DNA of 64,000 nucleotides from NCBI GenBank assembly GCA_012727425.1, contig JAAYHQ010000033.1, positions 1-64,000 on the forward strand, read 5' to 3'. Shown here piece after piece: positions 1-64,000 of this stretch. A program made the position numbers and the translations under genes. This stretch comes from Bacillota bacterium. Its GTDB lineage: Bacteria > Bacillota > UBA4882 > UBA10575. Every line of letters starts with the position of its first letter. Position 1 is the stretch's first letter. Below the pieces are notes generated by a model. That model was given only the letters and a program-made list of their open reading frames with translations. It was not told where the DNA came from and did not search any database.

Positions 1-301
1 CCCGGTGCCCACCGTTTTGTCAGTTTCCGCCGATGATCTGGTTTTAACGGCCGCGCAGAAAGATGCAACCCGGGTTGTGGTCAAAATATTAGACCAGTGC
101 GGTAATTTACTTCCTTTCCTTGACGAGATCATCCAATTGGAAGTAGAAGGCCCCGGCCGGATCCAAGGACCGTCGACCGTAGTGCTTAAAGGAGGGGCGA
201 TTGCCTTTTGGGTGGAGACCCGCAATGAACCAGGGGTGATCAGTGTAACGGTCCGTTCCCAGTCGGTGGGGGAAAAAACGGTCCGGTTTGAGGTGGTGTA
301 A
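1..301 (+). CDS. C-terminal end of a probable glycoside hydrolase family 2 protein (5' truncated)
   Basis: Only about the last 99 codons lie inside the window; the frame stays open to the left edge, and the first possible start (GTG at 5) has no ribosome binding site, so the gene begins outside. The residues form one immunoglobulin-like beta sandwich: ATRVVVKILDQCGN, then GPGRIQGP and GGAIAFWVETRNEPG. From memory, this pattern is typical of the extra C-terminal domain of family-2 glycoside hydrolases such as beta-galactosidases. The catalytic part is not visible, so the enzyme activity is inferred. A terminator follows about 60 bases after the stop, so this gene is transcriptionally separate from exbB. 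Confidence 0.6.
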   Translation, partial: PVPTVLSVSADDLVLTAAQKDATRVVVKILDQCGNLLPFLDEIIQLEVEGPGRIQGPSTVVLKGGAIAFWVETRNEPGVISVTVRSQSVGEKTVRFEVV

Positions 302-362
302 GAGGTTGGATAAAAATCGAGACTGCCACGGGAAGTTGATGGGCAAATCATTTTCGTTTGGG

Positions 363-389
363 GCGGAGGGCGACCTCCGCTCTTTTTTT
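363..389 (+). terminator. Rho-independent terminator after the glycoside hydrolase gene
   Basis: A perfect 7-bp stem (GCGGAGG/CCTCCGC, positions 363-369 and 374-380) with a GCGA loop is followed by TCTTTTTTT. This is a classic intrinsic terminator. Confidence 0.9.
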
Positions 390-669
390 ACCGTTGTTCA
401 TACTCTGTTATAATATCATGAGGTAAGCAAGATAGCCGCCCCGTCGGTTGCCAAAGGGCATGAACCGGCGTAATGCTTTCGCAGAGGGAAAGAGAAATAG
501 TGTTTGTTGGAATATTGTTCCTCCGTTTGATAACGGCAGGAATTTAATGTTGCTCAGCGAAACTCTAAAGATAAAGCAACCTGTTGAATTTTGGTTTTAG
601 CAACGGATTTCACCTAAAAAACATTCAACCGGAATATGGATGAGAAAAAGCGCTGAGGAGGAGAATAAA
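390..669 (+). other. Gene-free leader region upstream of exbB
   Basis: No convincing gene is seen in these 280 bases. A TATAAT hexamer sits at 409-414 but has no good -35 partner. A possible stem joins GTTGCT (about 548-553) to AGCAAC (about 576-581), with the AT-rich sequence CTAAAGATAA near the end of its loop. GGAATTT at about 539 may be part of an alternative-sigma promoter. A long untranslated leader is possible, but I recognise no named riboswitch. Confidence 0.35.
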
Positions 670-1281
670 ATGTGGCAACTGTTCTTAAGTGGCGGTCCGG
701 TGATGTTTCCTTTATTGCTTTGTTCAATTATGGTTTTGGCGATCACCATTGAACGGCTTTGGTTTTTCCTGAGTCAGCGGGGCGACATGGATGAAATTAG
801 GAGAATCGTTTTCCGCCTGATGGAGAAGAATGCTCCTCTGGAAGCCATCCAATATTTACAAAAAATTAACCAGCCGGTGGCGCGGATGTACCAAGCGGCT
901 TTACTGCATTACGGAAAACCCCGGATCGAAGTGGAGGTTGCCCTGCGTGAAGCCGGGGAAGTCGAGATTGGCAAGATGGAACGGGGGCTGGGTTTACTCA
1001 ATGTCATCATTACCGCGGCACCGTTGCTTGGTTTGTTGGGAACAGTGACCGGGATTATCAGTAGCCTTAATGTCTTGGGGGCATTACAGGGCTTGGCCTC
1101 TCCGGCCCAGTTGAGCGGGGGTGTTGCCGAAGCGTTGTTGACCACGGCTTTTGGGTTAATCATCGCCATTCCCGCCCTTTTTTTACAGCATTGGTTCAAT
1201 ACGATCATCCAAAAGCGAATCCAGATCATGAACCAGATGGGCCGCGAGTTTCTGGATAACTACGGGAACCGAGGTGAATAG
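670..1281 (+). CDS. exbB: MotA/TolQ/ExbB-family proton channel protein
   Basis: This is the ExbB/TolQ channel subunit that, with ExbD, uses the proton motive force to energise TonB across the cell envelope. The 203 residues show an N-terminal membrane helix (about 10-30), a cytoplasmic stretch with the family pattern EVALREAGEVEIGKMERGL, and two further helices. These include the conserved motif TAAPLLGLLGTVTGIISS (about 112-130) and TAFGLIIAIPALF. ATG 670 is chosen because GAGGAGGAG lies 7 bases upstream; an ATG at 640 would add ten residues without a ribosome binding site. Its stop overlaps the exbD start, indicating an operon with exbD and tonB. Confidence 0.93.
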   Translation: MWQLFLSGGPVMFPLLLCSIMVLAITIERLWFFLSQRGDMDEIRRIVFRLMEKNAPLEAIQYLQKINQPVARMYQAALLHYGKPRIEVEVALREAGEVEIGKMERGLGLLNVIITAAPLLGLLGTVTGIISSLNVLGALQGLASPAQLSGGVAEALLTTAFGLIIAIPALFLQHWFNTIIQKRIQIMNQMGREFLDNYGNRGE

Positions 1282-1684
1282 GAGAATGTTTCAGCGCAAG
1301 CCCGAGCTGCCCCGTTTAAATATTGTTCCTATGATTGACGTCATGTTCTATCTCGTGCTCTTTTTTATGCTCTTTACCACCTTTAAATCAGCGGTTTCCG
1401 GGATTCCGGTGGAATTGCCCAGTTCCAACCGGGCGGAGTCTTTGGAAGAACAGCGGGTGATGGTCACCATCGACCGCCAAGAAAAGGTGTTCTTTGAAGA
1501 TAACGAGATCTCCCTGTCCCAATTGACGGCAAGGTTGTCAACAATGGTGACGGCCAATCCCAATTTATTGGTTGTGATTAATGCCGATACCCGGGTTACC
1601 TACGGAAGGTTGATTGCGGTCATGGATGCGATCACCGACGCCGGTGTTGCGCAGCCGGCTTTAGCGGTGGAAAAGAAAAATTAA
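1274..1684 (+). CDS. exbD: ExbD/TolR-family biopolymer transport protein
   Basis: ExbD is the single-span partner of ExbB and carries the proton-binding aspartate. The 136 residues show the diagnostic N terminus LNIVPMIDVMFYLVLFFMLF, with the conserved Asp in the membrane helix. A periplasmic domain ends in VINADTRVTYGRLIAVMDAI, the typical C-terminal pattern. The gene overlaps exbB by 8 bases. Two starts are possible: GTG 1274 (used here) or ATG 1286, for which AGGTG at 1272 would be a well-spaced binding site. The choice does not change the identification. Confidence 0.93.
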   Translation: MNRRMFQRKPELPRLNIVPMIDVMFYLVLFFMLFTTFKSAVSGIPVELPSSNRAESLEEQRVMVTIDRQEKVFFEDNEISLSQLTARLSTMVTANPNLLVVINADTRVTYGRLIAVMDAITDAGVAQPALAVEKKN

Positions 1685-1719
1685 GCGCTGTCCACCGGTG
1701 CTCACTAGGAGGTTTTTCC

Positions 1720-2550
1720 ATGATGAAAAAACACCGCTCTGGAGATCTGACGAGAAAAGCGGCTTCTTTTTTTCTGGCGGTGGGCTTACATGCTTTGCTT
1801 TTTACGATCCAAACCGGTGGGTACTGGCGGGCGGGCGGCGACGAGCTGGGATACACATTAATCCGGCCGCGCCTGGTCGAGATTGAACCGGTCCGGCGGG
1901 AAGGGAGGACCGCTCCCAGGCCGCCGGTGACCCCAAAACCGCCGGCCCCACCGGCGGAGAAGTCGGCGGTAACGGAACAACCTGCCGCTTCCCCGGAGCA
2001 ACCTTCAACCAAAATCGAAGAAATCCACCAGGAGAAACCGGCCCCTCGGGAAACAAAGCCGGAACCGGGGGAGGTTGCAGTCGAAGCTCCTTCTGCCGGC
2101 GAAGGCAGCGAGCCGGAGGAACCGGCCGGTAATGACTCCGTCGGCGACGCCGGGGAAACGTCCAGCGAAGGGGAACTCCCCTCCGCACCGGTCTTACCGC
2201 CTTTAGGCCTGGCCAGCGGGATGGTGGGCCCGATCCCCAGCTTTACTTTTCCCAAGAATGCGGAACACCAGGGGATTGAAGGAACGGTTTTGCTGGAAGT
2301 CTATCTGACCCCGGAAGGGACTTTCCTAAAAGAACCGGTGATGCTGGCTTCTTCCGGCCACCGGATTTTGGATGAGCATAGCCGGAACCTAATTAAATCA
2401 GGCCAGTTGCACTTCAAACCGGCCTCTGAACCCTATAAACTCCAGATGGAAATCAGATATTTTTACAATAAAGAGAACGGAAGATATGAAGTGGAACCGG
2501 TGGCTGTGGGAGAAGCAGCCTACCTTTCTATGGAGGAAGGAGGATCATAG
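1720..2550 (+). CDS. tonB: TonB-family energy transducer
   Basis: TonB spans from the inner membrane to outer-membrane receptors and transmits ExbB/ExbD energy. The 276-residue protein has one N-terminal membrane helix (about 13-30), a Pro/Glu/Lys-rich extended linker of about 110 residues (PKPPAPPAEKS, EEPAGND), and a C-terminal TonB domain (about 175-260). That domain includes PKNAEHQGIEGTVLLEVYL and a final RYFYN strand. An AGGAGG site precedes ATG 1720. TonB is expected only in cells with an outer membrane, so with the barrel protein at 24442-25611 it is strong evidence for a diderm organism. It continues directly into the exported protein at 2551. Confidence 0.88.
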   Translation: MMKKHRSGDLTRKAASFFLAVGLHALLFTIQTGGYWRAGGDELGYTLIRPRLVEIEPVRREGRTAPRPPVTPKPPAPPAEKSAVTEQPAASPEQPSTKIEEIHQEKPAPRETKPEPGEVAVEAPSAGEGSEPEEPAGNDSVGDAGETSSEGELPSAPVLPPLGLASGMVGPIPSFTFPKNAEHQGIEGTVLLEVYLTPEGTFLKEPVMLASSGHRILDEHSRNLIKSGQLHFKPASEPYKLQMEIRYFYNKENGRYEVEPVAVGEAAYLSMEEGGS

Positions 2551-4686
2551 TTGAAGATCTTAAGTAAAAACAAGAAAAAATGGTTTTTTTGCTTGCTCAT
2601 CGGGCTGGCCATTTTGACGATTGCCGTTACCCTGCAAGCCCAGGGCCCGATGGTTTATCCGACGGGCAGCGACGGGGAGGCCACGGTGGGGACTGGTTCC
2701 CAAGCAACGGTTCCGGCGTCGCTCTACCGGGATCCGGAACGCTTAATTTTAGAGAACGAATTCATCGCGGTGGCCGTGAATAATTCCACCGATGCCACCG
2801 GCCGTTTCGGCGTTAAGGTCACCGGTGGCGATCCGCTTCGCACCGGAGACGAGGAGAAACCCTTAATCTATGGTTACGAGATGCCATGGACCTCCTTCAC
2901 CACCATTCGGATTGATGGGCAGAACTACATATTTGGCGGAAAAACGCGGCGGCGTTCCGGGGGGACCGGCGAATACGGGACGATTGTCAGTGGTCCGTCC
3001 TGGGACAGTACCACCGAAAGTATCACGATGACCTGCCGTTATGGTGCGGTTGAGGTGATCCAGGAGATTTCGATCGTGGAAAGCACAACCACCGGTTATC
3101 CGGACACCGCCAAAATCAAATATTCCATTGTGAACCGGGACCAAATTCCCCACGAGATCGGTCTGCGGGTTGTGGTCGATACCATGTTGGGGGAGAATGA
3201 CGGGGCTCCGTTCCGGATCGGGGAAACAGCGGTGCAAACGGACGCGGTCTTTGATCGGGAACGCCTGCCCGAGTTCTGGCAGGCCTTTGATACGTTGACC
3301 GACCCCAAGGTAATTGCCCAGGGGACCTTGAAAGGGCGCGAAGCAACGCCTCCGGATCTCCTGTTCTTTACCAACTGGGGGAGCGTGGCTGATCACCACT
3401 GGGAGCCGCCCTTGGTTCCAGACCGGGATTTTACGCGGGCGGGTGAGTTTGAATTGGACAGCGCTGCCGTTTACCTTTGGCAACCGGTTACGATCCCGGC
3501 CGCCGGCAGCAAGACTTATGTTCTTTATTACGGGCTGGGCGGGGTAACCGTTGTCCCCGGCCAACTCCAGTTGGGGGTTAGTTCGCCGGCACAGGTCGTC
3601 TACTCCGATGAGGTGGAGCCCTTTTCGGTGGTGGCTTACATCCAGAATACCGGGGTAGCGCCCGCCATGAGTGTACGGGCCCGCTTGAACTTACCGCCGG
3701 CCCTACGGATTGCGGGCGAAAGACCCATCGACGTTTATATTGGGAAGCTGGACCCGGGCGAAGTAACCCAGTTACACTGGCAGGTTAAGCCAACGGGCAC
3801 GGTCTTTGGTACCCTGGCCCCCTTTTCGGTGGTGGCTTCGGCGATCAACGTGCCCGAAAACAAGGTGGAAAGAAGTGTCCGGGTGCTGAAACCGGCCGAA
3901 TTAACTTTAAAGGTCAGTCCGCCACCGGGGTTAAAAGTGGTGGACGAACAATTAACGCCGGTTCCGTACCCGGTGACGGCGGTGATCAAGAACACCGGGG
4001 AATCGGAGGCCTACGGGGTGATTGGCAGTTTGCAGTTGGGTGAAGGGATGCAGCCGGCACCCAAGGAGATTCTCCACCGCTACATTGGTAATTTGAAAGC
4101 CGGGGAAGAATACCAGCTTACCTGGTATCTGTTGCCGGAAGGAATCGGGAAACGCTCCTACTTTGGGGTCCAGTTTGAATCGAACTCGACCAAACCGGTG
4201 ATGTACATTGCCGGCGTACAGCTGCCGTATTTGGTGCCGAAGATTCGCTTGGTTCCTTTAAAACCGGTGCAAGCCGGGGAGTTGCTTCCCGTTGAGGTCC
4301 GGGTTGAAAACCTGCCGATGTTAACCGGAGCCGTCTTTGATTTCACGTATAATCCGGAATTAATGGAGATAATTAGGGTATCAAGAGGTTTATTCTTTGT
4401 GGAGGACCAGAAGACGGTTCCTTGGCAACCGGGTACGATCGACAGTAACACCGGGGTCATTGCGCAGATTGGCGGCCAACGGCAAACGGCGCCCATGGTC
4501 AGCTCGACCCTGGCCACGGTCTATATTCAACTGGGGAAAGAATCGGGCGAGGCTGTACTGAAGCCGACGGCACTGACGCTCCAAAGTACAGTGGCGAAGA
4601 TCCCTTACTACCAGGTTGAAGGCTTGAAAATAACCATTAATGAACAGGGGGGGGTGCGGATTGACACCATCAAGGTTGACCAGTAA
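2551..4686 (+). CDS. Large exported protein with a C-terminal cohesin-like domain
   Basis: The function is not recognised. The 711-residue product starts at TTG 2551 behind AAGGAGGATCATAG. It has a signal peptide (KKKWFFCLLIGLAILTIAV, cut near residue 30), then a large beta-rich N-terminal region (about 60-340) ending in a KTYVLYYGLGG strand. Two tandem immunoglobulin-like repeats follow (about 345-450 and 455-560), with matching patterns such as YIGKLDPGEVTQLHWQV and YIGNLKAGEEYQLTWYL. The C-terminal 130 residues (VQAGELLPVEVRVENL, VFDFTYNPELMEI, STLATVYIQL) match the cohesin/carbohydrate-binding-adapter fold. It follows tonB without a gap and overlaps the next gene, so an envelope or surface role is likely. 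No catalytic motif is seen. Confidence 0.75.
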   Translation: MKILSKNKKKWFFCLLIGLAILTIAVTLQAQGPMVYPTGSDGEATVGTGSQATVPASLYRDPERLILENEFIAVAVNNSTDATGRFGVKVTGGDPLRTGDEEKPLIYGYEMPWTSFTTIRIDGQNYIFGGKTRRRSGGTGEYGTIVSGPSWDSTTESITMTCRYGAVEVIQEISIVESTTTGYPDTAKIKYSIVNRDQIPHEIGLRVVVDTMLGENDGAPFRIGETAVQTDAVFDRERLPEFWQAFDTLTDPKVIAQGTLKGREATPPDLLFFTNWGSVADHHWEPPLVPDRDFTRAGEFELDSAAVYLWQPVTIPAAGSKTYVLYYGLGGVTVVPGQLQLGVSSPAQVVYSDEVEPFSVVAYIQNTGVAPAMSVRARLNLPPALRIAGERPIDVYIGKLDPGEVTQLHWQVKPTGTVFGTLAPFSVVASAINVPENKVERSVRVLKPAELTLKVSPPPGLKVVDEQLTPVPYPVTAVIKNTGESEAYGVIGSLQLGEGMQPAPKEILHRYIGNLKAGEEYQLTWYLLPEGIGKRSYFGVQFESNSTKPVMYIAGVQLPYLVPKIRLVPLKPVQAGELLPVEVRVENLPMLTGAVFDFTYNPELMEIIRVSRGLFFVEDQKTVPWQPGTIDSNTGVIAQIGGQRQTAPMVSSTLATVYIQLGKESGEAVLKPTALTLQSTVAKIPYYQVEGLKITINEQGGVRIDTIKVDQ

Positions 4687-5329
4687 AAAGTGGCGGACCA
4701 TGGTGGTTCTGGGCTTGAGTATCTTGTTGGTGGCGGTGCCGGCCTTGGGGCAAAGCCGCGTCTATTCGGATGTGCCGGACTGGGCGTACCAAGCGGTGAA
4801 AAAACTGGTGGAAAACGGCTACCTTGAACTCTATGACGATGGGACCTTCCGTGGCAATAACCCGGTTGACCGCTACACTTTCGCCATGGTCGTTGCCCAG
4901 CTGTTGACGGACTTCGGGGAAGGCGGCGCCCGCGGGGGACAGGATGATGTGGCTTTACTTCGGAAGCTTTCCAATGAGTTCCAGAACGAACTGGTGCTTT
5001 TAGCCCTGAAAGATAAGGAGTTGGAGGCAAGACTCGTCCAGCTTGAACAAGGCCGTATTATCCTGGCCGAAGACCAGACCAAAAACACTGCTGAGGTGCA
5101 AGCCCTGAATGCGGAACTGAATGCCCTGCGTAAACAGGTTACTCAGCTTATTGAGGAAAAAAACCGTTTGGCGGCCCAGCTTTCTGCGGTGGAAACGCAA
5201 CAGGAAGAACAACAGATGGCCATGGAAAATCTTCAAACCGAGTTGGAGAAGGAGCGGAGAACAAACCGGGTCATCCTGATCGTCCTTGGGTTGGTTGGGG
5301 TGGCTGGTCTTTTCCTCCCGGCCCAGTAG
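4661..5329 (+). CDS. SLH-domain, coiled-coil, membrane-anchored envelope protein
   Basis: The protein has about 222 residues. After a signal-like helix (MVVLGLSILLVAVPALG) comes one S-layer homology domain (about 35-85: YSDVPDWAYQAVKKL, GYLELYDDGTFRGNNPVDRY). A long coiled coil follows (about 100-195, ELEARLVQLEQGR, ELEKERR), then a C-terminal membrane helix (VILIVLGLVGVAGLFL). SLH domains bind cell-wall polymers, so it could tether wall to membrane. TTG 4661 is preferred because AGGGGGGGG lies just upstream; an ATG at 4640 is possible but has no binding site. It overlaps the previous gene by 26 bases, indicating coupled translation. The exact role is unknown. Confidence 0.8.
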   Translation: MTPSRLTSKKWRTMVVLGLSILLVAVPALGQSRVYSDVPDWAYQAVKKLVENGYLELYDDGTFRGNNPVDRYTFAMVVAQLLTDFGEGGARGGQDDVALLRKLSNEFQNELVLLALKDKELEARLVQLEQGRIILAEDQTKNTAEVQALNAELNALRKQVTQLIEEKNRLAAQLSAVETQQEEQQMAMENLQTELEKERRTNRVILIVLGLVGVAGLFLPAQ

Positions 5330-5374
5330 AAAAGGAAAATAGAAGCGATGGGTAAAAGCACTTGTTTCTTTAAA

Positions 5375-5403
5375 TTGACAACCGATTCTTGCTCGTTTAT
5401 AAT
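5375..5403 (+). promoter_or_regulatory. Sigma-A promoter of the yceD-rpmF transcript
   Basis: A perfect TTGACA (5375-5380) is separated by exactly 17 bases from a perfect TATAAT (5398-5403), 19 bases before the yceD start codon. This is the best promoter match in the window. Confidence 0.9.
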
Positions 5404-5421
5404 ACAGAGGTGAGTTTGACC

Positions 5422-5958
5422 ATGAAACCCATTTATAAGGTGGATCTTGCTTCGATCAAAGATTCACCCGGGTCAACGCTGGAGATTCGCGACCAGATTA
5501 CCCTTGCCGATCTGGAATGGGAGGGTGGCCGGTTACTGGAGTTCGTTAATCCCTGGTGGCTTCAACTCGAAGTAACCAACGTAGTAAGGGGTTATCAAGT
5601 AAACGGCAAGACGGGCGGTCGTTTCCGGTTAGATTGCGACCGTTGTTTGGAAAAGGTTCAGCTGCCATTGGAGACAGCGTTTAACGAACTTTTCCTGCCG
5701 GAAGCCACTGCCCACCAGGAAGAAGAGGCGCGGAGTTTTACCGGCGACGAACTGGATCTTTCGGTGACGCTCGTTGAAGCAATTCTCCTGCAAATGCCGC
5801 TGAAGGTTCTTTGTACCCCAAATTGTCGCGGGTTATGTTCGGTTTGCGGAACAAACTTGAACATCGAGAACTGTAACTGTGAGACCGAAAGCTTCGACCC
5901 GAGATTAGCGATGTTGTTGAAATGGAAGCCAGACAAAGGAGGTGGAGATGATGGCTAA
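5422..5958 (+). CDS. yceD: YceD/DUF177 family protein (23S rRNA accumulation protein)
   Basis: YceD proteins sit next to rpmF and, in other bacteria, affect 23S rRNA and ribosome maturation; the mechanism is not settled. The 178 residues show the family's central FRLDCDRCLEKVQLPL motif (about 65-80). A C-terminal cysteine cluster follows (CTPNCRGLC, CGTNLN, CNC), as in Firmicute members that may bind zinc. ATG 5422 is chosen because GAGGTGAG lies 7 bases upstream; an earlier in-frame TTG at 5389 would fall inside the promoter. It overlaps rpmF by 8 bases. Confidence 0.9.
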   Translation: MKPIYKVDLASIKDSPGSTLEIRDQITLADLEWEGGRLLEFVNPWWLQLEVTNVVRGYQVNGKTGGRFRLDCDRCLEKVQLPLETAFNELFLPEATAHQEEEARSFTGDELDLSVTLVEAILLQMPLKVLCTPNCRGLCSVCGTNLNIENCNCETESFDPRLAMLLKWKPDKGGGDDG

Positions 5959-6130
5959 TCCTAAAAAAAGGAGCACCAGAACCCGCGGACGCTTACGCCG
6001 GACCCATTGGAAATTGAAACTGGTTACTTTGTCCCGTTGCGATCAATGTCAGGCGCCGCGCTTGCCGCACCATGCCTGCCCCAGTTGCGGTTCGTACCGG
6101 GGACGAAAAGTAATGGAAGTGGAAGCCTAA
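5951..6130 (+). CDS. rpmF: 50S ribosomal protein L32
   Basis: L32 is a small zinc-binding protein of the large ribosomal subunit. The 59 residues begin MANPKKRSTRTRGRLRRTHW, the usual basic N terminus, and carry CDQC and CPSC, i.e. the four-cysteine zinc-ribbon (C+) version. ATG 5951 is chosen from the family N terminus and the AAAGGAGGTG site ending 5-8 bases before; ATG 5948 and GTG 5942 are less likely. A terminator follows within 35 bases. Confidence 0.97.
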   Translation: MANPKKRSTRTRGRLRRTHWKLKLVTLSRCDQCQAPRLPHHACPSCGSYRGRKVMEVEA

Positions 6131-6161
6131 GGTTAAACCGGGCCACAATTAATAAATAAAG

Positions 6162-6190
6162 AAAAGGTCTTTCACGACCTTTTTTCTTTT
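6162..6190 (+). terminator. Terminator after rpmF
   Basis: AAAGGTC (6163-6169) pairs with GACCTTT (6176-6182) across a 6-base loop, followed by a T-rich tract. It closes the yceD-rpmF unit. Confidence 0.85.
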
Positions 6191-6281
6191 TCCCGCAATT
6201 TAAGGGCATAAAACAGGGAATGGAAAATAATATTTCATAGAATGAAAAGCAAGTCAGCGGTTATAATTGCGTATTTATTAC

Positions 6282-6310
6282 TTTACTCCCGCTTTTTTCT
6301 TTGCTATACT
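6282..6310 (+). promoter_or_regulatory. Probable promoter of the plsX-fab operon
   Basis: TTTACT (6282-6287, 4 of 6 matches to TTGACA) and TATACT (6305-6310) are 17 bases apart, 36 bases before the plsX start. No full FapR operator, the repressor site seen before plsX in Bacillus, is present; only a GTACTA half is visible at about 6325. Confidence 0.55.
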
Positions 6311-6345
6311 CTTTTTAAGGGTTTGTACTAGGAGGAGGTGTTAAT

Positions 6346-7332
6346 TTGCGGATTGCAGTGGATGCGATGGGTGGTGATTATGCGCCGCAACAAGCCGTTC
6401 TCGGTTGTGTGCTGGCGGCGAAAGAAGCGCAGATCGCTACGGTGCTGGTAGGGCGCAGCGAGGAGATCAGCCGGGAACTGGAACAATATAAAGATTACCC
6501 GTCGGATTTAATTACGATCAAGGATGCACGGGAAGTTGTCGAGTTTACGGATCATCCGGCGATGGCGGTGCGGAAGAAACGGGATTCCTCAATTGTGGTT
6601 GCCAATCAACTGGTAAAAAACGGGGAAGCCGCGGCGGTGATCTCCGCCGGCAATACCGGAGCGTCGATGACCGCCTCCCTGTTTATTTTAGGGCGGATTC
6701 CGGGAATCTCCCGGCCGGCCATTGCTATTCCTTTGCCCACGGTGAAGGGGGTTACGGTTTTACTTGACGCCGGTGCCAATGCGGAGAACGATCCGGAAGA
6801 CCTGGTCCAATTTGGGATGATGGGAACCATTTACGCTTCGGCGGTCTTGGGTATCGACCGCGCCAAAGTTGGCCTGCTGAGTATCGGCGAAGAAGAAACC
6901 AAGGGGAACAAGCTGGTACTTGAGGCACACCAACTCCTGAAGGCGAGTGGCCTTGATTTTATCGGTAACGTTGAGGGTAAAGATCTTTTAATGGGGGTTG
7001 CCGATGTCGTCGTCTGCGATGGTTTTGTTGGTAATATTATTCTCAAATTCGCGGAAGGAATGGCCGCTGCTCTTTTCCAGAAGATGAAAGAGGCGCTGTT
7101 AAAATCACCCGTGACCAAACTGGGCGCTTTAGCGGGCAAACCCAGTTTGAAAAAGTTGAAAGCCAGTTTTGACTATACGGAGTATGGTGGGGCCCCCTTA
7201 CTGGGTGTTAAAGGAGTAAGCATGATCAGTCATGGCCGGTCCGACGCGAAGGCGTTTAAAAATGCGATCAAAGCGGCGGCCAATGCGGTGCAACAGGATA
7301 TTATTGGAAAAATCCGTTCATCATTGGCTTAA
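6346..7332 (+). CDS. plsX: Phosphate acyltransferase PlsX
   Basis: PlsX converts acyl-ACP to acyl-phosphate, the first step of phospholipid synthesis in most Gram-positive lineages. The 328 residues start RIAVDAMGGDYAP and contain SAGNTGASMTASLF, LDAGANAE, GLLSIGEEETKGN and VVCDGFVGNIILK, all family signatures, and the length is normal. The start is TTG 6346 with an AGGAGGAGGTG site 7 bases upstream. No fapR gene lies before it, unlike in Bacillus. It leads plsX-fabD-fabG-acpP. Confidence 0.97.
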   Translation: MRIAVDAMGGDYAPQQAVLGCVLAAKEAQIATVLVGRSEEISRELEQYKDYPSDLITIKDAREVVEFTDHPAMAVRKKRDSSIVVANQLVKNGEAAAVISAGNTGASMTASLFILGRIPGISRPAIAIPLPTVKGVTVLLDAGANAENDPEDLVQFGMMGTIYASAVLGIDRAKVGLLSIGEEETKGNKLVLEAHQLLKASGLDFIGNVEGKDLLMGVADVVVCDGFVGNIILKFAEGMAAALFQKMKEALLKSPVTKLGALAGKPSLKKLKASFDYTEYGGAPLLGVKGVSMISHGRSDAKAFKNAIKAAANAVQQDIIGKIRSSLA

Positions 7333-7359
7333 AAGCCTACGGTAACAAGGAGGCGTTCG

Positions 7360-8280
7360 ATGGCGGAGAAAATTGCGTTTCTTTTTCCGGGACAAGGCAG
7401 TCAGTATGTGGGCATGGGTTTCTCGTTATACGAAGAATTTGCCCTGGCCCGTTCCATCTTTGCCGAAGCCGAGGAAGTGCTGGGTTTTCCGTTGCGTCAG
7501 TTTTGCTTTGAAGGGCCTTTAACCGAGTTGACCAAAACCCGCATCGCTCAACCGGCGATTTTAACGGTGGAATACATTATTTACCGTCTTTTGACCGCGG
7601 AGGGGGTGACCCCGGCTTGGGTCGCCGGCCACAGTCTTGGTGAATATGCCGCTTTAGTTGCCGCCGGAACTCTTTCTTTTCCCGATGCCCTAAAGCTGGT
7701 CCAAAAGCGGGCTGCGTATATGGCGGCCGTTCCCGTCCCGGGAGGCATGGCGGCAATCGTTAATTACCCCCGGGCCCAACTGGAAGCGCTGGTTGCCGAA
7801 CTGGCGAATGATGGCCTTATCCAGTTGGCCAACTTTAACTCGCCGAGTCAGGTTGTGGTTTCTGGAGAAAAACGGTTGGTCGAGCAGTTGGTGGCGCGGA
7901 TTGCGGAAGACAAAGTCGGCAAAGCAATTCCCCTGGCTGTCCAAGGTGCTTTCCATTCCCGGATCATGGCACCGGCGGCGGAGCGTTTCCGGGAGGATCT
8001 GGCGCGCACGGACTTCTTGCCGATCAGAACACCGCTCATCTCCAACGTAACGGCGCAACCGGTGACCGTGGCGGCGGAGCTCCCTGCCTTGCTGGAAAAG
8101 CAGATCTATTCGCCGGTACAGTGGGAAGCGACAACCCGTTACTTGCTGGCGTCCGGTTGCGATCTCTTCTTAGAACTGGGCGGGAAGGTCCTTTCCGGTC
8201 TGGTGAAAAAGACCGAAGAGGGAGCGAAGGTCATTTCCCTCCGGGAGGCGGAGGAGATAAAAAAATACTTGCAAAAGTAG
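7360..8280 (+). CDS. fabD: Malonyl-CoA:ACP S-malonyltransferase
   Basis: FabD loads malonyl groups onto acyl carrier protein for chain elongation. Visible motifs in the 306 residues are FPGQGSQYVGMG at the N terminus, the nucleophile elbow GHSLGEYAAL (Ser near residue 92), the conserved His in GAFHSRIM (about 200), and LELGGKVLSGL near the C terminus. ATG 7360 has an AAGGAGG site. It sits 27 bases after plsX and 15 bases before fabG, in one operon. Confidence 0.97.
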   Translation: MAEKIAFLFPGQGSQYVGMGFSLYEEFALARSIFAEAEEVLGFPLRQFCFEGPLTELTKTRIAQPAILTVEYIIYRLLTAEGVTPAWVAGHSLGEYAALVAAGTLSFPDALKLVQKRAAYMAAVPVPGGMAAIVNYPRAQLEALVAELANDGLIQLANFNSPSQVVVSGEKRLVEQLVARIAEDKVGKAIPLAVQGAFHSRIMAPAAERFREDLARTDFLPIRTPLISNVTAQPVTVAAELPALLEKQIYSPVQWEATTRYLLASGCDLFLELGGKVLSGLVKKTEEGAKVISLREAEEIKKYLQK

Positions 8281-8295
8281 GGGAGGTTTAGTAAT

Positions 8296-9033
8296 ATGAA
8301 GTTGGCTCAGGAAGTGGCAATCGTTACCGGAGCAGCCCGTGGGATTGGACGCGCGATTGCGGAAGCGTTGGCGCGGGAGGGAGCCAAAGTCGTCCTGGTC
8401 GATCTGCTGCCTGCTGTCCACGAGACCGCCACCGAGCTGCGGCAAACCGGTTATGAAGTTCTGGCGCTCACAGGCGATGTGGCCAGCTTTGACGGAGCGC
8501 AGCAAATGGTGGACCAAACGCTTGAACATTTTGGACAAGTTGATATTCTCGTGAATAATGCCGGTATTACCAGGGATAATCTATTACTACGCATGCCTCC
8601 GGAAGACTGGGAAAAAGTGATCCAGATTAATCTAACCGGCACTTTTAACTTGACGAAAGCGGTAATTAAACCTATGATTAAAAGGAAAACCGGGAAAATT
8701 ATCAATATTGCGTCGATTATTGGTGAGATTGGTAATGTGGGACAAGCAAACTATGCCGCTTCGAAAGCGGGGGTAATTGCTTTCACCAAATCGGTTGCCA
8801 AGGAGTTGGGTTCCCGCGGGATTCGGGCCAACGCCGTGGCCCCGGGTTTTATCAAATCCCAGATGACCGACGTCCTACCGGATAAGGTGAAAGCCGAGTT
8901 GGAAAAGCAGATTCCCCTTTCCCGGCTGGGGCTGCCGGAAGATGTGGCCAAAGCGGTCGTCTTTTTAGCCTCTTCCGATGCGGACTACATTACCGGACAG
9001 GTTCTCAACGTTGACGGTGGAATGGTGATGTAA
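8296..9033 (+). CDS. fabG: 3-oxoacyl-[ACP] reductase
   Basis: FabG performs the NADPH-dependent reduction of 3-ketoacyl-ACP. The 245 residues have the short-chain dehydrogenase features: TGAARGIGRAIAEALA (dinucleotide binding), NNAGITRDNLLLRM, the catalytic Ser/Tyr/Lys set in NIASIIGEIGN and YAASKAG, and the C-terminal FLASSDADYITGQVLNVDGG. ATG 8296 has GGGGAGG upstream. Length and context make FabG much more likely than another SDR. Confidence 0.96.
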   Translation: MKLAQEVAIVTGAARGIGRAIAEALAREGAKVVLVDLLPAVHETATELRQTGYEVLALTGDVASFDGAQQMVDQTLEHFGQVDILVNNAGITRDNLLLRMPPEDWEKVIQINLTGTFNLTKAVIKPMIKRKTGKIINIASIIGEIGNVGQANYAASKAGVIAFTKSVAKELGSRGIRANAVAPGFIKSQMTDVLPDKVKAELEKQIPLSRLGLPEDVAKAVVFLASSDADYITGQVLNVDGGMVM

Positions 9034-9125
9034 CATTTCCGGTTATGGCGGCAGAACGATTCCAAGTTTGATTCAAGTTTAAATTAGATAGAATTGAGGA
9101 AGCGTTGGAAGGAGGTGAAGCAGGG

Positions 9126-9362
9126 TTGGAAAAGATCTTTGAAAAAGTAAAAGAGATAGTAGTTGAACAATTGGGTGTGGATGAGGAAGAGGTAACCATG
9201 AATGCCTCTTTTGTCGATGATTTGGGTGCCGATTCCTTGGACATCGTCGAGTTGATTATGGCCTTTGAAGAAGCTTTTGAGACCGAGATTCCGGACGAAG
9301 ATGCCGAAAAGATTTCGACCGTTGGTGATGCGGTGAAATACATTAAAGAGAATGCGCAATAA
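9126..9362 (+). CDS. acpP: Acyl carrier protein
   Basis: ACP carries growing fatty acids on a phosphopantetheine arm. The 78 residues are acidic and contain [18 protein letters not shown], with the attachment Ser at residue 37. TTG 9126 is chosen because AAGGAGGTG lies upstream and it gives the normal ACP length; an upstream in-frame TTG at 9105 would overlap the binding site. Two hairpins separate it from fabF, so acpP may be made in excess over downstream genes, as is common. Confidence 0.96.
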
Positions 9363-9368
9363 ATAAAT

Positions 9369-9446
9369 AGTCCCGGGAGCTTCTCGGGACTTACCACAAA
9401 AAGGTCTGATCTTTGTTTTTCCCCGCCGTTACGGTGGGGTATTTTA
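9369..9446 (+). terminator. Two hairpins between acpP and fabF (possible partial terminator)
   Basis: AGTCCCG/CGGGACT (9369-9375 and 9385-9391) is followed by a second stem CCCCGCCG/CGGTGGGG (9421-9428 and 9432-9439) with a TATTTTATAA tail. Neither has a long T-run. They may cause partial termination or protect the acpP message end. Confidence 0.55.
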
Positions 9447-9481
9447 TAAGTGTGGAACTTGTACGGAAATGAGGTGGCCAA

Positions 9482-10723
9482 ATGCGCAGAAGAGTTGTTG
9501 TCACCGGGCTGGGTGTCATCTCCGCCCTTGGTCTTGACGTGAACACCTTTTGGACGAATATCATCAACGGTAAATCCGGCGTTTCTCTGGTGGAGTCCTT
9601 CGATACGTCGGAGTTTCAGACGAAGATCGCGGCCGAAATCAAGGACTTTGACCCGACCGCGTATTTTGAGAAAAAAGATGTGCGCCACATGGACCGTTTC
9701 ACCCAGTTTGCAGTTGTGGCTGCCCAACAAGCATTGACCGACAGTCAACTCAAGATCACCGAAGAAAATGCCCACCAGGTCGGTGTGGTCATCGGTTCCG
9801 GGATCGGTGGCCTGAAGACCTTGGAGGAACAAACCCGGCGGTTATTGGAAAAAGGGCCGCGCCGGGTCAGTCCCTTTTTTATCCCGATGATCATCCCGGA
9901 TATGGCTTCCGGGCAAGTGTCGATCTTCACCGGGGCCCAGGGACCGAATCTGGCGGCGGTGACCGCGTGTGCTTCCGCGGCCCATGCCATCGGCGAGGCT
10001 TTCCGTTTAATCCAGTATGGCGATGCCGAGGTGATGATTGCCGGGGGGGCTGAAGCAACGATCACGCCTTTGGGGATGGCCGGCTTTAACGCCGCCGGCG
10101 CCTTATCGACGAACAATGAACCTCCGGAGCAGGCCAGCCGTCCCTTTGACGCGAAACGAGATGGCTTTGTCATGGGTGAAGGGGCCGGCGTGCTCATCCT
10201 GGAGGAGTTGAACCACGCCTTGGCGCGGGGGGCCAAGATCTACGGTGAGATTAAAGGTTATGGCCTCTCCGGTGATGCTTACCATATTACGGCGCCCCAC
10301 CCCGAAGGTAAAGGCGCGCTGAACGCCATGGCCATGGCGGTGAAAGATGCCGGTTGGGAGTTGGAGACGGTGGACTATATTAATGCCCACGGCACCTCGA
10401 CCCACCACAATGACCGGCTGGAAACGAAGGCGATTAAAGATTTATTCGGAGAAAAAGCGTATCGCCTGGCCGTTAGTTCCACCAAATCCATGACCGGGCA
10501 TCTGTTGGGGGCAGCCGCTGGGATCGAGGCGATCATCTGTTTGCTGGCCATCCAAGATGGCATTATCCCGCCCACCATCAATTATGAATATCCGGATCCC
10601 GATTGCGATCTGGACTATGTCCCAAACCAAGCACGCCGCCAGACCATTAAACGGGTCCTTTCCAACTCCTTTGGGTTCGGCGGGCACAATGCCACCTTAG
10701 CGTTGGCAAAGTATGAGGAGTGA
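9482..10723 (+). CDS. fabF: 3-oxoacyl-[ACP] synthase II
   Basis: FabF condenses malonyl-ACP with acyl-ACP. The 413 residues show the Cys-His-His triad: C163 in [13 protein letters not shown], His in [11 protein letters not shown] (about 303) and His in [13 protein letters not shown] (about 340). The ending [15 protein letters not shown] is also typical. ATG 9482 has ATGAGGTGGCCAA upstream. The gene lies 120 bases after acpP and 3 bases before rnc. Confidence 0.96.
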
Positions 10724-10726
10724 GCC

Positions 10727-11455
10727 TTGGCGCGGGATGGAACGATGAACGGGGAACCTTTTCCGGAAATCAACACCTTAATTGAGCGACTCGGGCTTTT
10801 TCAGGAAAACAGGAAATTACTAAAGCAAGCTTTGGCCCACCGCTCGTATATCCACGAAGCCGGAGGGGAATCCAATGAACGCCTGGAATTCCTCGGTGAT
10901 TCCGTTTTGTCGCTGGTGATCAGCGAATTTCTTTTTAAACATTACCCGCAAAAACCGGAAGGAGACCTTTCCAAGTGGCGTGCTTACCTGGTCAGTACCG
11001 ATAATTTAGCGCGTCTGGCGAAAAAATTGGGGCTTGGCCGCTCCTTGCTGTTGGGCGTAGGTGAAGAAAAGTCGGGGGGGCGGGAGCGTCGGTCAATCTT
11101 GGCCGACGCGATGGAGGCCTTGATCGCGGCTATTTACTTGGAATACGGGTGGGACCGGGTGAAATCTTTTATTTTAGAACAATGGCAACCACTTTTCGCC
11201 CTGATGGAGAAGTATGCTTTACCGGTCGACCCGAAAACCCATTTACAGGAGCTTCTCCAGGCTAAAGGCTCCGTTCCCCGGTACCAGCTGGTGCGCGTGG
11301 AAGGCCCCGACCACAACCGCCTTTATACGATGGCGGTTTACAACGGAAATTGCCTTTTAGGCCAAGGCGTGGGTAGAAGTAAGAAAGAAGCTCAACAGGA
11401 AGCAGCGGAAGAAGCATTAAAAGACTTGGAAGAGAAAGAAGGAAATTTCCGTTAA
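10727..11455 (+). CDS. rnc: Ribonuclease III
   Basis: RNase III cuts double-stranded RNA, including rRNA precursors. The 242 residues contain the catalytic signature NERLEFLGDSVLSLVISE (about 45-62) and a second acidic site, ADAMEALIAAIYLE. A C-terminal double-stranded RNA-binding domain follows (about 165-235: DPKTHLQELLQAKG, GVGRSKKEAQQEAAEEAL). TTG 10727 overlaps the region just after fabF, with GAGGAGTGAG as binding site; ATG 10745 is a weaker alternative. Confidence 0.96.
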   Translation: MARDGTMNGEPFPEINTLIERLGLFQENRKLLKQALAHRSYIHEAGGESNERLEFLGDSVLSLVISEFLFKHYPQKPEGDLSKWRAYLVSTDNLARLAKKLGLGRSLLLGVGEEKSGGRERRSILADAMEALIAAIYLEYGWDRVKSFILEQWQPLFALMEKYALPVDPKTHLQELLQAKGSVPRYQLVRVEGPDHNRLYTMAVYNGNCLLGQGVGRSKKEAQQEAAEEALKDLEEKEGNFR

Positions 11456-11540
11456 TTGTGGAATTAACAAAATGCATCCACATAAGTAATTAAGAAGAAG
11501 TTAAAAGGATTATCAATTCAATTTATAGGGGGGTTCATGT

Positions 11541-11801
11541 TTGGAGGTTCTAAAAGTCTCGGCCAGCTCAAATCCGAAATCAGTTGCCGGTGCTCTGGCA
11601 GCGGTGATCCGTGAAAATTCCAGTGCCGAAGTACAAGCGGTGGGAGCTGGTGCTGTCAATCAAAGCATAAAAGCCATTGCTATTGCCAGAGGTTATGTTG
11701 CCCCCAATGGGATTGATTTGGTTTGTATTCCGGCCTTTTCCGAGATCGACATTGATGGCGAAGAACGGACGGCAATCAAATTTATCGTCCAACCTAGGTA
11801 A
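11541..11801 (+). CDS. spoVS: Stage V sporulation protein S
   Basis: SpoVS is an Alba-like nucleic-acid-binding-fold protein needed for coat and cortex formation in Bacillus. The 86-residue product matches the family end to end: EVLKVSASSNPKSVAGALA, VQAVGAGAVNQSIKAIAIAR, and the C-terminal DGEERTAIKFIVQPR. TTG 11541 lies after GGGGGG. It has its own terminator. It indicates, though does not alone prove, a spore former, since a few non-sporulating relatives also keep it. Confidence 0.96.
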   Translation: MEVLKVSASSNPKSVAGALAAVIRENSSAEVQAVGAGAVNQSIKAIAIARGYVAPNGIDLVCIPAFSEIDIDGEERTAIKFIVQPR

Positions 11802-11825
11802 ACGCCCGAACGGGCGTTTTTTTTT
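11801..11825 (+). terminator. Terminator after spoVS
   Basis: AACGCCCG (11801-11808) pairs with CGGGCGTT (11811-11818) across a 2-base loop, with a T-run to 11825. The stem starts at the last base of the spoVS stop codon, and the T-run merges into the next promoter. Confidence 0.92.
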
Positions 11826-11855
11826 GACATATGGGGGACAACCTGACCATATAAT
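11824..11855 (+). promoter_or_regulatory. Probable promoter of the SigH-like gene
   Basis: A perfect TTGACA (11824-11829) and a perfect TATAAT (11850-11855) are separated by 20 bases, longer than ideal. An ATATAA register closer in is possible. The -35 box shares bases with the preceding terminator T-run. Confidence 0.55.
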
Positions 11856-11899
11856 TAAGGAAGAATGGAATAGGCTTTGTTGAGCAGGAGGTGTTCGTG

Positions 11900-12589
11900 T
11901 TGACCACTCCGAATCAAAGACGGGACCTGGAATTGCTGAGACGGATTAAAATGGGTCAGGACCGGTCCGCCAAAGAAGAACTGGTCACCAAATACCTACC
12001 AATGGTCAAACACATTGTCAAACGCAAGTACTGGCCGGGGTATGAGTTTGAGGATCTGATTCAGGAGGGTTTAATCGGCCTCTTAAAGGCGATTGACAAT
12101 TACAACGGCCAGCGGTATCCGGTGAAGTTCAGTACTTTCGCGTACATTTGCGTTTTGCGGAAGATGTTGAACATCCAAAAGCATTATGCTTCTTTTAAAT
12201 ACCAGTCGGCGGCGAACACGCTTTCCTTATGTGGCCACTTAAACGGGGATGAATCAAAAAAACTGCTGGATGTGGTCGATGATCGAGCGGCCGCCGACCC
12301 CCAGGACCTGGTGATCCAAAAAGCGAATCTTCGCCGGTTATGCCAAGTCTTACAGGTCTACCTGACGAAGGTGGAATATGTGGTTTTTTGGCTCTATCTC
12401 CAAGGCTTAAACTGCGGGGAAATTGGGGCGCTTCTCGGCTTGGACAGTAAAGTAGTGGATAACGCCAAGACGCGCGCGCGGCGGAAGTTACAGAAGATTA
12501 TCCGCCAGTACGGTTCTCTTTCCAATCCGCAGATTCCCCTGCGGACGCGGAAGCGAGCGGACTTGGCGATGGAGGTTAAGGTGATCTAA
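11900..12589 (+). CDS. SigH-like RNA polymerase sigma-70 family factor
   Basis: This is a sigma factor with regions 2 and 4. Region 2 is seen in LVTKYLPMVKHIVKRKYW, GYEFEDLIQEGLIGLLKAID and YPVKFSTFAYICVLRKML (about 27-90). Region 4 helix-turn-helix is seen in YVVFWLYLQGLNCGEIGALL and AKTRARRKLQKI (about 155-200). Of the sporulation sigma factors, length and the LDVVDD...DPQDLVI middle resemble SigH (Spo0H) most, but identity is not certain. TTG 11900 has AGGAGGTG 7 bases upstream; the GTG codons at 11891 and 11897 fall in or near the binding site. Its place between spoVS and smc is unusual. Confidence 0.8.
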   Translation: MTTPNQRRDLELLRRIKMGQDRSAKEELVTKYLPMVKHIVKRKYWPGYEFEDLIQEGLIGLLKAIDNYNGQRYPVKFSTFAYICVLRKMLNIQKHYASFKYQSAANTLSLCGHLNGDESKKLLDVVDDRAAADPQDLVIQKANLRRLCQVLQVYLTKVEYVVFWLYLQGLNCGEIGALLGLDSKVVDNAKTRARRKLQKIIRQYGSLSNPQIPLRTRKRADLAMEVKVI

Positions 12590-12857
12590 GCGGGCAGCCG
12601 GGTTTCACTGGCTGCTAACGCTACAAGTTAAAATGAAGGTCAGGCGGGCAACAGTCCGGCGAGGGGCACCCCGGCGCGCCGGGGTCATGGCCGGATGAAG
12701 GATTGGCCTTCGTCAAGGCAGCTGTTTATTGAAGCGATCTTGGCAAGAGAAAACCCAGAAGGGGTTACAGGTGAATTTTTGACGAAAATATGGTAAAATA
12801 AAATAGTTTGGTTTGGTCAAAACCAGTCAGACTAAATTAGGTACGGGAGGGGCCCCT
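12590..12857 (+). other. Structured gene-free region between the sigma factor and smc
   Basis: No gene is seen. A stem GCAGCC/GGCTGC (12594-12599 and 12610-12615) follows the sigma stop directly. A 16-base perfect palindrome (12669-12684) lies inside an outer pair TCCGGC/GCCGGA (12655-12660 and 12690-12695), forming a nested GC-rich hairpin. TTGACG at 12779 and TAAAAT hexamers near 12794-12804 may form a smc promoter, but the spacing is poor. I recognise no named RNA family. Confidence 0.45.
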
Positions 12858-15800
12858 TTGCATCTGAAGCGTTTGGAGATTCATGGGTTCAAATCTTTTG
12901 CCGACCGGATTAATTTAGTTTTTAAACCGGGGATTACCGCGATCGTCGGCCCGAACGGAAGCGGGAAAAGCAATATCGCCGACAGTTTACGGTGGGTAAT
13001 GGGTGAGACCAACCTCCGGAATATTCGGGGGACAAAAGCGGATGATGTGATCTTTTCCGGGAGCGAGGACCGGAGACCTTTGGGGATGGCCGAAGTCACG
13101 CTGGTGCTCGATAATACGGACCAAACTTTACCGCTGGACTATACGGAAGTTGCGGTCACCAGACGGGTGTACCGTTCGGGCGAGAGTGAATTTTTGATCA
13201 ACCGGACACCGGTTCGTTTGCGCGATATTCAAGAACTTTTCTTTGATACCGGATTGGGAAAAGAGGCCTATTCCGTGATTAGTCAGGGGAAGATCGATGC
13301 CATTCTTTCTGTGCGACCGGAGGACCGGCGCAGCGTTTTCGAAGAAGCAGCCGGGATCATGCGGTATAAAGTGAAGAAAAATCTGACCCTGAAGAAACTG
13401 GGGGAGACCGAGAATAATATCTTGCGGATCGAGGATCTGTTACAGGAACTCCGTGCCCAGTTGGATCCCTTATCCGCCCAGGCCGAGAAGGCTGCTTTAT
13501 ATATCGATCTCCGGGAAAACCTGAAGAAAATCGAGATTAACCACTCATACCGGGAGATCAATACAATCAACGAAACCCTCCAAAACTTGGAAACGACGCA
13601 AAGGGAAAAACAGCACGCGCTAACGGTCCTACAAAGCGAGGCCGAGGCCCTCGTCCAGAAGCTGCAGGAGGAGAAGGCGCGGGCCGCCGTGCTGGAAAAT
13701 GAGATCCAAACCAGACAGAAAAAGTTGATGGAAGGGTTGGCCCAACGCGAACGGGTCACTGGTGAGCTTAACCTTTATGCGGAACGGAAACGCTCCCTTC
13801 AGAACCGGCAAGCCGAGTTGGCAGAGAACCTGGCGGGGCTGCGGGAGAAGGAAGCGGTCCTGGTGCAGAAACAGGAGCAGCTGCGGCAGTCCACGGCCGG
13901 GATTGATCAGGAAAAGAACCGCCTTGCCGGTGAGGTTAAAGCTTTGGAGGGTGCCTTGGCGGAGAAAGAAGCGCAGCTTAAAGAAGTCCGGACCGGATTA
14001 AGTGCCAAAAAGGCTCTCTATGCCGATAAACTGGCTGCCAACTCCCTGTTGAAACAGAAGATCAGCGAAGCCGGGGCGCAAAAAGTATTCCGTCAGGAAA
14101 AGGAGGCGGAACTCCGGACCGAGCTGGACCTGGCCGTCAAAGAAATAGCGGAAACGGAGGAGTGCTTACGGGCCATTCAAGCGCAGATGGAAAGGTTAAG
14201 GCAGAAAGCGGCACAGGCGAAAGCGGAAGAACGCCAGTTGGCGGCTGCGATCCAGAACCACCAAACCTACCTGGCGGAACGGGTCCAGAAGAACCAGGAA
14301 ATCCGGGAGCGCCTGCACGGACTGGAGTCGAAGATTACGGTGCTTACGGAGATGGAACGGAGCCACCAGGGTTACTATCAAGGGGTTAAAGCCTTATTGC
14401 GTGCGCAGCAGGAACCTTTCCACCGGGAGATCCATGGGATTATTGCTGATTTAATTCGTCCGGAACCCGGCTACGAACTGGCTTTGGAAGTGGCCCTCGG
14501 CTCCGCTTTGCAAAACCTGGTGATTACTCACCACCGCTACGCGGGACAAGCTATCGCTTACCTCAAAAAACACCGCCTCGGCAGAGCTACTTTTCTGCCG
14601 CTGAACCTGATTGAGGGGAAGCCCGACCGTTTTCAAGGATACCAATCAATCTTGGCCCAGTACAACGCGCGGCCAGCGGCGGAGACCGTTGCTTATGACC
14701 GGCAATACCAGGCGATTGTCTCCTACTTATTGAGTGGCACCTTGGTGGCACCCGACTTAAATACCGCTGTTGAACTGGCGGAAAAGACCGGGAAGCAATT
14801 CCGGGTGGTAACCTTGGAAGGAGAGATCATCGCCCCCGGCGGTGCGATCACCGGCGGCAATCTTGAACGCCGGCAAAGCGGCCTACTGAGTAGAAAAGGA
14901 GAGATTCGCCGGTTACACGGGGAAAAGCAGGATCTTCTGGCTTTTCTCGAGCGGGGGCTGCGGGAAGAAAACCAGTTGCAAACGGAGCTTCAGGAGCTTT
15001 CCCGGCAATACGAGGAGAAGCGGAACCACGGGCAAGAACTTACTTTTCAGCAAAACGCGGCTCTGAAGGAGATGGAGCTCCTGAACGCCAGTTACGAACG
15101 GACGGTTAACCAAAGGGCTTACTTGGATACGGCCCTCCAGAAACTGGGCGACGAATTAACGGCACAGGAGTCGGTGGTCAGTCAGTTGCAGGAAAAACTG
15201 ATCCACGCCGAAACCGAGCTGGAGCTGATCACCACCGAAATTCGCACCCTTGAGGAGCAGGAGAGTGTCCTGATTCAAGAACGGGAACAGTGTTTAAAGG
15301 ATCTTTCGAGGCTTTCTTCCCGCTTGGCCGGGATACAACAGGAATGGGTCGGCAAACAAGAAAGCGTGCAAGAATTAAGTCGCACCCTGGAAGAGTTACG
15401 GGCGGAGGTAAGCCGGCAGGAAAGGGAACTGACGCGGGTGACTGAAGAGCAGCAACGCTTAGAAGAAGAAAGGACCCAATTGGAAACGGCCATCGCCCGG
15501 GCGGCGCGGGAGTTGGCGGAAGAAGAAACGGAGTTGCAACGGCAGCGCGCTGCCTGGCAAACGGCGCTCGATCACGTCAATCAGATGGAGATCTGCCTCC
15601 GCCAGCAGCAGAAGCAGGAAGGGGAGTTGTTAACCGAACTCCACCGTTTGGAACTTCAGCTAAACCGCTTAAATATTAACCGGGACAATCTGGTCGCCAA
15701 TCTGATGGAGGTGTACGGGGAAGACTGGCGGCAGGAGGTGCAGACCGATTGGGTGCTTCCCGCCCATCCGCGCCAGGAGATTTTACGGCTAAAAACTCAG

Positions 15801-16415
15801 ATGAAAGCGCTCGAGCCCGTTAATCTGCAGGCGATCGAAGACTATCAAAACTTAAAACAGCGGGTTGACTTCCTCTCCCAACAGTTGACCGATCTGACCA
15901 ACGCCCGGGAATCTTTGTATAAGGTGATTAACGAGATCGAAAAGACAATTAAAAAGCAGTTTACCGTCACCTTTATGCAGATCCGGAAGGAGTTTATCAC
16001 TCTCTTTGAACAATTGTTCTCTGGGGGGAAGGCCGATCTCCAGTTGACCGATCCGGATCACCCCCTGGAATCGGGGATTGAGATCTTAGCCCAACCGCCC
16101 GGGAAAAGGCTGCAGAATTTATCGCTGCTTTCCGGGGGTGAGCGGGCAATGACGGCAATCGCTCTGCTTTTTGCCATTCTCCGGGTGAAACCGTCGCCAT
16201 TTTGCATTTTGGATGAGATCGATGCGACTTTGGATGGGGCCAATGTGCAACGGTTCACCGAATTACTGCGGATTTTCAGCAAAGATCTGCAATTTATTGT
16301 GATCACCCACCGGCGGGGGACGATGGAAGTGGCCGATGTACTCTATGGCGTAACGATGGAAGAGAAAGGAATCAGCAAGCTAATTTCGCTCGAACTGAAG
16401 GAAGCAGCGAGTTAA
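12858..16415 (+). CDS. smc: Chromosome segregation ATPase SMC
   Basis: SMC forms the condensin-like ring that organises and segregates the chromosome. The 1185 residues have Walker A GPNGSGKSN (31-39) and a long coiled coil (about 165-500). A hinge follows (about 510-665, ending GGAITGGN), then a second coiled coil (about 670-1000). The C-terminal head has the ABC signature LLSGGERAMTAIALLFAI and Walker B FCILDEIDATLD. TTG 12858 is chosen because GGGAGGGG lies upstream and the protein then starts HLKRLEIHGFKSF as in the family; an upstream ATG at 12813 would add 15 unconserved residues. scpA and scpB are not in the window. Confidence 0.97.
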   Translation: MHLKRLEIHGFKSFADRINLVFKPGITAIVGPNGSGKSNIADSLRWVMGETNLRNIRGTKADDVIFSGSEDRRPLGMAEVTLVLDNTDQTLPLDYTEVAVTRRVYRSGESEFLINRTPVRLRDIQELFFDTGLGKEAYSVISQGKIDAILSVRPEDRRSVFEEAAGIMRYKVKKNLTLKKLGETENNILRIEDLLQELRAQLDPLSAQAEKAALYIDLRENLKKIEINHSYREINTINETLQNLETTQREKQHALTVLQSEAEALVQKLQEEKARAAVLENEIQTRQKKLMEGLAQRERVTGELNLYAERKRSLQNRQAELAENLAGLREKEAVLVQKQEQLRQSTAGIDQEKNRLAGEVKALEGALAEKEAQLKEVRTGLSAKKALYADKLAANSLLKQKISEAGAQKVFRQEKEAELRTELDLAVKEIAETEECLRAIQAQMERLRQKAAQAKAEERQLAAAIQNHQTYLAERVQKNQEIRERLHGLESKITVLTEMERSHQGYYQGVKALLRAQQEPFHREIHGIIADLIRPEPGYELALEVALGSALQNLVITHHRYAGQAIAYLKKHRLGRATFLPLNLIEGKPDRFQGYQSILAQYNARPAAETVAYDRQYQAIVSYLLSGTLVAPDLNTAVELAEKTGKQFRVVTLEGEIIAPGGAITGGNLERRQSGLLSRKGEIRRLHGEKQDLLAFLERGLREENQLQTELQELSRQYEEKRNHGQELTFQQNAALKEMELLNASYERTVNQRAYLDTALQKLGDELTAQESVVSQLQEKLIHAETELELITTEIRTLEEQESVLIQEREQCLKDLSRLSSRLAGIQQEWVGKQESVQELSRTLEELRAEVSRQERELTRVTEEQQRLEEERTQLETAIARAARELAEEETELQRQRAAWQTALDHVNQMEICLRQQQKQEGELLTELHRLELQLNRLNINRDNLVANLMEVYGEDWRQEVQTDWVLPAHPRQEILRLKTQMKALEPVNLQAIEDYQNLKQRVDFLSQQLTDLTNARESLYKVINEIEKTIKKQFTVTFMQIRKEFITLFEQLFSGGKADLQLTDPDHPLESGIEILAQPPGKRLQNLSLLSGGERAMTAIALLFAILRVKPSPFCILDEIDATLDGANVQRFTELLRIFSKDLQFIVITHRRGTMEVADVLYGVTMEEKGISKLISLELKEAAS

Positions 16416-16426
16416 GGAGGGGAAGA

Positions 16427-17341
16427 ATGACCGAAAGTCTAGTAGCACGCTTAAAAGCAAGTTTAAACAAGACCCGTCGTAAATTACTGGCCCCGTTGGA
16501 AGAGGCGGTTCAGTTCCATAAAAAGCTCAGTCCGGAGTTTTATGAAGAGTTGGAAGAGATCCTGGTCACCGCCGACGTGGGGATGAAGACCACCACGCTC
16601 CTGCTGGAGAAACTCAAGGCGAAAGTGAAAGCAGAGCGGGTCGATGATACTGAGGCCGTCAGGGATTATCTCCATACGATCATCACCGAACTCCTGTCGG
16701 AGGCTCCGCCGCCGGTGCTCGAAACCGACGCCCCTTTGGCTTTTCTGGTGGTTGGGGTGAACGGGGTCGGTAAAACCACTTCCATTGCGAAGTTGACCGC
16801 CTACTATCAAAAACAGGGGAGATCCTGTCTGCTGGTGGCGGGGGATACCTTTCGGGCGGCCGCCATTGACCAGTTGGCGATCTGGGCAGAACGGACCGGG
16901 GCCGATTTTGTCAGCCACCAGGCCGGCGCCGACCCGGGGGCGGTTGCCTTTGACGGTATTTCAGCAGCCAATGCCCGCCGGACCGATGTGGCCATCTTCG
17001 ATACGGCGGGGCGTTTACACACTAAAGTTAATCTGATGTCCGAATTACAGAAGGTCCACCGGGTGGTCAGGCAGAATCTTGGCCCCAGAAAACTGGTGAA
17101 TCTTCTAGTTTTGGATGCCACTACGGGCCAGAACGCCCTGGAGCAAGCCCGTGTCTTTCATGAGGCGATCGGGATCGATGGCATTATCCTGTCCAAGCTT
17201 GACGGAACGGCTAAAGGCGGGATTGTCCTGGCGATTGTGGCCGAATTGGGTCTGCCCATTGTTTGGTTGGGTATCGGTGAACAGTTGGACGATTTACGCC
17301 GTTTCGACGCCGCCGAGTTTGCCACCGCCCTGTTGGGTTAG
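16427..17341 (+). CDS. ftsY: Signal recognition particle receptor FtsY
   Basis: FtsY docks ribosome-SRP complexes at the membrane. The 304 residues have an N-terminal four-helix domain (about 1-85) and the GTPase motifs GVNGVGKTTSIAKL (P-loop, about 106-119), GDTFRAAAIDQL, DTAGRLHT and SKLDGTAKGG. The C-terminal GIGEQLDDLRRFDAAEF is also typical. There is no long acidic A-domain, as in most Gram-positive FtsY. It lies 11 bases after smc behind AAGGAGGGG; smc-ftsY is a common Firmicute pair. Confidence 0.97.
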   Translation: MTESLVARLKASLNKTRRKLLAPLEEAVQFHKKLSPEFYEELEEILVTADVGMKTTTLLLEKLKAKVKAERVDDTEAVRDYLHTIITELLSEAPPPVLETDAPLAFLVVGVNGVGKTTSIAKLTAYYQKQGRSCLLVAGDTFRAAAIDQLAIWAERTGADFVSHQAGADPGAVAFDGISAANARRTDVAIFDTAGRLHTKVNLMSELQKVHRVVRQNLGPRKLVNLLVLDATTGQNALEQARVFHEAIGIDGIILSKLDGTAKGGIVLAIVAELGLPIVWLGIGEQLDDLRRFDAAEFATALLG

Positions 17342-17357
17342 GACCAGCGGGTAAGGT

Positions 17358-17738
17358 TTAAAAGATGTTCTCTAAATTAAGGCGCAGTTGGTCGGGGATC
17401 CGGTAGATGATCTGTTTTAAGGTAGCGATTTCACTTAAAGCCAGGACCGGTGCGTTGTTGTCAAGGAATGATTTTGTCCGCGCTAGCGCTACTTCAAAAT
17501 CGTCCAGGTCATGATGGTCGATGAGGAGAACCCAGAAATTGCGCGCTTTGACCCAGAGTTGGTTGATGACCGTTAGTTGGGCGGCGATTGCCGCCGGGTC
17601 GGCGCTTTTAACCTGGGTGGCCAGTCTTTCGAGTTCCGTGAGGATTGCTTCGGCTTGCTTGGCGATGATCATCTCCGTGTACCAGCCGAAAATGAAAAAA
17701 AAGAGAAAAAAGATGATCACGCCGGTGAAAACCTTCAT
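17358..17738 (-). CDS. DUF4363 family membrane protein
   Basis: A small membrane-anchored protein of about 126 residues. It has one N-terminal helix (MKVFTGVIIFFLFFFIFGWY) followed by an all-helical extracytoplasmic part (ILTELERLATQV, LTVINQLWVKAR, IATLKQIIYRIPDQL). This is how DUF4363 proteins look; their function is unknown, and assignment is from memory of the pattern. The start at 17738 overlaps the end of the DUF421 gene by 4 bases, with a binding site in its last codons, so the two are translationally coupled. It converges on ftsY. Confidence 0.75.
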   Translation of the reverse strand: MKVFTGVIIFFLFFFIFGWYTEMIIAKQAEAILTELERLATQVKSADPAAIAAQLTVINQLWVKARNFWVLLIDHHDLDDFEVALARTKSFLDNNAPVLALSEIATLKQIIYRIPDQLRLNLENIF

Positions 17739-18430
17739 TTTTGTTTCCCCTTTCCCGCCGGTGGTTTGGTCTGACAGTAAAAACGACCGCGGGTGTCGAG
17801 CATCGCAATTAAGACGGTGCGCGGATCGGTGACGCCGCTTTTTTTCAGTTCCTTCCGGAGCCACTGGCGGTCAAGACCGGCCTGCCTCAGATTGGCGTCG
17901 TCAATCCGTCCGTCGAGGATCAGCGCCAGCGGCAAGCTTTCCGGGATCGCCTTCAATTTTAGATCGTCCAGGGTCACCGGACGTTTTTCGGTTTTGGGGA
18001 GAACAGTCAAACTTCCATTGGTTTCCAGCAAAGCATACTCGACCTCGGAAAGGTTGAAATAGCCCTGGGAACGGAGTTGTTCCAGCAGATCATGGATATG
18101 ATAAAGGTTGCTCCGCATTTCCCTCCAGTTGATCTTTCCTTTTTCCACTATCGGACTGGGTTTGCCGCAAAGAATCCGGCGGAAGGTTTGACTTTTAAGC
18201 GACCAGAAGGAGAAGACGACCTGGACCAGAAGGAGCGTAAGCACCGGGATTACCCCGCTGAACAGGGATAAACCCCGGTCTTGCATGGGTACGGCCACTA
18301 AATCAGCGATCATGATGGTGATGACAAATTCATAGGGCTGTAACTCACCGATCTGTCGTTTCCCCATTAAACGGGTGACCACGACGACCAAGAGGTAGAG
18401 AAAGAGGGTTCGTGCAAAGATGATCAGCAT
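17735..18430 (-). CDS. DUF421 / YetF-family membrane protein
   Basis: The YetF family has three N-terminal membrane helices followed by a cytoplasmic mixed alpha/beta domain; some members affect spore or membrane properties, but the biochemistry is not known. The 231 residues show LLVVVVTRLMGKRQIGELQP (about 12-31, family signature), VITIMIADLVAVPM, a third helix VIPVLTLLLVQVVFSF, and GKPSPIVEKGKIN. The middle QGYFNLSEVEYALLETNGSL and the conserved LILDGRIDDANL follow. ATG at 18430 has GGAGGCC upstream. It is followed by the overlapping DUF4363 gene. Confidence 0.88.
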   Translation of the reverse strand: MLIIFARTLFLYLLVVVVTRLMGKRQIGELQPYEFVITIMIADLVAVPMQDRGLSLFSGVIPVLTLLLVQVVFSFWSLKSQTFRRILCGKPSPIVEKGKINWREMRSNLYHIHDLLEQLRSQGYFNLSEVEYALLETNGSLTVLPKTEKRPVTLDDLKLKAIPESLPLALILDGRIDDANLRQAGLDRQWLRKELKKSGVTDPRTVLIAMLDTRGRFYCQTKPPAGKGKQK

Positions 18431-18543
18431 TTTGGCCTCCTTATTTCCTCTTATTATTTCTCCTTTGGGCGTGGATCTATACTGGGGGCCGGTTCGATCC
18501 GTTTTCAACCTTCTTCCGTAGCCCGAAGAACCTGCGGCCAAAT

Positions 18544-18556
18544 GTATACTATATAC
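18544..18556. promoter_or_regulatory. Inverted repeat in the divergent yetF/gdh region
   Basis: GTATA and TATAC flank a CTA centre, giving a 13-base imperfect palindrome midway between the two divergent genes. It could be an operator or simply AT-rich promoter sequence. Confidence 0.25.
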
Positions 18557-18581
18557 TTTGTTATGATTAATGATCATGATA

Positions 18582-18611
18582 TTGACTTCAGGATTGGGAA
18601 AAAGATATTAT
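18582..18611 (+). promoter_or_regulatory. Probable promoter of the glutamate dehydrogenase gene
   Basis: TTGACT (18582-18587) and TATTAT (18606-18611) are 18 bases apart, about 40 bases before the start codon. Confidence 0.6.
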
Positions 18612-18651
18612 TGTAAGATAAGCAAACACTTAATGACGAGGGGGATTTGTG

Positions 18652-19899
18652 ATGCAGGAGATTAGTCCGCTGGCTGTGGCGCAACGGCAACTTGATCTGG
18701 CAGCCGAAAAATTGAAACTGGATCCGAATATCCATGCCATCCTGAGAGAACCGGCCCGGGTTTTGGAAGTAAATTTTCCGGTCCGGATGGATGATGGTTC
18801 GGTTCGTGTTTTCAAAGGTTTCCGGGCCCAACATAATAACGCGCTTGGTCCGGCCAAGGGCGGAATCCGTTTTCATCCGCAAGTGACGATGGAAGAAGTG
18901 AAGGCGCTTTCCATGTGGATGACTTTCAAATGTGGTGTTTTGGGTCTGCCCTACGGTGGCGGCAAAGGTGGGGTCGTCGTTGACCCGCAGACGCTGTCCC
19001 AAGGTGAACTGGAGCGGCTTAGCCGGGCCTATATCGGTGCGATCTCCGCACTGGTCGGTCCGGATCAGGATATTCCGGCTCCTGATGTCAATACCAATCC
19101 GCAGATCATGGCCTGGATGATGGATGAGTTCAGTAAATATAAAGGCGGGATCACTTATCCGGGCGTAGTTACCGGGAAACCGATTATCGTCGGCGGTTCC
19201 CTTGGCCGGGGCGAAGCAACCGGCCGGGGGTGTGTGATCATCATTCGGGAAACGGCCAAACGGTTGGGGATTGATCTGAAGACGGCAACCGCGGCCATTC
19301 AAGGGTTTGGTAATGTGGGTAGTGCGACCGCCCGGTTTTTGGCCAAGGAAGGGGTAAAGATCATCGCTATTATGGAGATTGACGGCGGGATCTACAATAA
19401 GGACGGGATTGATCCGGAGGCCCTTTTGGCCTACCGGGCACAACATGGGACCATTACCACCTTCCCCGGTTGCGAGCCCATCGATAACGAAACGTTATTC
19501 GCCTTGGACTGCGATATTCTGGTTCCGGCGGCGTTGGAGAATCAGATTACCCATGAAAACGCCGACCGAATTAAAGCAAAGATTGTGGCCGAAGCCGCTA
19601 ACGGGCCAACCACCCCGGAAGCTGACGAAATCCTGGACAAGAAGGGGATCTTTTTAACGCCGGATATTTTAACGAACGCGGGTGGCGTTACCGTCTCCTA
19701 TTTTGAATGGGTGCAGAATATTATGAACTACTACTGGACCGCCGAGGAGATTAACACCCGGTTGGAACAGAAGATGGTGGAAGCCTTTGACCGGATCTAC
19801 CAGATGAGCCAGGAGTATGGGGTTGGGATGCGGATGGCTGCCTACATGTATTCCATTGCCCGGCTTGCGGAAGCGATCAAAGTGCGCGGTTGGGCATAA
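18652..19899 (+). CDS. gdhA: Glutamate dehydrogenase (Glu/Leu/Phe/Val family)
   Basis: It interconverts glutamate and 2-oxoglutarate plus ammonia, using NAD(P). The 415 residues contain the substrate site GPAKGGIRFHP, the catalytic-lysine loop LPYGGGKGGVVVDP (about 103-116) and PAPDVNTNPQIMAWMMDEF. The Rossmann motif IQGFGNVGSATARFLA (about 220-235) is followed by the C-terminal TNAGGVTVSYFEWVQN. Length fits the RocG/GudB type. ATG 18652 is preferred over the adjacent GTG 18649; GAGGGGG lies upstream. It is a single-gene unit with its own promoter and terminator. Coenzyme preference cannot be read here. Confidence 0.95.
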   Translation: MQEISPLAVAQRQLDLAAEKLKLDPNIHAILREPARVLEVNFPVRMDDGSVRVFKGFRAQHNNALGPAKGGIRFHPQVTMEEVKALSMWMTFKCGVLGLPYGGGKGGVVVDPQTLSQGELERLSRAYIGAISALVGPDQDIPAPDVNTNPQIMAWMMDEFSKYKGGITYPGVVTGKPIIVGGSLGRGEATGRGCVIIIRETAKRLGIDLKTATAAIQGFGNVGSATARFLAKEGVKIIAIMEIDGGIYNKDGIDPEALLAYRAQHGTITTFPGCEPIDNETLFALDCDILVPAALENQITHENADRIKAKIVAEAANGPTTPEADEILDKKGIFLTPDILTNAGGVTVSYFEWVQNIMNYYWTAEEINTRLEQKMVEAFDRIYQMSQEYGVGMRMAAYMYSIARLAEAIKVRGWA

Positions 19900-19900
19900 A

Positions 19901-19938
19901 GCGAAAAAAAGCGGGGTTTTCCCGCTTTTTTCGTTTTT
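19901..19938. terminator. Terminator after glutamate dehydrogenase
   Basis: An A-run, a GCGGG/CCCGC stem with a TTTT loop and a T-run together form an extended hairpin that would work in both directions. Confidence 0.92.
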
Positions 19939-20148
19939 ATCCCTCGCTTGGCTGGTTTCGATAAAATTCGATACAAAGAACAAAGACTTGACAAATGACT
20001 TGACCATAGTTTGATGACCGACAACGGTTTCCATTGCATTTCAAAACCGGCATGTTATAATGGGAATGGGCATTTACCCCGGTGAAAAGCCGCCAATTGT
20101 TCTACAGCGTCATTACTGGTTCTTTTTGCGGAGAAGGATGGTAAACGG

Positions 20149-20177
20149 TTTTCAAAACAAACAATAAATGTTACAAT
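20149..20177 (+). promoter_or_regulatory. Probable nfnAB promoter
   Basis: TTTTCA (20149-20154, 4 of 6) and TACAAT (20172-20177) are 17 bases apart. A second candidate, TTGCAT at 20034 with a perfect TATAAT at 20056-20061 (16-base spacing), lies further upstream and would give a longer leader. Confidence 0.5.
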
Positions 20178-20192
20178 AATCGATGACCAATT

Positions 20193-20210
20193 TTGTTTCT
20201 TAATTAACAA
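20193..20210. promoter_or_regulatory. Rex-like operator before nfnAB
   Basis: TTGTTTCTTAATTAACAA matches the Rex consensus TTGTTAA-N4-TTAACAA at 12 of 14 positions, with the right half perfect. It lies just downstream of the proposed promoter, where a bound repressor would block transcription. Rex senses the NADH/NAD ratio and often controls redox enzymes in anaerobes, which fits NfnAB. Confidence 0.6.
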
Positions 20211-20233
20211 TAACCAATTTGGAGGAGAACGAA

Positions 20234-21067
20234 GTGAAAATAATCGACAAAAAACAACTTGCACCAGAGATCGTGAGATTTATCGTGGAAGCTCCTCAGA
20301 TCGCCAAAAAAGCCCAACCGGGACATTTTATTATTTTACGGTATAAAGAAAACGGCGAACGGATCCCGTTAACCATTGCCGATTACAACCGGGAAAAGGG
20401 GACGATCACCTTGGTTTGCCAGGGGATCGGGAAGAGCACTTATGAGATCAACCGGATGGAAGTGGGTGACTCCTTCTTAGACCTTTTGGGGCCTTTAGGG
20501 AAAGCCTACCCCATTAAAAAACTGGGCACCGTTGTCTGCGTTGCCGGCGGCTTGGGGGTTGCGCCCCTTTACCCGAAAGCCAAAGCTCTGTATGAAGCGG
20601 GGAACAGAATTATCAGTCTGATTGGCGCCCAGCGGAAAGAACTGTTGATCATGACCGAAGAGATGGCCGCGATCAGCGCGGAGATCCACTTCAGTACCGA
20701 TGACGGCAGTTTTGGCCACCATGGTTTCATCACCGAACCCCTCCGTCAGGTACTGGCCCGCGAAAAGGTGGATGAAGTGGTGGCGGTGGGGCCGGTGCCG
20801 ATGATGGCCTCTGCGGTAAAGGTGGCCCGGGAGTTCAATGTTCCGGTGGTTGTGAGTTTGAATGCGTTGATGGTTGATGGCACCGGCATGTGCGGTGGTT
20901 GCCGGGTTACGGTGGGCGGTGAAACCAAATTCTGCTGCGTGGACGGGCCGACTTTTGACGGTGCTGCCGTGGATTTTCAGGAACTGCTCATGCGCCAACG
21001 CTACTACCAGGAACAGGAGAAAGAAGCATTTTACCGTTGCAAACTAGAGGAGGCAGGACAAGAATGA
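20234..21067 (+). CDS. nfnA: NfnA: sulfide dehydrogenase/NADH-dependent ferredoxin:NADP oxidoreductase small subunit
   Basis: This is the FAD- and [2Fe-2S]-containing subunit of NfnAB, which couples NADH and reduced ferredoxin to NADPH formation by electron bifurcation. The 277 residues show an FAD domain (HFIILRYKENGERIPLTIAD), then the NAD-binding motif VAGGLGVAPLYPKAKAL (about 104-120). A C-terminal cysteine cluster (MCGGCRV, FCCVDGP; about 220-240) completes it. GTG 20234 is chosen with GGAGGAG upstream. It overlaps nfnB by 4 bases (ATGA). Related single proteins include dihydroorotate dehydrogenase electron-transfer subunits, but the partner gene favours Nfn. Confidence 0.92.
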   Translation: MKIIDKKQLAPEIVRFIVEAPQIAKKAQPGHFIILRYKENGERIPLTIADYNREKGTITLVCQGIGKSTYEINRMEVGDSFLDLLGPLGKAYPIKKLGTVVCVAGGLGVAPLYPKAKALYEAGNRIISLIGAQRKELLIMTEEMAAISAEIHFSTDDGSFGHHGFITEPLRQVLAREKVDEVVAVGPVPMMASAVKVAREFNVPVVVSLNALMVDGTGMCGGCRVTVGGETKFCCVDGPTFDGAAVDFQELLMRQRYYQEQEKEAFYRCKLEEAGQE

Positions 21068-22458
21068 GACAACAAATGCCGAAACAAGACCCGGCCGTCC
21101 GAAGGACCAACTTTGATGAAGTCGCTCTTGGTTTCACCGCCGAGCAGGCGCTGGCCGAAGCAAAGCGGTGTTTGAATTGTAAAAAACCCCTTTGTGTGCA
21201 AGGCTGTCCGGTGGAGATTGATATTCCGCAGTTTATTACGTTACTGGTTGCCGGCAAGCCGGATCAAGCGCTGGCCAAGATCAAAGAGAAGAACAGTCTG
21301 CCCGCCATTTGCGGTCGGGTCTGTCCCCAGGAAAACCAGTGTGAAAAGCAGTGTGTTTTGGGGCGGAAGGGTGAACCGGTAGCGATCGGCGCCTTGGAAC
21401 GGTATTGTGCCGATTGGGGGCGGGCCAATCAAGCCGTGGAATCCACTGGTGATCCGGCCGGTGCCGTGAAGGAAAAAGTGGCGGTAGTTGGTTCTGGTCC
21501 GGCCGGCCTGACGGCCGCGGCCGATCTGGCCTTAATGGGCTATCAAGTCACCCTTTTTGAATCGTTACATGCGCCCGGCGGGGTTTTGCGTTACGGGATC
21601 CCCGAGTTCAGACTGCCGAAGGCCATTGTCGACTATGAAGTCGGAAACCTGACCAAACTGGGGGTGGAGATTAAAACCAACGTTCTGGTCGGCCAAACGG
21701 TCACGATCGACGAATTGTTTGCGCTCGGTTATGAAGCGGTGTTTATCGGCACCGGGGCCGGCCTGCCTTATTTTCTTCAGATTCCCGGAGAGAACTTGAA
21801 CGGGGTTTATTCGGCCAACGAGTTTTTAACCCGGGTCAATTTGATGAAAGCCTATCTTTTTCCGGAATACGACACCCCGATCCGCATCGGGAAACGGGTT
21901 GCGGTGGTTGGGGCCGGGAACGTGGCGATGGACGCGGCACGTACGGCCTTACGGCTCGGGGCGGAGACCGTGAGCATTGTTTACCGGCGTTCCCGCGCCG
22001 AGATGCCCGCCCGCCGGGAAGAGATTGAAAACGCCGAAGAGGAAGGGGTTGTCTTCCGACTGCTTACCAACCCGGTTCGCCTGGAAGGGGATGAGCGCGG
22101 CAATCTGACGACGATGGTCTGTCAAAAAATGGCCCTTGGGGAACCGGACGCCTCCGGACGCCGAAGACCGGTGCCAATTCCCGGTTCGGAAGAGGAACTG
22201 CCGGTGGACACGGTGATCGTAGCCGTCGGTCAAGGACCTAACCCCATTCTCCTGCAAGCGACCACCGGTTTAGCATTGAACAAACGAGGTTATATCGAAG
22301 TGGATCCGGAGACCATGATGACCAGTATTCCGGGGGTCTTTGCCGGTGGAGATATCGTTACCGGTGCGGCGACTGTGATTGCGGCCATGGGGGCCGGGAA
22401 GAAGGCGGCCCGGGCCATCGACCGGTATTTGGCGGCGAAGAAAGAGGCTGGAAAATAA
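21064..22458 (+). CDS. nfnB: NfnB: NADPH-dependent glutamate synthase-like / ferredoxin:NADP oxidoreductase large subunit
   Basis: The large subunit carries two [4Fe-4S] clusters and FAD. The 464 residues show N-terminal cysteine motifs CLNCKKPLCVQGCPV (about 39-53) and CGRVCPQENQCEKQC (about 89-103). Two dinucleotide folds follow: VAVVGSGPAGLTAAADLALMG and VAVVGAGNVAMDAARTALRLG. The ending GVFAGGDIVTGAATVIAAMG is the usual FAD/NAD C-terminal motif. The protein is often annotated gltA, but coupling to nfnA and the lack of a glutamate synthase large subunit nearby argue for Nfn. ATG 21064 has GAGGAGGCAGG upstream. Confidence 0.93.
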   Translation: MRQQMPKQDPAVRRTNFDEVALGFTAEQALAEAKRCLNCKKPLCVQGCPVEIDIPQFITLLVAGKPDQALAKIKEKNSLPAICGRVCPQENQCEKQCVLGRKGEPVAIGALERYCADWGRANQAVESTGDPAGAVKEKVAVVGSGPAGLTAAADLALMGYQVTLFESLHAPGGVLRYGIPEFRLPKAIVDYEVGNLTKLGVEIKTNVLVGQTVTIDELFALGYEAVFIGTGAGLPYFLQIPGENLNGVYSANEFLTRVNLMKAYLFPEYDTPIRIGKRVAVVGAGNVAMDAARTALRLGAETVSIVYRRSRAEMPARREEIENAEEEGVVFRLLTNPVRLEGDERGNLTTMVCQKMALGEPDASGRRRPVPIPGSEEELPVDTVIVAVGQGPNPILLQATTGLALNKRGYIEVDPETMMTSIPGVFAGGDIVTGAATVIAAMGAGKKAARAIDRYLAAKKEAGK

Positions 22459-22516
22459 GGATGAAATCATTACGCACTCCGGAAACCATGCATGGATAAG
22501 GCATCAACTACCCGCA

Positions 22517-22553
22517 CAAAAAGGGGCCGCCGTCAAGCGCGGCCCCTTTTCAA
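22517..22553. terminator. Bidirectional terminator between nfnB and the lipoprotein gene
   Basis: A 12-bp stem (22519-22530 with 22539-22550), flanked by A-run and T-run, serves nfnB on the plus strand and the convergent lipoprotein gene on the minus strand. Confidence 0.92.
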
Positions 22554-22607
22554 TTTACCGGTTACGCGTTGATCTTTGCTGTATTTTTCATTTAAACAAT
22601 ACGGCCG

Positions 22608-23639
22608 TTATTCCTCGTCAAAAGGCCAGTAAAGAGTGGGAGTCCAAAGACTGTTGTTTCCCCCTTGGTCATAACTGCTTACGGCGTAACCAAGGCGGCT
22701 CTGCGCATAATCGGCGATTTTTACCTCGCGATCATGGTATACACAGGTGTCGTTGCCGACTTGGGCAAGAAGAACAAACCGGCCGTCCCGGTTGGTCCGG
22801 TAAACATTATAACCGGCCAGATCGGCGTCGAGAACCGGATCCCAGCCGAGCAGAGGCTGACCGTTTGCCATGCGTACTTCGAAGTTTTCCGGCGTAGCGG
22901 GCGGGAGATCAACCAATCCGGCCACGACTAAACTGGCATCGGCGGTTAGAGCATAGCTTTCTATTTGTCCCGTTATAATGTCAAACAGTATATAATCGCT
23001 TTCATAAAAAGAATTAGATTTGTTCGGGATGTAGATTTGGGCGTTATAGGTTCCCGGCGGCAACAGGATTGGCTCCCGGTTTTTCAGCACTTTTCCTTCT
23101 AAAATCAAATCAAAGATGGTGGCGCGGTCGGTTGCCGGATCTTCATAAACGTACAGCCGTCCACGGGAGGCGTCATACCCGGCCGCCAAGAGCGGAGCGA
23201 CATCCATCGTTATGGATAATTCTCCCGGGGCCAGCCGGATGATGATCAAAAGTTCCGCGTTTTCCCCCGGCTGAATCGTCTTGGTTGTCACCCCGTAGAG
23301 GAACCATTGGTCATCCGCGTCATAGCATTTCACTTCAATCTGCCAGGAGCCCGGGTAGATGGAACCAATGGTAATCACATCACCTTCGACATACGGATCG
23401 ACCGTCTTTGTAATGACCGTTTTTTTACTGCTGATGATGACTGTAACTTTTTTGATCGGTTGATAATGGGCCATTACGGAAAATTGTTTTTGGTCGGGGG
23501 AGGTCTCCGCCCGTTGCAGCCGGAGGGAGAGAGTGCCCAGATCCTGGCCGGGCAGATAAGGTTTGGACAGACAGCCGCTGTGGCAGAAAAGGCCCAGAGT
23601 GAGCAGGACCATAACCCCCACACGCCTCAAACAAGACAT
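22608..23639 (-). CDS. Lipoprotein with a C-terminal fibronectin type III-like domain
   Basis: The function is not recognised. The 343 residues start with a lipoprotein signal (VMVLLTLGLFCHSGC, lipobox Cys near residue 23), so it should be lipid-anchored outside the inner membrane. The middle contains repeated beta-rich segments (GSWQIEVKCYDADD-like, then GTYNAQIYIP), as in carbohydrate- or polymer-facing surface proteins. The C-terminal 90 residues (LLGWDPVLDADLAGYNVYRT, LGYAVSSYDQGGNNS) are a fibronectin type III pattern. The start at 23639 has no strong binding site. It converges on nfnB and lies downstream of the amidase gene with a terminator between. Confidence 0.72.
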   Translation of the reverse strand: MSCLRRVGVMVLLTLGLFCHSGCLSKPYLPGQDLGTLSLRLQRAETSPDQKQFSVMAHYQPIKKVTVIISSKKTVITKTVDPYVEGDVITIGSIYPGSWQIEVKCYDADDQWFLYGVTTKTIQPGENAELLIIIRLAPGELSITMDVAPLLAAGYDASRGRLYVYEDPATDRATIFDLILEGKVLKNREPILLPPGTYNAQIYIPNKSNSFYESDYILFDIITGQIESYALTADASLVVAGLVDLPPATPENFEVRMANGQPLLGWDPVLDADLAGYNVYRTNRDGRFVLLAQVGNDTCVYHDREVKIADYAQSRLGYAVSSYDQGGNNSLWTPTLYWPFDEE

Positions 23640-23741
23640 GATATGTAATCACCACCAATAAAAGTAATAACTTAACATAAATATTATACAGAAATTGGAA
23701 AAATCCTTTTTTCCTGTTGTGGCGGAGGGGGTCAGTGACGT

Positions 23742-23766
23742 AAAAAAAAGACCGCGGTTAGCGGTC
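23742..23766 (-). terminator. Terminator after the amidase gene (minus strand)
   Basis: GACCGC/GCGGTC (23750-23755 and 23761-23766) is followed, read on the minus strand, by eight Ts. Confidence 0.9.
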
Positions 23767-23775
23767 TCCGTCTGC

Positions 23776-24414
23776 TCATTGTTTCCCCATGTGGTCGACC
23801 AGGCCCTGGTAAATATAGTAGGCTTCCCGCCAGAGGTAGCCGGGATCCCGTAGTTTTTCTTCCTCTTTGGGATTGGTAATGAAAGAGGCTTCGGTGAGGA
23901 TCGCCGGCATTCTGGTGTGCCGTAAGACATAAAAATTGGCGGTATTGGCCCCGAGATCCCGGAGGCCGGTCATTTGCAGTAAACGGTTTTGGACTTTATT
24001 CCGCAGGTCGTGGCTGGCGGCACTGCCAACCCGGGCCGAATAAACGGCGGTCCCATTGTGGGCGGGATTGACCGAACCGTTATGGTGAATGGAGATGAAA
24101 CGGTCCGCCCAGTTGTCGTTGGCTTTCTGTACACGAGCGGCCAAGGACAGATAGGAGTCATCGGTCCTGGTCATGATGACCTCGGCTCCCCCGTACTCCA
24201 CCAAACAGTTGCGGAGCGCCTTGGCCACTTGCAAGTTGACCTGTTTTTCGGTTAATCCGTTAACCCCAACGGCTCCTGGGTCCCAACCACCGTGACCGGC
24301 ATCGACAACAACTTTGACTCCGGCCAGGGGCTTGTTGGCGACGGCAACCGCCGCCGTCGTGACCAGAAAGATCAGTGTGAGGATGGGAATGACGAACGGT
24401 TTTTGCTTTTGCAA
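23776..24414 (-). CDS. N-acetylmuramoyl-L-alanine amidase (Amidase_3)
   Basis: This zinc amidase cleaves the bond between muramic acid and the stem peptide. The 212 residues have a signal helix (FVIPILTLIFLVTTAAVAV) and one Amidase_3 domain: VVVDAGHGGWDPGAVG (zinc His), NLQVAKALRNCL, the second zinc His in FISIHHNGS, and the catalytic-Glu region PAILTEASFITNPKEE. No extra wall-binding domain is present, similar in size to CwlD of sporulation. TTG at 24414 is chosen for its GGAGG site 9 bases upstream; an in-frame TTG at 24441 lies ahead of it. It is 27 bases downstream of the outer-membrane protein gene. Confidence 0.92.
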   Translation of the reverse strand: MQKQKPFVIPILTLIFLVTTAAVAVANKPLAGVKVVVDAGHGGWDPGAVGVNGLTEKQVNLQVAKALRNCLVEYGGAEVIMTRTDDSYLSLAARVQKANDNWADRFISIHHNGSVNPAHNGTAVYSARVGSAASHDLRNKVQNRLLQMTGLRDLGANTANFYVLRHTRMPAILTEASFITNPKEEEKLRDPGYLWREAYYIYQGLVDHMGKQ

Positions 24415-24441
24415 AGCGGGATTCCTCCTTTTCTTCCACAA

Positions 24442-25611
24442 CTAGAATATGGTATTAAAGCCGACAAATACCCGGTGGTAGCGGTGGAGGTCGATTTTAT
24501 TGACATCCGCTTCAAACCCGGAGTCAAAACCAAATTCGAGGTTGGTGGCGAGGGAAAAAGCTTTCCGGAGCCGTCCGGAGAAAGTGAACTGGGGTCCGGA
24601 GAAGGTTTGGTCCGGAGAAAACAGGAGCCCGGCTTTTACGGTTGTATCCCAGTTATTGGCCAGTTTTTGCTGTACGCCGCCGCCGATCCCGTAGGAGTTG
24701 TTGGCGTAGATTTCGCCCTTTTCGAGGAAACTATCGTTTAAAGCCGACGCGACCGGGGCAAATCCTTTCTCAAAATACCAAGCGTTTACGGTATAAGTCG
24801 TAGCGGCAATGTTTTTGTTCCACACCGCCAAGCCGCCAATAGCGCCATCATGTTTGTAGCTTTGGAAGCTGTCCGCTCCCGGTTTATACCAGGCCACTTC
24901 GGTTTGAAGGGCCCCGTCGGCCACATTGGTAATAAAGTCAAGTCCAATGGCGGTTTCACTAAGGTCGCCCTCCGGCGTAGTTACCAAGGTCATGCCCAGC
25001 ATATAGCCGGGTTTGGGGACAGCAATCCGTAACCCGAACTGATCGTCACTGGTCACCCCGATCTTTTCTTCATCAATACTGGCCGGGTTCAGAAAGAGCC
25101 GGGAATAAAAGCCGCCGAGATAGTAAGCGGTATTTCCGGTTTGAATGGCGAATCCTTGGACTGGCGAGGCCGAATGGTCAGCGATCAGGCCAAGCGGATC
25201 AAGGGTAAAATGGAATTTCCCCAGATCCACCAATAACTGGGGCGAGCGGTACCGGACCGCCGCTTCTCGCACGTAAAGTTGGTTCAGATAACCGTAATTG
25301 TCATAATGGGAAAGTAAAAGATAAAAGTAGAAATTACGGTCGATCTGCGCATCCAGGTAGAGGTTGAGATAGTTTTTAAAATCCGGTGTGTGGTATTCTT
25401 CAAAGGCTCGTTGCTTATAATCGGCCAGGAGACTGAATTCGCCAGCAAGCTGGAGATGGCCCCAGCGGCTTTCCAAGTTGGCGAGGCGTTTTGTGATGTT
25501 GTCCGCGGCACCATGGGCGGGGTCGGCCCAAAGCGCGCTGAACAAAGTGAGGCCTAGGCATAAGAAGAAAAAGCATCGGAAGGACAACTGGTTTGTCGTC
25601 AGGCGTTGCAA
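24442..25611 (-). CDS. Outer-membrane beta-barrel protein
   Basis: The 389-residue product has a signal peptide (FFFLCLGLTLFSALWADPAHG, cut near residue 35). A short helical segment (ITKRLANLESRWG) precedes many alternating-hydrophobic strands rich in Tyr, Phe and Gly (FYFYLLLSHYDNYGYLNQ, NSYGIGGGVQQKLANNWDT, ATNLEFGFDSGFE). It ends in FVGFNTIF, a terminal aromatic residue in an amphipathic last strand, which is the usual signal for outer-membrane barrel insertion. About 16 strands are plausible but not counted. The start is TTG 25611 after GGAGGAATGAAC. The substrate or pore role is unknown. The amidase gene follows in the same direction. Confidence 0.82.
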   Translation of the reverse strand: MQRLTTNQLSFRCFFFLCLGLTLFSALWADPAHGAADNITKRLANLESRWGHLQLAGEFSLLADYKQRAFEEYHTPDFKNYLNLYLDAQIDRNFYFYLLLSHYDNYGYLNQLYVREAAVRYRSPQLLVDLGKFHFTLDPLGLIADHSASPVQGFAIQTGNTAYYLGGFYSRLFLNPASIDEEKIGVTSDDQFGLRIAVPKPGYMLGMTLVTTPEGDLSETAIGLDFITNVADGALQTEVAWYKPGADSFQSYKHDGAIGGLAVWNKNIAATTYTVNAWYFEKGFAPVASALNDSFLEKGEIYANNSYGIGGGVQQKLANNWDTTVKAGLLFSPDQTFSGPQFTFSGRLRKAFSLATNLEFGFDSGFEADVNKIDLHRYHRVFVGFNTIF

Positions 25612-25700
25612 AGTTCATTCCTCCGTTTCATTCTGTAGATTTTCCATATTTGGCCTGAAAGACCTTTCCCGTGTTTGCCCTTTAAAATTCGCGTTATTAA

Positions 25701-25723
25701 TAAAAATCCCTGCTCAAGGCAGG
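25701..25723 (-). terminator. Possible terminator read on the minus strand
   Basis: On the minus strand CCTGC and GCAGG pair across a short loop, followed by GATTTTTATT. It could end spore-protein transcription before the outer-membrane protein gene. Confidence 0.55.
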
Positions 25724-25797
25724 AATGGAATTTATGGTAAACTATGTGTGACCCCGCAGACAGGCGGGTTCAAACATGAACGGCGCAATACTTTTTC

Positions 25798-25830
25798 GGA
25801 ATCGGGGGCGCAGTCCGCACCCCCGATTCC
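25798..25830. repeat. Long perfect hairpin at the end of the spore-protein gene
   Basis: An 11-bp perfect stem (25798-25808 with 25820-25830) begins at the spore-protein stop codon. A T-rich tail exists only in the plus direction; on the minus strand it may stabilise the mRNA end. Confidence 0.7.
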
Positions 25831-26015
25831 TATTTTTGGCCGGCCATTAGGCGCTCGGCTTTTTCGATTAAACCACGCACTAAGAGACCGGCTTCGCGGG
25901 TAGTGAGCTTGCTGTAGTCGTAACGGTCGCCGTTTCGTTGAATACGGTCAGCGAAACCAAGTTCTTTGGCAATTTCGTATTTGACCTCATCCGAAACGAT
26001 ACTACGTCGCGCCAC
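25830..26015 (-). CDS. Alpha/beta-type small acid-soluble spore protein
   Basis: These proteins coat and protect DNA in dormant spores. The 61 residues show the family pattern: a basic start (ARRSIVSDEVKYEIAKELGF), then LTTREAGLLVRGLIEKAERL. The Glu in the first block is where germination protease normally cuts. GTG 26015 is chosen because GGAGGTGGAGCT lies directly upstream. The gene is not visible in a longer-ORF view unless this start is used. It is divergent from the zinc-ribbon gene at 26130. I could not place a convincing SigF/SigG promoter. Confidence 0.9.
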   Translation of the reverse strand: MARRSIVSDEVKYEIAKELGFADRIQRNGDRYDYSKLTTREAGLLVRGLIEKAERLMAGQK

Positions 26016-26129
26016 AGCTCCACCTCCCAGAAATAGTGTTTCCGGTTGCCGCTTGAAAACACGTGTTAAAAAAAAGATGTATACTCGGGCGGACATTAAA
26101 GGAGAATATAGGCGAGGAGGGAAGAACAA

Positions 26130-26330
26130 TTGGCCAGAGATGGGCGTCAATCATTGAACCTTTCCGCCAGGGCGGATAATGCGGAAGCGAGTGTAAAATG
26201 TCCTTTATGTGGAACTATGATTCTTTTGGGTTATGATGAAGATGAGGAGGTGGTGACTTGCCCCGTCTGTGATGGACAGGTCACCACCGTTGAAGAACAA
26301 CAATTATATTCTTCCAATGAAGATTATTAA
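26130..26330 (+). CDS. Small zinc-ribbon protein of unknown function
   Basis: A 66-residue acidic protein with two CXXC knuckles, CPLC (about 24-27) and CPVC (about 44-47), spaced for a single zinc ribbon, and an acidic linker (GYDEDEEVV). TTG 26130 has GAGGAGGGAAG upstream. A terminator follows closely, so it is a one-gene unit between the divergent spore-protein gene and murC. I do not recognise a named family; some small lysine-biosynthesis carrier proteins (LysW) look similar, but the typical LysW C-terminal EDWGE is absent. Confidence 0.7.
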   Translation: MARDGRQSLNLSARADNAEASVKCPLCGTMILLGYDEDEEVVTCPVCDGQVTTVEEQQLYSSNEDY

Positions 26331-26346
26331 AGTTCAAAATCTGTTC

Positions 26347-26372
26347 AACCCGGGAAACCGGGTTTCTTTTAT
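26347..26372 (+). terminator. Terminator after the zinc-ribbon gene
   Basis: AACCCGG (26347-26353) and CCGGGTT (26358-26364) pair around a GAAA tetraloop, followed by TCTTTTATT. Confidence 0.85.
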
Positions 26373-26421
26373 TCTGAACCAAAACCGGATTCGACCGGCG
26401 GGGCTTATTGAAGACCGGGAA

Positions 26422-26451
26422 TTGATTAAACTTAACAAAAATGGATAAAAT
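26422..26451 (+). promoter_or_regulatory. Probable promoter of the murC-like gene
   Basis: TTGATT (26422-26427) and TAAAAT (26446-26451) are 18 bases apart, about 120 bases before the coding start. Confidence 0.5.
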
Positions 26452-26573
26452 AAGTAATAATTTATGGCGAAAGGATCCGCCTGTTTCGGTTGGAACCGGA
26501 GTCAAAAAGAAAGATTCGGCCTTTTTCCGAAAAGAACTATTGTTTTATTTAGTCAATCGTCATAGAATAGGAA

Positions 26574-28001
26574 ATGTGGAAAAAAAGAGGATTGGCCGAG
26601 AAGGGACGGATCAGGTTGAAACCAGGGGACCATCTGTATTTTATTGGGATTGGGGGCGCACGTCTTAGCGCCTTAGCCAAGATCATGCTGGAAAGCGGTT
26701 ACAAGGTAACCGGTTCGGACCGGAAGTCCAGCCGTAGTACGATGGAGCTAGAGGCCAAAGGGGTTAAAGTCCACTACGGACACCGGGCGGAACAGATTAC
26801 CGACGATATCGATGTGGTGATCTATACCAATGCGGTCGGTGAGCAAAACCCGGAACTATTGGCCGCCAGGGCAAAAGGACTTCCCCTTTACGAGGGGGCT
26901 GAGCTTCTTGGTATTTTGATGAAAGAAAAGGGCAAGGGGATTGCCGTGGCCGGTACCCACGGGAAAACAACAACCACGGCGATGATCTCCTTGCTGCTCA
27001 TTCGCGGGGGGAAAGACCCCACCGTGGAAGTGGGCGGCGAGATGCATGAACTGCAGGGGAACCACCGGACGGGACAAAGCCCTTACTTTGTCGTGGAAGC
27101 CTGTGAGTTTCGCCGTTCTTTTCTGTACCTTTCACCCCAGATTGCGGTAGTTACCAATGTTGATTGGGATCATCCCGATTGTTTTCCCACGGCGGGTGCA
27201 GTCGTGGATACTTTTAAAGAATTCATTGCCCTGGTCCCCCCGGAAGGAAGACTGGTCCTTTGGCAGGACGATCCGCACCGGCCGGAGTTGCTAAAAGCGG
27301 CCAGGGCCCCGGTTTCAACTTTTGGCCTATCCCCGGAAGCCGATTGGTACTGTACGGAGATTGAACCGGTGGCGCCAATGGGGATCAAAGGGCAACTGCA
27401 CTACAAAGGGGATTATCGTGGCGAATTAGTGTTAAGCGTCCCCGGCGAGCATAATCTGCGCAATGCCTTGGCGGCGTTGATTGTGGCGTTGGAGACCGGT
27501 GTACCGTTGGCCGACAGCCTGCGTTATCTGCAAACCTTTACTGGCGTGCGCCGGCGTTTTGAACTCAAGGGCGAAGCCGCCGGTGTGGTGGTGATCGATG
27601 ATTATGCCCATCACCCGGCTGCGATCCGCCAAACCCTGGCGACCGTTAGAAAACAGTATCCCGGACGGGTCTGGTGTGTCTTTCAACCCCACCTCTACAG
27701 CCGGACAAAACACCTGTTTTCCGGGTTTGCCCACGCCTTCGGTGATGCCGATATTCTGGTTTTGGCCGATATCTACGCTGCCCGTGAGGTTGACCGGGGA
27801 GAGGTCTCCAGTCGGCTTTTAGCGGACGAAACCCGGAAACACCATCCCGATGTCCGCTATCTCGGCGGCATGGAGGAGATAAAAGAGCATCTTTTAAGGG
27901 AAACGGAGCCGGGGGATTTGGTGTTGACGATGGGAGCCGGTGATATTTTTAAGGTTGGTGAAGCATTTTTGCAGGCACAACGGGTGCAGGATCAAATTTA
28001 A
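26574..28001 (+). CDS. murC: UDP-N-acetylmuramate--L-alanine ligase (MurC)
   Basis: MurC adds L-alanine to UDP-MurNAc in peptidoglycan synthesis. The 475 residues have an N-terminal Rossmann part (HLYFIGIGGARLSALAKIM) and the ATP loop VAGTHGKTTTTAMI (about 121-134). The central region has ACEFRRSFL and TNVDWDHPDCF, and the C-terminal part has DDYAHHPAAIRQTL and FQPHLYSRTKH. One oddity is that the N-terminal glycine loop reads IGGARLS, where most MurC have IGGxGMS. ATG 26574 is used, but its AGGA is too close; TTG 26616, giving LKPGDHLYFIG, aligns better with family starts. It stands alone, away from a dcw cluster. Confidence 0.9.
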   Translation: MWKKRGLAEKGRIRLKPGDHLYFIGIGGARLSALAKIMLESGYKVTGSDRKSSRSTMELEAKGVKVHYGHRAEQITDDIDVVIYTNAVGEQNPELLAARAKGLPLYEGAELLGILMKEKGKGIAVAGTHGKTTTTAMISLLLIRGGKDPTVEVGGEMHELQGNHRTGQSPYFVVEACEFRRSFLYLSPQIAVVTNVDWDHPDCFPTAGAVVDTFKEFIALVPPEGRLVLWQDDPHRPELLKAARAPVSTFGLSPEADWYCTEIEPVAPMGIKGQLHYKGDYRGELVLSVPGEHNLRNALAALIVALETGVPLADSLRYLQTFTGVRRRFELKGEAAGVVVIDDYAHHPAAIRQTLATVRKQYPGRVWCVFQPHLYSRTKHLFSGFAHAFGDADILVLADIYAAREVDRGEVSSRLLADETRKHHPDVRYLGGMEEIKEHLLRETEPGDLVLTMGAGDIFKVGEAFLQAQRVQDQI

Positions 28002-28107
28002 GACCAAGTAAAAAAGGGATTTTGGCAAAGGAGTCCAGCGGTTCTCTGGAGAATTCAACCGGAGAACTTTTTCTGTGCCGCACGGTGGAGCGGGAAGGAG
28101 GGTAATG

Positions 28108-29226
28108 ATGACCAAAGTTGCCCTTGCCCGTTGTGGCAGTTACGCGCGGAACGAGGTGGAAAGCGCGGTCCGCAAATGCCTGAACGAACTGGGGGGCTTG
28201 GGGCGCTTCGTCCAACCCGGCCAAAAGGTGCTGGTCAAACCGAATCTGTTGGCGGCGGAACCGCCGGAACGGGGCGTTGATACCCATCCGGAAGTGGTTC
28301 GGGCGGTCCTCAAAGAACTGTTGGCCATCGGTGCCAAGCCGCTGGTGGGGGACAGCCCCGGTTTGGGCAGTTTGGTGCGGGTGGCGCAAAAGGCCGGTGT
28401 TACCCAGGTCTGCCGGGAACTTGGTGTGCCGTTGGGAGTTTTTACGAAAGAAATTGAAGTAAAGGCCCCCCACGGGAAGATTTTAAAAAGTTTTCCGCTG
28501 GTCGAAGAGATAGCTCAGGTTGATGCCGTGATCAATCTGCCCCGGGTGAAAACCCACGGGCTGACCCGACTCACCGGGGCCGTGAAAAATCTCTTTGGTT
28601 GTGTGGCTGGATTACGCAAGGGCGAGATGCATTTCCGGCTTCAGCACGCCGATGTTTTCCATGAGATGCTCATTGATCTGGCCTTAACCATTAAACCGGT
28701 TCTGAACATCGTCGACGGGGTGATGGCGATGGAAGGAGCCGGACCGCGCAACGGCCGTCTGCGTTTTATGGGCTTAATCATTGCCGGAGCCGATCCTTTT
28801 GCCGTCGATGCCACCATCGCCCGGCTGGTCGGTTTGGCGCCCGCCGCCGTTCCACTCTTGGCTTTAGCCGGTGAAAGAGGGCTTCCTGGTCTTAAAGAAG
28901 TGGAGGTTGAGGTCCGGGGGGAAGCGCTGGATGCGTTTGTGCTCTCTGATTTCCAGGTGCCGCCGGCGGCAACGCACATCGGTTTGCGGGTGCCTGCCGT
29001 GGTGAACGCCTTTTTCCGCCGGTACGTCTCACCTTACCCGGTGATCAAGAACAATTGCCAAAGGTGCGGGGTCTGTCTCCAGGCTTGTCCGGCCCAGTTG
29101 ATCACGATGGAGCGGGGCAAAGTGGTGATTGATGACCGCCGGTGTATTCGCTGTTATTGTTGTCAGGAGTTTTGTCCCCATGATGCCATTGCGTTGAAGA
29201 CCCCGTTTTTCGGACGTTTTCTTTAA
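28108..29226 (+). CDS. DUF362 protein with two [4Fe-4S] clusters
   Basis: The 372 residues comprise a DUF362 domain (about 1-300). It shows VLVKPNLLAAEPPERGVDTH, GDSPGLGS, NLPRVKTHGLTRLTGAVKNL and a DPFAVDATIARLVG segment. A C-terminal double-cluster ferredoxin domain follows (CQRCGVCLQACPAQ and CIRCYCCQEFCPHDAI, about 315-360). The family is widespread in anaerobes and its chemistry is unproven; electron transfer is a reasonable inference. Adjacent ATG codons at 28105 and 28108 follow AAGGAGGG; the second is better spaced. Its 3' end overlaps ypiB on the other strand by 4 bases. Confidence 0.9.
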   Translation: MTKVALARCGSYARNEVESAVRKCLNELGGLGRFVQPGQKVLVKPNLLAAEPPERGVDTHPEVVRAVLKELLAIGAKPLVGDSPGLGSLVRVAQKAGVTQVCRELGVPLGVFTKEIEVKAPHGKILKSFPLVEEIAQVDAVINLPRVKTHGLTRLTGAVKNLFGCVAGLRKGEMHFRLQHADVFHEMLIDLALTIKPVLNIVDGVMAMEGAGPRNGRLRFMGLIIAGADPFAVDATIARLVGLAPAAVPLLALAGERGLPGLKEVEVEVRGEALDAFVLSDFQVPPAATHIGLRVPAVVNAFFRRYVSPYPVIKNNCQRCGVCLQACPAQLITMERGKVVIDDRRCIRCYCCQEFCPHDAIALKTPFFGRFL

Positions 29227-29765
29227 AGACTCTTTAGTAAACGGGCGAGCCGGAGAAAGGTCTTCTTCTCTTTCTTGGCGAGGGCTTCGTCGATTTGGGC
29301 CAGCAATCTGGTTCTTTGCGCTTCGTTTTCACCCTCGATCAATAAGAGTTTGATCTCCAGGTCCATTTGGAGACTGTCGACGGTTTCCCGTTCCAGAGGG
29401 AGCGGAAGTTCTTCCAAAACATCATGGAACGGTAAACATTGATCCCGGCCGGGGAAATAAAAAGTAAGGTAAAAACAGTCTTCTCCCGCACTGGACAGAT
29501 ATTGACGGATCGCGGCCGGGTCCGAAAGGACCAAGTTGTAAGTGAGTAAAACGGCCGGGGGCATTCCCGTCCCCAGACTGGAGATCACCAAGAGCGGGCG
29601 GAGAATACAGCCGTGTTTGACGATTCTAATCCGGTTTAAGGTGCGTTCTTCTTTGAGCAGGGCAAGCAGGATGTGCCGGGGAGCTTCACCCCGAAAATCA
29701 TAATGGGTGAGGAACCATTGGATGAAATTTTTCTTGGCCAAGGGGCTGACCAGTGGTTGCTTCAA
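29223..29765 (-). CDS. ypiB: YpiB family protein (UPF0302)
   Basis: YpiB proteins are conserved in Firmicutes; reports link the family to regulated proteolysis and lipopolysaccharide or lipid control, but the role here is open. The 180 residues begin KQPLVSPLAKKNFIQWFLTH, the family's N-terminal UPF0302 signature. A middle alpha/beta part (VLLTYNLVLSDPAAI, CFYLTFYFPGRDQCLPF) and a basic C-terminal helix (LDEALAKKEKK-like) follow. TTG at 29765 follows AAGGAGGTGCCTACC. The upstream 150 bases hold no gene. Confidence 0.8.
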   Translation of the reverse strand: MKQPLVSPLAKKNFIQWFLTHYDFRGEAPRHILLALLKEERTLNRIRIVKHGCILRPLLVISSLGTGMPPAVLLTYNLVLSDPAAIRQYLSSAGEDCFYLTFYFPGRDQCLPFHDVLEELPLPLERETVDSLQMDLEIKLLLIEGENEAQRTRLLAQIDEALAKKEKKTFLRLARLLKSL

Positions 29766-29955
29766 GGTAGGCACCTCCTTATTATAATCATATTACGGTC
29801 GGTCTGGTCTGATGAATCGTATTTCCGCCCTTTACCGTTGGTATCGGCTGAAGCTGGTTTGCGGTATAGACCATGTTGTTAAGGTGACTTTAATCTTTGC
29901 GTAGAGGCAGGGGAAGAAACTGAAAAGCAGAAATTCAACGACAGCACCTTCCATT

Positions 29956-30420
29956 TTGGTCAGCGCCTGTCTTTTGGGCGAAAAATGCCGTTATAACGGG
30001 AAAGGCTATCATTTTCCCTCCCTGGTTGAAAGTTTGAGTGGTTATTCGGTTATTCCGGTCTGCCCTGAAATACTGGGGGGATTACCGGTTCCGCGTCCCC
30101 CTTGCGAACTCAAAGGGGGCGACGGGGAACTGGTCTGGCAAGCACAGGCGGGGGTCTTTACCGAAGACGGCCGGGATTTGACACCGGCTTTTTGCGCCGG
30201 TGCCTGCAACACGCTGGCATTGGCCGAGAAAAACGGTGTTAAACTCGCGGTTTTAAAAGACCGCAGCCCGTCATGTGGTTGTAACAAGATCTATGATGGT
30301 TCCTTTCGCCGGCGCTTGGTCGCCGGGGTCGGAGTAACAACTGCCTTACTGAAGAAGCACGGGATTAAGGTGATCGCGGAGACCGACTGGTCCGCACGGA
30401 GGAGGAACAACGATGTCTAA
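29956..30420 (+). CDS. DUF523 family protein (thiouracil desulfurase-like)
   Basis: DUF523 proteins bind an iron-sulfur cluster with three cysteines, and one member desulfurates 2-thiouracil. The 154 residues show VSACLLGEKCRYNGKGY, VIPVCPEILGGLPVPRPP and KDRSPSCGC, matching the family along its length. The start is uncertain: TTG 29956 has no binding site, and in-frame residues before it (SIL of SILVSACLLG) are also family-conserved. Translation may begin upstream at a non-standard codon, for instance CTG 29920, which follows AGGCAGGGG. Its stop overlaps the next gene by 8 bases. Confidence 0.85.
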   Translation: MVSACLLGEKCRYNGKGYHFPSLVESLSGYSVIPVCPEILGGLPVPRPPCELKGGDGELVWQAQAGVFTEDGRDLTPAFCAGACNTLALAEKNGVKLAVLKDRSPSCGCNKIYDGSFRRRLVAGVGVTTALLKKHGIKVIAETDWSARRRNNDV

Positions 30421-30985
30421 AAAATATCGCTGGTTAAAGCTGACCGGGCTTTTGTTGCCTGTTGTCCTCTTTTTTCTGATTATCAACAGCTTCTCCCGTG
30501 AAAACAACCGCTTGTTGGCGGAGCGGAATATGTGGGCCGAAAAAGCCAAGGCCCTTGCAGAAAGCAACCAAAAATTACAGAATGAAAACCGGGAATTACA
30601 GCAAGTTTTGGACCAAGGAAGACCGGGGCTCATCATTAAAACCCTTGACCTTACAACCCTTGGTTTCAAGGCGCCGAACCGACTAACTTACCAGTTAACC
30701 ATCACCGTGGCCAACCGGTCGGACCAATCCGTCCCGGCGGGCGGAGGCGGGCTGTTCTTCGCCTTACGTCAGCCGGGGACCGATACATATGGCCGGACGA
30801 GTTGGCGCCGGATCCAGTTGCCGTCTTTCCAACCGGGCGAGGTAAAAACGTTGCCCGTCACGGGAGAATTGGTGGCGGACCCCCGGGAAGAACTGCTGTT
30901 ATTGGCCAGTTTCGACCAGCAGCCGGGCGTGGCCAAAGTTGAGGTCCGGTTGCCGGACGTCACCACCGCAGAGGTCCTAGAGTAA
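30413..30985 (+). CDS. Membrane-anchored protein of unknown function
   Basis: No family is recognised. The 190 residues have one N-terminal membrane helix (LKLTGLLLPVVLFFLIINSF, about 8-27), then a coiled-coil stretch (ENNRLLAERNMWAEKAKAL to ENRELQQVLDQ, about 30-68). A compact beta-rich extracytoplasmic domain follows (LTYQLTITVANRSDQSVP, LFFALRQPGTDTYG), resembling an immunoglobulin-like fold. ATG 30413 has GGAGGAACAACG upstream and overlaps the previous gene by 8 bases, so it is co-translated with DUF523. The dCMP deaminase-like gene follows 24 bases later, so they probably share a transcript. Confidence 0.72.
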   Translation: MSKKYRWLKLTGLLLPVVLFFLIINSFSRENNRLLAERNMWAEKAKALAESNQKLQNENRELQQVLDQGRPGLIIKTLDLTTLGFKAPNRLTYQLTITVANRSDQSVPAGGGGLFFALRQPGTDTYGRTSWRRIQLPSFQPGEVKTLPVTGELVADPREELLLLASFDQQPGVAKVEVRLPDVTTAEVLE

Positions 30986-31009
30986 AAGGAGGGGAAAGGG
31001 GTTTGGAGG

Positions 31010-31507
31010 ATGCAGAGGCCGGACAAAGACCATTATTATCTGGATATTGCGGCCACGGTCGCGAAACGTTCAACCTGTCTGCGTCGGCACTTTGGGGCAA
31101 TCATCGTCAAGGCCGACCAGATTATCAGCACCGGATATGTGGGGGCCCCCCGTGGCAGCATCAACTGTATTGATCTGAATGATTGCCCCCGGGAGAAGGC
31201 CGGGATCCCTTCCGGTGAACGGTATGAACTTTGCCGTTCGGTCCATGCGGAGATGAACGCGCTCATCCACGCCGCCCGCGCGGACATGCTGGGGGCGACT
31301 CTTTATTTGGCTTGCCTGGAGCCCAAAACCGGGGCACGGGTGACCGGGGTGCGTCCTTGTAAACTATGTACCAGGATGATCATTAATGCCGGCATTGAAT
31401 GGGTGGTTACGGATGCGCCCGATGGGGGAGTGTGCCGTTATGCGGTTGCGGATTGGGTGAAGCAGGACCGGGGTGAATGGAACAAAGAAAATATCAGCGG
31501 TTACTAG
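31010..31507 (+). CDS. dCMP/cytidine deaminase family protein (ComEB-like)
   Basis: A zinc-dependent nucleotide deaminase. The 165 residues show the HAE motif in SVHAEMNALIHAARA (zinc His and catalytic Glu, about 78-92) and the CXXC zinc pair in RPCKLCTRMIINAGI (about 117-131). An N-terminal ATVAKRSTCLRRHFGAIIVK matches dCMP deaminases such as ComEB. dCMP deaminase feeds dUMP to thymidylate synthase. ATG 31010 is used; GGAGGGGAAAGGGG lies upstream. A looser cytidine or riboflavin-type deaminase is possible but less likely given GAPRG and the CIDLNDCPRE zinc-loop insertion. Confidence 0.9.
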   Translation: MQRPDKDHYYLDIAATVAKRSTCLRRHFGAIIVKADQIISTGYVGAPRGSINCIDLNDCPREKAGIPSGERYELCRSVHAEMNALIHAARADMLGATLYLACLEPKTGARVTGVRPCKLCTRMIINAGIEWVVTDAPDGGVCRYAVADWVKQDRGEWNKENISGY

Positions 31508-31584
31508 ACCGGCAAAAATGGAATGATGGTTGGTCCGTAAGTTGAAACATAAAACATTAAAAATTTGCGGAAGGAGCGATGTGG

Positions 31585-32664
31585 TTGGCTTATCGGATTA
31601 CGCTAATCCCGGGTGACGGGACCGGACCGGAAATCACGGCCGCGACGAAAAGGGTGATTGAAGCGACGGGCGTTGCCATCGACTGGGATGTGCAACATGC
31701 CGGTGTTGATGTGTTGGCCGAAAAGGGGACGCCGCTGCCGGACGAGGTGTTGGAATCAATCCGCCGGAACAAGGTGGCTTTGAAGGGGCCGATTACCACA
31801 CCGATTGGCACCGGATTCCGTAGCGTGAACGTGGCCCTGCGGCAGGCTTTGAATCTTTACGCCTGTGTCCGGCCGTGTAAAACTTACCCGGGTGTTCGTT
31901 CCCACTACCGCGATGTTGATCTGGTTGTGATCCGGGAGAATACAGAAGACTTATATGCGGGGGTGGAGTTTGATGCCGAAACCCCGGAAGCCCAAAAGAT
32001 CATTGACATGGCACCGGCCGGTAAGATTGACCCGGGGGCGGCAATCTCCATTAAACCGATCTCCCGTACCGGAAGTGAACGGATTATTCGTTATGCCTTT
32101 GAATACGCGCGGCGCCATGGCCGCCGGAAAGTAACGGCGGTAGCAAAAGCCAATATCATGAAGTATACCGACGGCCTCTTTTTCCGGGTCGGACGGGAGA
32201 TCGCCAAAGAATACGAGGGAGTAATCGAATACAACGAGGCCCTGGTGGATGCCCTCTGCATGCAGTTGGTGCAAAGGCCGGAGAATTTTGATGTGTTGGT
32301 CATGCCCAACCTTTACGGGGATATTGTTTCGGATGTCTGCGCCGGGCTGGTGGGCGGTTTGGGGGTGGCCCCGGGGGCGAACATCGGGACGGAGGCGGCT
32401 CTTTTTGAGCCGACGCACGGATCGGCCCCGAAATATAAAGGACAGAACAAAGTGAACCCCTGCGCCATGATCCTCTCCGGGGTCTTGATGCTGCGCCATT
32501 TGGGCGAAAACGAGGCGGCCGACCGTTTGGAACAAGCCGTCGCGGCGGTGATTCGCGAAGGGAAGTACGTTACTTATGATTTAAAAGCAGACCGGAACGA
32601 TCCGACGGCCGTTGGCACCAGCGAGATGGCCGATGCGATCATTGCAAAATTAGAACAGAACTAA
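31585..32664 (+). CDS. NAD-dependent isocitrate dehydrogenase-like protein
   Basis: A member of the isocitrate/isopropylmalate dehydrogenase family. The 359 residues show [15 protein letters not shown] and [19 protein letters not shown]. The signature [16 protein letters not shown] and the Lys/Asp set ([31 protein letters not shown]) follow, with the cofactor region [17 protein letters not shown]. The [15 protein letters not shown] pattern resembles NAD-isocitrate dehydrogenase (IDH3-like) more than LeuB; homoisocitrate dehydrogenase cannot be excluded. TTG 31585 has AAGGAG well spaced; ATG 31579 is too close. No leuCD or citrate synthase is nearby, so it stands alone. Confidence 0.85.
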
Positions 32665-32680
32665 ATACTGGTTCCTAATT

Positions 32681-32710
32681 AAGAACCGCCCTTTTACGGG
32701 CGGTTCTTTA
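32681..32710. terminator. Terminator after the isocitrate dehydrogenase-like gene
   Basis: An 11-bp stem (32681-32691 with 32698-32708) with a 6-base loop. Its T-tail is short, so it may act in both directions, also ending the minus-strand capA-like gene. Confidence 0.8.
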
Positions 32711-32785
32711 ACATGTGCTTCCTCATTTTTAAAAAACCGGTTTTCCGTGGCGGTTGGGAAGGCCATCCGTCGGCATTTGGGGCCA

Positions 32786-33964
32786 TTAAAAGAAGGGGTA
32801 TTGCATTTGCTTGATACCGCCCGGCCAACCGGTGAGGATCGCTTCCGTATCGGTCCAAACTTCCCGGAACTTATTTTGTACGGCGGCGGGGAAGGGGGCG
32901 GTGGCCGTTGCTTCCCTCTTTTCTGGAGGGGGCACCTTTAAGATCCGGTAACCCCGGTGGTCGCGGTTTACCCAGAGGGGAGCACAGGCCAGCAAGTCGA
33001 TCTCAAGGCCGGGCGGCCAGAGTTTTTTGCGGAGGCGAAGGGTGATCATTAACCCGCAGTCACTGTAGCGCCAGCGCTGGTTGGAGAGGAAATTTCCCAA
33101 GGAGTAAGCGACCAAACAAGTCTTCGGATAATTGGTAAACGCATCGGTAATCACCACTTTTTCCAGCGGCCTGATGACATGGGGATGACTGCCCAGGATG
33201 ACATCCACCCCCAGACCCAGGAGCCGACGGCAGAGTTGCTGGTCGGCCGTGCTCGGAAGACGGACATATTCCTCGCCGAAATGGAGCGCCAGGATGATCC
33301 CGTCCACTCCGGCGGCTTTTAAATGCCGGATCTGCCCGGCAATTTGGTGAAAATCCAGGGTATTGAGGGCCCAACGTTTACCGGGCGGGGTGGAGAGACC
33401 GTTGGTGATGGTTGTATAGGAGAGGAAGGCCAACTTTAGTCCGTTGTTTTCCACCAGGTAATAGGGCTTGTCCTGGAAACGCTGACGGGTGCCGGTGGCC
33501 GGGAGTCCGGCCGCTTCCAGATGGTGGAGGGTCCTGATGATGCCGTCCACCCCTTGGTCCAACGAATGATTATGGGCGGTAAAGACCAGATCAAAACCGG
33601 CCCAACACAAGGCCTCGGCCAGTTGATAAGGGGTGTTGAACCGGGGATAGCCGGATAGTTGCTCGAACTTTGCGGTTAAAGAGGTTTCCAACACTCCGAC
33701 CGTTAGATCGGCGGCACTAAGCTCGGCCTTGAGGGGGGCAAAAACCGGCCTGAAATCATAGCTTTGGTCTTGTGGCGAAAAGGCGGACTTGACGACCGGC
33801 ATGTGCATGATTAAATCGCCCACGGCGGTCAGGGTGATACCGGGTGCCACCGCCCGGTCCAAGCCGACCGAAGGCGGAAGAGCAGTGCCCAGCTTAAGGA
33901 CGACCAACAGGGCGAAAACAGGGAAAAACCGGGAAAGCCGACGCAGAAGAGGGGATGGCCGCAT
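32786..33964 (-). CDS. CapA family protein (poly-gamma-glutamate capsule type metallophosphatase fold)
   Basis: The 392 residues have an N-terminal membrane or signal helix (FFPVFALLVVLKLGTAL) and a calcineurin-like CapA domain. This shows TLTAVGDLIMHMPV, VLETSLTAKF, FTAHNHSLDQGVDGI, ALHFGEEYVRLPS and LGSHPHVIRPLEKV, which hold the usual metal ligands. CapA-type proteins are needed for poly-gamma-glutamate export, but capB and capC are absent here, and many lone homologues have other or unknown envelope roles. The start at 33964 lies after GGAGGGAAA. It is divergent from dinB. Confidence 0.88.
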   Translation of the reverse strand: MRPSPLLRRLSRFFPVFALLVVLKLGTALPPSVGLDRAVAPGITLTAVGDLIMHMPVVKSAFSPQDQSYDFRPVFAPLKAELSAADLTVGVLETSLTAKFEQLSGYPRFNTPYQLAEALCWAGFDLVFTAHNHSLDQGVDGIIRTLHHLEAAGLPATGTRQRFQDKPYYLVENNGLKLAFLSYTTITNGLSTPPGKRWALNTLDFHQIAGQIRHLKAAGVDGIILALHFGEEYVRLPSTADQQLCRRLLGLGVDVILGSHPHVIRPLEKVVITDAFTNYPKTCLVAYSLGNFLSNQRWRYSDCGLMITLRLRKKLWPPGLEIDLLACAPLWVNRDHRGYRILKVPPPEKREATATAPFPAAVQNKFREVWTDTEAILTGWPGGIKQMQYPFF

Positions 33965-34165
33965 CTCATTTTCCCTCCCGTCAAGAAATTTTGGCTACCG
34001 CAGCGAGCAGAGAACAGTTTTTAGCCTTTTATACGGTCGTGCAGTTGTGAAAAAGGCAACAGATGAGTAACCAACTATTTCGCCTTCACATAACGGTTTA
34101 CCTTTTTCTTTTCCCTCCAGAAGCAGGCCGGCCGGAGGATTAACAAGGAACGAGATGAGTCTTGA

Positions 34166-34179
34166 CGAACAAATGTTTG
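34166..34179. promoter_or_regulatory. LexA (DinR)-type SOS box overlapping the dinB promoter
   Basis: CGAACAAATGTTTG matches the Gram-positive SOS consensus CGAAC-N4-GTTYG. It overlaps the -35 hexamer TTGACG (34162-34167), whose -10 partner is probably CAGAAT (34186-34191). A repressor bound here would block the promoter, so dinB is expected to be DNA-damage induced. Confidence 0.72.
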
Positions 34180-34242
34180 CTATGGCAGAATTAACTTATA
34201 GAGGATGGAGACGGCACGGCGGGAGGAGAGGAGGTGAACGGG

Positions 34243-35406
34243 ATGGGTAAACGACGGATTATCCATCTTGATATGGACGCTTTTTATGCCGCTGTTGAAC
34301 AACTAGATAATCCGGCCTACCGTGGAAAACCGGTGATTGTTGGGGGTTCACCCCACGCCCGGGGTGTGGTTTCCACCTGTTCCTACGAAGCCCGTAAATT
34401 TGGCGTCCGTTCGGGCATGCCTTTGCGCGAGGCCGGCCGTCGCTGCCCCCACGGGATCTTCGTGCCCGGGCGGATGCAAAGATACCGGGAAGTCTCGGTG
34501 GCGATTATGAAGATCCTCCGGGAATACACGCCTTTGGTTGAACCCCTCTCCTGCGACGAAGCTTTTCTTGATGTCACCGGATCGGAGCCGTTGTTTGGAC
34601 CGGCGGAGACGATTGCCCGGCAAATCGTGGACCGGATCGCGGCCGAACTGCAGCTTTCCGCTTCGGTCGGGGTTGCCCCCAATAAGTTCCTGGCCAAACT
34701 GGCCTCGGATCTAAAAAAACCAAGGGGGTTTGTGGTGATCCGGGAAGAAGAAGTGGCGTCTTTTCTCGCCCCGTTGCCCATCGCGCGGATCTGGGGCGTC
34801 GGCCCGAAAACAACAGCCCAATTAAGGAAGATGGGGTTGAAGACCATCGGCGATCTGCAGGCGCTTCCACTGACCGTGCTCCGGGACCACCTGGGAGAAC
34901 TCGGTATCCACCTCTATCGTTTGGCCCGCGGGATTGATGACCGTCCGGTTGAGCCGGTCGCGACGGTAAAAAGTATCGGCCACGAGACCACCTTTCAAGA
35001 AGATACCGCCGACCGCGAGTTCCTGGAAGGAACCTTATGGCGCCTTTGTGAGAAGGTGGCCCGCCGTCTCCGCCGCAAAGGCCTGGTGGGGAAGGTGATC
35101 ACCCTTAAACTCCGGGACCAGGATTTTCAGACGATCACCCGGCGGTCCACCCTTTACCAGGCGACCGATTTTGAAGAAGTGATCTTCGCCACCGCCCGCC
35201 AGTTGGCGGAGGAGAATGTCTGGGGAGGGAAACCCCTTCGATTAATTGGGGTGAGCGTTTCCGGCTTAGAAACCCGCGAAAACACCCAAACGCCGTTGTT
35301 TACAGCGGCGGCGGACCCGGATCTTCGTGCTTTGCATCAGACCTTGGACCGCATCCGGGAGCGTTTTGGGGAGACCGCGATCATCCGGGCGCGCTTTTTA
35401 AAATAA
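34243..35406 (+). CDS. dinB: DNA polymerase IV (Y-family)
   Basis: DinB is an error-prone translesion polymerase. The 387 residues show IIHLDMDAFYAAVEQLDNP (first catalytic Asp), VGGSPHARGVVSTCSYEAR, and the acidic pair in SCDEAFLDVTGSE. The helix-hairpin-helix-like LPIARIWGVGPKTTAQLRKM and a C-terminal little-finger domain (about 230-350) follow. ATG 34243 has GAGGAGGTGAACGGG; GTG 34234 lies inside the binding site. The C terminus (RERFGETAIIRARFLK) has no obvious clamp-binding QxxLF motif. Regulation by the SOS box upstream is inferred. Confidence 0.95.
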   Translation: MGKRRIIHLDMDAFYAAVEQLDNPAYRGKPVIVGGSPHARGVVSTCSYEARKFGVRSGMPLREAGRRCPHGIFVPGRMQRYREVSVAIMKILREYTPLVEPLSCDEAFLDVTGSEPLFGPAETIARQIVDRIAAELQLSASVGVAPNKFLAKLASDLKKPRGFVVIREEEVASFLAPLPIARIWGVGPKTTAQLRKMGLKTIGDLQALPLTVLRDHLGELGIHLYRLARGIDDRPVEPVATVKSIGHETTFQEDTADREFLEGTLWRLCEKVARRLRRKGLVGKVITLKLRDQDFQTITRRSTLYQATDFEEVIFATARQLAEENVWGGKPLRLIGVSVSGLETRENTQTPLFTAAADPDLRALHQTLDRIRERFGETAIIRARFLK

Positions 35407-35501
35407 ACACCGCTAAAGCCCGGCGGTAATACATTTTGAGGCATAAACACCACTCCCTTGGGGAGGATAAATAGTTAGGAGATGAATCCGGCAAGGGAGA
35501 G

Positions 35502-36611
35502 GTGGCCGCACTGAAACGGGCACAGTTAACGTTCTTCTTCTGTTTGCTGTTACTGACCGGGCCGGTTGGCGCAGCGGAAACGGAAACCGGTGACGAGTGG
35601 ATGATCCGGATTAATATCCCCGCCAGCACCCTAGAGTTGCTCCGCTATGGTGAAGTGTGGCGCCGGTTTCCGGTGGCCGTCGGCAAACAGTCCACCCCGA
35701 CACCGCTGGGTCGGTTTACGATTGACGTCATTATCGAGAATCCCACCTGGTATCCGACGGGCCGGCCCCCGGTCCCGCCGGGGGTGGAAAACCCGCTGGG
35801 CCGCTACTGGCTGGGTTTAAGCCTTAAAGGCTACGGGATCCATGGGAACAATAATCCGCTTTCCATCGGCTATCCGCAATCCAACGGCTGTATCCGTATG
35901 CACAACCAGGATGTTGAGTTTTTGGTGCAGTTGGTGCGCGTCGACACCCCGGTGGAGATTATCTACCAGACTGTTCAGGTGGAAACGTACGGGGATAAAA
36001 CCTGGTTAACCCTTTACCCCGATTATTACCGGCGGTACAGCAAGGTTCAGGAGGAGATCTCGACTGCCCTGCAACGGCAGGTTTTGTTTTATCCGGTGCA
36101 TTGGGAAGGTCTTTGGTGGTTGTTGACCGACGACCGGCCGCAAGTGATCGAAGTGCCGCGGGAGATCCATTTAGTTTTGGATGGGGCCGAATATCCGGAA
36201 ACCGGTTTTTTCTGGGACGACCGGGCGTTTCTCCCCGCCACCCTGGCCCGGTTATGGGGAGAAACCAGCGCTGCTCCCTACATCGAACTGGTGGAGTTTA
36301 TGCGGACCCACGCGGGGCAAGTCTATGGTGTCTTTAACCAACAAGCAAAGACCATCCACCTCTATACGTTACGCATCTACTATAACGGCCGGTTATTACC
36401 CCGGCGTGGTTGGTTTCAGGAGGAACCTTATGTCCCGCGTGAACTGGTCAAACTGCTGGAGACTGATCTGGGGCCGCCCTCCCGGCCGGAGCTGTTGCGG
36501 GAGCAAGCTGCGGAAGGCCGGTGGCTTCCCTTGTCGGCGCTGCTTGCTGGTTGGCCCAAGCTGAAAGCGGACTTTGATGCCGCCCGGTGGGTGCTGACGC
36601 TTGAACCTTGA
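35502..36611 (+). CDS. L,D-transpeptidase (YkuD domain)
   Basis: These enzymes cross-link peptidoglycan or attach envelope proteins to it through a catalytic cysteine. The 369 residues have a signal peptide (LTFFFCLLLLTGPVGAAE) and a YkuD domain (about 30-160). That domain contains TPTPLGRFTIDVIIENPTWY, YGIHGNNNPLSIG and the active-site SNGCIRMHNQDVEF. A further 200-residue extracytoplasmic region of unknown role includes HWEGLWWLLTDDRPQV and LYTLRIYYNGRLLPRRGW. GTG 35502 overlaps the binding site GGGAGAGGTG; CTG 35511 is an alternative start. It converges on the SLH gene. Confidence 0.9.
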   Translation: MAALKRAQLTFFFCLLLLTGPVGAAETETGDEWMIRINIPASTLELLRYGEVWRRFPVAVGKQSTPTPLGRFTIDVIIENPTWYPTGRPPVPPGVENPLGRYWLGLSLKGYGIHGNNNPLSIGYPQSNGCIRMHNQDVEFLVQLVRVDTPVEIIYQTVQVETYGDKTWLTLYPDYYRRYSKVQEEISTALQRQVLFYPVHWEGLWWLLTDDRPQVIEVPREIHLVLDGAEYPETGFFWDDRAFLPATLARLWGETSAAPYIELVEFMRTHAGQVYGVFNQQAKTIHLYTLRIYYNGRLLPRRGWFQEEPYVPRELVKLLETDLGPPSRPELLREQAAEGRWLPLSALLAGWPKLKADFDAARWVLTLEP

Positions 36612-36621
36612 GCGCACACAT

Positions 36622-36650
36622 GAAAAACCGCCCCGGCATGTTGGAGCGGT
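36622..36650 (-). terminator. Terminator after the SLH gene (minus strand)
   Basis: On the minus strand ACCGCTCC and GGGGCGGT pair, followed by TTTTT. It lies between convergent genes. Confidence 0.85.
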
Positions 36651-36662
36651 TCCTGTCTGCTT

Positions 36663-37859
36663 TTAACCCAGGATCTTTTCCAGGGCCATGGCGGTCAGTT
36701 CAATCCGGGCAAATTCTTTGATCCGTTCCCAGTCCCGTGCCAAGATGGCCCCACTTAAGTCCTTGGTGATCCCCAGATAACCGGAGAGGGCACCGGCCAG
36801 GCGGTCCCGGCTGATCGTATCGAGGTAGGCCCAGTCTTGCACCAGAATGGATTCGGCTTCTTCCGCCGTTAAACCAATCTTTAGTAACTGGTTATAGAGC
36901 TCTCCTTTGATCCCTTCTTTTACCTCATCCCAATTGCCGGCCAAGATCGCCGCGATCTGTTCCGTGGTGAGGCGCCCTTTTACCAAGGCGCTTAAACGGT
37001 TTAAGAGGTCGGATTTATTGACTTCGCCAAAGGCTTTCACCACGGCCGGCTCGTGGTTACGGTTGTAGTAGATGGTGACCTGGTCGTCTTTGGTCAAGGT
37101 ATCAACGGTCGTAGTCATGTTGTTCCGGAACACGACGGCTTCTGGGGGGATGACTGCGATCTCAATCTCGCCGTCGCTTTCCGGGCGGACGGCGATTAGA
37201 TTGGTCCCGGCTTCCGGCTGGTCGATTAGTTGACCACGGACGGTTTTCAGGTTGAGTAGTTGCTGTAACATCCATGCCGTATCAGCCCGGCTGGCCAGAC
37301 GACCGGGGTTAAAATCGGGACCGTAATACCGGGGCAGGAGCCCCAGTTTGGCCGCCAGTTCGATCTGGTAAAAGGCCCAGTAATCCGCGGTTACATCACC
37401 GAAAGTCGGGATAAACTCTATGGTGTAGTGTTCCTCTTCGGTTCCGATCTTCAGGAGCCGGGTCAGCATAACCACCATCTCGGCTCTGGTGACTGGTGCT
37501 TCCGGCTTGAAACTGCCGTCTGGGTAGCCAGTGATGATCTTGGCTTCGGCTAAAGCTTCGATGTAACCTTCCGCCCAGTGGCCCTTTGTATCGGTGAATT
37601 GACCTTTTCCGCCAGCACCCGTGAACCCGTAGGCAACGGCCAGTGTTTTGGCCAGTTCGGCCCGGGTAATGCTTTGGTCCGGGCGAAAAGAACCATCGGG
37701 GTAGCCGTGGAGGATCCCTTGGTCGATGAGCTCATTTACGCTGTCTTCCACCCAGTGCCCGGTAACATCGGTCGGCACGGCATGGACAACCGGCGTTACA
37801 AACAAGAAGATTAAAAGCAGCAGTAGGGGAAGGATTAACCGGTGACGTAAAGAAAACAT
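36663..37859 (-). CDS. Exported protein with three S-layer homology domains
   Basis: The 398 residues have a signal peptide (LILPLLLLLIFLFVTPVVHA) and three SLH repeats (about 30-200). The first two are clear (GHWVEDSVNELIDQGILHGY with PDGSFRPDQSITRAELAKTL, and GHWAEGYIEALAEAKIITGY). The third is degenerate (DYWAFYQIELAAKLGLLP). A short beta region follows (IEIAVIPPEAVVFRNNMT), then a helical C-terminal region of about 120 residues with repeated WD/EEIK-type helices. SLH domains bind pyruvylated wall polymers. The role of the C-terminal part is unknown. It is divergent from xseA. Confidence 0.88.
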   Translation of the reverse strand: MFSLRHRLILPLLLLLIFLFVTPVVHAVPTDVTGHWVEDSVNELIDQGILHGYPDGSFRPDQSITRAELAKTLAVAYGFTGAGGKGQFTDTKGHWAEGYIEALAEAKIITGYPDGSFKPEAPVTRAEMVVMLTRLLKIGTEEEHYTIEFIPTFGDVTADYWAFYQIELAAKLGLLPRYYGPDFNPGRLASRADTAWMLQQLLNLKTVRGQLIDQPEAGTNLIAVRPESDGEIEIAVIPPEAVVFRNNMTTTVDTLTKDDQVTIYYNRNHEPAVVKAFGEVNKSDLLNRLSALVKGRLTTEQIAAILAGNWDEVKEGIKGELYNQLLKIGLTAEEAESILVQDWAYLDTISRDRLAGALSGYLGITKDLSGAILARDWERIKEFARIELTAMALEKILG

Positions 37860-38017
37860 TGCTGTTCACTCCCTTGGTTTGTCAGACTACACCTTTTAAT
37901 TCGCGGATGCCAATGGGTATCCTTTATGTAAATCTTGGCCTGCCTGGCAAGGGAAAAAAAGAAAGGATTTTCCCGCCAAAGCTGGAATTAGTTAAGGTCG
38001 GAAAAGGAGGGGGGATT

Positions 38018-39244
38018 TTGCCGGAGATCCTTACGGTTTCACAAGTAACTTTGTATATTAAACGTCTGCTCGAAACCGATGAAGCTCTGCAGCAAGTTTG
38101 GGTATGCGGTGAAATCTCCAATTTTACCCTTCACTCTTCGGGGCATATGTACTTCACACTCAAGGATGAGAAGGCCCGGCTCCGGGCGGTGATGTTTAGG
38201 CGGGAAAACCAGTGGCTCAAGTTCCGGCCTTACAACGGGTTGGAAGTGGTCGTCTGCGGCCGGATTGCCGTTTACCCTAAGAACGGAGAATACCAAATTT
38301 ATGTCGACCTGATGGAGGCCGCCGGACTGGGTTCGCTTTACCTGGCTTTTGAGCAGTTAAAGGAGCGTCTGGCCCACGAAGGGCTCTTTGCCCCGGAACG
38401 GAAGAAACCGCTTCCCCGCTTACCCCGGAAGATCGGGGTGATCACCTCACCGACCGGGGCGGCGGTGCGTGACATCATTAAAATTATCCGCCGCCGTCAT
38501 CCGCGCGTGGATATCCTGGTCATTCCGGCGCAAGTGCAAGGCGATACAGCCCCGGCCAGTTTAGTGGCAGCCTTGCAAACCGCGGGGAGTCTGCCCGATT
38601 TGGACGTGGTCATTATTGGCCGGGGCGGCGGTTCCGCGGAGGAGCTGTGGGCTTTCAATGACGAAGGGGTGGCCCGCGCCATTGCCGCATGTCCCCATCC
38701 GGTGATCTCCGCCGTTGGCCACGAAACCGATTTTACCATTGCCGACCTAGTTGCTGATCTGCGCGCCCCAACACCATCCGGCGCCGCTGAACTCAGTGTT
38801 CCGGAGATTGGTGAACTGCGCAACCGGATTAAACTGTGCACCGATAACCTCACGGCTTTGTTCTCCCGGCTCTATGCACGCAAACGCGCGCAGATCGACC
38901 GGTTGTCTTTTCATCCGGTTTTACGGCACCCGGACCGGTTGGTCTTGGCGCGCCGGCAGCAAGTGGACGAAGGAAAGGAAGCATTGGTCCGCCGGATGCA
39001 GTTTGTACTGCAAGAGCGCAGGAAGGACCTGGAGCAGAAACTGGCGCAGTTGGAGATGGTCAGCCCGTTAGCGGTTTTGAACCGCGGCTACAGCATCTGC
39101 TACCGGGATGCCGACGGTCGGGTGGTGCGGGAGGCGGCGGAGGTCGATCCGGGTGAGGGATTACGGATTACCTTTCGCCGTGGGCAAATCTACGCCCGGG
39201 TGGAAACGGTGAAAAAGGATGTGACGTTATGGACGAAAAAATAA
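38018..39244 (+). CDS. xseA: Exodeoxyribonuclease VII large subunit
   Basis: XseA with XseB degrades single-stranded DNA. The 408 residues have an N-terminal OB fold (VWVCGEISNFTLHSSGHMYF, about 28-47), then the catalytic domain with IGVITSPTGAAVRDIIKIIR, VDILVIPAQVQG, IIGRGGGSAEELWAFNDE and SAVGHETDFTIADLVADLRA. A C-terminal helical region and GYSICYRDADG complete it. TTG 38018 with AAGGAGGGGGG gives the family N terminus; the frame is open upstream to 37859, but those 53 codons are not conserved. It overlaps xseB by 16 bases. Confidence 0.96.
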   Translation: MPEILTVSQVTLYIKRLLETDEALQQVWVCGEISNFTLHSSGHMYFTLKDEKARLRAVMFRRENQWLKFRPYNGLEVVVCGRIAVYPKNGEYQIYVDLMEAAGLGSLYLAFEQLKERLAHEGLFAPERKKPLPRLPRKIGVITSPTGAAVRDIIKIIRRRHPRVDILVIPAQVQGDTAPASLVAALQTAGSLPDLDVVIIGRGGGSAEELWAFNDEGVARAIAACPHPVISAVGHETDFTIADLVADLRAPTPSGAAELSVPEIGELRNRIKLCTDNLTALFSRLYARKRAQIDRLSFHPVLRHPDRLVLARRQQVDEGKEALVRRMQFVLQERRKDLEQKLAQLEMVSPLAVLNRGYSICYRDADGRVVREAAEVDPGEGLRITFRRGQIYARVETVKKDVTLWTKK

Positions 39245-39471
39245 CAGAGAAGACATTTGAAGAGGCGTTGGCCCGGTTGGAAACGATCATCGGTGAATTG
39301 GAAAAAGGGGAGTTGAATCTGGATGAAAGTTTAAAACTATTTGAGGAAGGGATCGCCCTGGCCCGCCATTGCAACGCCAAACTTGAGGAAGCCCAAGGCA
39401 AAGTGGAACTGCTTTTGGGAATTGAGGGCGGCGCGGCCAAGACCGTTCCGTTCCAACCGGAGGAGGAATGA
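39229..39471 (+). CDS. xseB: Exodeoxyribonuclease VII small subunit
   Basis: XseB binds XseA in several copies to make active enzyme. The 80 residues show the family pattern EKTFEEALARLETIIGELEK, LNLDESLKLFEEGIALARHC and LEEAQGKVELL. It overlaps the end of xseA by 16 bases and the start of ispA by 4. Confidence 0.96.
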   Translation: MDEKITEKTFEEALARLETIIGELEKGELNLDESLKLFEEGIALARHCNAKLEEAQGKVELLLGIEGGAAKTVPFQPEEE

Positions 39472-40355
39472 TTTTGAATCGGCCGGAACTCCAGTTTTAT
39501 AAAGCGAAGATCGAGGAAGCGCTTGATACTTATCTACCAAGTTCTTCCTGCGCCCCGGAGATCATCCATGCGGCGATGCGTTACAGCGTTTGCGGCGGCG
39601 GCAAACGGATCCGGGGAGTGCTTACCCTGGTCGCTTGTGACGTGGCCGGTGGGCGGTGGGAAGATGCCCTGCCGGCGGCTTGTGCGGTGGAGATGATCCA
39701 CGCCTATTCCTTGATCCATGATGATCTCCCGTGTATGGACGATGATGAACTGCGCCGGGGCAAACCCACCAACCATCGGGTGTTCGGCGAAGCGATCGCC
39801 CTTTTGGCGGGTGATGCCTTATTGACCCAGGGGATCGTTACCATGCTCGATCATATTCCGGTCGGCCTTGAACAGGCTTACTATCAGGCTTTGCGGGAAT
39901 TGGTTCAAGCCAGTTCGACGCAGGGGATGATCGGCGGTCAGGTGCTGGATCTGGCGGCCGAGGGGAAGCAGCTCACCCTCGATGCGCTTAAGCTCATCTA
40001 CCGCTGGAAAACCGGGGCCCTGATCCGGGCGGCCTTACGCATGGGCGGCCTGATTGGCAGGGCCGAACCGCAAGTCCTGGAGGCGTTGACCCGTTATGGC
40101 GAAGCGCTGGGCCTTGCTTTCCAGATTACCGACGATCTTTTAGATTTGCAGGCCGACCAGGAAATCCTTGGTAAAACGGTGGGCAGCGACTTAAAAAAAC
40201 AAAAAGCAACATATCCTGCGGTTGTCGGGATTGATGAGGCACACCGGCTGGCCACGGAAGAGATTAACCGGGCCTGTGCCGCCCTTGCTCCGTTGGGGGA
40301 AAGCGGTAAAGTCCTTATCGCGTTGGCCGAAGCGGTACTGCACAGGGACCACTAA
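39468..40355 (+). CDS. ispA: Farnesyl/geranyl diphosphate synthase
   Basis: A prenyl transferase making C15 (or C10-C20) isoprenoid diphosphates. The 295 residues contain the first Asp-rich motif SLIHDDLPCMDDDELRRG (about 83-100), GGKRIRGVLTLVAC, and the second motif ITDDLLDLQADQEILG (about 222-237). Short-chain product length is inferred from homology to IspA and context with xseB and dxs. ATG 39468 gives an ATGA overlap with xseB; TTG 39474 is better spaced from GGAGGAGG and may be the true start. Confidence 0.94.
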   Translation: MILNRPELQFYKAKIEEALDTYLPSSSCAPEIIHAAMRYSVCGGGKRIRGVLTLVACDVAGGRWEDALPAACAVEMIHAYSLIHDDLPCMDDDELRRGKPTNHRVFGEAIALLAGDALLTQGIVTMLDHIPVGLEQAYYQALRELVQASSTQGMIGGQVLDLAAEGKQLTLDALKLIYRWKTGALIRAALRMGGLIGRAEPQVLEALTRYGEALGLAFQITDDLLDLQADQEILGKTVGSDLKKQKATYPAVVGIDEAHRLATEEINRACAALAPLGESGKVLIALAEAVLHRDH

Positions 40356-40405
40356 ACACAACACAACCTTTAGCAAAAGTTTCGTCAAGGGTGGAGGAGA
40401 AAAAA

Positions 40406-40846
40406 GTGGGCGGATTTTCGGAAAACACTGTCTTTTGGAGCGCGTTTACTGCTTGGCTGGTTGCCCAGATCTTAAAGGGGTTATTGTTCCTGTTCAAACA
40501 TAAAAAAATGGATTTCCGGCGTTTTGTCGGTGCGGGCGGGATGCCCAGCTCCCACTCGGCCTTTGTGACTGCCCTGGCAACAGGCGTCGGCCGCACCGAA
40601 GGCTGGGCTTCGACCAGTTTTGCCCTGGCCCTGGTTTTTTCGTTAATTGTTATGTATGATGCCGCCGGAGTCCGGTTGGCCGCCAGCAAACAAGCGCGGG
40701 TCTTAAATAAAATCGTGCAAGAACTGTTTGCGGAACGCGAGTTTCACCATGAACGCCTGAAGGAGTTGATCGGCCACACCCCGGTGGAAGTGATCGTCGG
40801 GGCGGTGCTCGGGATCTTTTTCGGCTGGTGGTTGGTGGCCGGATAA
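40406..40846 (+). CDS. DUF212 / divergent PAP2 family membrane protein
   Basis: The 146 residues have several membrane helices and the family marks: NTVFWSAFTAWLVAQILKGL at the N terminus, then GGMPSSHSAFVTALATGVG. This resembles the PAP2 phosphatase SGSH region but lacks the full acid phosphatase set. VMYDAAGVRLAASKQARVLN and HTPVEVIVGAVLGIFFGW follow. GTG 40406 is chosen because GGAGGAG lies upstream; an in-frame GTG at 40391 is part of that site. It sits between ispA and the OLE RNA, so a role in isoprenoid phosphate or membrane metabolism is plausible but unproven. Confidence 0.88.
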   Translation: MGGFSENTVFWSAFTAWLVAQILKGLLFLFKHKKMDFRRFVGAGGMPSSHSAFVTALATGVGRTEGWASTSFALALVFSLIVMYDAAGVRLAASKQARVLNKIVQELFAEREFHHERLKELIGHTPVEVIVGAVLGIFFGWWLVAG

Positions 40847-40850
40847 TAAA

Positions 40851-40879
40851 TTAAAAAATCGCTTGTTATGTGTTATAAT
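40851..40879 (+). promoter_or_regulatory. Candidate promoter for the OLE RNA
   Basis: TTAAAA (40851-40856, 4 of 6) and a perfect TATAAT (40874-40879) are 17 bases apart, right after the DUF212 stop. Transcription would begin near 40886. Confidence 0.6.
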
Positions 40880-40885
40880 GTATGT

Positions 40886-41545
40886 AGAGAAGAAGATGGT
40901 GTAGTATCCTAGTCGGAAAGTCGTTTCGAAGACGGGCCTAAAAATCCGTCAAGGGCACATCGATGAAGTCCCTGGTGCTGGCCGCTGACGCCCAGTCGGG
41001 GGCGGTGCTGGGGGTTAAGGTAACGGGGCGCCCCGCAAAGGCATGCGGGAGTCGACCCCTTACCGCGGAGACCCAAGTGCGTGGGGAAGCTCACGGGCCT
41101 AACTACGGCTTGGGCTGGGAACCTGCATACGGTGTGGAAGAAGCCTACCGGCTCACGAAATATCGATGCAGTGTAGCCTGCCTTGAGGTGGGGTGGCGAG
41201 GATAACGGGCCAAGCAATGTTCTTGAAGGCCTGAGAACATTGCTCTTTGCCGTTTGAAACCCATCCTGCAAAAGAGGCTAGAGACGGTCCTTTCCGTTGA
41301 GGAAAACTCCTAGGCTATTCCCGCAGGGACAGTTATTGGGGATTGCGGTGTGGACTAAGTGGTGATCCAGTTTTACCGTCGGCGACGCGGTAAGGTGTTC
41401 ATAAAGGGAAACCGCCGGAACGGCGACGTTCCGGAGAACACCGGGAAAACCTACTGGACCTTAAGCCACAATGTTTACCCAGTAACTGACCATCTTCTTG
41501 TCATCCGAAAAAACAGAGCCAGCCGTGGACTAAGTTGGGGGAGAT
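40886..41545 (+). ncRNA. ole: OLE RNA (ornate, large, extremophilic noncoding RNA)
   Basis: A stretch of about 650 bases without a supportable gene lies between the ispA/DUF212 genes and oapA-dxs. In known OLE organisms this RNA of roughly 600 nt lies in the same neighbourhood, directly upstream of oapA and dxs. The region is densely structured. An 11-bp stem (41213-41223 with 41234-41244) is extended by ACGG/CCGT. A 7-bp hairpin CCGGAAC/GTTCCGG (41415-41421, 41428-41434) lies inside an outer stem GGTGTTC/GAACACC (41394-41400, 41436-41442). The 5' limit follows the promoter; the 3' limit is the oapA binding site. No terminator precedes oapA. I could not score a covariance model, so the call rests on context, size and structure. 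Confidence 0.87.
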
Positions 41546-41548
41546 TAC

Positions 41549-42121
41549 TTGGCGGGTGCGTTTCGAGTCGGAATCCTGACTTTTTTTTTGACTATTTCCC
41601 TTTCGGTTCTGTTTCAGTTGGCCCAAGTCTGGACCGCTTTTTGGGTCTCGGTCCTGGTTTTATTGGTCGTGGTTTTTTTTGGTATCCTCTTTGACATTAT
41701 TGGGACCGCGACCACGGCCGCTTCGGAAAAACCCTTCCATGCGATGGCCAGTGACCGGGTACCGGGGGCCAAGAAAGGCGTTGAGCTGGTGCGGAAGGCG
41801 GACCGGGTGGCCAACTTCTGTAATGACGTCGTCGGCGATATCTGTGGAACGGTGAGCGGCTCGATCGGTGCCGCTTTAGTGATTACGTTTGTCACCAACC
41901 ATGAATTAACGGCTTACCGTGATTTAATTTCCCTGCTTGTTGTGGGGGTGATCTCCGCCCTGACGGTGGGCGGAAAGGCCGCCGGCAAAGCTTTTGCTCT
42001 CAAAAGGTCCACCGCCATCTTGCTGCGGGTGGCGGTTCTCCTTGAAAAAATTGACGCGCTGCGTGGCCGGTGGTCGAATCGGGGGAAAAATAAAAAAGAA
42101 AAGCGCGAATGTGCAAAATAA
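41549..42121 (+). CDS. oapA: OLE-associated membrane protein OapA
   Basis: OapA anchors OLE RNA to the cell membrane. The 190 residues have two N-terminal membrane helices (about 8-24 and 29-50: VGILTFFLTISLSVLFQ, FWVSVLVLLVVVFFGILF). A polar middle follows with DVVGD (93-97), a DxxxD motif like the one I recall as important for RNA binding in this family. Two more helices (about 103-118 and 125-142) and a very basic tail (RGKNKKEKRE) complete it, well suited to RNA contact. TTG 41549 follows GGGGGAG. It lies directly after the OLE RNA and 20 bases before dxs. Confidence 0.87.
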   Translation: MAGAFRVGILTFFLTISLSVLFQLAQVWTAFWVSVLVLLVVVFFGILFDIIGTATTAASEKPFHAMASDRVPGAKKGVELVRKADRVANFCNDVVGDICGTVSGSIGAALVITFVTNHELTAYRDLISLLVVGVISALTVGGKAAGKAFALKRSTAILLRVAVLLEKIDALRGRWSNRGKNKKEKRECAK

Positions 42122-42141
42122 GAGTGGGGTTTGAAGCCAAG

Positions 42142-44022
42142 ATGTTTGCAGACCGAAAACTACCTGAGGATTTAAAGAAGATGTCCTTTGACGAACTGGA
42201 AGCTCTAGCGGCTGAGATTCGTGCCCTGTTGATCGAGACTGTCGCCCGGCAAGGTGGTCATCTGGCGCCCAATTTGGGCGTGGTTGAGCTTACCTTGGCG
42301 CTACATCGAGTCTTTAACAGTCCGGAGGATAAAATCATCTGGGATGTGGGCCACCAGTCCTATGTCCATAAGATCGTCACCGGCCGGTGGAAGGATTTTC
42401 ATACCCTCCGGCAGCGGGGCGGGATCAGTGGCTTTCCCAAACCGGAAGAGAGTCCCCATGATGTTTTTGCAACCGGCCACAGCAGTACTTCAATCTCGGT
42501 CGGACTTGGCCTGGCGAAGGCCCGGGATCTCCGGGGCGAGGATTATAAAGTGGTAGCCGTCATCGGCGACGGTTCGCTCACCGGCGGGCTGGCCTTTGAA
42601 GCTCTGAACAATGCAGGGCATTTAAAAACCAATCTCATTGTGGTGCTGAATGACAATGAGATGTCGATTGCGCCGAATGTCGGCGCCCTTTCCACCTATT
42701 TAAGCCAGGCGCGCCTCAACCCCACCCTGTACAAGTTCCGGGCCGACCTGGAACAGTTCATCCAGAAGATCCCAAAAGTCGGCGAAGTCACCTTTCGCTA
42801 CTGGGATAAATTAAAGGATATCCTCAAATACCTGGTAATACCGGGCATTCTCTTTGAGGAACTGGGTTTTACTTATATCGGGCCGGTCGACGGGCATAAT
42901 CTCCGCCAGTTGACCCAAACCTTAGCAGATGCCGCTCGCCGCCAGGGACCGGTGCTGATTCACGTGCGGACGAAAAAAGGGAAGGGGTACCCGCCGGCGG
43001 AAGAAAACCCCGTCCGGTTCCATGGTGTGCCCGGTTTTGAAGTCAGCACCGGGCGGGTACCAAGCCCCAATGGGCCCCCCACTTACACGGAGGTGTTTGG
43101 GGCAACGCTAATGGAAGCGGCCGCCCAAGACGACCGGATCGTGGCCATTACGGCGGCGATGAAGGAAGGTACCGGCCTGCAAGATTTTGCCCAAACCTAC
43201 CCCGCACGTTTTTTTGATGTCGGGATTGCGGAAGGGCACGCCGTGACCATGGCCGGCGGCTTGGCCCGGGCCGGGATGAAGCCGGTGGTGGCCATCTATT
43301 CTTCTTTTCTGCAGCGCGCTTTCGACCAGATTCTGCATGATGTTTGCCTCCAGAACCTGCCGGTTGTTTTTGCCATCGACCGGGCCGGGGTGGTTGGGGA
43401 GGACGGGCCGACCCACCATGGGGTCTTTGACCTTGCTTACCTCCGCATGATGCCCGGCATAACGATTATGGTCCCCAAGGACGAGCATGAACTGCGCCAG
43501 ATGCTCTTGTGGGCCTTAAAATTGGACAAACCGGTGGCCATCCGCTACCCGCGGGGACAAGGAAACGGCGGAAGCCTCAGTACGGTGCAGGTTTTCAACC
43601 CAGGAGAAGCAGAAGTCTTGAGAACGGGTGAGCACGCGGCCATTCTCGCCCTGGGCCCGATGGTGAAAAAAGCGGAGGAAGCCGCTGAACTCCTTAAAAC
43701 AGTGGGCATCCATTGCACAGTAATTAATGCCCGATTTGTCAAACCTTTGGACCGGCGGACCATTATCCATTGGGCGCGGCGCGTTCCTCACCTCATTACG
43801 GTTGAAGATCATGTTTTAACCGGTGGTTTTGGTTCGGCCGTCCTGGAACTACTGGCTGAGGCCGGGATTCACAACGTACATATTTCCCGCCTGGGTTATC
43901 CGGATCAGTTTATTGAAACGGCCTCCATCCCTGAACTCCATGAGCTTTATGGCTTAACGGCCGAAGGAATCTTTCAGTTGGTGGCCGGTCGTCCCTTGTC
44001 GCTGGCCAGCGGGAAGAAATAG
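42142..44022 (+). CDS. dxs: 1-deoxy-D-xylulose-5-phosphate synthase
   Basis: Dxs makes DXP from pyruvate and glyceraldehyde 3-phosphate, the first step of the MEP isoprenoid route. The 626 residues show GGHLAPNLGVVELTLALH and WDVGHQSYVHKIVTG. The thiamine diphosphate motif GDGSLTGGLAFEALNN (about 140-155) with LNDNEMSIAPNVGA, and AIDRAGVVGEDGPTHHG, follow. ATG 42142 aligns with other Dxs proteins; an in-frame ATG at 42109 would overlap oapA and has only a weak site. It shares an operon with ispA, which extends the same pathway. A terminator follows. Confidence 0.96.
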   Translation: MFADRKLPEDLKKMSFDELEALAAEIRALLIETVARQGGHLAPNLGVVELTLALHRVFNSPEDKIIWDVGHQSYVHKIVTGRWKDFHTLRQRGGISGFPKPEESPHDVFATGHSSTSISVGLGLAKARDLRGEDYKVVAVIGDGSLTGGLAFEALNNAGHLKTNLIVVLNDNEMSIAPNVGALSTYLSQARLNPTLYKFRADLEQFIQKIPKVGEVTFRYWDKLKDILKYLVIPGILFEELGFTYIGPVDGHNLRQLTQTLADAARRQGPVLIHVRTKKGKGYPPAEENPVRFHGVPGFEVSTGRVPSPNGPPTYTEVFGATLMEAAAQDDRIVAITAAMKEGTGLQDFAQTYPARFFDVGIAEGHAVTMAGGLARAGMKPVVAIYSSFLQRAFDQILHDVCLQNLPVVFAIDRAGVVGEDGPTHHGVFDLAYLRMMPGITIMVPKDEHELRQMLLWALKLDKPVAIRYPRGQGNGGSLSTVQVFNPGEAEVLRTGEHAAILALGPMVKKAEEAAELLKTVGIHCTVINARFVKPLDRRTIIHWARRVPHLITVEDHVLTGGFGSAVLELLAEAGIHNVHISRLGYPDQFIETASIPELHELYGLTAEGIFQLVAGRPLSLASGKK

Positions 44023-44026
44023 GACC

Positions 44027-44069
44027 AAAGCGGCGCGTGGCCGCAGATTGCGCGGCCCGCTTTTATTTT
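44027..44069 (+). terminator. Terminator after dxs
   Basis: AAAGCGG (44027-44033) and CCGCTTT (44057-44063) enclose a second GC-rich stem, followed by TATTTT. It ends the xseA-to-dxs operon. Confidence 0.85.
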
Positions 44070-44333
44070 CACTGCGCTTAGCATGCTTAGGAAGGGGCCT
44101 ACTGGAAAGAAAATTTTCTATTTTCTAAGGGAGAAGGAATATTTCCCCATACGTCGAATGAATTAGTTAGCTCTAGGTTTTATTTTATCGCGCATTCAAA
44201 GGGAGGGAGTCAGCGACAGTCTGCAGATAACATTGGTTTGTATTCCGTTTGCAAGCTGGTTGGAATTGGCTGGTGGACATTCTGCGAGGACAGAGACTAA
44301 CTACGTAATACTACTTGATTAGGAATGAACGTA
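44070..44333 (+). other. Gene-free region before the HD-GYP gene
   Basis: No gene and no strong sigma-A promoter is seen. The sequence holds AT-rich inverted bits (GAAAATTTTC near 44110) but no riboswitch that I recognise. Confidence 0.4.
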
Positions 44334-45221
44334 ATGAAGAAAAAACCATTAGTTCTAGGATTAATGGTTGTTGCACTTTTTTATTTTGCAGGTGCCTATT
44401 ATCTGTACCGCAAACTGCTTTTTCCCAACCTGGCCCCACGGGATGTATTAACCTATATTTGGGTGGTTATTACCGGATTTCTCTTGTTTCTTGCTTTTAC
44501 CCTTTATTATCTCTTTACCTTCCGGCAACAGCTCAGGGAAGAAAAGGACCGGCAAAGAAAAAGCTGCACAAAGCTGCAACAAGCGAACGAAGGGGCGCTT
44601 AAAGCTTTGATCCATGCCTTGGATTACCGGGATCACGATACCTGGGACCATTCAAGACGGGTGGCTGCTTACGCTACCGTCCTTGCCGAACATATGGGGC
44701 TGCCCCAATCCGAACTGAACAAGATTGCTTTGGCGGGCTACCTTCATGATATTGGGAAGATCGGGGTGCCCGACCGGATCCTCTTAAAACCGACGAAGCT
44801 GCTCCCGGAGGAATGGGAAACGATCAAACGCCATCCCGAATTGGGTTATGATATAATTCAACAGCTTGAGTTCCTTAATACTGCGGCCGAGATCATTCTC
44901 CTCCATCATGAGCGCTATGATGGAAGTGGCTATCCTTTAGGTTTGAAGGGTCATAAAATTCCTTTGTTGGCACGCATTTTTGCGGTTGCCGATGCGCTGG
45001 ACGCCATGACCAGCGAACGTCCTTACCGGGCGGCCCGTCCGATGACGGAGGCCTTTGCCGAGATCCGTCGCCTGTCAGGTGTCCAGTTTTGCCCGCAATG
45101 CGTAAAGGCGTTAGAAGAGTTGGGCGTGGAAAAATTATCCGAGATCCAACAGTCCGTGAAGAAGCAGGGAATGGTGAAGTTGCGCCTCGAAGATCTGGTT
45201 CCCTGTTCCGATTATTTGTAA
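44334..45221 (+). CDS. Membrane-bound HD-GYP domain protein (probable cyclic-di-GMP phosphodiesterase)
   Basis: The 295 residues have two N-terminal membrane helices (about 5-24 and 39-61) and a short linker. An HD-GYP domain follows (about 85-270). It shows HDTWDHSRRVAAYATVLAEH, the HD pair in GYLHDIGKIGVPDRILLKP, IILLHHERYDGSGYPLGLKG (HHE and GYP), and ARIFAVADALDAMTSERPYR. This motif set is the one found in active cyclic-di-GMP phosphodiesterases. There is no periplasmic sensor beyond the short loop, so its signal is unknown. ATG 44334 is favoured by AGGA spacing over ATG 44325. No GGDEF partner is in the window. Confidence 0.9.
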   Translation: MKKKPLVLGLMVVALFYFAGAYYLYRKLLFPNLAPRDVLTYIWVVITGFLLFLAFTLYYLFTFRQQLREEKDRQRKSCTKLQQANEGALKALIHALDYRDHDTWDHSRRVAAYATVLAEHMGLPQSELNKIALAGYLHDIGKIGVPDRILLKPTKLLPEEWETIKRHPELGYDIIQQLEFLNTAAEIILLHHERYDGSGYPLGLKGHKIPLLARIFAVADALDAMTSERPYRAARPMTEAFAEIRRLSGVQFCPQCVKALEELGVEKLSEIQQSVKKQGMVKLRLEDLVPCSDYL

Positions 45222-45228
45222 AAAAACA

Positions 45229-45252
45229 GACCCGTAAGGGTCGTAATTTTTT
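45229..45252 (+). terminator. Weak terminator between the HD-GYP gene and apbE
   Basis: GACCC/GGGTC (45229-45233 and 45238-45242) with a GTAA loop is followed by GTAATTTTTT, only a few bases before the apbE binding site. Confidence 0.65.
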
Positions 45253-45262
45253 GGAGTAGACA

Positions 45263-46309
45263 ATGGCGAAACGTAAATTTTGGTTCCTGTTTACCCTGTT
45301 ATTGCTGGTGGGAACGGTTTTTTTCGTCTCCCGTCTGCGCGTGAAACCGGTGACCGCGAGCCGTTTTCTCTTTGGCACATTAATCCGGATCACGGCTTAC
45401 GGTTCTAAAGCGGCAGCTGGGGTTGAGCAGGCCTTTGCTGAGCTGGAACGGATCCATGAACTTACTTCACAGACGCAAGGGCTTGTCGCCCAGATCAACG
45501 CGCAGGCCGGTAAAAATCCGGTTCCGGTTGGACCAGAGTTTTTCGCTTTTTTGCAGAATGTTTTGCGATTGGCCGAAGCTAGTGGCGGATACTTCAATCC
45601 GGTGATCGGTGCCCTGGTTGAACTATGGGATTTTGGTTATGATGGCGCCGGACGGCTTCCTTCGCCGGCGGAAATTACCGCGGTTTTACCTTTGACCCAT
45701 CGCCACCTGGTGGTTTTGGACGAAGCAAACCAGACGGTTTTTCTGAAACAGACCGGGATGAAACTGGACTTAAGTGGGGTGGCGAAAGGTTATGGCGTCG
45801 ACCGGGCCTGGGCCATCCTCAAGCAGGCCGGAGTGGCCGGGGCCTTAATTAACGGGGGGGAAAGCAGCATCCGGGTTTTGGGTGAAAGACCGGGGGGTGG
45901 TCCCTGGCGGATCGCCATTTCCCATCCCCGTCACGAGGGGTGGATCGGTATTGTGCACCTGACTTCCGGCCAGGCGTTAGGCACCTCCGCCGATACCCAG
46001 CGCTATATTGAAGTCGAAGGTATTCGTTATTCTCATCTGCTCAATCCTTTTACCGGTTATCCGGCGACGGATCTGGCGGCGGTGACCATTATGGCCGATT
46101 CCGCCATGCAGGCCGATCTTTTTTCAACAGCGGTTTTTGTGGCTGAAGCTGAGGACCGGAAACGCCTCCTTACCCAGCAAAAACTGGAGGCACTGTTTGT
46201 CGACCGCGACATGGAAGTAACCCTCACCCCGGGGTTTGCGGCGCGCTTGCAAAGAACTGAAGAAGAGGAGGGGTCTAGTGAAAAAAAAGCACCGGATGAC
46301 CGAGACTGA
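45263..46309 (+). CDS. apbE: FAD:protein FMN transferase (ApbE)
   Basis: ApbE attaches FMN covalently to threonine of flavoproteins such as Rnf or Nqr subunits. The 348 residues have an N-terminal signal or anchor helix (FWFLFTLLLLVGTVFFV) and the ApbE fold. It shows SRFLFGTLIRITAYG, GGYFNPVIGALVELWDFG, KLDLSGVAKGYGVDRAWAIL, AGALINGGESSIRVLG, and SHLLNPFTGYPATDLAAVTI with the metal-site Asp. Many ApbE are lipoproteins, but no lipobox Cys is present here. No flavoprotein target gene is adjacent. ATG 45263 follows GGAGTAGACA. Confidence 0.94.
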   Translation: MAKRKFWFLFTLLLLVGTVFFVSRLRVKPVTASRFLFGTLIRITAYGSKAAAGVEQAFAELERIHELTSQTQGLVAQINAQAGKNPVPVGPEFFAFLQNVLRLAEASGGYFNPVIGALVELWDFGYDGAGRLPSPAEITAVLPLTHRHLVVLDEANQTVFLKQTGMKLDLSGVAKGYGVDRAWAILKQAGVAGALINGGESSIRVLGERPGGGPWRIAISHPRHEGWIGIVHLTSGQALGTSADTQRYIEVEGIRYSHLLNPFTGYPATDLAAVTIMADSAMQADLFSTAVFVAEAEDRKRLLTQQKLEALFVDRDMEVTLTPGFAARLQRTEEEEGSSEKKAPDDRD

Positions 46310-46655
46310 ACAGCAAGGGGCTGTGTTCCTGGCCAAAGCCGACCAGTTGCTGTCGGCGGCCGAGCAAGCTCAGGATGGGACCAGTGTTTATGAAAACTGC
46401 CGGGCGGCGGTGCACAACCTTTTGCTGGCCTATCTTGTGGCGCACGGGGAAAGCGAGCCGGCCGGGGCGGATTTGACCAGCGCTCACCTCTGGGAAAAGT
46501 GTGTGGCGCGTAATCCGGAAATTCGGGCGCTGGTTCCGAATGTCCGTTTATTCCTGAATGATTCCGGTTTCGTCACCACGGAAGAGGAAGTGGAAACGAT
46601 GCTTGATGCCGCGAATGAGCTTTGGGACTTTATCTTTGCCTTGATTTACGGATAA
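46278..46655 (+). CDS. Small helical protein, HEPN-like
   Basis: The 125 residues are predicted all-helical: GAVFLAKADQLLSAAEQA, then YENCRAAVHNLLLAYLVAHG, LWEKCVARNPEIR and a final MLDAANELWDFIFALI. The overall pattern resembles HEPN proteins, which often pair with nucleotidyltransferases or act as RNases, but the R-x3-H here (RAAVH) is not a clean catalytic HEPN motif. GTG 46278 has GAGGAGGGG upstream and lies inside the end of apbE (32-base overlap), so it is translated with it. No nucleotidyltransferase is nearby, so the function is unknown. Confidence 0.65.
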   Translation: MKKKHRMTETEQQGAVFLAKADQLLSAAEQAQDGTSVYENCRAAVHNLLLAYLVAHGESEPAGADLTSAHLWEKCVARNPEIRALVPNVRLFLNDSGFVTTEEEVETMLDAANELWDFIFALIYG

Positions 46656-46702
46656 ATTTACGTTCCGGTTAACCCTTTCATGTCAGTGAAATACCGGTAA
46701 AG

Positions 46703-46750
46703 CATAACCTTTATTTCGTCACGGACGGAATGAAGGTTATGTTTTTTTTT
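46703..46750 (+). terminator. Terminator after the apbE unit
   Basis: A near-perfect 18-bp stem (46703-46720 with 46724-46741) is followed by nine Ts. Confidence 0.95.
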
Positions 46751-47051
46751 GCCGGAAATTCTAGGTCTTGAATTCATTGTTGGAGCCTTGCCTGCCGGGG
46801 TGTTTGTTAAATAGTTGACTTTTTCCGGAGAGATTGGAAGAAACAATTGTTAAAGATGTGTTTCAAAAATACTGGTTTTATATTATACTATCATCAACAG
46901 CCGCTAGACTAAGGTTACACAGATAGATGGCCGTGTCAGATTATGATGGTTTTTAACTATCCGCCAGGACGCAATGGGCGAGCCAGAAAAGTGGATTGGT
47001 ACGCCGCCGGGCGGATGAGGAGTGAAAAGGAAGTTCATAAGGGATGGTAAC
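46751..47051 (+). other. Leader region of the PTS regulator gene
   Basis: No gene is seen. A TATACT hexamer at 46884-46889 may be a -10 box with a weak -35. The last 130 bases are GC-rich and contain possible stems, for example GCCGCC/GGGCGG near 47003-47014 and a GGACGCAATGGGC segment near 46967. This leader could hold an RNA target for an antiterminator-type PRD protein. I do not recognise a named element. Confidence 0.35.
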
Positions 47052-49193
47052 ATGGAGCTCAACCAGAGATGTATCGAGATTCTTCAGGCTTTACGGGAAA
47101 GTGATGATTATATCAGAACCACTGAACTGGCGGATTCTTATGGCCTGACTGACCGGGCGATTCGATACAGCATTGACAAGATTGAACAATTTCTGGTTAA
47201 AAACGGTTTTGATTATCTGGAACGCGAACACAACAAAGGAATCAAACTCAAACCAAGCGCGGGTTTGGAGGAGTTCATCGATTCGTTTGTCGGCAGTCAT
47301 ACCCCATACAAATATTTCTTTTCAAATGAGGAAAGGTTTGTCTATCTAACAATAAGGCTTTTGCTGGCGGAGTCGCCAGTAAACAGTGATGAGCTACGAA
47401 GCAAACTTTATATTTCGAAGAACACGGTCCTCAAGACCCTTGCGACCGCGGAAAAGTGGTTACGGGAGCGAAACCTGATTCTTGTTAAAAAGCGTAAAAT
47501 CGGAACTTGGGTAACAGGTAAGGAGATGGACCGCAGAAGAGCGGCGACCGATCTGATTTTACAGGTGATAACGGTGAAAGATCTCCTCAATTATCTTGAC
47601 AAACAGATGGTCCAATCCAAACTGGTTAATCTGCTTTTTGAAGAACTTTTTAGCCGAATAGAACTTTGGTTGTTGGATGAAGTGATCTGTCAAGCCGAAA
47701 ACGAACTGGGGAGAAAATTCAGTGATAAAGCCTATTGCCAAATGGTCATCTATTTAGCCATTGTTTTGAGAAGGGCAGCCCACGACATCGACTCTCTGGA
47801 TTTACATGTGGACAATATGAAAAATAGCATCGAATTCTCCGTGGCCAAACAGATGGTAGACCGGTTGCAGCAGGAATTGGGGATTAGCATCGCGCCCGGC
47901 GAAACTGACCATATCATGTTCTATCTGTTGGGCGCCGATGTGATTAAATCCGAACGGTCCAAAATACCCCGGTCCCCCCGGCAAATCCTGGCGCGACAAG
48001 ACAGGTTATACCAAGTGGCGGCGGCCATGACTGACGAGATGGAAAAACTCTGCGGAATGGAGTTTGGAAAAGAAAAGAAACGCGTTGTCGAAGACTTGAC
48101 GCTCCATCTCCGGTCTGCCGTTTACCGCGTCAAGTACGGAATTGCGCAGGTCAACCCGGCCTATGATGAAGTTAGAAACAAGTACAATGAGATGTTTCAG
48201 CGGACAAAGCAAGCGGCGCGCTATTTGGAAGAGTACATCAAGGAAAAAGTGGATGGCCACGAACTGTCTTACTTGACGATGCATTTTGTGGCCGGAATGG
48301 AGCGCGCCAAACAAATTATTCACACTAAGACCAGGGTTGTAGTGGTTTGCGGGACCGGGATCGGGACCGCTTCGGTGTTGGCGCACCGGTTAAGGAATGA
48401 ATTTAATGTGAAGATTGTCGATACGGTGTCATGCCGCGGTTTGAATGCGGTGCCGAACGACAAGTATGACTTGATTATCAGCACCGTGGATCTGCCGGGT
48501 TATGAGCAAAGCCGTTACCTTAAGGTCCAACCTTTTTTAAGTGAAGAAGACTACCGGCGGCTCCAGCAACGGTTGAACCGGAGATTCCCCAGCAGTTACC
48601 AACTGGAGCTTTCTTTAGTGAACAAGTTGATCGGCATTGTCGAAAAGTATGCGGCGATTACGGATCGGCAGCAACTGCAATACGAAATGATGTATGAGAT
48701 TAAACGGCACAATGAACGCCGGATGGAAAGAAGGTATGTGTATATGCTGAGCGATTTGTTAACTAGGGAAACAATTAAGCTGAACGTTACTTGTGCGGAC
48801 TGGAAAGAAGCGATTGCCGCTGGGACTGCTCCGCTGGAAGAAAAAAAGTGGGTGTCCATCGGGTATAAAGAAGCGATCATCAATAATTTCGTTACCTTCG
48901 GACCCTATATGGTGGTGGCCCCAGGCATCGTTCTGGCGCACGCCCGGCCGGAGTGTGGTGTGAAAAAACTGGCGATGAGTCTGGTGACACTGGCGAATCC
49001 GGTGAATTTCGGGCATGAGTTGAATGATCCGGTGAAATTGGTGGTCACTTTGGCCGCTACGGATAACGAAACACACCTCAAAGCTCTTTCCCAGTTAATG
49101 GAGGTTTTCATGAACCAGGAGGATCTAAACACCATCATTAATGCCACCAGTAAAGATGAAGTTATTGAAGTCATCAAAAAACACTCTAAATAG
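47052..49193 (+). CDS. PRD-containing transcriptional regulator fused to PTS EIIB-like and EIIA domains
   Basis: A BglG/MtlR-type regulator of 713 residues. N-terminal helix-turn-helix regions (CIEILQALRESDDYIRTTEL, LTDRAIRYSIDKIEQF) are followed by a second HTH near 110-140 (SKNTVLKTLATAEKWL) and two PRD domains (about 180-390). Then come an EIIB-like domain (VVVVCGTGIGTASVLAHRL, with its Cys, about 425-445) and a C-terminal EIIA domain with the His of VLAHARPECGVKKLA (about 632). Phosphorylation by PTS proteins should set its activity, and its EIIA may also feed the transporter, since no separate EIIA gene exists. ATG 47052 has AAGGGATGG upstream; GTG 47022 has no good site. It heads the PTS cluster. 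Confidence 0.9.
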   Translation: MELNQRCIEILQALRESDDYIRTTELADSYGLTDRAIRYSIDKIEQFLVKNGFDYLEREHNKGIKLKPSAGLEEFIDSFVGSHTPYKYFFSNEERFVYLTIRLLLAESPVNSDELRSKLYISKNTVLKTLATAEKWLRERNLILVKKRKIGTWVTGKEMDRRRAATDLILQVITVKDLLNYLDKQMVQSKLVNLLFEELFSRIELWLLDEVICQAENELGRKFSDKAYCQMVIYLAIVLRRAAHDIDSLDLHVDNMKNSIEFSVAKQMVDRLQQELGISIAPGETDHIMFYLLGADVIKSERSKIPRSPRQILARQDRLYQVAAAMTDEMEKLCGMEFGKEKKRVVEDLTLHLRSAVYRVKYGIAQVNPAYDEVRNKYNEMFQRTKQAARYLEEYIKEKVDGHELSYLTMHFVAGMERAKQIIHTKTRVVVVCGTGIGTASVLAHRLRNEFNVKIVDTVSCRGLNAVPNDKYDLIISTVDLPGYEQSRYLKVQPFLSEEDYRRLQQRLNRRFPSSYQLELSLVNKLIGIVEKYAAITDRQQLQYEMMYEIKRHNERRMERRYVYMLSDLLTRETIKLNVTCADWKEAIAAGTAPLEEKKWVSIGYKEAIINNFVTFGPYMVVAPGIVLAHARPECGVKKLAMSLVTLANPVNFGHELNDPVKLVVTLAATDNETHLKALSQLMEVFMNQEDLNTIINATSKDEVIEVIKKHSK

Positions 49194-49327
49194 AACAGTC
49201 TTTACCGCCTTTGCTTTGGAACAACAAATTGTGCAAGGAGAGAGAAGGAGGGTGATGCCGGGGAACTGATATCTCGAAAAAACGCAGCATACAAAAAATG
49301 GCCGGTACGAAATGGAGGTGATCCAAA

Positions 49328-49609
49328 ATGAAGATCCTCGTTTGTTGCGGCAGTGGTCTTGGGAGCAGCTTTATGATCGAGATGAATATCAAAAAAGTCT
49401 TGGGGGAGCTTGGCGTCGAGGCTGAAGTCGGGCACTCGGATCTGTCATCCGCAAAAGCAATGCAGGCTGATGTTTATGTTGGAACAAGGGATATCGCCGG
49501 CCAACTGGAGTCGCTAGGCGGAGAGGTTATATCACTCAACAGCATGATTGACTTGGCCGAACTGAAAGAAAAGTTAGAAGAGGTCCTGAGGAAGAAGAAT
49601 TTGCTTTAG
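49328..49609 (+). CDS. PTS EIIB component, ascorbate (UlaB/SgaB)-like
   Basis: The 93 residues match the small EIIB of the L-ascorbate family: MKILVCCGSGLGSSFMIEMN (phospho-acceptor Cys near residue 7), a DVYVGTRDIAGQLE stretch and a C-terminal helix. It takes phosphate from the EIIA domain and gives it to the sugar. ATG 49328 has GGAGGTGATCC. It lies 24 bases before the EIIC gene. The substrate is not fixed by this domain. Confidence 0.9.
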   Translation: MKILVCCGSGLGSSFMIEMNIKKVLGELGVEAEVGHSDLSSAKAMQADVYVGTRDIAGQLESLGGEVISLNSMIDLAELKEKLEEVLRKKNLL

Positions 49610-49633
49610 TAAAAACAAAAAAGGAGGGTTAAC

Positions 49634-50896
49634 ATGTTACAGGTTATTCTGGATATTCTGAGTGTACCAGCGGTGCTAGTCGGTATTGTCGCCTTAGTCG
49701 GTTTGGCTGTGCAAAAGAAGAAAACAGCAGAGGTAATTACGGGGACCATCAAGACGATCATGGGCTTTTTGGTCTTGAGCGGCGGGGCCGATCTTGCTGT
49801 GGCCGCCCTCAGCCACTTTGGTACCATGTTCCAACAGGGTTTTGGTGTCCAAGGGATTGTTCCGCATAACGAAGCCATTGTGGCTCTGGCCTTAAAAGAA
49901 TACGGACAACAGACCGCGTTGATCATGACCTTTGGTATGGTGGCCAATATCTTAATTGCCCGGTTTACTAAGTTAAAATATATCTTTCTTACCGGTCACC
50001 ACACCTTATATATGGCTTGTATGATTGCGGCTATTTTCATTGCCGCCGGGATTACCGGCGTACCTCTGGTCGTCTTCGGTTCGATCCTCCTCGGCTTAAC
50101 CATGGCTTTCTTCCCGGCGATTGCACAACCGACCATGAGAAAGATTACGGGTACGGACGACGTCGCCTTTGCCCATTTTGGAACCGTCGGTTACGTTCTT
50201 TCCGCCGGTGTCGGGAAATTGGTGGGGAAAAACTCGAAATCCACCGAAGAAATGCAGTTCCCGCAGGGCTTGTCATTCCTGCGCGATACATCGGTCTCCG
50301 TGGCGCTGGTCATGGGAATCCTCTACTTGATTGTGGCTTTTGCTTCCGGACGTGCTTTTGTTGAAACCAACTTAAGCGATGGCCAGAACTTTATCGTCTT
50401 TGCTTTATTGAAGGCGATCACCTTTGCCGGTGGCGTCTATGTCATCCTGGCCGGTGTCCGGTTGATCTTGGCGGAGATTATTCCGGCGTTCAAGGGTATT
50501 GCCGAACGGATTGTTCCGGACGCGAAGCCGGCCCTGGATTGTCCGGTGGTCTTCCCGTATGCGCCCAACGCCGTCTTGATTGGTTTTCTCGCCAGTTTCC
50601 TCGGTGGGATTATCGGTATGGGCATTTTGATTGCCCTCAATGCCCCTGTGATCCTCCCCGGTGTTGTGCCGCACTTCTTCTGTGGCGCCACCGCCGGTGT
50701 TTTTGGGAACGCAACCGGAGGGAAAAGAGGAGCTTTTTGGGGTGCACTGGCGCACGGGATCTTAATTACCTTCTTACCGGTGCTCCTGATGCCGGTCTTG
50801 GGCGATTTGGGTTTTGCCAATACGACCTTTAGTGACGCGGACTTTGGCGTGGTCGGAATCATCCTCGGTAATATATTGAAGCTCTTTATACGGTAA
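49634..50896 (+). CDS. PTS EIIC permease, ascorbate (UlaA/SgaT) family
   Basis: A 420-residue integral membrane sugar transporter with about ten hydrophobic helices. It shows VLVGIVALVGLAVQKKKTAE, GTIKTIMGFLVLSGGADLAV (family signature), VQGIVPHNEAIVALALKEYG and LTGHHTLYMACMIAAIFIAA. The C-terminal PHFFCGATAGVFGNATGGKRG also matches UlaA/SgaT. UlaA itself imports ascorbate, but no ula catabolic genes (ulaD-F-G) are here, so another substrate is likely. ATG 49634 follows AAAAGGAGGG. Confidence 0.9.
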   Translation: MLQVILDILSVPAVLVGIVALVGLAVQKKKTAEVITGTIKTIMGFLVLSGGADLAVAALSHFGTMFQQGFGVQGIVPHNEAIVALALKEYGQQTALIMTFGMVANILIARFTKLKYIFLTGHHTLYMACMIAAIFIAAGITGVPLVVFGSILLGLTMAFFPAIAQPTMRKITGTDDVAFAHFGTVGYVLSAGVGKLVGKNSKSTEEMQFPQGLSFLRDTSVSVALVMGILYLIVAFASGRAFVETNLSDGQNFIVFALLKAITFAGGVYVILAGVRLILAEIIPAFKGIAERIVPDAKPALDCPVVFPYAPNAVLIGFLASFLGGIIGMGILIALNAPVILPGVVPHFFCGATAGVFGNATGGKRGAFWGALAHGILITFLPVLLMPVLGDLGFANTTFSDADFGVVGIILGNILKLFIR

Positions 50897-50905
50897 ACAA
50901 AGCAG

Positions 50906-50959
50906 CTGGGCGGGTCTCCTTGTCCTTCCTTCCGGGCGGGGCAGGGAAGACCTGCCCAG
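50906..50959 (+). repeat. Long stable hairpin after the EIIC gene
   Basis: A 12-bp stem (50906-50917 with 50948-50959, one G-U pair) encloses a GC-rich loop that can pair further. There is no T-run, so it is more likely an RNA-stabilising or attenuating hairpin than a terminator. The rest of the gap to 51140 shows no gene. Confidence 0.65.
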
Positions 50960-51140
50960 GAATATTGGCCTTCAAAGGCAGGCGGCGCGGATGTAGCTTG
51001 TCATCCTGTGGGACGGTTGTCTGGTGAAGGGCGATCCACTTTCTTGCCGAAGTCGTGATGGGGGGTATCGCTGGTTAAATGCACGCATCTCTATGCTGGT
51101 CAAGATGGGGATAAACGACGACAAATTGGGGTGATTCGGA

Positions 51141-51974
51141 ATGAATGAAAGCACAGTGGCGCAATTGAAGAAGACAGCTCTCCAGGTTCGACTGGATTGC
51201 ATCAACATACAAAGGCTGGTTGGTTCCGGGCATCTGGGCGGGTCGCTCTCCGCCGTGGAATTACTGGTTTATCTGTATTTTTACCGGATGCGCATTGACC
51301 CGCAGGATCCTTGGGCAGAGGAAAGAGATATTTTTATTTTGAGTAAAGGCCACGCTTCCCTTGGGTATTACAGTGTTTTGGCCCGCCGTGGTTTCTTTCC
51401 GGTTGAAGAACTGAAGACCTACCGCCGGATTAATTCGCGCTTACAGGGGCATACCCAGATGGATAGTGCTCCCGGCATCGAGTGCAGTTCGGGCTCGTTG
51501 GGGCAGGGGCTTTCTTTCGGTTTAGGGATGGCCCTGGGTTATAAAAAACAAGGCCGGCCGAACCAGGTCTATGTCATGGTGGGCGACGGTGAATTACAGG
51601 AAGGCCAGATTTGGGAGGCAGTTATCCTGCAAAGCCGTTTGCGCTTGGATAATTTAATTCTGATTATCGACCAAAACCATTTGCAACTGGATGATTATGT
51701 CCAAAATGTGGCCGGGGATGAAAACTACCTTGAACGGTTCCGGGCTTTCGGGTTTCATGCCATTGGTGTGGACGGTCATGATTTTCGTGCCATTGACCGG
51801 GCCTTCCAGGAATTGCAGCCGGGCCGGGCGAATGTGATCGTCGCCGACACGGTAAAGGGGAAGGGGATCTCCTTTATGGAAAACGAAATTCCGTGGCACG
51901 CCAAGAAACTCAGCGCCGAAGAGTATGAAGCGGCCTTGACCGAGCTTAAGAAGGAGGAGGCGTCTTATGCATAA
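51141..51974 (+). CDS. Transketolase, N-terminal subunit
   Basis: This half of a split transketolase binds thiamine diphosphate. The 277 residues show GSGHLGGSLSAVELLVYLYF, LSKGHASLGYYSVLARRGFF, GLSFGLGMALGYKKQG and GDGELQEGQIWEAVI (cofactor motif). LIIDQNHLQLDDYVQNV and FMENEIPWHAKKLSAEEYE complete it. ATG 51141 follows GGGGTGATTCGGA. It overlaps its partner by 8 bases. Split transketolases are common in carbohydrate clusters and often act on substrates other than the standard pentose phosphates. Confidence 0.94.
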   Translation: MNESTVAQLKKTALQVRLDCINIQRLVGSGHLGGSLSAVELLVYLYFYRMRIDPQDPWAEERDIFILSKGHASLGYYSVLARRGFFPVEELKTYRRINSRLQGHTQMDSAPGIECSSGSLGQGLSFGLGMALGYKKQGRPNQVYVMVGDGELQEGQIWEAVILQSRLRLDNLILIIDQNHLQLDDYVQNVAGDENYLERFRAFGFHAIGVDGHDFRAIDRAFQELQPGRANVIVADTVKGKGISFMENEIPWHAKKLSAEEYEAALTELKKEEASYA

Positions 51975-52893
51975 ATTAGTGGCACCCAGGGATGTATTCG
52001 GGTCGACGCTAGTGGAGATCGGCCGGGTAAACGAACGGCTTTTTGTGGTGAACGCCGACCTTTCCGCGGCGACCAAAACCGATAAGTTCAGCATAGAATT
52101 TCCCGACCGGTTTATTAATGTCGGGATCTGTGAACAGAACATGGCAGGGGTGGCGGCAGGTTTGGCCCGGGTCGGTTTCATCCCGGTTATGAGCACTTTT
52201 GCCTGCTTTGCTCCGGGCCGGTGCTATGACCAGATTCGGCAGTCCATCGCCTATACCAACCTCAATGTGAAGATTGCCTCTACCCATCCCGGGTTGGCCG
52301 TTGGGGTGGACGGGGCGACGCACCAAAGCCTGGATGATCTGGCGTTGATGCGCGCGCTGCCCAACATGACGGTTTTGGCCCCTTCCGATCAAGTCCAGAC
52401 AAGAAAGGCCGTACTCAAAGCAGTCGAACATGAGGGCCCGGTTTATCTCAGAATCGGCCGGATGGAATGCCCGGTTTTCTTCGGCGAAGAGATGGAGTTT
52501 GAGATCGGAAAGGCCTATGTGTTGAGGGAAGGGACGGATGTTACGTTAATCGCCCACGGTTCCATGGTGGGAGTGATTTATGAGGCCGCGCAAATTTTGG
52601 CGGAAAAGGGGATTCAAGCCCGGGTGATCGATATGCCGTCCATTAAACCGCTGGACCGGGAGGCGATCCGACAAGCGGCGGAAGAAACCAAAGCCATTGT
52701 TACGGCGGAGGACCATTTTCTCTACGGCGGTCTTTACAGCGCCGTCTGTGAAGTCGTAGCCGGACTGGTGCCGGTGCGGGGGGTTGCCGTCCGGGACCGG
52801 TTTGGCGAATCGGGAACGGCGGCCGAACTATATGAAAAGTATGGCTTAACCTCCGACAATGTCGTGGCCGAGGTTTTCCATGCCCTGGCGTAA
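51967..52893 (+). CDS. Transketolase, C-terminal subunit
   Basis: The second half, with the pyrimidine-binding and C-terminal domains. The 308 residues show VVNADLSAATKTDKFSIEFP, FINVGICEQNMAGVAAGLAR (catalytic Glu), MSTFACFAPGRCYDQIRQSI and GVDGATHQSLDDLALMRALP. The C-terminal RVIDMPSIKPLDREAIRQAA and VTAEDHFLYGGLYSAV follow. ATG 51967 has AAGGAGGAGGCG. The stop overlaps the HAD gene by 14 bases, indicating a tightly packed operon. Confidence 0.95.
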   Translation: MHKLVAPRDVFGSTLVEIGRVNERLFVVNADLSAATKTDKFSIEFPDRFINVGICEQNMAGVAAGLARVGFIPVMSTFACFAPGRCYDQIRQSIAYTNLNVKIASTHPGLAVGVDGATHQSLDDLALMRALPNMTVLAPSDQVQTRKAVLKAVEHEGPVYLRIGRMECPVFFGEEMEFEIGKAYVLREGTDVTLIAHGSMVGVIYEAAQILAEKGIQARVIDMPSIKPLDREAIRQAAEETKAIVTAEDHFLYGGLYSAVCEVVAGLVPVRGVAVRDRFGESGTAAELYEKYGLTSDNVVAEVFHALA

Positions 52894-53734
52894 TGTTTTC
52901 GGGAACCGGCCGTTCAAACCAGAGATTAGATTAATCGCCTCCGATATGGATGGTACTTTGCTTAACAGTCAAGGCCAAATTGAACCGTCTTTTTTTGAGC
53001 TTTTGACGGAATTGGCCCGGCGGGATATTATGTTTGTTGCCTGCAGCGGCCGGTTCTATGCGACCTTGGTCCGGAACTTTCAACAGGTAAAAAGCGGTTT
53101 GCTTCTGATTGCCCATAATGGCGCGGTTATTCAGTGGAGTAACGCAAAGCGGCCCATTTTTGAGCGGAATATTGAGCAGAAAATGGTCGTCTCCGCTTTG
53201 CAGCAGTTGTCGGCCATGAACTTGGCGGCCGAGATTTATCTGGCGGCGAAAAGCACCGCCTATGTGATGAAACCGTCGGCCGATTTAAAAACGGAGTTTA
53301 TCCGGAACGATGTGGATTTTGTCGAGACGCCTTCATTATACACCGTAAAAGAGGGGATCAAAAAGATCGGCCTCTTTCAAAAGGGTGGGCTGACCGAAAC
53401 GACCGTTCGCAAGGTAAATGCGGTTTTTCAAGCTTCTTTTACGTGTGTGGTCAGTGGTGAGTCGTGGTGGGAAATGATGAGCAAAGGTATCAGTAAAGGC
53501 CGGGCCCTGGCCATGATCCAGGAAAGGTTTGGCATCAGTCCGGAACAGACCATGGTCTTCGGCGACTACTATAACGATCTGGAACTCTTTCAACAAGCCG
53601 CCTATAGCTTTGCCATGGCCAATGCGCCGCCCGAGGTGAAGAAAGCGGCCCGGTTTATTGCCCCGGATCACGACAGCAATGGCGTGGTAAAGGTAATCCG
53701 GCAGTATTTGGCGAAGAGTACGGAGTTGATCTAA
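52880..53734 (+). CDS. Cof-type HAD-family hydrolase (sugar phosphatase-like)
   Basis: The 284 residues show the HAD motifs: I, LIASDMDGTLLNSQG (about 17-31); II, in VACSGRFYATLV; III, the Lys near GISKGRALAMIQERFG; and IV, VFGDYYNDLELFQQA. The Cof/YidA cap domain lies between II and III. Such enzymes dephosphorylate sugar phosphates or flavin precursors with broad specificity. The GAT of ATG 52880 is inside the end of the transketolase gene, with GAGGTTTTCC upstream; ATG 52859 is less likely. A role in the cluster may be removal of a dead-end phosphate. Confidence 0.9.
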   Translation: MPWRNVFGNRPFKPEIRLIASDMDGTLLNSQGQIEPSFFELLTELARRDIMFVACSGRFYATLVRNFQQVKSGLLLIAHNGAVIQWSNAKRPIFERNIEQKMVVSALQQLSAMNLAAEIYLAAKSTAYVMKPSADLKTEFIRNDVDFVETPSLYTVKEGIKKIGLFQKGGLTETTVRKVNAVFQASFTCVVSGESWWEMMSKGISKGRALAMIQERFGISPEQTMVFGDYYNDLELFQQAAYSFAMANAPPEVKKAARFIAPDHDSNGVVKVIRQYLAKSTELI

Positions 53735-53747
53735 AGGAGGGGACGCG

Positions 53748-54425
53748 ATGTTAATCCTCTTGGATTCGGCCGATCTTGAAGCATTACGGGCGATTATTCC
53801 CGGCCATCCCATTGACGGAGTGACAACCAATCCGACGATCATCAGCCGGTCCTGTGCCGCGAAGAAGGAAATTCCCGGTTTACTCCGGAGGATCCGGAGT
53901 CTGCTCGGCGGCGACGGCATGCTCCACATTCAGGTGACGGCGGCTTCTGCCGATGGGATGGTGGCGGAGGCGGAGACCATCAAAGAACAGTTCGGAAGGG
54001 ATGTTTATCTCAAAGTTCCGGTCACTCCGGAAGGGATCAAAGCCATAATGATGCTGGCGCAAAACGGGGCACGGGTAACCGCCACCGCCGTGTTTACGCC
54101 GCAGCAGGCTTTGGTTGCCGCCAAGGCCGGGGCGGATTTTGTTGCTCCGTATATAAACCGGTTGGATGATCTGGTGGTGGATGGGAGCAAAGTGGTGAGG
54201 GAGATCAAGCAGGTTTTTACGCAGTACTCGCTAAAGACGCGGGTTTTGGCGGCTAGTTTTAGAAATATCGAGCAGGTTCACCGGGTGTGTCTGGCCGGCG
54301 CTGACGCCGTCACAATCAGTCCGGAATTGTACTGGAAGATGCTCTTCCATCCCTTGACCGAACGTAGTGTCGAGCAGTTCGCACGGGATTGGGACGCCCT
54401 TCCCGAAGAGGAGGAACCGAAGTAA
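53748..54425 (+). CDS. Fructose-6-phosphate aldolase/transaldolase-like protein
   Basis: A small transaldolase-family aldolase that forms or cleaves ketose phosphates through a Schiff base. The 225 residues show PIDGVTTNPTIISR (about 21-34), VYLKVPVTPEGIKAI with the catalytic Lys89, ATAVFTPQQALVAAKAGADF and RVLAASFRNIEQVHRVCLAG. The length matches FSA/TalC rather than full TalA. ATG 53748 has AAGGAGGGG. With the split transketolase it would move carbon between the imported sugar and glycolysis; the exact reaction is not known. Confidence 0.92.
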   Translation: MLILLDSADLEALRAIIPGHPIDGVTTNPTIISRSCAAKKEIPGLLRRIRSLLGGDGMLHIQVTAASADGMVAEAETIKEQFGRDVYLKVPVTPEGIKAIMMLAQNGARVTATAVFTPQQALVAAKAGADFVAPYINRLDDLVVDGSKVVREIKQVFTQYSLKTRVLAASFRNIEQVHRVCLAGADAVTISPELYWKMLFHPLTERSVEQFARDWDALPEEEEPK

Positions 54426-54440
54426 AAAGGAGGCACGCAA

Positions 54441-54701
54441 ATGGTTGAAGAAAAAGTAATCATTAAGAATGAAACCGGTCTACACGCTAGACCAGCAGCT
54501 GATCTGGTGAAGGAGGCCTCCGCTTACCCTTGTGCGTTACGCATCAGAAAAGGCGATAAAGAGGTGAATCTCCAAAGTATGCTGGGGGTTTTAAGTTTAG
54601 GGGTGGCCAAAGGGGATGAGGTGACCATCATCGCCGACGGCCCGGAGGAAGAGGAGAGCCTCAAAAAGATCATCGATTTTATCAATGGTTTGGAAAGATA
54701 G
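54441..54701 (+). CDS. HPr-family phosphocarrier protein
   Basis: HPr passes phosphate from enzyme I to EIIA. The 86 residues show the phospho-His15 region NETGLHARPAADLV and the regulatory Ser46 in NLQSMLGVLSLGV. Both phosphorylation sites are therefore present, so HPr kinase control is possible. ATG 54441 has AAAAAGGAGG. It is the last gene of the cluster, and enzyme I is not nearby. It could be a dedicated HPr or the general HPr of the cell. Confidence 0.94.
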   Translation: MVEEKVIIKNETGLHARPAADLVKEASAYPCALRIRKGDKEVNLQSMLGVLSLGVAKGDEVTIIADGPEEEESLKKIIDFINGLER

Positions 54702-54799
54702 AGTAATAAATACCCTTGTTTGGTGGGTAAGGTTAGTGTATACTTGAATTGATTTGACGGCGAAGATTCTTTGATGAACGATCAATTCTTTGGATAGCC

Positions 54800-54828
54800 T
54801 TGTCAAAGGGTATAAACTGTGGTAAACT
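54800..54828 (+). promoter_or_regulatory. Probable promoter of the rimP-nusA-infB operon
   Basis: TTGTCA (54800-54805) and TAAACT (54823-54828) are 17 bases apart. A transcript from here would include the hairpin at 54858-54880 in its leader. Confidence 0.55.
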
Positions 54829-54857
54829 TTAATTATTCAATGATGTTTTGGTCGAGG

Positions 54858-54880
54858 AGTGGGTTTTCAACCCACTTTTT
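54858..54880 (+). terminator. Terminator or attenuator hairpin before rimP
   Basis: AGTGGGTT (54858-54865) pairs with AACCCACT (54869-54876) across a 3-base loop, followed by TTTTG. It lies downstream of a candidate promoter, so it may act as an attenuator. TATAAT at 54898-54903 could give a second start beyond it. Confidence 0.75.
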
Positions 54881-54943
54881 GTCTTGTGTCCACAATATAT
54901 AATATAGAATAGATCAATAATTTGGGGAAAAAGGAGCGTACAT

Positions 54944-55411
54944 ATGGGGCAAGGATTAAACGCCATCCTTTGGGACTTGGCGGAAAAAGTTGGCGCGGAA
55001 CTCAATTACGAAGTGGTGGAAGTGGCGTTGACGCGAGAAGGAGGGCAGCGTTTCCTGCGGGTGTACATCGATCATCCCGACGGGATTGGGATTAAAGACT
55101 GTGAACTATTTAGTAAGCGGTTGAGCACAGTTCTGGACGCGGAAGATCCCATTCCCACCGCTTACCTATTAGAAGTATCTTCTCCCGGTTTAGAGCGGCC
55201 TTTGACGAAACCCGAACATTTTCAGCGTTTTGCCGGTCAACATGTGGAAATCCGGCTTTTTGCACCCCTCCAGGGTAAACGCAAGCTCCAGGGCCGACTT
55301 AAAGGCTGGTCCGATCAACCTGAAAGCCAGGTCCTGGTGGAAGTTGACGGCACCACCTGGAATATACCCTGGAATCTAATTGCAAAAGCTCGTTTACAGG
55401 TTATAGATTGA
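54944..55411 (+). CDS. rimP: Ribosome maturation factor RimP
   Basis: RimP helps assemble the 30S subunit. The 155 residues show the family pattern: VEVALTREGGQRFLRVYIDH, the signature LLEVSSPGLERPLTKPEHFQ (about 82-101), and a C-terminal SH3-like part (WNIPWNLIAKARL). ATG 54944 has AAAAAGGAGC. It is directly followed by nusA, the standard order. Confidence 0.96.
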   Translation: MGQGLNAILWDLAEKVGAELNYEVVEVALTREGGQRFLRVYIDHPDGIGIKDCELFSKRLSTVLDAEDPIPTAYLLEVSSPGLERPLTKPEHFQRFAGQHVEIRLFAPLQGKRKLQGRLKGWSDQPESQVLVEVDGTTWNIPWNLIAKARLQVID

Positions 55412-55436
55412 GGACGAGTTAAGGGAGGATATCCAA

Positions 55437-57002
55437 ATGAACCGCGAGTTGATAGAAGCATTAAATATGGTGGAGCGGGAAAAGGGCATCGCGAAGGAAA
55501 TTTTGATTGAGGCGATTGAATCCGCTATTTTGTCGGCTTATAAAAAAGACCAGGGGAAAAGTGGTAACTTAAAGGTGGTTTTGGACCCGGAGACCGGAGA
55601 ATTCCACATTTACACCTACAAAGAAGTGGTCATGGAAGTAGAAGATGAGATTACGCAGATTAATTTGGCGGAGGCGAAAGCGATCGATCCGGGTTACCAA
55701 TTGGGTGATCAAGTCGAGTTCGAAATTTTCCCGAAGGAATTCGGCCGGATTGCTGCACAGACGGCAAAACAAATTATTGTCCAGCGGATTCGTGAAGCCG
55801 AGCGGACCTTGATCTATAACGAATATTCTTCCCGCGTGGATGATTTGATCACTGGTACGGTGCGCCGTTTCGAACAAAGAACTGTCTACGTGGATTTAGG
55901 GAAAACAGAGGGGATTTTGCCCCCGCACGAACAGATTCCCGGCGAACGTTATGAGCATGGGGCACGGATTAAAGCCTATATTGCAGAAGTGAAAAAGGGT
56001 TCAAAAGGACCCCAGATTATCCTTTCCCGGTCCCGTAGCGGCTTTCTGAAAAGGTTGCTCGAATTTGAAGTACCCGAGATCCAGGAAGGAATCGTTGAGA
56101 TTAAAAATATCGCCCGGGAACCGGGAGCCCGTTCGAAGGTGGCGGTCTACAGTAAATACGAGAACGTGGATCCGGTTGGGGCCTGTGTAGGGGCGAAAGG
56201 GTCCCGGGTCCAGATGGTAGTCCGGGAACTAAAAGGAGAAAAAATTGACCTGATTTTATGGGATGAAGACCCGGCGCGCTTTATTACCAGGGCCCTTAGT
56301 CCGGCGAAAGTTACCGAAGTAAAGCTGCTGCCCAGTAAGAAAAGTTCAATCGTGATCGTTCCGGATAACCAGTTGTCCCTGGCCATCGGGAAAGAGGGCC
56401 AAAATGCTCGTCTTGCGGCCCGGCTCACCGGTTGGAAGGTTGATATCAAGAGCGAAACACAAGCCGAAGAATGTAAGGAAGAGATCGAAGCTTTACTGGC
56501 GGAAGAGGAAAACTACGAAGAAGAAACCTACGATTGGGAAGAAATTCTTACGACCGGAGAAGAGTTAATCGAACTGACCGGGGAAGAACTGCCGGTGGAA
56601 GACGAAGCTGATGAGGTGTGGGAAGAAACGGATTTGGCGGATGAGGACGGGTTCGCCGAACCGGATCTGGAGGTTGAGGAGCCGGATCTGGAGGTTGAGG
56701 AGCTGGAAGAAGAGGACTTTATCCGCGAAGAACCCCGGAAGAAAAAGACGAAGCGGCGGGCGAAGCAGCGGGTCAAGGATTTGATTGATGAAGTAGAGGA
56801 AGGAATTGACTATTTTATCGATACCAGTACGGATTCGGAACCGGACGAAACGGTTAAAGATGATACCGAGCTCGTTTTCACCGAAGGAAGCGATTCCGGG
56901 TTTACCATTGGGCAACTCCTTTCCGAAGAGCTAAAGAAGAAGTTTCGCTTGAATGAAGAGGAGAAAAAAAGAAGTAAGCCAACAAAGCGGGGGGAGAAGT
57001 GA
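55437..57002 (+). CDS. nusA: Transcription termination/antitermination factor NusA with acidic C-terminal extension
   Basis: NusA binds RNA polymerase and nascent RNA. The 521 residues have an N-terminal domain (about 1-125), an S1 domain (about 135-195: ITGTVRRFEQRTVYVDLGKT) and two KH domains. KH1 shows GACVGAKGSRVQMVVRELKG, and KH2 shows LSLAIGKEGQNARLAARLTG. Typical Firmicute NusA ends there, near residue 345. Here about 170 extra residues follow, very rich in Glu and Asp, then a basic patch (PRKKKTKRRAKQRV), another acidic part and a basic end. A 21-base perfect tandem repeat (56661-56681 and 56682-56702) duplicates PDLEVEE. The acidic tail may mimic AR1/AR2-type regulation, which is inference. 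Confidence 0.95.
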   Translation: MNRELIEALNMVEREKGIAKEILIEAIESAILSAYKKDQGKSGNLKVVLDPETGEFHIYTYKEVVMEVEDEITQINLAEAKAIDPGYQLGDQVEFEIFPKEFGRIAAQTAKQIIVQRIREAERTLIYNEYSSRVDDLITGTVRRFEQRTVYVDLGKTEGILPPHEQIPGERYEHGARIKAYIAEVKKGSKGPQIILSRSRSGFLKRLLEFEVPEIQEGIVEIKNIAREPGARSKVAVYSKYENVDPVGACVGAKGSRVQMVVRELKGEKIDLILWDEDPARFITRALSPAKVTEVKLLPSKKSSIVIVPDNQLSLAIGKEGQNARLAARLTGWKVDIKSETQAEECKEEIEALLAEEENYEEETYDWEEILTTGEELIELTGEELPVEDEADEVWEETDLADEDGFAEPDLEVEEPDLEVEELEEEDFIREEPRKKKTKRRAKQRVKDLIDEVEEGIDYFIDTSTDSEPDETVKDDTELVFTEGSDSGFTIGQLLSEELKKKFRLNEEEKKRSKPTKRGEK

Positions 57003-57295
57003 TGGCGACACGGAAACGCAAAATACCACAACGGACTTGTATTGGTTGTGGTGAAGTCCGCAATAAACGGGAATTGATCCGGATTGTGCGCACACCGGAA
57101 CGGGAAGTGTTGGTCGATTTTACCGGTAAAAAATCGGGCCGGGGTTGTTATATCTGTCCTGCTTCGTCCTGTCTGGAACGGGCTTTAAAGGGTAACTTGT
57201 TGGCGAACAAATTGGAGGTCGAGATTAGCCCCGAGTTGAAGGAGAAACTTAAAACCGAACTCATGGCGGGGATTGTTCATGACGAAGCTCCTTAG
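57002..57295 (+). CDS. rnpM: RNase P modulator RnpM (YlxR)
   Basis: A small basic RNA-binding protein; in Bacillus it has been reported to inhibit RNase P. The 97 residues show RTCIGCGEVRNKRELIRIVR, then KSGRGCYICPASSCLERAL, the YlxR signature with a Cys cluster. ATG 57002 overlaps the nusA stop (TGATG) with GGGGGGAG upstream; GTG 56999 is an alternative. It precedes ylxQ as usual. Confidence 0.95.
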   Translation: MATRKRKIPQRTCIGCGEVRNKRELIRIVRTPEREVLVDFTGKKSGRGCYICPASSCLERALKGNLLANKLEVEISPELKEKLKTELMAGIVHDEAP

Positions 57296-57590
57296 CTTTC
57301 TCGGTATTGCCCAGAAAGCCGGGAAGTTAACGCTTGGTTTTACCGCTACTGCCCAAGCTGCAAAGGGAGGCAAGTTATCCCTTGTTCTCCTGGCGACCGA
57401 CACCGCCTGGCACACTAAAGAGAAGGTTGAGCGGCTCTGTCGTACGTACCAAATTCGTTGGTACTGCCTGGCAAAGCGGGAAGAACTGGGGCGGGCTTTA
57501 GGAAAAGAAACCCTGGCGGTTGTTGGTGTCCTTGCGCCGGAGATGGCGCAGGCCATTGAGGAGCAGTTGCTGACGGCCCGGATGGAATAA
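57279..57590 (+). CDS. ylxQ: L7Ae-family ribosomal/K-turn-binding protein YlxQ
   Basis: The 103 residues are an L7Ae/L30e-type fold that binds kink-turn RNA. It shows [20 protein letters not shown] (family N terminus), [40 protein letters not shown] and [16 protein letters not shown] 57279 lies inside the end of rnpM with GGCGGGGA upstream; TTG 57273 is possible. Its exact RNA target is not known. Confidence 0.93.
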
Positions 57591-57604
57591 TCGGAGGTGG
57601 TTTT

Positions 57605-60007
57605 ATGGCCAAAATGCGTGTTTATGAGCTTAGTAAGGAATTGGGGATTCAAAGTAAGGATCTGTTGATCATCCTGAACGACATGGGCGCCAGTGTTAAA
57701 AATCATATGAGTACCGTGGAGGAAGAATTTGTCGCCAAGGTGCGTGCTTCCTTCAATCCCGAGGGGAAATCCGGTCCAAAGAAAGAGCCGGCCAAACCAA
57801 TGGGGACCACGGCCCCGGTAGCGGCTAAAGCGAAGACGGTACCGGAGAAAAAGGCGGCCGCACCCAACCTGGAAAAAGAAAAACCGAAGGTAAAACCGGC
57901 GAAAAAAACCGCGGAACAAGTTGAAACGCCGCAACGTCCACAGCCGAAGACGACCGTGTCTAGCAGTGGAGCCAGGCCCGCCACCGTAAAAAGCAAAGGT
58001 GGAGAACGAGCGGTACGCCCGGTTCCTGCCGGAGGGACGGGCCGGCCGGGTAAACCAGCTCCTTCCGGTCAGCGCGGGAAGAAAACGTCTATGGTTGGTA
58101 AAGATGAGGGGAGAAGAAGGGGTGACGCCAAAACGCCAAAAGGGCGAGGCAAGGGTAAGGATGGTTTCGGCAAGACTGCCCAGGCCCGGAAGAAACCGGC
58201 GGCGAAAAAACCGGCTCCGAGCCAGCCGGTCACCACCAATGTTAAACTCGTCCAGATCCCCGAACGGATTACGGTGAAAGAGTTTGCCCAGGCGATTGAG
58301 GTTTCGGCTGCGGAAGTCATTAAAAAACTAATCGGCCTTGGCGTAATGGCCTCCATCAACCAGGAGATTGACTTGGATACCGCGATTTTGGTCGGTGCGG
58401 AGTTTGACGTAACGGTGGAAGCGGCGCCGACTATCGAAGAAACGCTGTCGATTGAAGAAATTGAAGATAGTCCTGAATCGCTCAAACCCCGTTGGCCGGT
58501 GGTGACGATTATGGGCCATGTGGATCACGGGAAAACTTCACTGCTTGATGCGATCCGCCAGACAAATGTGATCGCTTCCGAAGCCGGAGGTATTACTCAG
58601 CATATTGGGGCTTATCAAGTTGATGTCAATGGGAAAAAGATTACCTTCTTGGATACCCCCGGCCACGAAGCCTTTACCGCAATGCGGGCTCGGGGTGCGC
58701 AAGTGACCGATATTGCCGTCTTGGTGGTGGCCGCCGACGACGGGGTGATGCCACAGACGGTTGAAGCGATTAACCATGGAAAAGCGGCCAATGTGCCGAT
58801 CATCGTGGCGATCAATAAGATTGATAAACCGACGGCCAACCCTGACCGGGTAAAACAGGAACTGACCCAGTACGGCCTGGTTCCCGAGGAATGGGGTGGC
58901 GATACGATCTGCGTTGAAATTTCCGCCCTGAAAAAGCAGGGGATTGATGACCTGCTGGAGATGATTCTCCTGGTAGCCGAGATGAGAGAGTTAAAAGCCA
59001 ATCCGGACCGGCCCGCCAAGGGAACCGTGATCGAAGCGAAACTGGATAAGGGACGCGGTCCGGTGGCGACGGTTTTAGTACAGAACGGGACCTTGAAACA
59101 AGGTGACATGATCATTGCCGGCGAGGTCTCCGGGAGAATCCGGGCTTTGGTTAATGATAAAGGGAAAAATGTGACGAAAGCCGGTCCTTCGGTACCGGTG
59201 GAAGTGGTTGGCTTTGATGATCTGCCCGAAGCCGGCGATATCTTTTACGTAACCGATGAAAAGACCGCGCGGCAACTGGCGGGAAAACGCCAACAATTCC
59301 GGCGTGAACAGAGCCTGAAGCGGGAGCAACGGTTCAAATTGGAAGATCTTTTTACGCGGATCAAAGAAGGCGAAATGAAGGAGTTAAACATCGTCCTCAA
59401 AGCGGATGTGCAAGGTTCCGTCGAGGCGATCCAATCATCCTTGGAACGTCTTTCCAATGATGAAGTCCGGGTGAAGGTTATTCACGGCGGCGTTGGCGGG
59501 ATCAGTGAGAGTGATGTGATGTTGGCTTCGGCCTCGGGTGCGATCATCATTGGTTTTAACGTCCGTCCAGACCCCATCGCCAAGCGCTTGGCGGAAAGGG
59601 AAGAAGTGGATCTGCGTTTGTACCGGATCATCTATGATATTGTTGATGATGTAAAAAAAGCCATGGAAGGGCTGCTTGAACCCGAGTACCGCGAAATAGT
59701 GCTTGGCCGGGCTGAAGTACGGGCTACGTTTAAAGTACCCAAGGTCGGTACCGTGGCCGGCTGTTACGTTACCGACGGGAAAATCACGCGCAATAGCGAA
59801 GCACGCGTCCTCCGAGATAATGTGGTGATCTTTGAAGGACGAATTAACAGCTTGAAACGGTTCAAAGATGATGTGCGTGAAGTGGCCAGTGGTTTTGAGT
59901 GTGGAATCGGCTTGGAAAGGTTCAATGATATCAAAGAAGGGGATGTCATTGAAGCCTTTACCACTGAAGAGATTAAAAAGACCACGACGGAGGATGCGCT
60001 ACAGTAA
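57605..60007 (+). CDS. infB: Translation initiation factor IF-2
   Basis: IF-2 brings initiator tRNA to the ribosome using GTP. The 800 residues have an N-terminal IF2_N domain ([20 protein letters not shown]) and a long Lys/Ala/Pro-rich linker (about 60-215). A second IF2_N region ([20 protein letters not shown]) precedes the GTPase domain. This shows [15 protein letters not shown] (P-loop, about 303-317), [25 protein letters not shown], and domains II-IV ending [22 protein letters not shown] 57605 has GGAGGTGG. The long linker is typical of the bacterial factor. Confidence 0.97.
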
Positions 60008-60021
60008 AGGGAGGGTCAATG

Positions 60022-60384
60022 ATGTCCGAATACCGGGCAGAGCGCCTTGCGGTATTGATCAAAGAAGAGCTTGGTGACATACTGCAAAAAGAGCTTAAGG
60101 ACCCAAGGATTGGTTTTACTTCCATCACCAATGTCCGAGTTTCGCGGGACATGAGTCATGCGAAGATCTACGTCAGTGTCTTTGGTGATCAACAGCAGCA
60201 AGCAGCGACCATGGAAGGATTGGAAAGCGCAAGGGGTTTCATCCGTTCCGAACTGGGAAAAAGGATCCGCTTGCGGCATACACCGGAGATTTCCTTTGTC
60301 TTTGATAATTCACTGGAAGAAGGGGCCAAAGTCCTTTCGCTCCTTAATGAGATTAAGAAAGAAGGAGGGGAAGAGCGACTTTGA
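60022..60384 (+). CDS. rbfA: Ribosome-binding factor A
   Basis: RbfA is a KH-like protein for 30S maturation. The 120 residues show EYRAERLAVLIKEELGDILQ, VRVSRDMSHAKIYVSVFGD and IRLRHTPEISFVFDNSLEEG. Adjacent ATG codons at 60019 and 60022 follow GGGAGGG; the second is better spaced. It overlaps nrnA by 4 bases (TTGA), i.e. coupled translation. Confidence 0.95.
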   Translation: MSEYRAERLAVLIKEELGDILQKELKDPRIGFTSITNVRVSRDMSHAKIYVSVFGDQQQQAATMEGLESARGFIRSELGKRIRLRHTPEISFVFDNSLEEGAKVLSLLNEIKKEGGEERL

Positions 60385-61379
60385 GTCAACCTTCTGCTTG
60401 GGACCAAGTGATCTCTACCATCAACAAACACCACCGTTTTACGTTAGGTTGTCATTTGCATCCGGATGGCGATGCGATTGGTTCTCTCTTGGCGCTTGGC
60501 TTGTCCTTAGAAAAGACTGGCAAGCAGGTGGAGATGATCGTTCCCGACGGGGTTCCAGCTACCTACCAATTTTTACCTGGAATTCAGCGGGTGGTCCAAC
60601 AGCCCACTTCCCGTCCGGAGGTGGTGATCAGTGTTGATTGTGCGGAACGGTCGCGTCTGCAGTTACCGGAGGAGATCTTTACCGGTGAACCCTTGTTGGT
60701 CAATATCGATCACCATATCTCCAATGATCTTTTTGGCCAGGTGAACTTGGTTTTGCCCGATGCCTCCGCGACCGGGCAGCTCATCTTTAAGTTGTTGGAA
60801 AAGGGCGCGTACCCTATTGATCCGGCGATTGCCAGCGCCCTTTATACCGCAATTGCGACTGATACCGGCTTTTTCCGCTATTCGAACACCACCGGGGAAG
60901 TGTTGTCGATGGCTTCGAAGTTGGTTGAAGAATACCAAATCTCCCCTTCCCAGATTGCCGAGCGGGTTTACGAAGAAAAAAGCTATGCCTCCATCCGTCT
61001 TTTGGGCGAAGTCCTTTCCACTCTGCAAATCTCTGGTAACCGGCGTTATTCCTGGATGTATTTAAACCAGGAGATGATCCGGAAATATAAGGTGGAGATG
61101 GAAGAGATCGAAAACTACGTCAATTACACCAATTCGATCCGGGGAGTCGAGGTTGGCTTGTTTTTTAAGGAGATTAAACCCGATGAAGTGAAGATTAGTT
61201 GGCGCTCGAAAGCCAGTGTGGATGTGAGCCGGTTGGCGGCCCATTTTGGCGGAGGTGGACACCTGCGGGCGGCCGGGTGTTCCATGAAAGGTTCTTTACC
61301 GGCGGTCATGGAAGAGGTCCTATCGTTTTTAAGCAAGTATTTCGAAGAGCATAAGGATCGGATGGACGGACGACGATGA
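60381..61379 (+). CDS. nrnA: Bifunctional oligoribonuclease/PAP phosphatase NrnA (DHH family)
   Basis: NrnA degrades short oligonucleotides and 3'-phosphoadenosine 5'-phosphate. The 332 residues show GCHLHPDGDAIGSLLALGLS (metal site, about 23-42), VISVDCAERSRLQ, the DHH motif in VNIDHHISND, and ALYTAIATDTGFFRYSNT. The C-terminal DHHA1 has GGGGHLRAAGC. The start is TTG 60381 with AAGGAGGGGAAGAG. It occupies the usual place between rbfA and truB. Confidence 0.94.
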   Translation: MSQPSAWDQVISTINKHHRFTLGCHLHPDGDAIGSLLALGLSLEKTGKQVEMIVPDGVPATYQFLPGIQRVVQQPTSRPEVVISVDCAERSRLQLPEEIFTGEPLLVNIDHHISNDLFGQVNLVLPDASATGQLIFKLLEKGAYPIDPAIASALYTAIATDTGFFRYSNTTGEVLSMASKLVEEYQISPSQIAERVYEEKSYASIRLLGEVLSTLQISGNRRYSWMYLNQEMIRKYKVEMEEIENYVNYTNSIRGVEVGLFFKEIKPDEVKISWRSKASVDVSRLAAHFGGGGHLRAAGCSMKGSLPAVMEEVLSFLSKYFEEHKDRMDGRR

Positions 61380-62308
61380 AGAACAGTGGATTTTTGGTTA
61401 TCAACAAACCGGCAGGTTCTACTTCCCACCAAGTAGTGGCGCAAGCCCGCCGGATCCTGGGGGAGCGCCGGATCGGACACACCGGTACTCTCGACCCGAT
61501 GGCCACTGGTGTCTTGGTCCTGGCGGTTGGGAAAGCAACCCGCCTGATTGCCTTTCTCGATGAAGAAAAGAAGCTTTACCGGGCCCGTCTGGTCTTAGGT
61601 TTGTCTACGGATACGCAGGACCTGACCGGACAGGTAATTTCCACTCAGCCGGAGACGGAGATTTCCCGGGAAAAGCTGGTGGCAGCCCTGAATCTGTTCA
61701 CCGGTGCGCAAGAGCAAACCCCGCCGATGTATTCGGCGGTGAAAGTCAACGGAGAACCTTTATATAAACTGGCGCGGGCCGGGAAGGAAATTAACCGGGC
61801 CAAAAGAAAAATCACCATCTACCGTTTGGAAGCAGCCGAGCCTTTACAACCGGTTTATGGTTTTAAGGAAGGGCCGGTCCTGTTGATCGAGTGTTCACGG
61901 GGGACCTACGTCCGTACCTTGTGTCACGATCTCGGTGCCCACCTGGGGGTGGGCGGCTGTATGGGCGATTTGGTCCGCTTGGCCTCGGGCCCTTTCCATC
62001 TAGCGGACGCCCTTTCTCTGGAAGAGCTGGCGCAGGTTGTAAACGCCGGTAAGCTGAACGAACACTTGATTCCGCCGGCAGCCGCCTTGTCCCATTTGCC
62101 CCTGGTGCGGTTGGATGAGGCCAATGCCGAACGGATTCGGCACGGCGGTCGTCTTTTCACCCAAGATTTAAGAGTGATGCCGTCGCCGGAGGCCTGTCGT
62201 GATCAAGGGTTGGTGCGGGCGGTAGATGCTACCGGATCTTTGCTTGCAGTTTTAAAATACCAAAAAGCTTCACCCGGTTTTTGGCAACCGGTTCGTGTCC
62301 TTCTTTAG
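61376..62308 (+). CDS. truB: tRNA pseudouridine synthase B
   Basis: TruB makes pseudouridine 55 in tRNA. The 310 residues show GFLVINKPAGSTSHQVVAQA and the catalytic Asp in HTGTLDPMATGVLVLAVGKA (about residue 40). QEQTPPMYSAVKVNGEPLYKL and CSRGTYVRTLCHDLGAHLG also match the family, with a C-terminal PUA-like part. ATG 61376 overlaps the nrnA stop by 4 bases (ATGA). Confidence 0.96.
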   Translation: MKNSGFLVINKPAGSTSHQVVAQARRILGERRIGHTGTLDPMATGVLVLAVGKATRLIAFLDEEKKLYRARLVLGLSTDTQDLTGQVISTQPETEISREKLVAALNLFTGAQEQTPPMYSAVKVNGEPLYKLARAGKEINRAKRKITIYRLEAAEPLQPVYGFKEGPVLLIECSRGTYVRTLCHDLGAHLGVGGCMGDLVRLASGPFHLADALSLEELAQVVNAGKLNEHLIPPAAALSHLPLVRLDEANAERIRHGGRLFTQDLRVMPSPEACRDQGLVRAVDATGSLLAVLKYQKASPGFWQPVRVLL

Positions 62309-62376
62309 AGCGGGGCCGTCCATACCAAAAAACAAGGTGCCCCCGGGAAAAAATGTTCTTAGGTGGTTAACCACGG

Positions 62377-63330
62377 ATGAAAGTTTGGAATTCCTTTCCG
62401 CAGTTACAAGCAGAATTGGCGAAAGCCGCTCCTTCCGGCTTGGTGGTAACGATTGGTAATTTTGACGGTGTGCACCGCGGACACCAAAAAATACTGGCGC
62501 GGATGAAAGAGATCAGTCGCGCCAATGGTTGGTTAACTGTTGTTGTTACCTTCCGGGAACATACCGCCAAGATTTTAAAGGGGGGAGCACCCGGACTGCT
62601 CTTGTCTGTGGAGGAGCGTTGCGCGATTTTTGCCGAGATGGGGATCGACGGTACGTTGCTTTTGGACTTCACCCCGGAACTAGCCGCTACGGACCCGGCA
62701 TCCTTCTTGGACCGCCTGCTCGCTCTGGGGGTCCGGGCGATGGTGGTTGGACATGATTTTACCTTCGGGGCCGGTGGCGCCGGCGATACCGGTCTGCTCT
62801 TAACTTATCTGCAGAAACAGGGGTGTTACGGGGAAGTAGTTCCGCCCGTCAAGGTGCATGGGAAGATTGTGAGTAGCACCCGGATCCGGAGTTATTTGCG
62901 GAACGGACAATTGGCAACTGCCAATGAAATGTTAAACCGGCCCTTTTTTCTGGCCGGTCCGGTCTGCCGGGGGCAGGGTTTGGGGAAAGTTTTAGGCTTT
63001 CCCACCGCCAATCTATCCTACCCGCCCGAGCGGTTACTGCCGAAATTTGGCGCCTATTTTGTCCGCGTTATCCTGAACGGGGAAGTGTACTGCGGTTTGG
63101 CTAACGTTGGTTGTAAACCCACCTTTGACTATGACAAACCGTTGGTTGAAGTCTTTATCAACCAGTTTTCCCGGGATATTTACGGTGCGTTGCTGACCGT
63201 GGAGTTTTTACACTTTTTGCGGGAGGAAAAGAAGTTCGCCTCGCCCGAAGCCTTAAAGGCCCAGTTGCTTCTGGACCAAAAGCAGGGGGAGGAGCTTCGC
63301 CGCCGGTATGCTTGCGCCGAAAAGCGCTAA
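62377..63330 (+). CDS. ribF: Bifunctional riboflavin kinase/FAD synthetase
   Basis: RibF makes FMN and FAD. The 317 residues have the N-terminal adenylyltransferase (TIGNFDGVHRGHQKILARM, VVGHDFTFGAGGAGDTGLL, SSTRIRSYLRNGQL) and the C-terminal riboflavin kinase (GLGKVLGFPTANLSYP, CGLANVGCKPTFDY, LVEVFINQFSRDIYG). ATG 62377 has only weak complementarity (AGGTGG) upstream. ribF after truB is the common Firmicute order. No FMN riboswitch precedes it. Confidence 0.96.
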   Translation: MKVWNSFPQLQAELAKAAPSGLVVTIGNFDGVHRGHQKILARMKEISRANGWLTVVVTFREHTAKILKGGAPGLLLSVEERCAIFAEMGIDGTLLLDFTPELAATDPASFLDRLLALGVRAMVVGHDFTFGAGGAGDTGLLLTYLQKQGCYGEVVPPVKVHGKIVSSTRIRSYLRNGQLATANEMLNRPFFLAGPVCRGQGLGKVLGFPTANLSYPPERLLPKFGAYFVRVILNGEVYCGLANVGCKPTFDYDKPLVEVFINQFSRDIYGALLTVEFLHFLREEKKFASPEALKAQLLLDQKQGEELRRRYACAEKR

Positions 63331-63347
63331 TTTTAACTTAACGGCAG

Positions 63348-64000
63348 TCATCCGCATGAGCGGCGAGTGGCGTGGTTTACACAACGGGCGCTTTTTTCCA
63401 AGTAAGCCAGATCGGCCCTTTGCAAGCCGTACTGGTCGATCAGCCTTTCCACGGCGGCGGTTTCTCCCACATCTTTTGGTTGGTGGGCATCGGAGTTGGC
63501 GACGACCGTAATCCCTTTGTACGCAGCCGCCAATTCCCAAAAAGGAGGAAGGGGATAAGGGGGACGTGTTCCCGCTTTTGTTTTTATTGGCGGCTTGCGG
63601 AAACCATAAGCATTGATCTCCAGGGGGACTTTGTAAGCCGCGGCGGCTTCTAAAATTCGCTTTGAACACTCTATGGCATGTTCATCCCAAAATTCATATG
63701 AATTGCCGAAGAGGTCGGGATGGGCAATAAAGGCAAACAGGCCGGAAGCGATCGCCGCTACCATGTGGTCGGCGTATGCCATCAACACCTCCTTGCTTTT
63801 CAGGTGGTAATGGACGCTGACCCAGCCACCATCATAGGGGACATAATGATTGCCGGCGATCAGATAATCGAAGTTTCGTTTCTCGAAAAGCTCTTCCCGG
63901 TAAAAAGAGGTGAATTCCGGAATGTATTCACATTCCATTCCCTTTAGAATCGTCAGCTCCGGATAGGCAGCCCGGGCTTCCTCGACGGCCTGGTCATAGC
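63348..64000 (-). CDS. PHP-domain phosphoesterase, probably histidinol phosphatase (N terminus beyond window)
   Basis: The gene runs from the right edge into the window on the minus strand; about 217 C-terminal residues are visible, and the frame is open to the last base. The reading continues upstream of the internal ATG at 63938 (EARAAYPELTILKGMECEY), so that ATG is not the start. Visible marks are LIAGNHYVP, ASGLFAFIAHPDLFG with a metal His, LEINAYGFRKPP and TVVANSDAHQPKDVG with Asp and His. These match the HisK/HisJ-type PHP family. The N-terminal HxH motif is outside. No his genes are visible, so substrate is inferred. Confidence 0.85.
   Translation of the reverse strand, partial: YDQAVEEARAAYPELTILKGMECEYIPEFTSFYREELFEKRNFDYLIAGNHYVPYDGGWVSVHYHLKSKEVLMAYADHMVAAIASGLFAFIAHPDLFGNSYEFWDEHAIECSKRILEAAAAYKVPLEINAYGFRKPPIKTKAGTRPPYPLPPFWELAAAYKGITVVANSDAHQPKDVGETAAVERLIDQYGLQRADLAYLEKSARCVNHATRRSCG

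Follow-up and report, generated by a model that had tools for sequence, protein, structure and literature searches.

OLE is among the largest conserved bacterial RNAs, and its biochemical function is still to be found. It has been reported from 2,822 Bacillota genomes and is absent from Negativicutes, a distribution for which a link to Gram-positive wall biology was suggested; its neighbour and partner OapA has a known, weak homology to CNNM proteins (PMC11332333). In cryo-EM structures loop L4 is a dimer contact, and a kissing-loop dimer contact at L9.3 was seen in another species (PMC12286853). The published partner sites on the RNA are a basal kink turn of P5 for OapC and P12.2/P13 for OapB; the RNA was proposed to span the membrane of Gram-positives, in a model where domain 2 lies beyond the cell membrane and could reach the wall (PMC12265935, 2025).

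The locus described here lies in a Bacillota genome, in a 64,000-nucleotide stretch of DNA that is called the window throughout. Compared with the representatives of the Rfam family RF01071 (H. halodurans, C. acetobutylicum and C. botulinum), its OLE has the same structure and dimer loops and a full-length match to the model, the same neighbours ispA, oapA and dxs, and the same partners OapA, OapB and OapC. It differs from them in that the host carries genes for an LPS outer membrane and that a terminator-like hairpin lies within the oapA reading frame; a further difference concerns base pair 40970/41013, which is C-G in most LPS-diderm sequences and U-A in the monoderm set.

An OLE-oapA locus of the usual arrangement

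A gene-poor stretch in front of dxs had been read as OLE RNA in the original prediction, and the covariance-model search bore this out. RF01071 matched at 40880-41509 on the + strand over its full length (model positions 1-616 of 616), with 480.3 bits and E = 8e-139, where the gathering score of the family is 50. Apart from this match none reached E = 1 in a covariance-model search of positions 38000-45000, and the whole genome contains one OLE copy. The OLE stretch folds more stably than shuffled sequences (z = -6.1). The xseA, xseB, ispA and dxs genes had been placed correctly as well, each being recovered by a profile match. The genes of the locus are the following:

37961..39244, + strand: xseA, start picked from the profile match (TIGR00237, E = 1e-147)
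39229..39471, + strand: xseB (TIGR01280)
39468..40355, + strand: ispA, farnesyl diphosphate synthase (NF045485, E = 2e-101)
40391..40846, + strand: DUF212, divergent PAP2 family membrane protein (PF02681, E = 1e-51)
40880..41509, + strand: OLE RNA (ole gene), full length (RF01071, and covariation in 17 related loci)
41549..42121, + strand: oapA, 190 aa, TTG start with GGGGGAG ahead (CNNM match, hhalign and AlphaFold2 model)
42142..44022, + strand: dxs (TIGR00204, E = 5e-251)

The order xseA-xseB-ispA-DUF212-ole-oapA-dxs is the usual OLE arrangement: oapA is directly 3' of ole and the isoprenoid genes ispA and dxs are part of the cluster, as expected of an OLE locus. The covariance match, the partners and the gene order settle the identity of the RNA as far as sequence allows, and the locus is very probably an OLE ribonucleoprotein locus of the known, ordinary OLE-oapA type. 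Since the region is an RNA whose base pairs covary, the ORFs within it, one on the minus strand (40909-41271) and others on the plus strand, were set aside as genes.

The DUF212 gene between ispA and ole was absent from the original prediction. It was observed as a constant neighbour between ispA and ole/oapA, in the window as in other loci (L005, L006, L020, L025, L165 and L167), and it stays in this slot even where OLE has gone. A lipid-phosphate enzyme in this place may be functionally tied to OapA.

Promoter and terminator-like hairpins

OLE had been credited with its own -10/-35 candidate, and a pattern scan located a promoter of this kind immediately 5' of the RNA:

40851..40879, + strand: ole promoter, TTAAAA, 17 nt, extended -10 TGTTATAAT (pattern scan)
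41565..41582, + strand: terminator-like hairpin followed by T7, in the first oapA codons (same place in six of the seven listed loci of the window's family)

The promoter (TTAAAA-17-TATAAT with an extended TG) is of the sigma-70 type and ends one base before the RF01071 match. In this region 0.7 chance matches are expected from the scan; TGnTATAAT was present just 5' of OLE in all 14 of the 14 class loci that were lined up. Transcription probably starts a few bases inside the RF01071 match, near 40886.

In the window's family the sole terminator-like hairpin sits in the first codons of oapA. Such a hairpin was found at most 130 nt from the 3' end of OLE in 23 of 57 loci, compared with 5.4 in shuffled sequences, and the hairpin at 41565-41582 is a possible partial terminator of ole. 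The T run that follows it also encodes the conserved TFFL residues of OapA, so that conservation of the run is explained in part by a coding constraint.

OapA

The oapA gene begins forty bases 3' of OLE. Its assignment, made originally from the letters, was upheld by profile comparison: the window protein and Halalkalibacter OapA (L098) matched with an hhalign probability of 100 and E = 5e-48. The two proteins share 39% identity over 170 aligned columns, together with the DxxxD and TVGGKxxGK motifs; the window OapA differs by its TTG start and by a basic tail of different sequence. The four-helix membrane protein with a DVVGD motif and a basic tail that had been described is recognizable both in the ORF and in the predicted structure, which has four long helices in addition to the tail. 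Both aspartates of the motif are invariant in an alignment of 16 OapA proteins, i.e. the window OapA and 15 other neighbours of OLE:

41825..41839, + strand: DVVGD (DxxxD) codons, OapA residues 93-97

The match of OapA to the CNNM family PF01595 was weak (E = 2e-4, under the Pfam cut-off), and the top structural match of its AlphaFold2 model (pLDDT 84.5) was the CNNM protein MtCorB, with a TM score of 0.57. Compared with the CNNM/CorC Mg2+ transporters (MtCorB, MpfA), the window OapA is thus predicted to share the transmembrane fold, in keeping with the weak PF01595 match, but it has neither the CBS pair nor the CorC_HlyC domain and consists of the transmembrane part only.

OapA adjoins OLE in all of the first 30 loci and, among the LPS-diderm families retrieved, in almost every one. 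Among the relatives, the sole OLE-positive genome that lacked OapA was G002, where OLE is a fragment at the end of a contig, and in the OapA-positive relatives with no OLE match the contig ends in or beside OLE. Thus, G004 and G006 were rejected as cases of OapA without OLE, since they carry the 3' 218 nt of OLE at a contig end; G018, where the contig stops right beside oapA, and G028, which has an oapA fragment at a contig end, were likewise attributed to assembly breaks. OapA was missing from 21 of 22 OLE-negative LpxC-positive genomes.

Metagenome contigs tended to break in or beside OLE (L123 of G006, L124 of G004, and in G002, G015, G018 and G028), those of G004 and G006 at the same model position, 397. 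The conserved OLE sequence probably tangles assembly, which would make presence counts from metagenome-assembled genomes too low.

Secondary structure and dimer contacts

To test the Rfam structure, its pairs were mapped onto 17 aligned OLE sequences of diderm-type genomes. Of 2725 alignment cells, 89% were paired. Two-sided changes occurred in 90 of 164 pairs and in 331 cells, compared with 29-44 pairs and 54-88 cells in slid controls, in which the pairing partners were moved by one to three columns. The elements discussed below are:

40892..40900, + strand: closing helix (P1 by position), 5' strand GAAGAUGGU, pairs with 41489-41497
41489..41497, + strand: closing helix (P1 by position), 3' strand ACCAUCUUC, pairs with 40892-40900
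40931..40950, + strand: P4 hairpin with A-rich loop CCUAAAAAU (100% of cells paired in the 17 sequences)
40958..40965, + strand: palindrome CAUCGAUG at P4a, candidate OapA-binding site (near-invariant in the class alignment)
41227..41232, + strand: self-complementary AGGCCU in the P9 apical loop, a 6-nt palindrome and candidate kissing-loop dimer contact
41415..41434, + strand: 3' domain hairpin (P13 by position), covarying helix 20 of the structure test

The closing helix is omitted from the Rfam model; it was 93.5% paired, with two-sided changes in seven of its nine pairs. Distal P7 and P9 pairs were poorly supported in the window's lineage, perhaps as an effect of the alignment. A further helix, CUAGUC/GGCUAG (40909/41276), was added to the model and then dropped, as it overlaps an Rfam helix.

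The P4 loop CCUAAAAAU is nearly invariant in the 17 sequences, and the palindrome CAUCGAUG would correspond to the palindromic P4a site mapped in PMC12265935. A 6-nt palindrome was present in 62 of 115 distinct P9 loops, compared with 12.9 in shuffled loops. Twelve different palindromes were observed, including CUGCAG, CUCGAG and GGAUCC in LPS-diderm sequences; palindromes that are kept while their sequence changes are the behaviour expected of a self-kissing dimer contact, the role given to the P9 loop by the cryo-EM work (PMC12286853). Both candidate dimer-contact features, the A-rich L4 and the palindromic P9 loop, are found in the window's OLE.

OapB, OapC and Mg2+ transporters

The gene for OapB was found at L120:4226-4573 (- strand), between map and infA in a ribosomal-protein operon, and its product matched PDB 7k9b (OLE-associated protein B) with E = 3.6e-10. 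A KOW profile search of the genome did not return this protein, which was located by gene position instead. OapC/YbxF is encoded at L116:1459-1737, between rpoC and rpsL; it belongs to the L7Ae family and matched PDB 3v7e and 4lck, solved structures of YbxF and related L7Ae-like proteins. A second L7Ae-family protein is encoded in the window at 57291-57530 (+ strand), after nusA (YlxQ by position). Kink turns could be recognised by this protein too, perhaps in competition with OapC.

No CorC_HlyC (MpfA-type) protein was found in this genome, compared with one or two in most sister genomes. This agrees with the anticorrelation between OLE and MpfA-type proteins that has reportedly been published. 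The exclusion is not strict, however, because MpfA-type proteins occur in most of the sister genomes that also carry OLE.

Host envelope and distribution of OLE in the phylum

The host genome has two Omp85 matches, LpxC, and an lpxC-fabZ-lpxA operon (fabZ and lpxA named from sequence), which confirms at the gene level the diderm host that had been supposed. In the class, Omp85 was found in all genomes and LpxC in all but one (G017). Two other features of the window touch on the envelope. ExbB and TonB genes at 640-2550, together with a short ORF at 1274-1684 (ExbD by position), form a Gram-negative energy transduction set in a Bacillota genome. An SLH-domain protein encoded at 36663-37859 (- strand) adjoins xseA; such proteins serve as tethers, for the outer membrane in diderm Bacillota or, in other organisms, for S-layers.

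OLE and LpxC were tabulated in 399 genomes drawn evenly from the phylum. OLE was present in 284 of them, and the description of OLE as rare in the original prediction is outdated, also in view of the 2,822 genomes of the literature (PMC11332333). OLE was equally common in LpxC-positive (61 of 86) and LpxC-negative genomes (223 of 313), 25 genomes having LpxC only and 90 neither; the odds ratio was 0.98 and the Fisher p value 1.0, in a test that ignores the kinship of the genomes. OLE is therefore not a monoderm trait, in the sense of being absent from LPS-diderm Bacillota. The 61 genomes with both OLE and LpxC span 25 family-level lineages, and mixed bins do not explain them, because four of these genomes are single contigs (G214, G249, G329 and G389). 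In three families (f33, f43 and f64) LpxC is present and no OLE was found in any LpxC-positive genome sampled. No account of OLE in a diderm turned up in a literature search, although one may exist.

The proposed link of OLE with the Gram-positive wall does not hold generally: OLE, with its partner set, is found in LPS diderms as often as in others, which weakens a wall-linked function. The function of OLE is best sought in what both envelope types share, namely the cytoplasmic membrane, divalent metals and the energy state.

A trace of the envelope type was looked for in the RNA itself. From 17 monoderm OLEs the positions with a conservation of 94% or more were taken, and each was counted as kept if 90% or more of 40 LPS-diderm OLEs had the same base there. 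Domain 1 kept 138 of its 152 such positions and domain 2 kept 76 of 83; by this measure the two domains do not differ in their conservation across envelope types. Positions 40970 and 41013 are U-A in the monoderm set and C-G in 33 of the 40 LPS-diderm sequences; the two bases apparently pair with each other in the basal P5 helix, as a compensatory change.

OLE away from oapA, and alternative readings of the locus

In all five genomes of family f8, which is LpxC-negative (G031, G363, G401, G150 and G180; loci L127, L154, L155, L156 and L159), the ispA-DUF212-oapA-dxs slot contains no OLE; the RNA is elsewhere in the genome, both OLE and oapA being kept. The same split was observed in an LPS diderm (G040), again with both kept. 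The f8 OLE, equipped with its own strong terminator, lies, in five genomes out of five, 124-303 nt 5' of a c-di-AMP riboswitch (RF00379) on the same strand, the gene after the riboswitch encoding an NlpC/P60-type hydrolase. Such a riboswitch was found within 1.5 kb in one of 40 other OLE loci, on the opposite strand. No paper naming both OLE and the c-di-AMP riboswitch was found in a literature search.

These arrangements bear on the reading of the region as a long leader that controls oapA and dxs in cis and gives no free RNA. The position of OLE directly 5' of oapA and dxs in most loci, and the attenuator-like hairpin at the oapA start, are what such a leader would look like. The separation of OLE from oapA in f8 and G040 with both kept makes a pure leader unlikely and argues for an RNA that acts in trans; furthermore, the f8 OLE has its own strong terminator, published work shows OLE binding protein partners, and OLE is to our knowledge far larger than known leaders. 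Taken together, these points leave the leader reading highly improbable. It is also quite improbable, though less so, that OLE is a ribozyme for which anchoring by OapA is secondary; the Breaker group is said to have speculated on a c-di-AMP synthase. The size and conservation of OLE and its constant place upstream of the riboswitch and NlpC/P60 gene in f8 would suit this activity, but the f8 OLE terminator precedes the riboswitch, the single occurrence among the 40 other loci is on the other strand, and we know of no report of catalysis by OLE. Decay of the window's OLE into a remnant has next to no chance of being correct: mismatches occur in distal P7 and P8, at some of the pairs that the Rfam model has there, but the RNA is full length, scores 480 bits, has kept its promoter and conserved positions, and belongs to a family in which the pairs covary.

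More weight, while still on the unlikely side, is given to an OLE that crosses the inner membrane of LPS-outer-membrane bacteria. Domain 1 (P3-P9) would then be cytoplasmic and domain 2 (P1, P2 and P10-P15) periplasmic, a folded RNA domain between two membranes. The full-length domain architecture of the window's OLE and the conservation of the P4a palindrome and of both domains are compatible with this topology. However, contact of domain 2 with the wall predicts a change in diderms, where domain 2 was kept as well as domain 1 (76/83 versus 138/152), the genomic position of the gene for the domain-2 binder OapB, between map and infA, suits a cytoplasmic protein, and we know of no machinery for inserting RNA into membranes. 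If OLE did cross the inner membrane of a diderm, its function would be unrelated to the thick Gram-positive wall. A diderm host allows a clean test of the two-sided model, as inner and outer membranes are separable and spheroplasts are accessible to RNase.

The reading that we prefer is that of a trans-acting OLE ribonucleoprotein, in a model that takes the dimer and the partner binding sites from the literature and the stress phenotypes from H. halodurans. An OLE RNA of about 620 nt would be made from the extended -10 promoter of ole, and oapA would be read from the ole operon, probably at a lower level, through a partial stop at the terminator-like hairpins around the oapA start; partial termination would yield more OLE RNA than oapA message. 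The RNA would fold and dimerise by contacts at L4, at L5/L6/L7 and at the palindromic P9 loop, with OapC on the kink turn at the base of P5 and OapB on the P12.2/P13 hairpins. OapA, as a CNNM-like membrane protein, would hold it at the inner membrane, a location that we infer for this host because it is an LPS diderm by its genes and the RNA would be OapA-bound. The complex would act in trans and would most likely regulate, in response to stress, the OapA-dependent handling of divalent metal (Mg2+), a role assigned by analogy and tied to the membrane and energy state; the chances of this mechanism we put at slightly better than even.

In one LPS diderm of 99% completeness (G349, locus L138) ispA and dxs flank a full OLE (475 bits) so closely that oapA would not fit, and OapA was not detected anywhere in the genome. 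This is a possible case of OLE without OapA, which does not fit an obligatory OLE-OapA pair unless OapA was missed there. OLE was also sought in viruses: the 17-mer GGGCAYATCGATGAAGT occurs in five IMG/VR contigs, none of which scored as OLE and which were therefore rejected, and phage records gave no OLE match. In G040 (L129:1011-2983), where it is separated from oapA, OLE comes directly after ORFs that resemble genes for phage head and scaffold proteins, as though it had travelled with a prophage or next to one.
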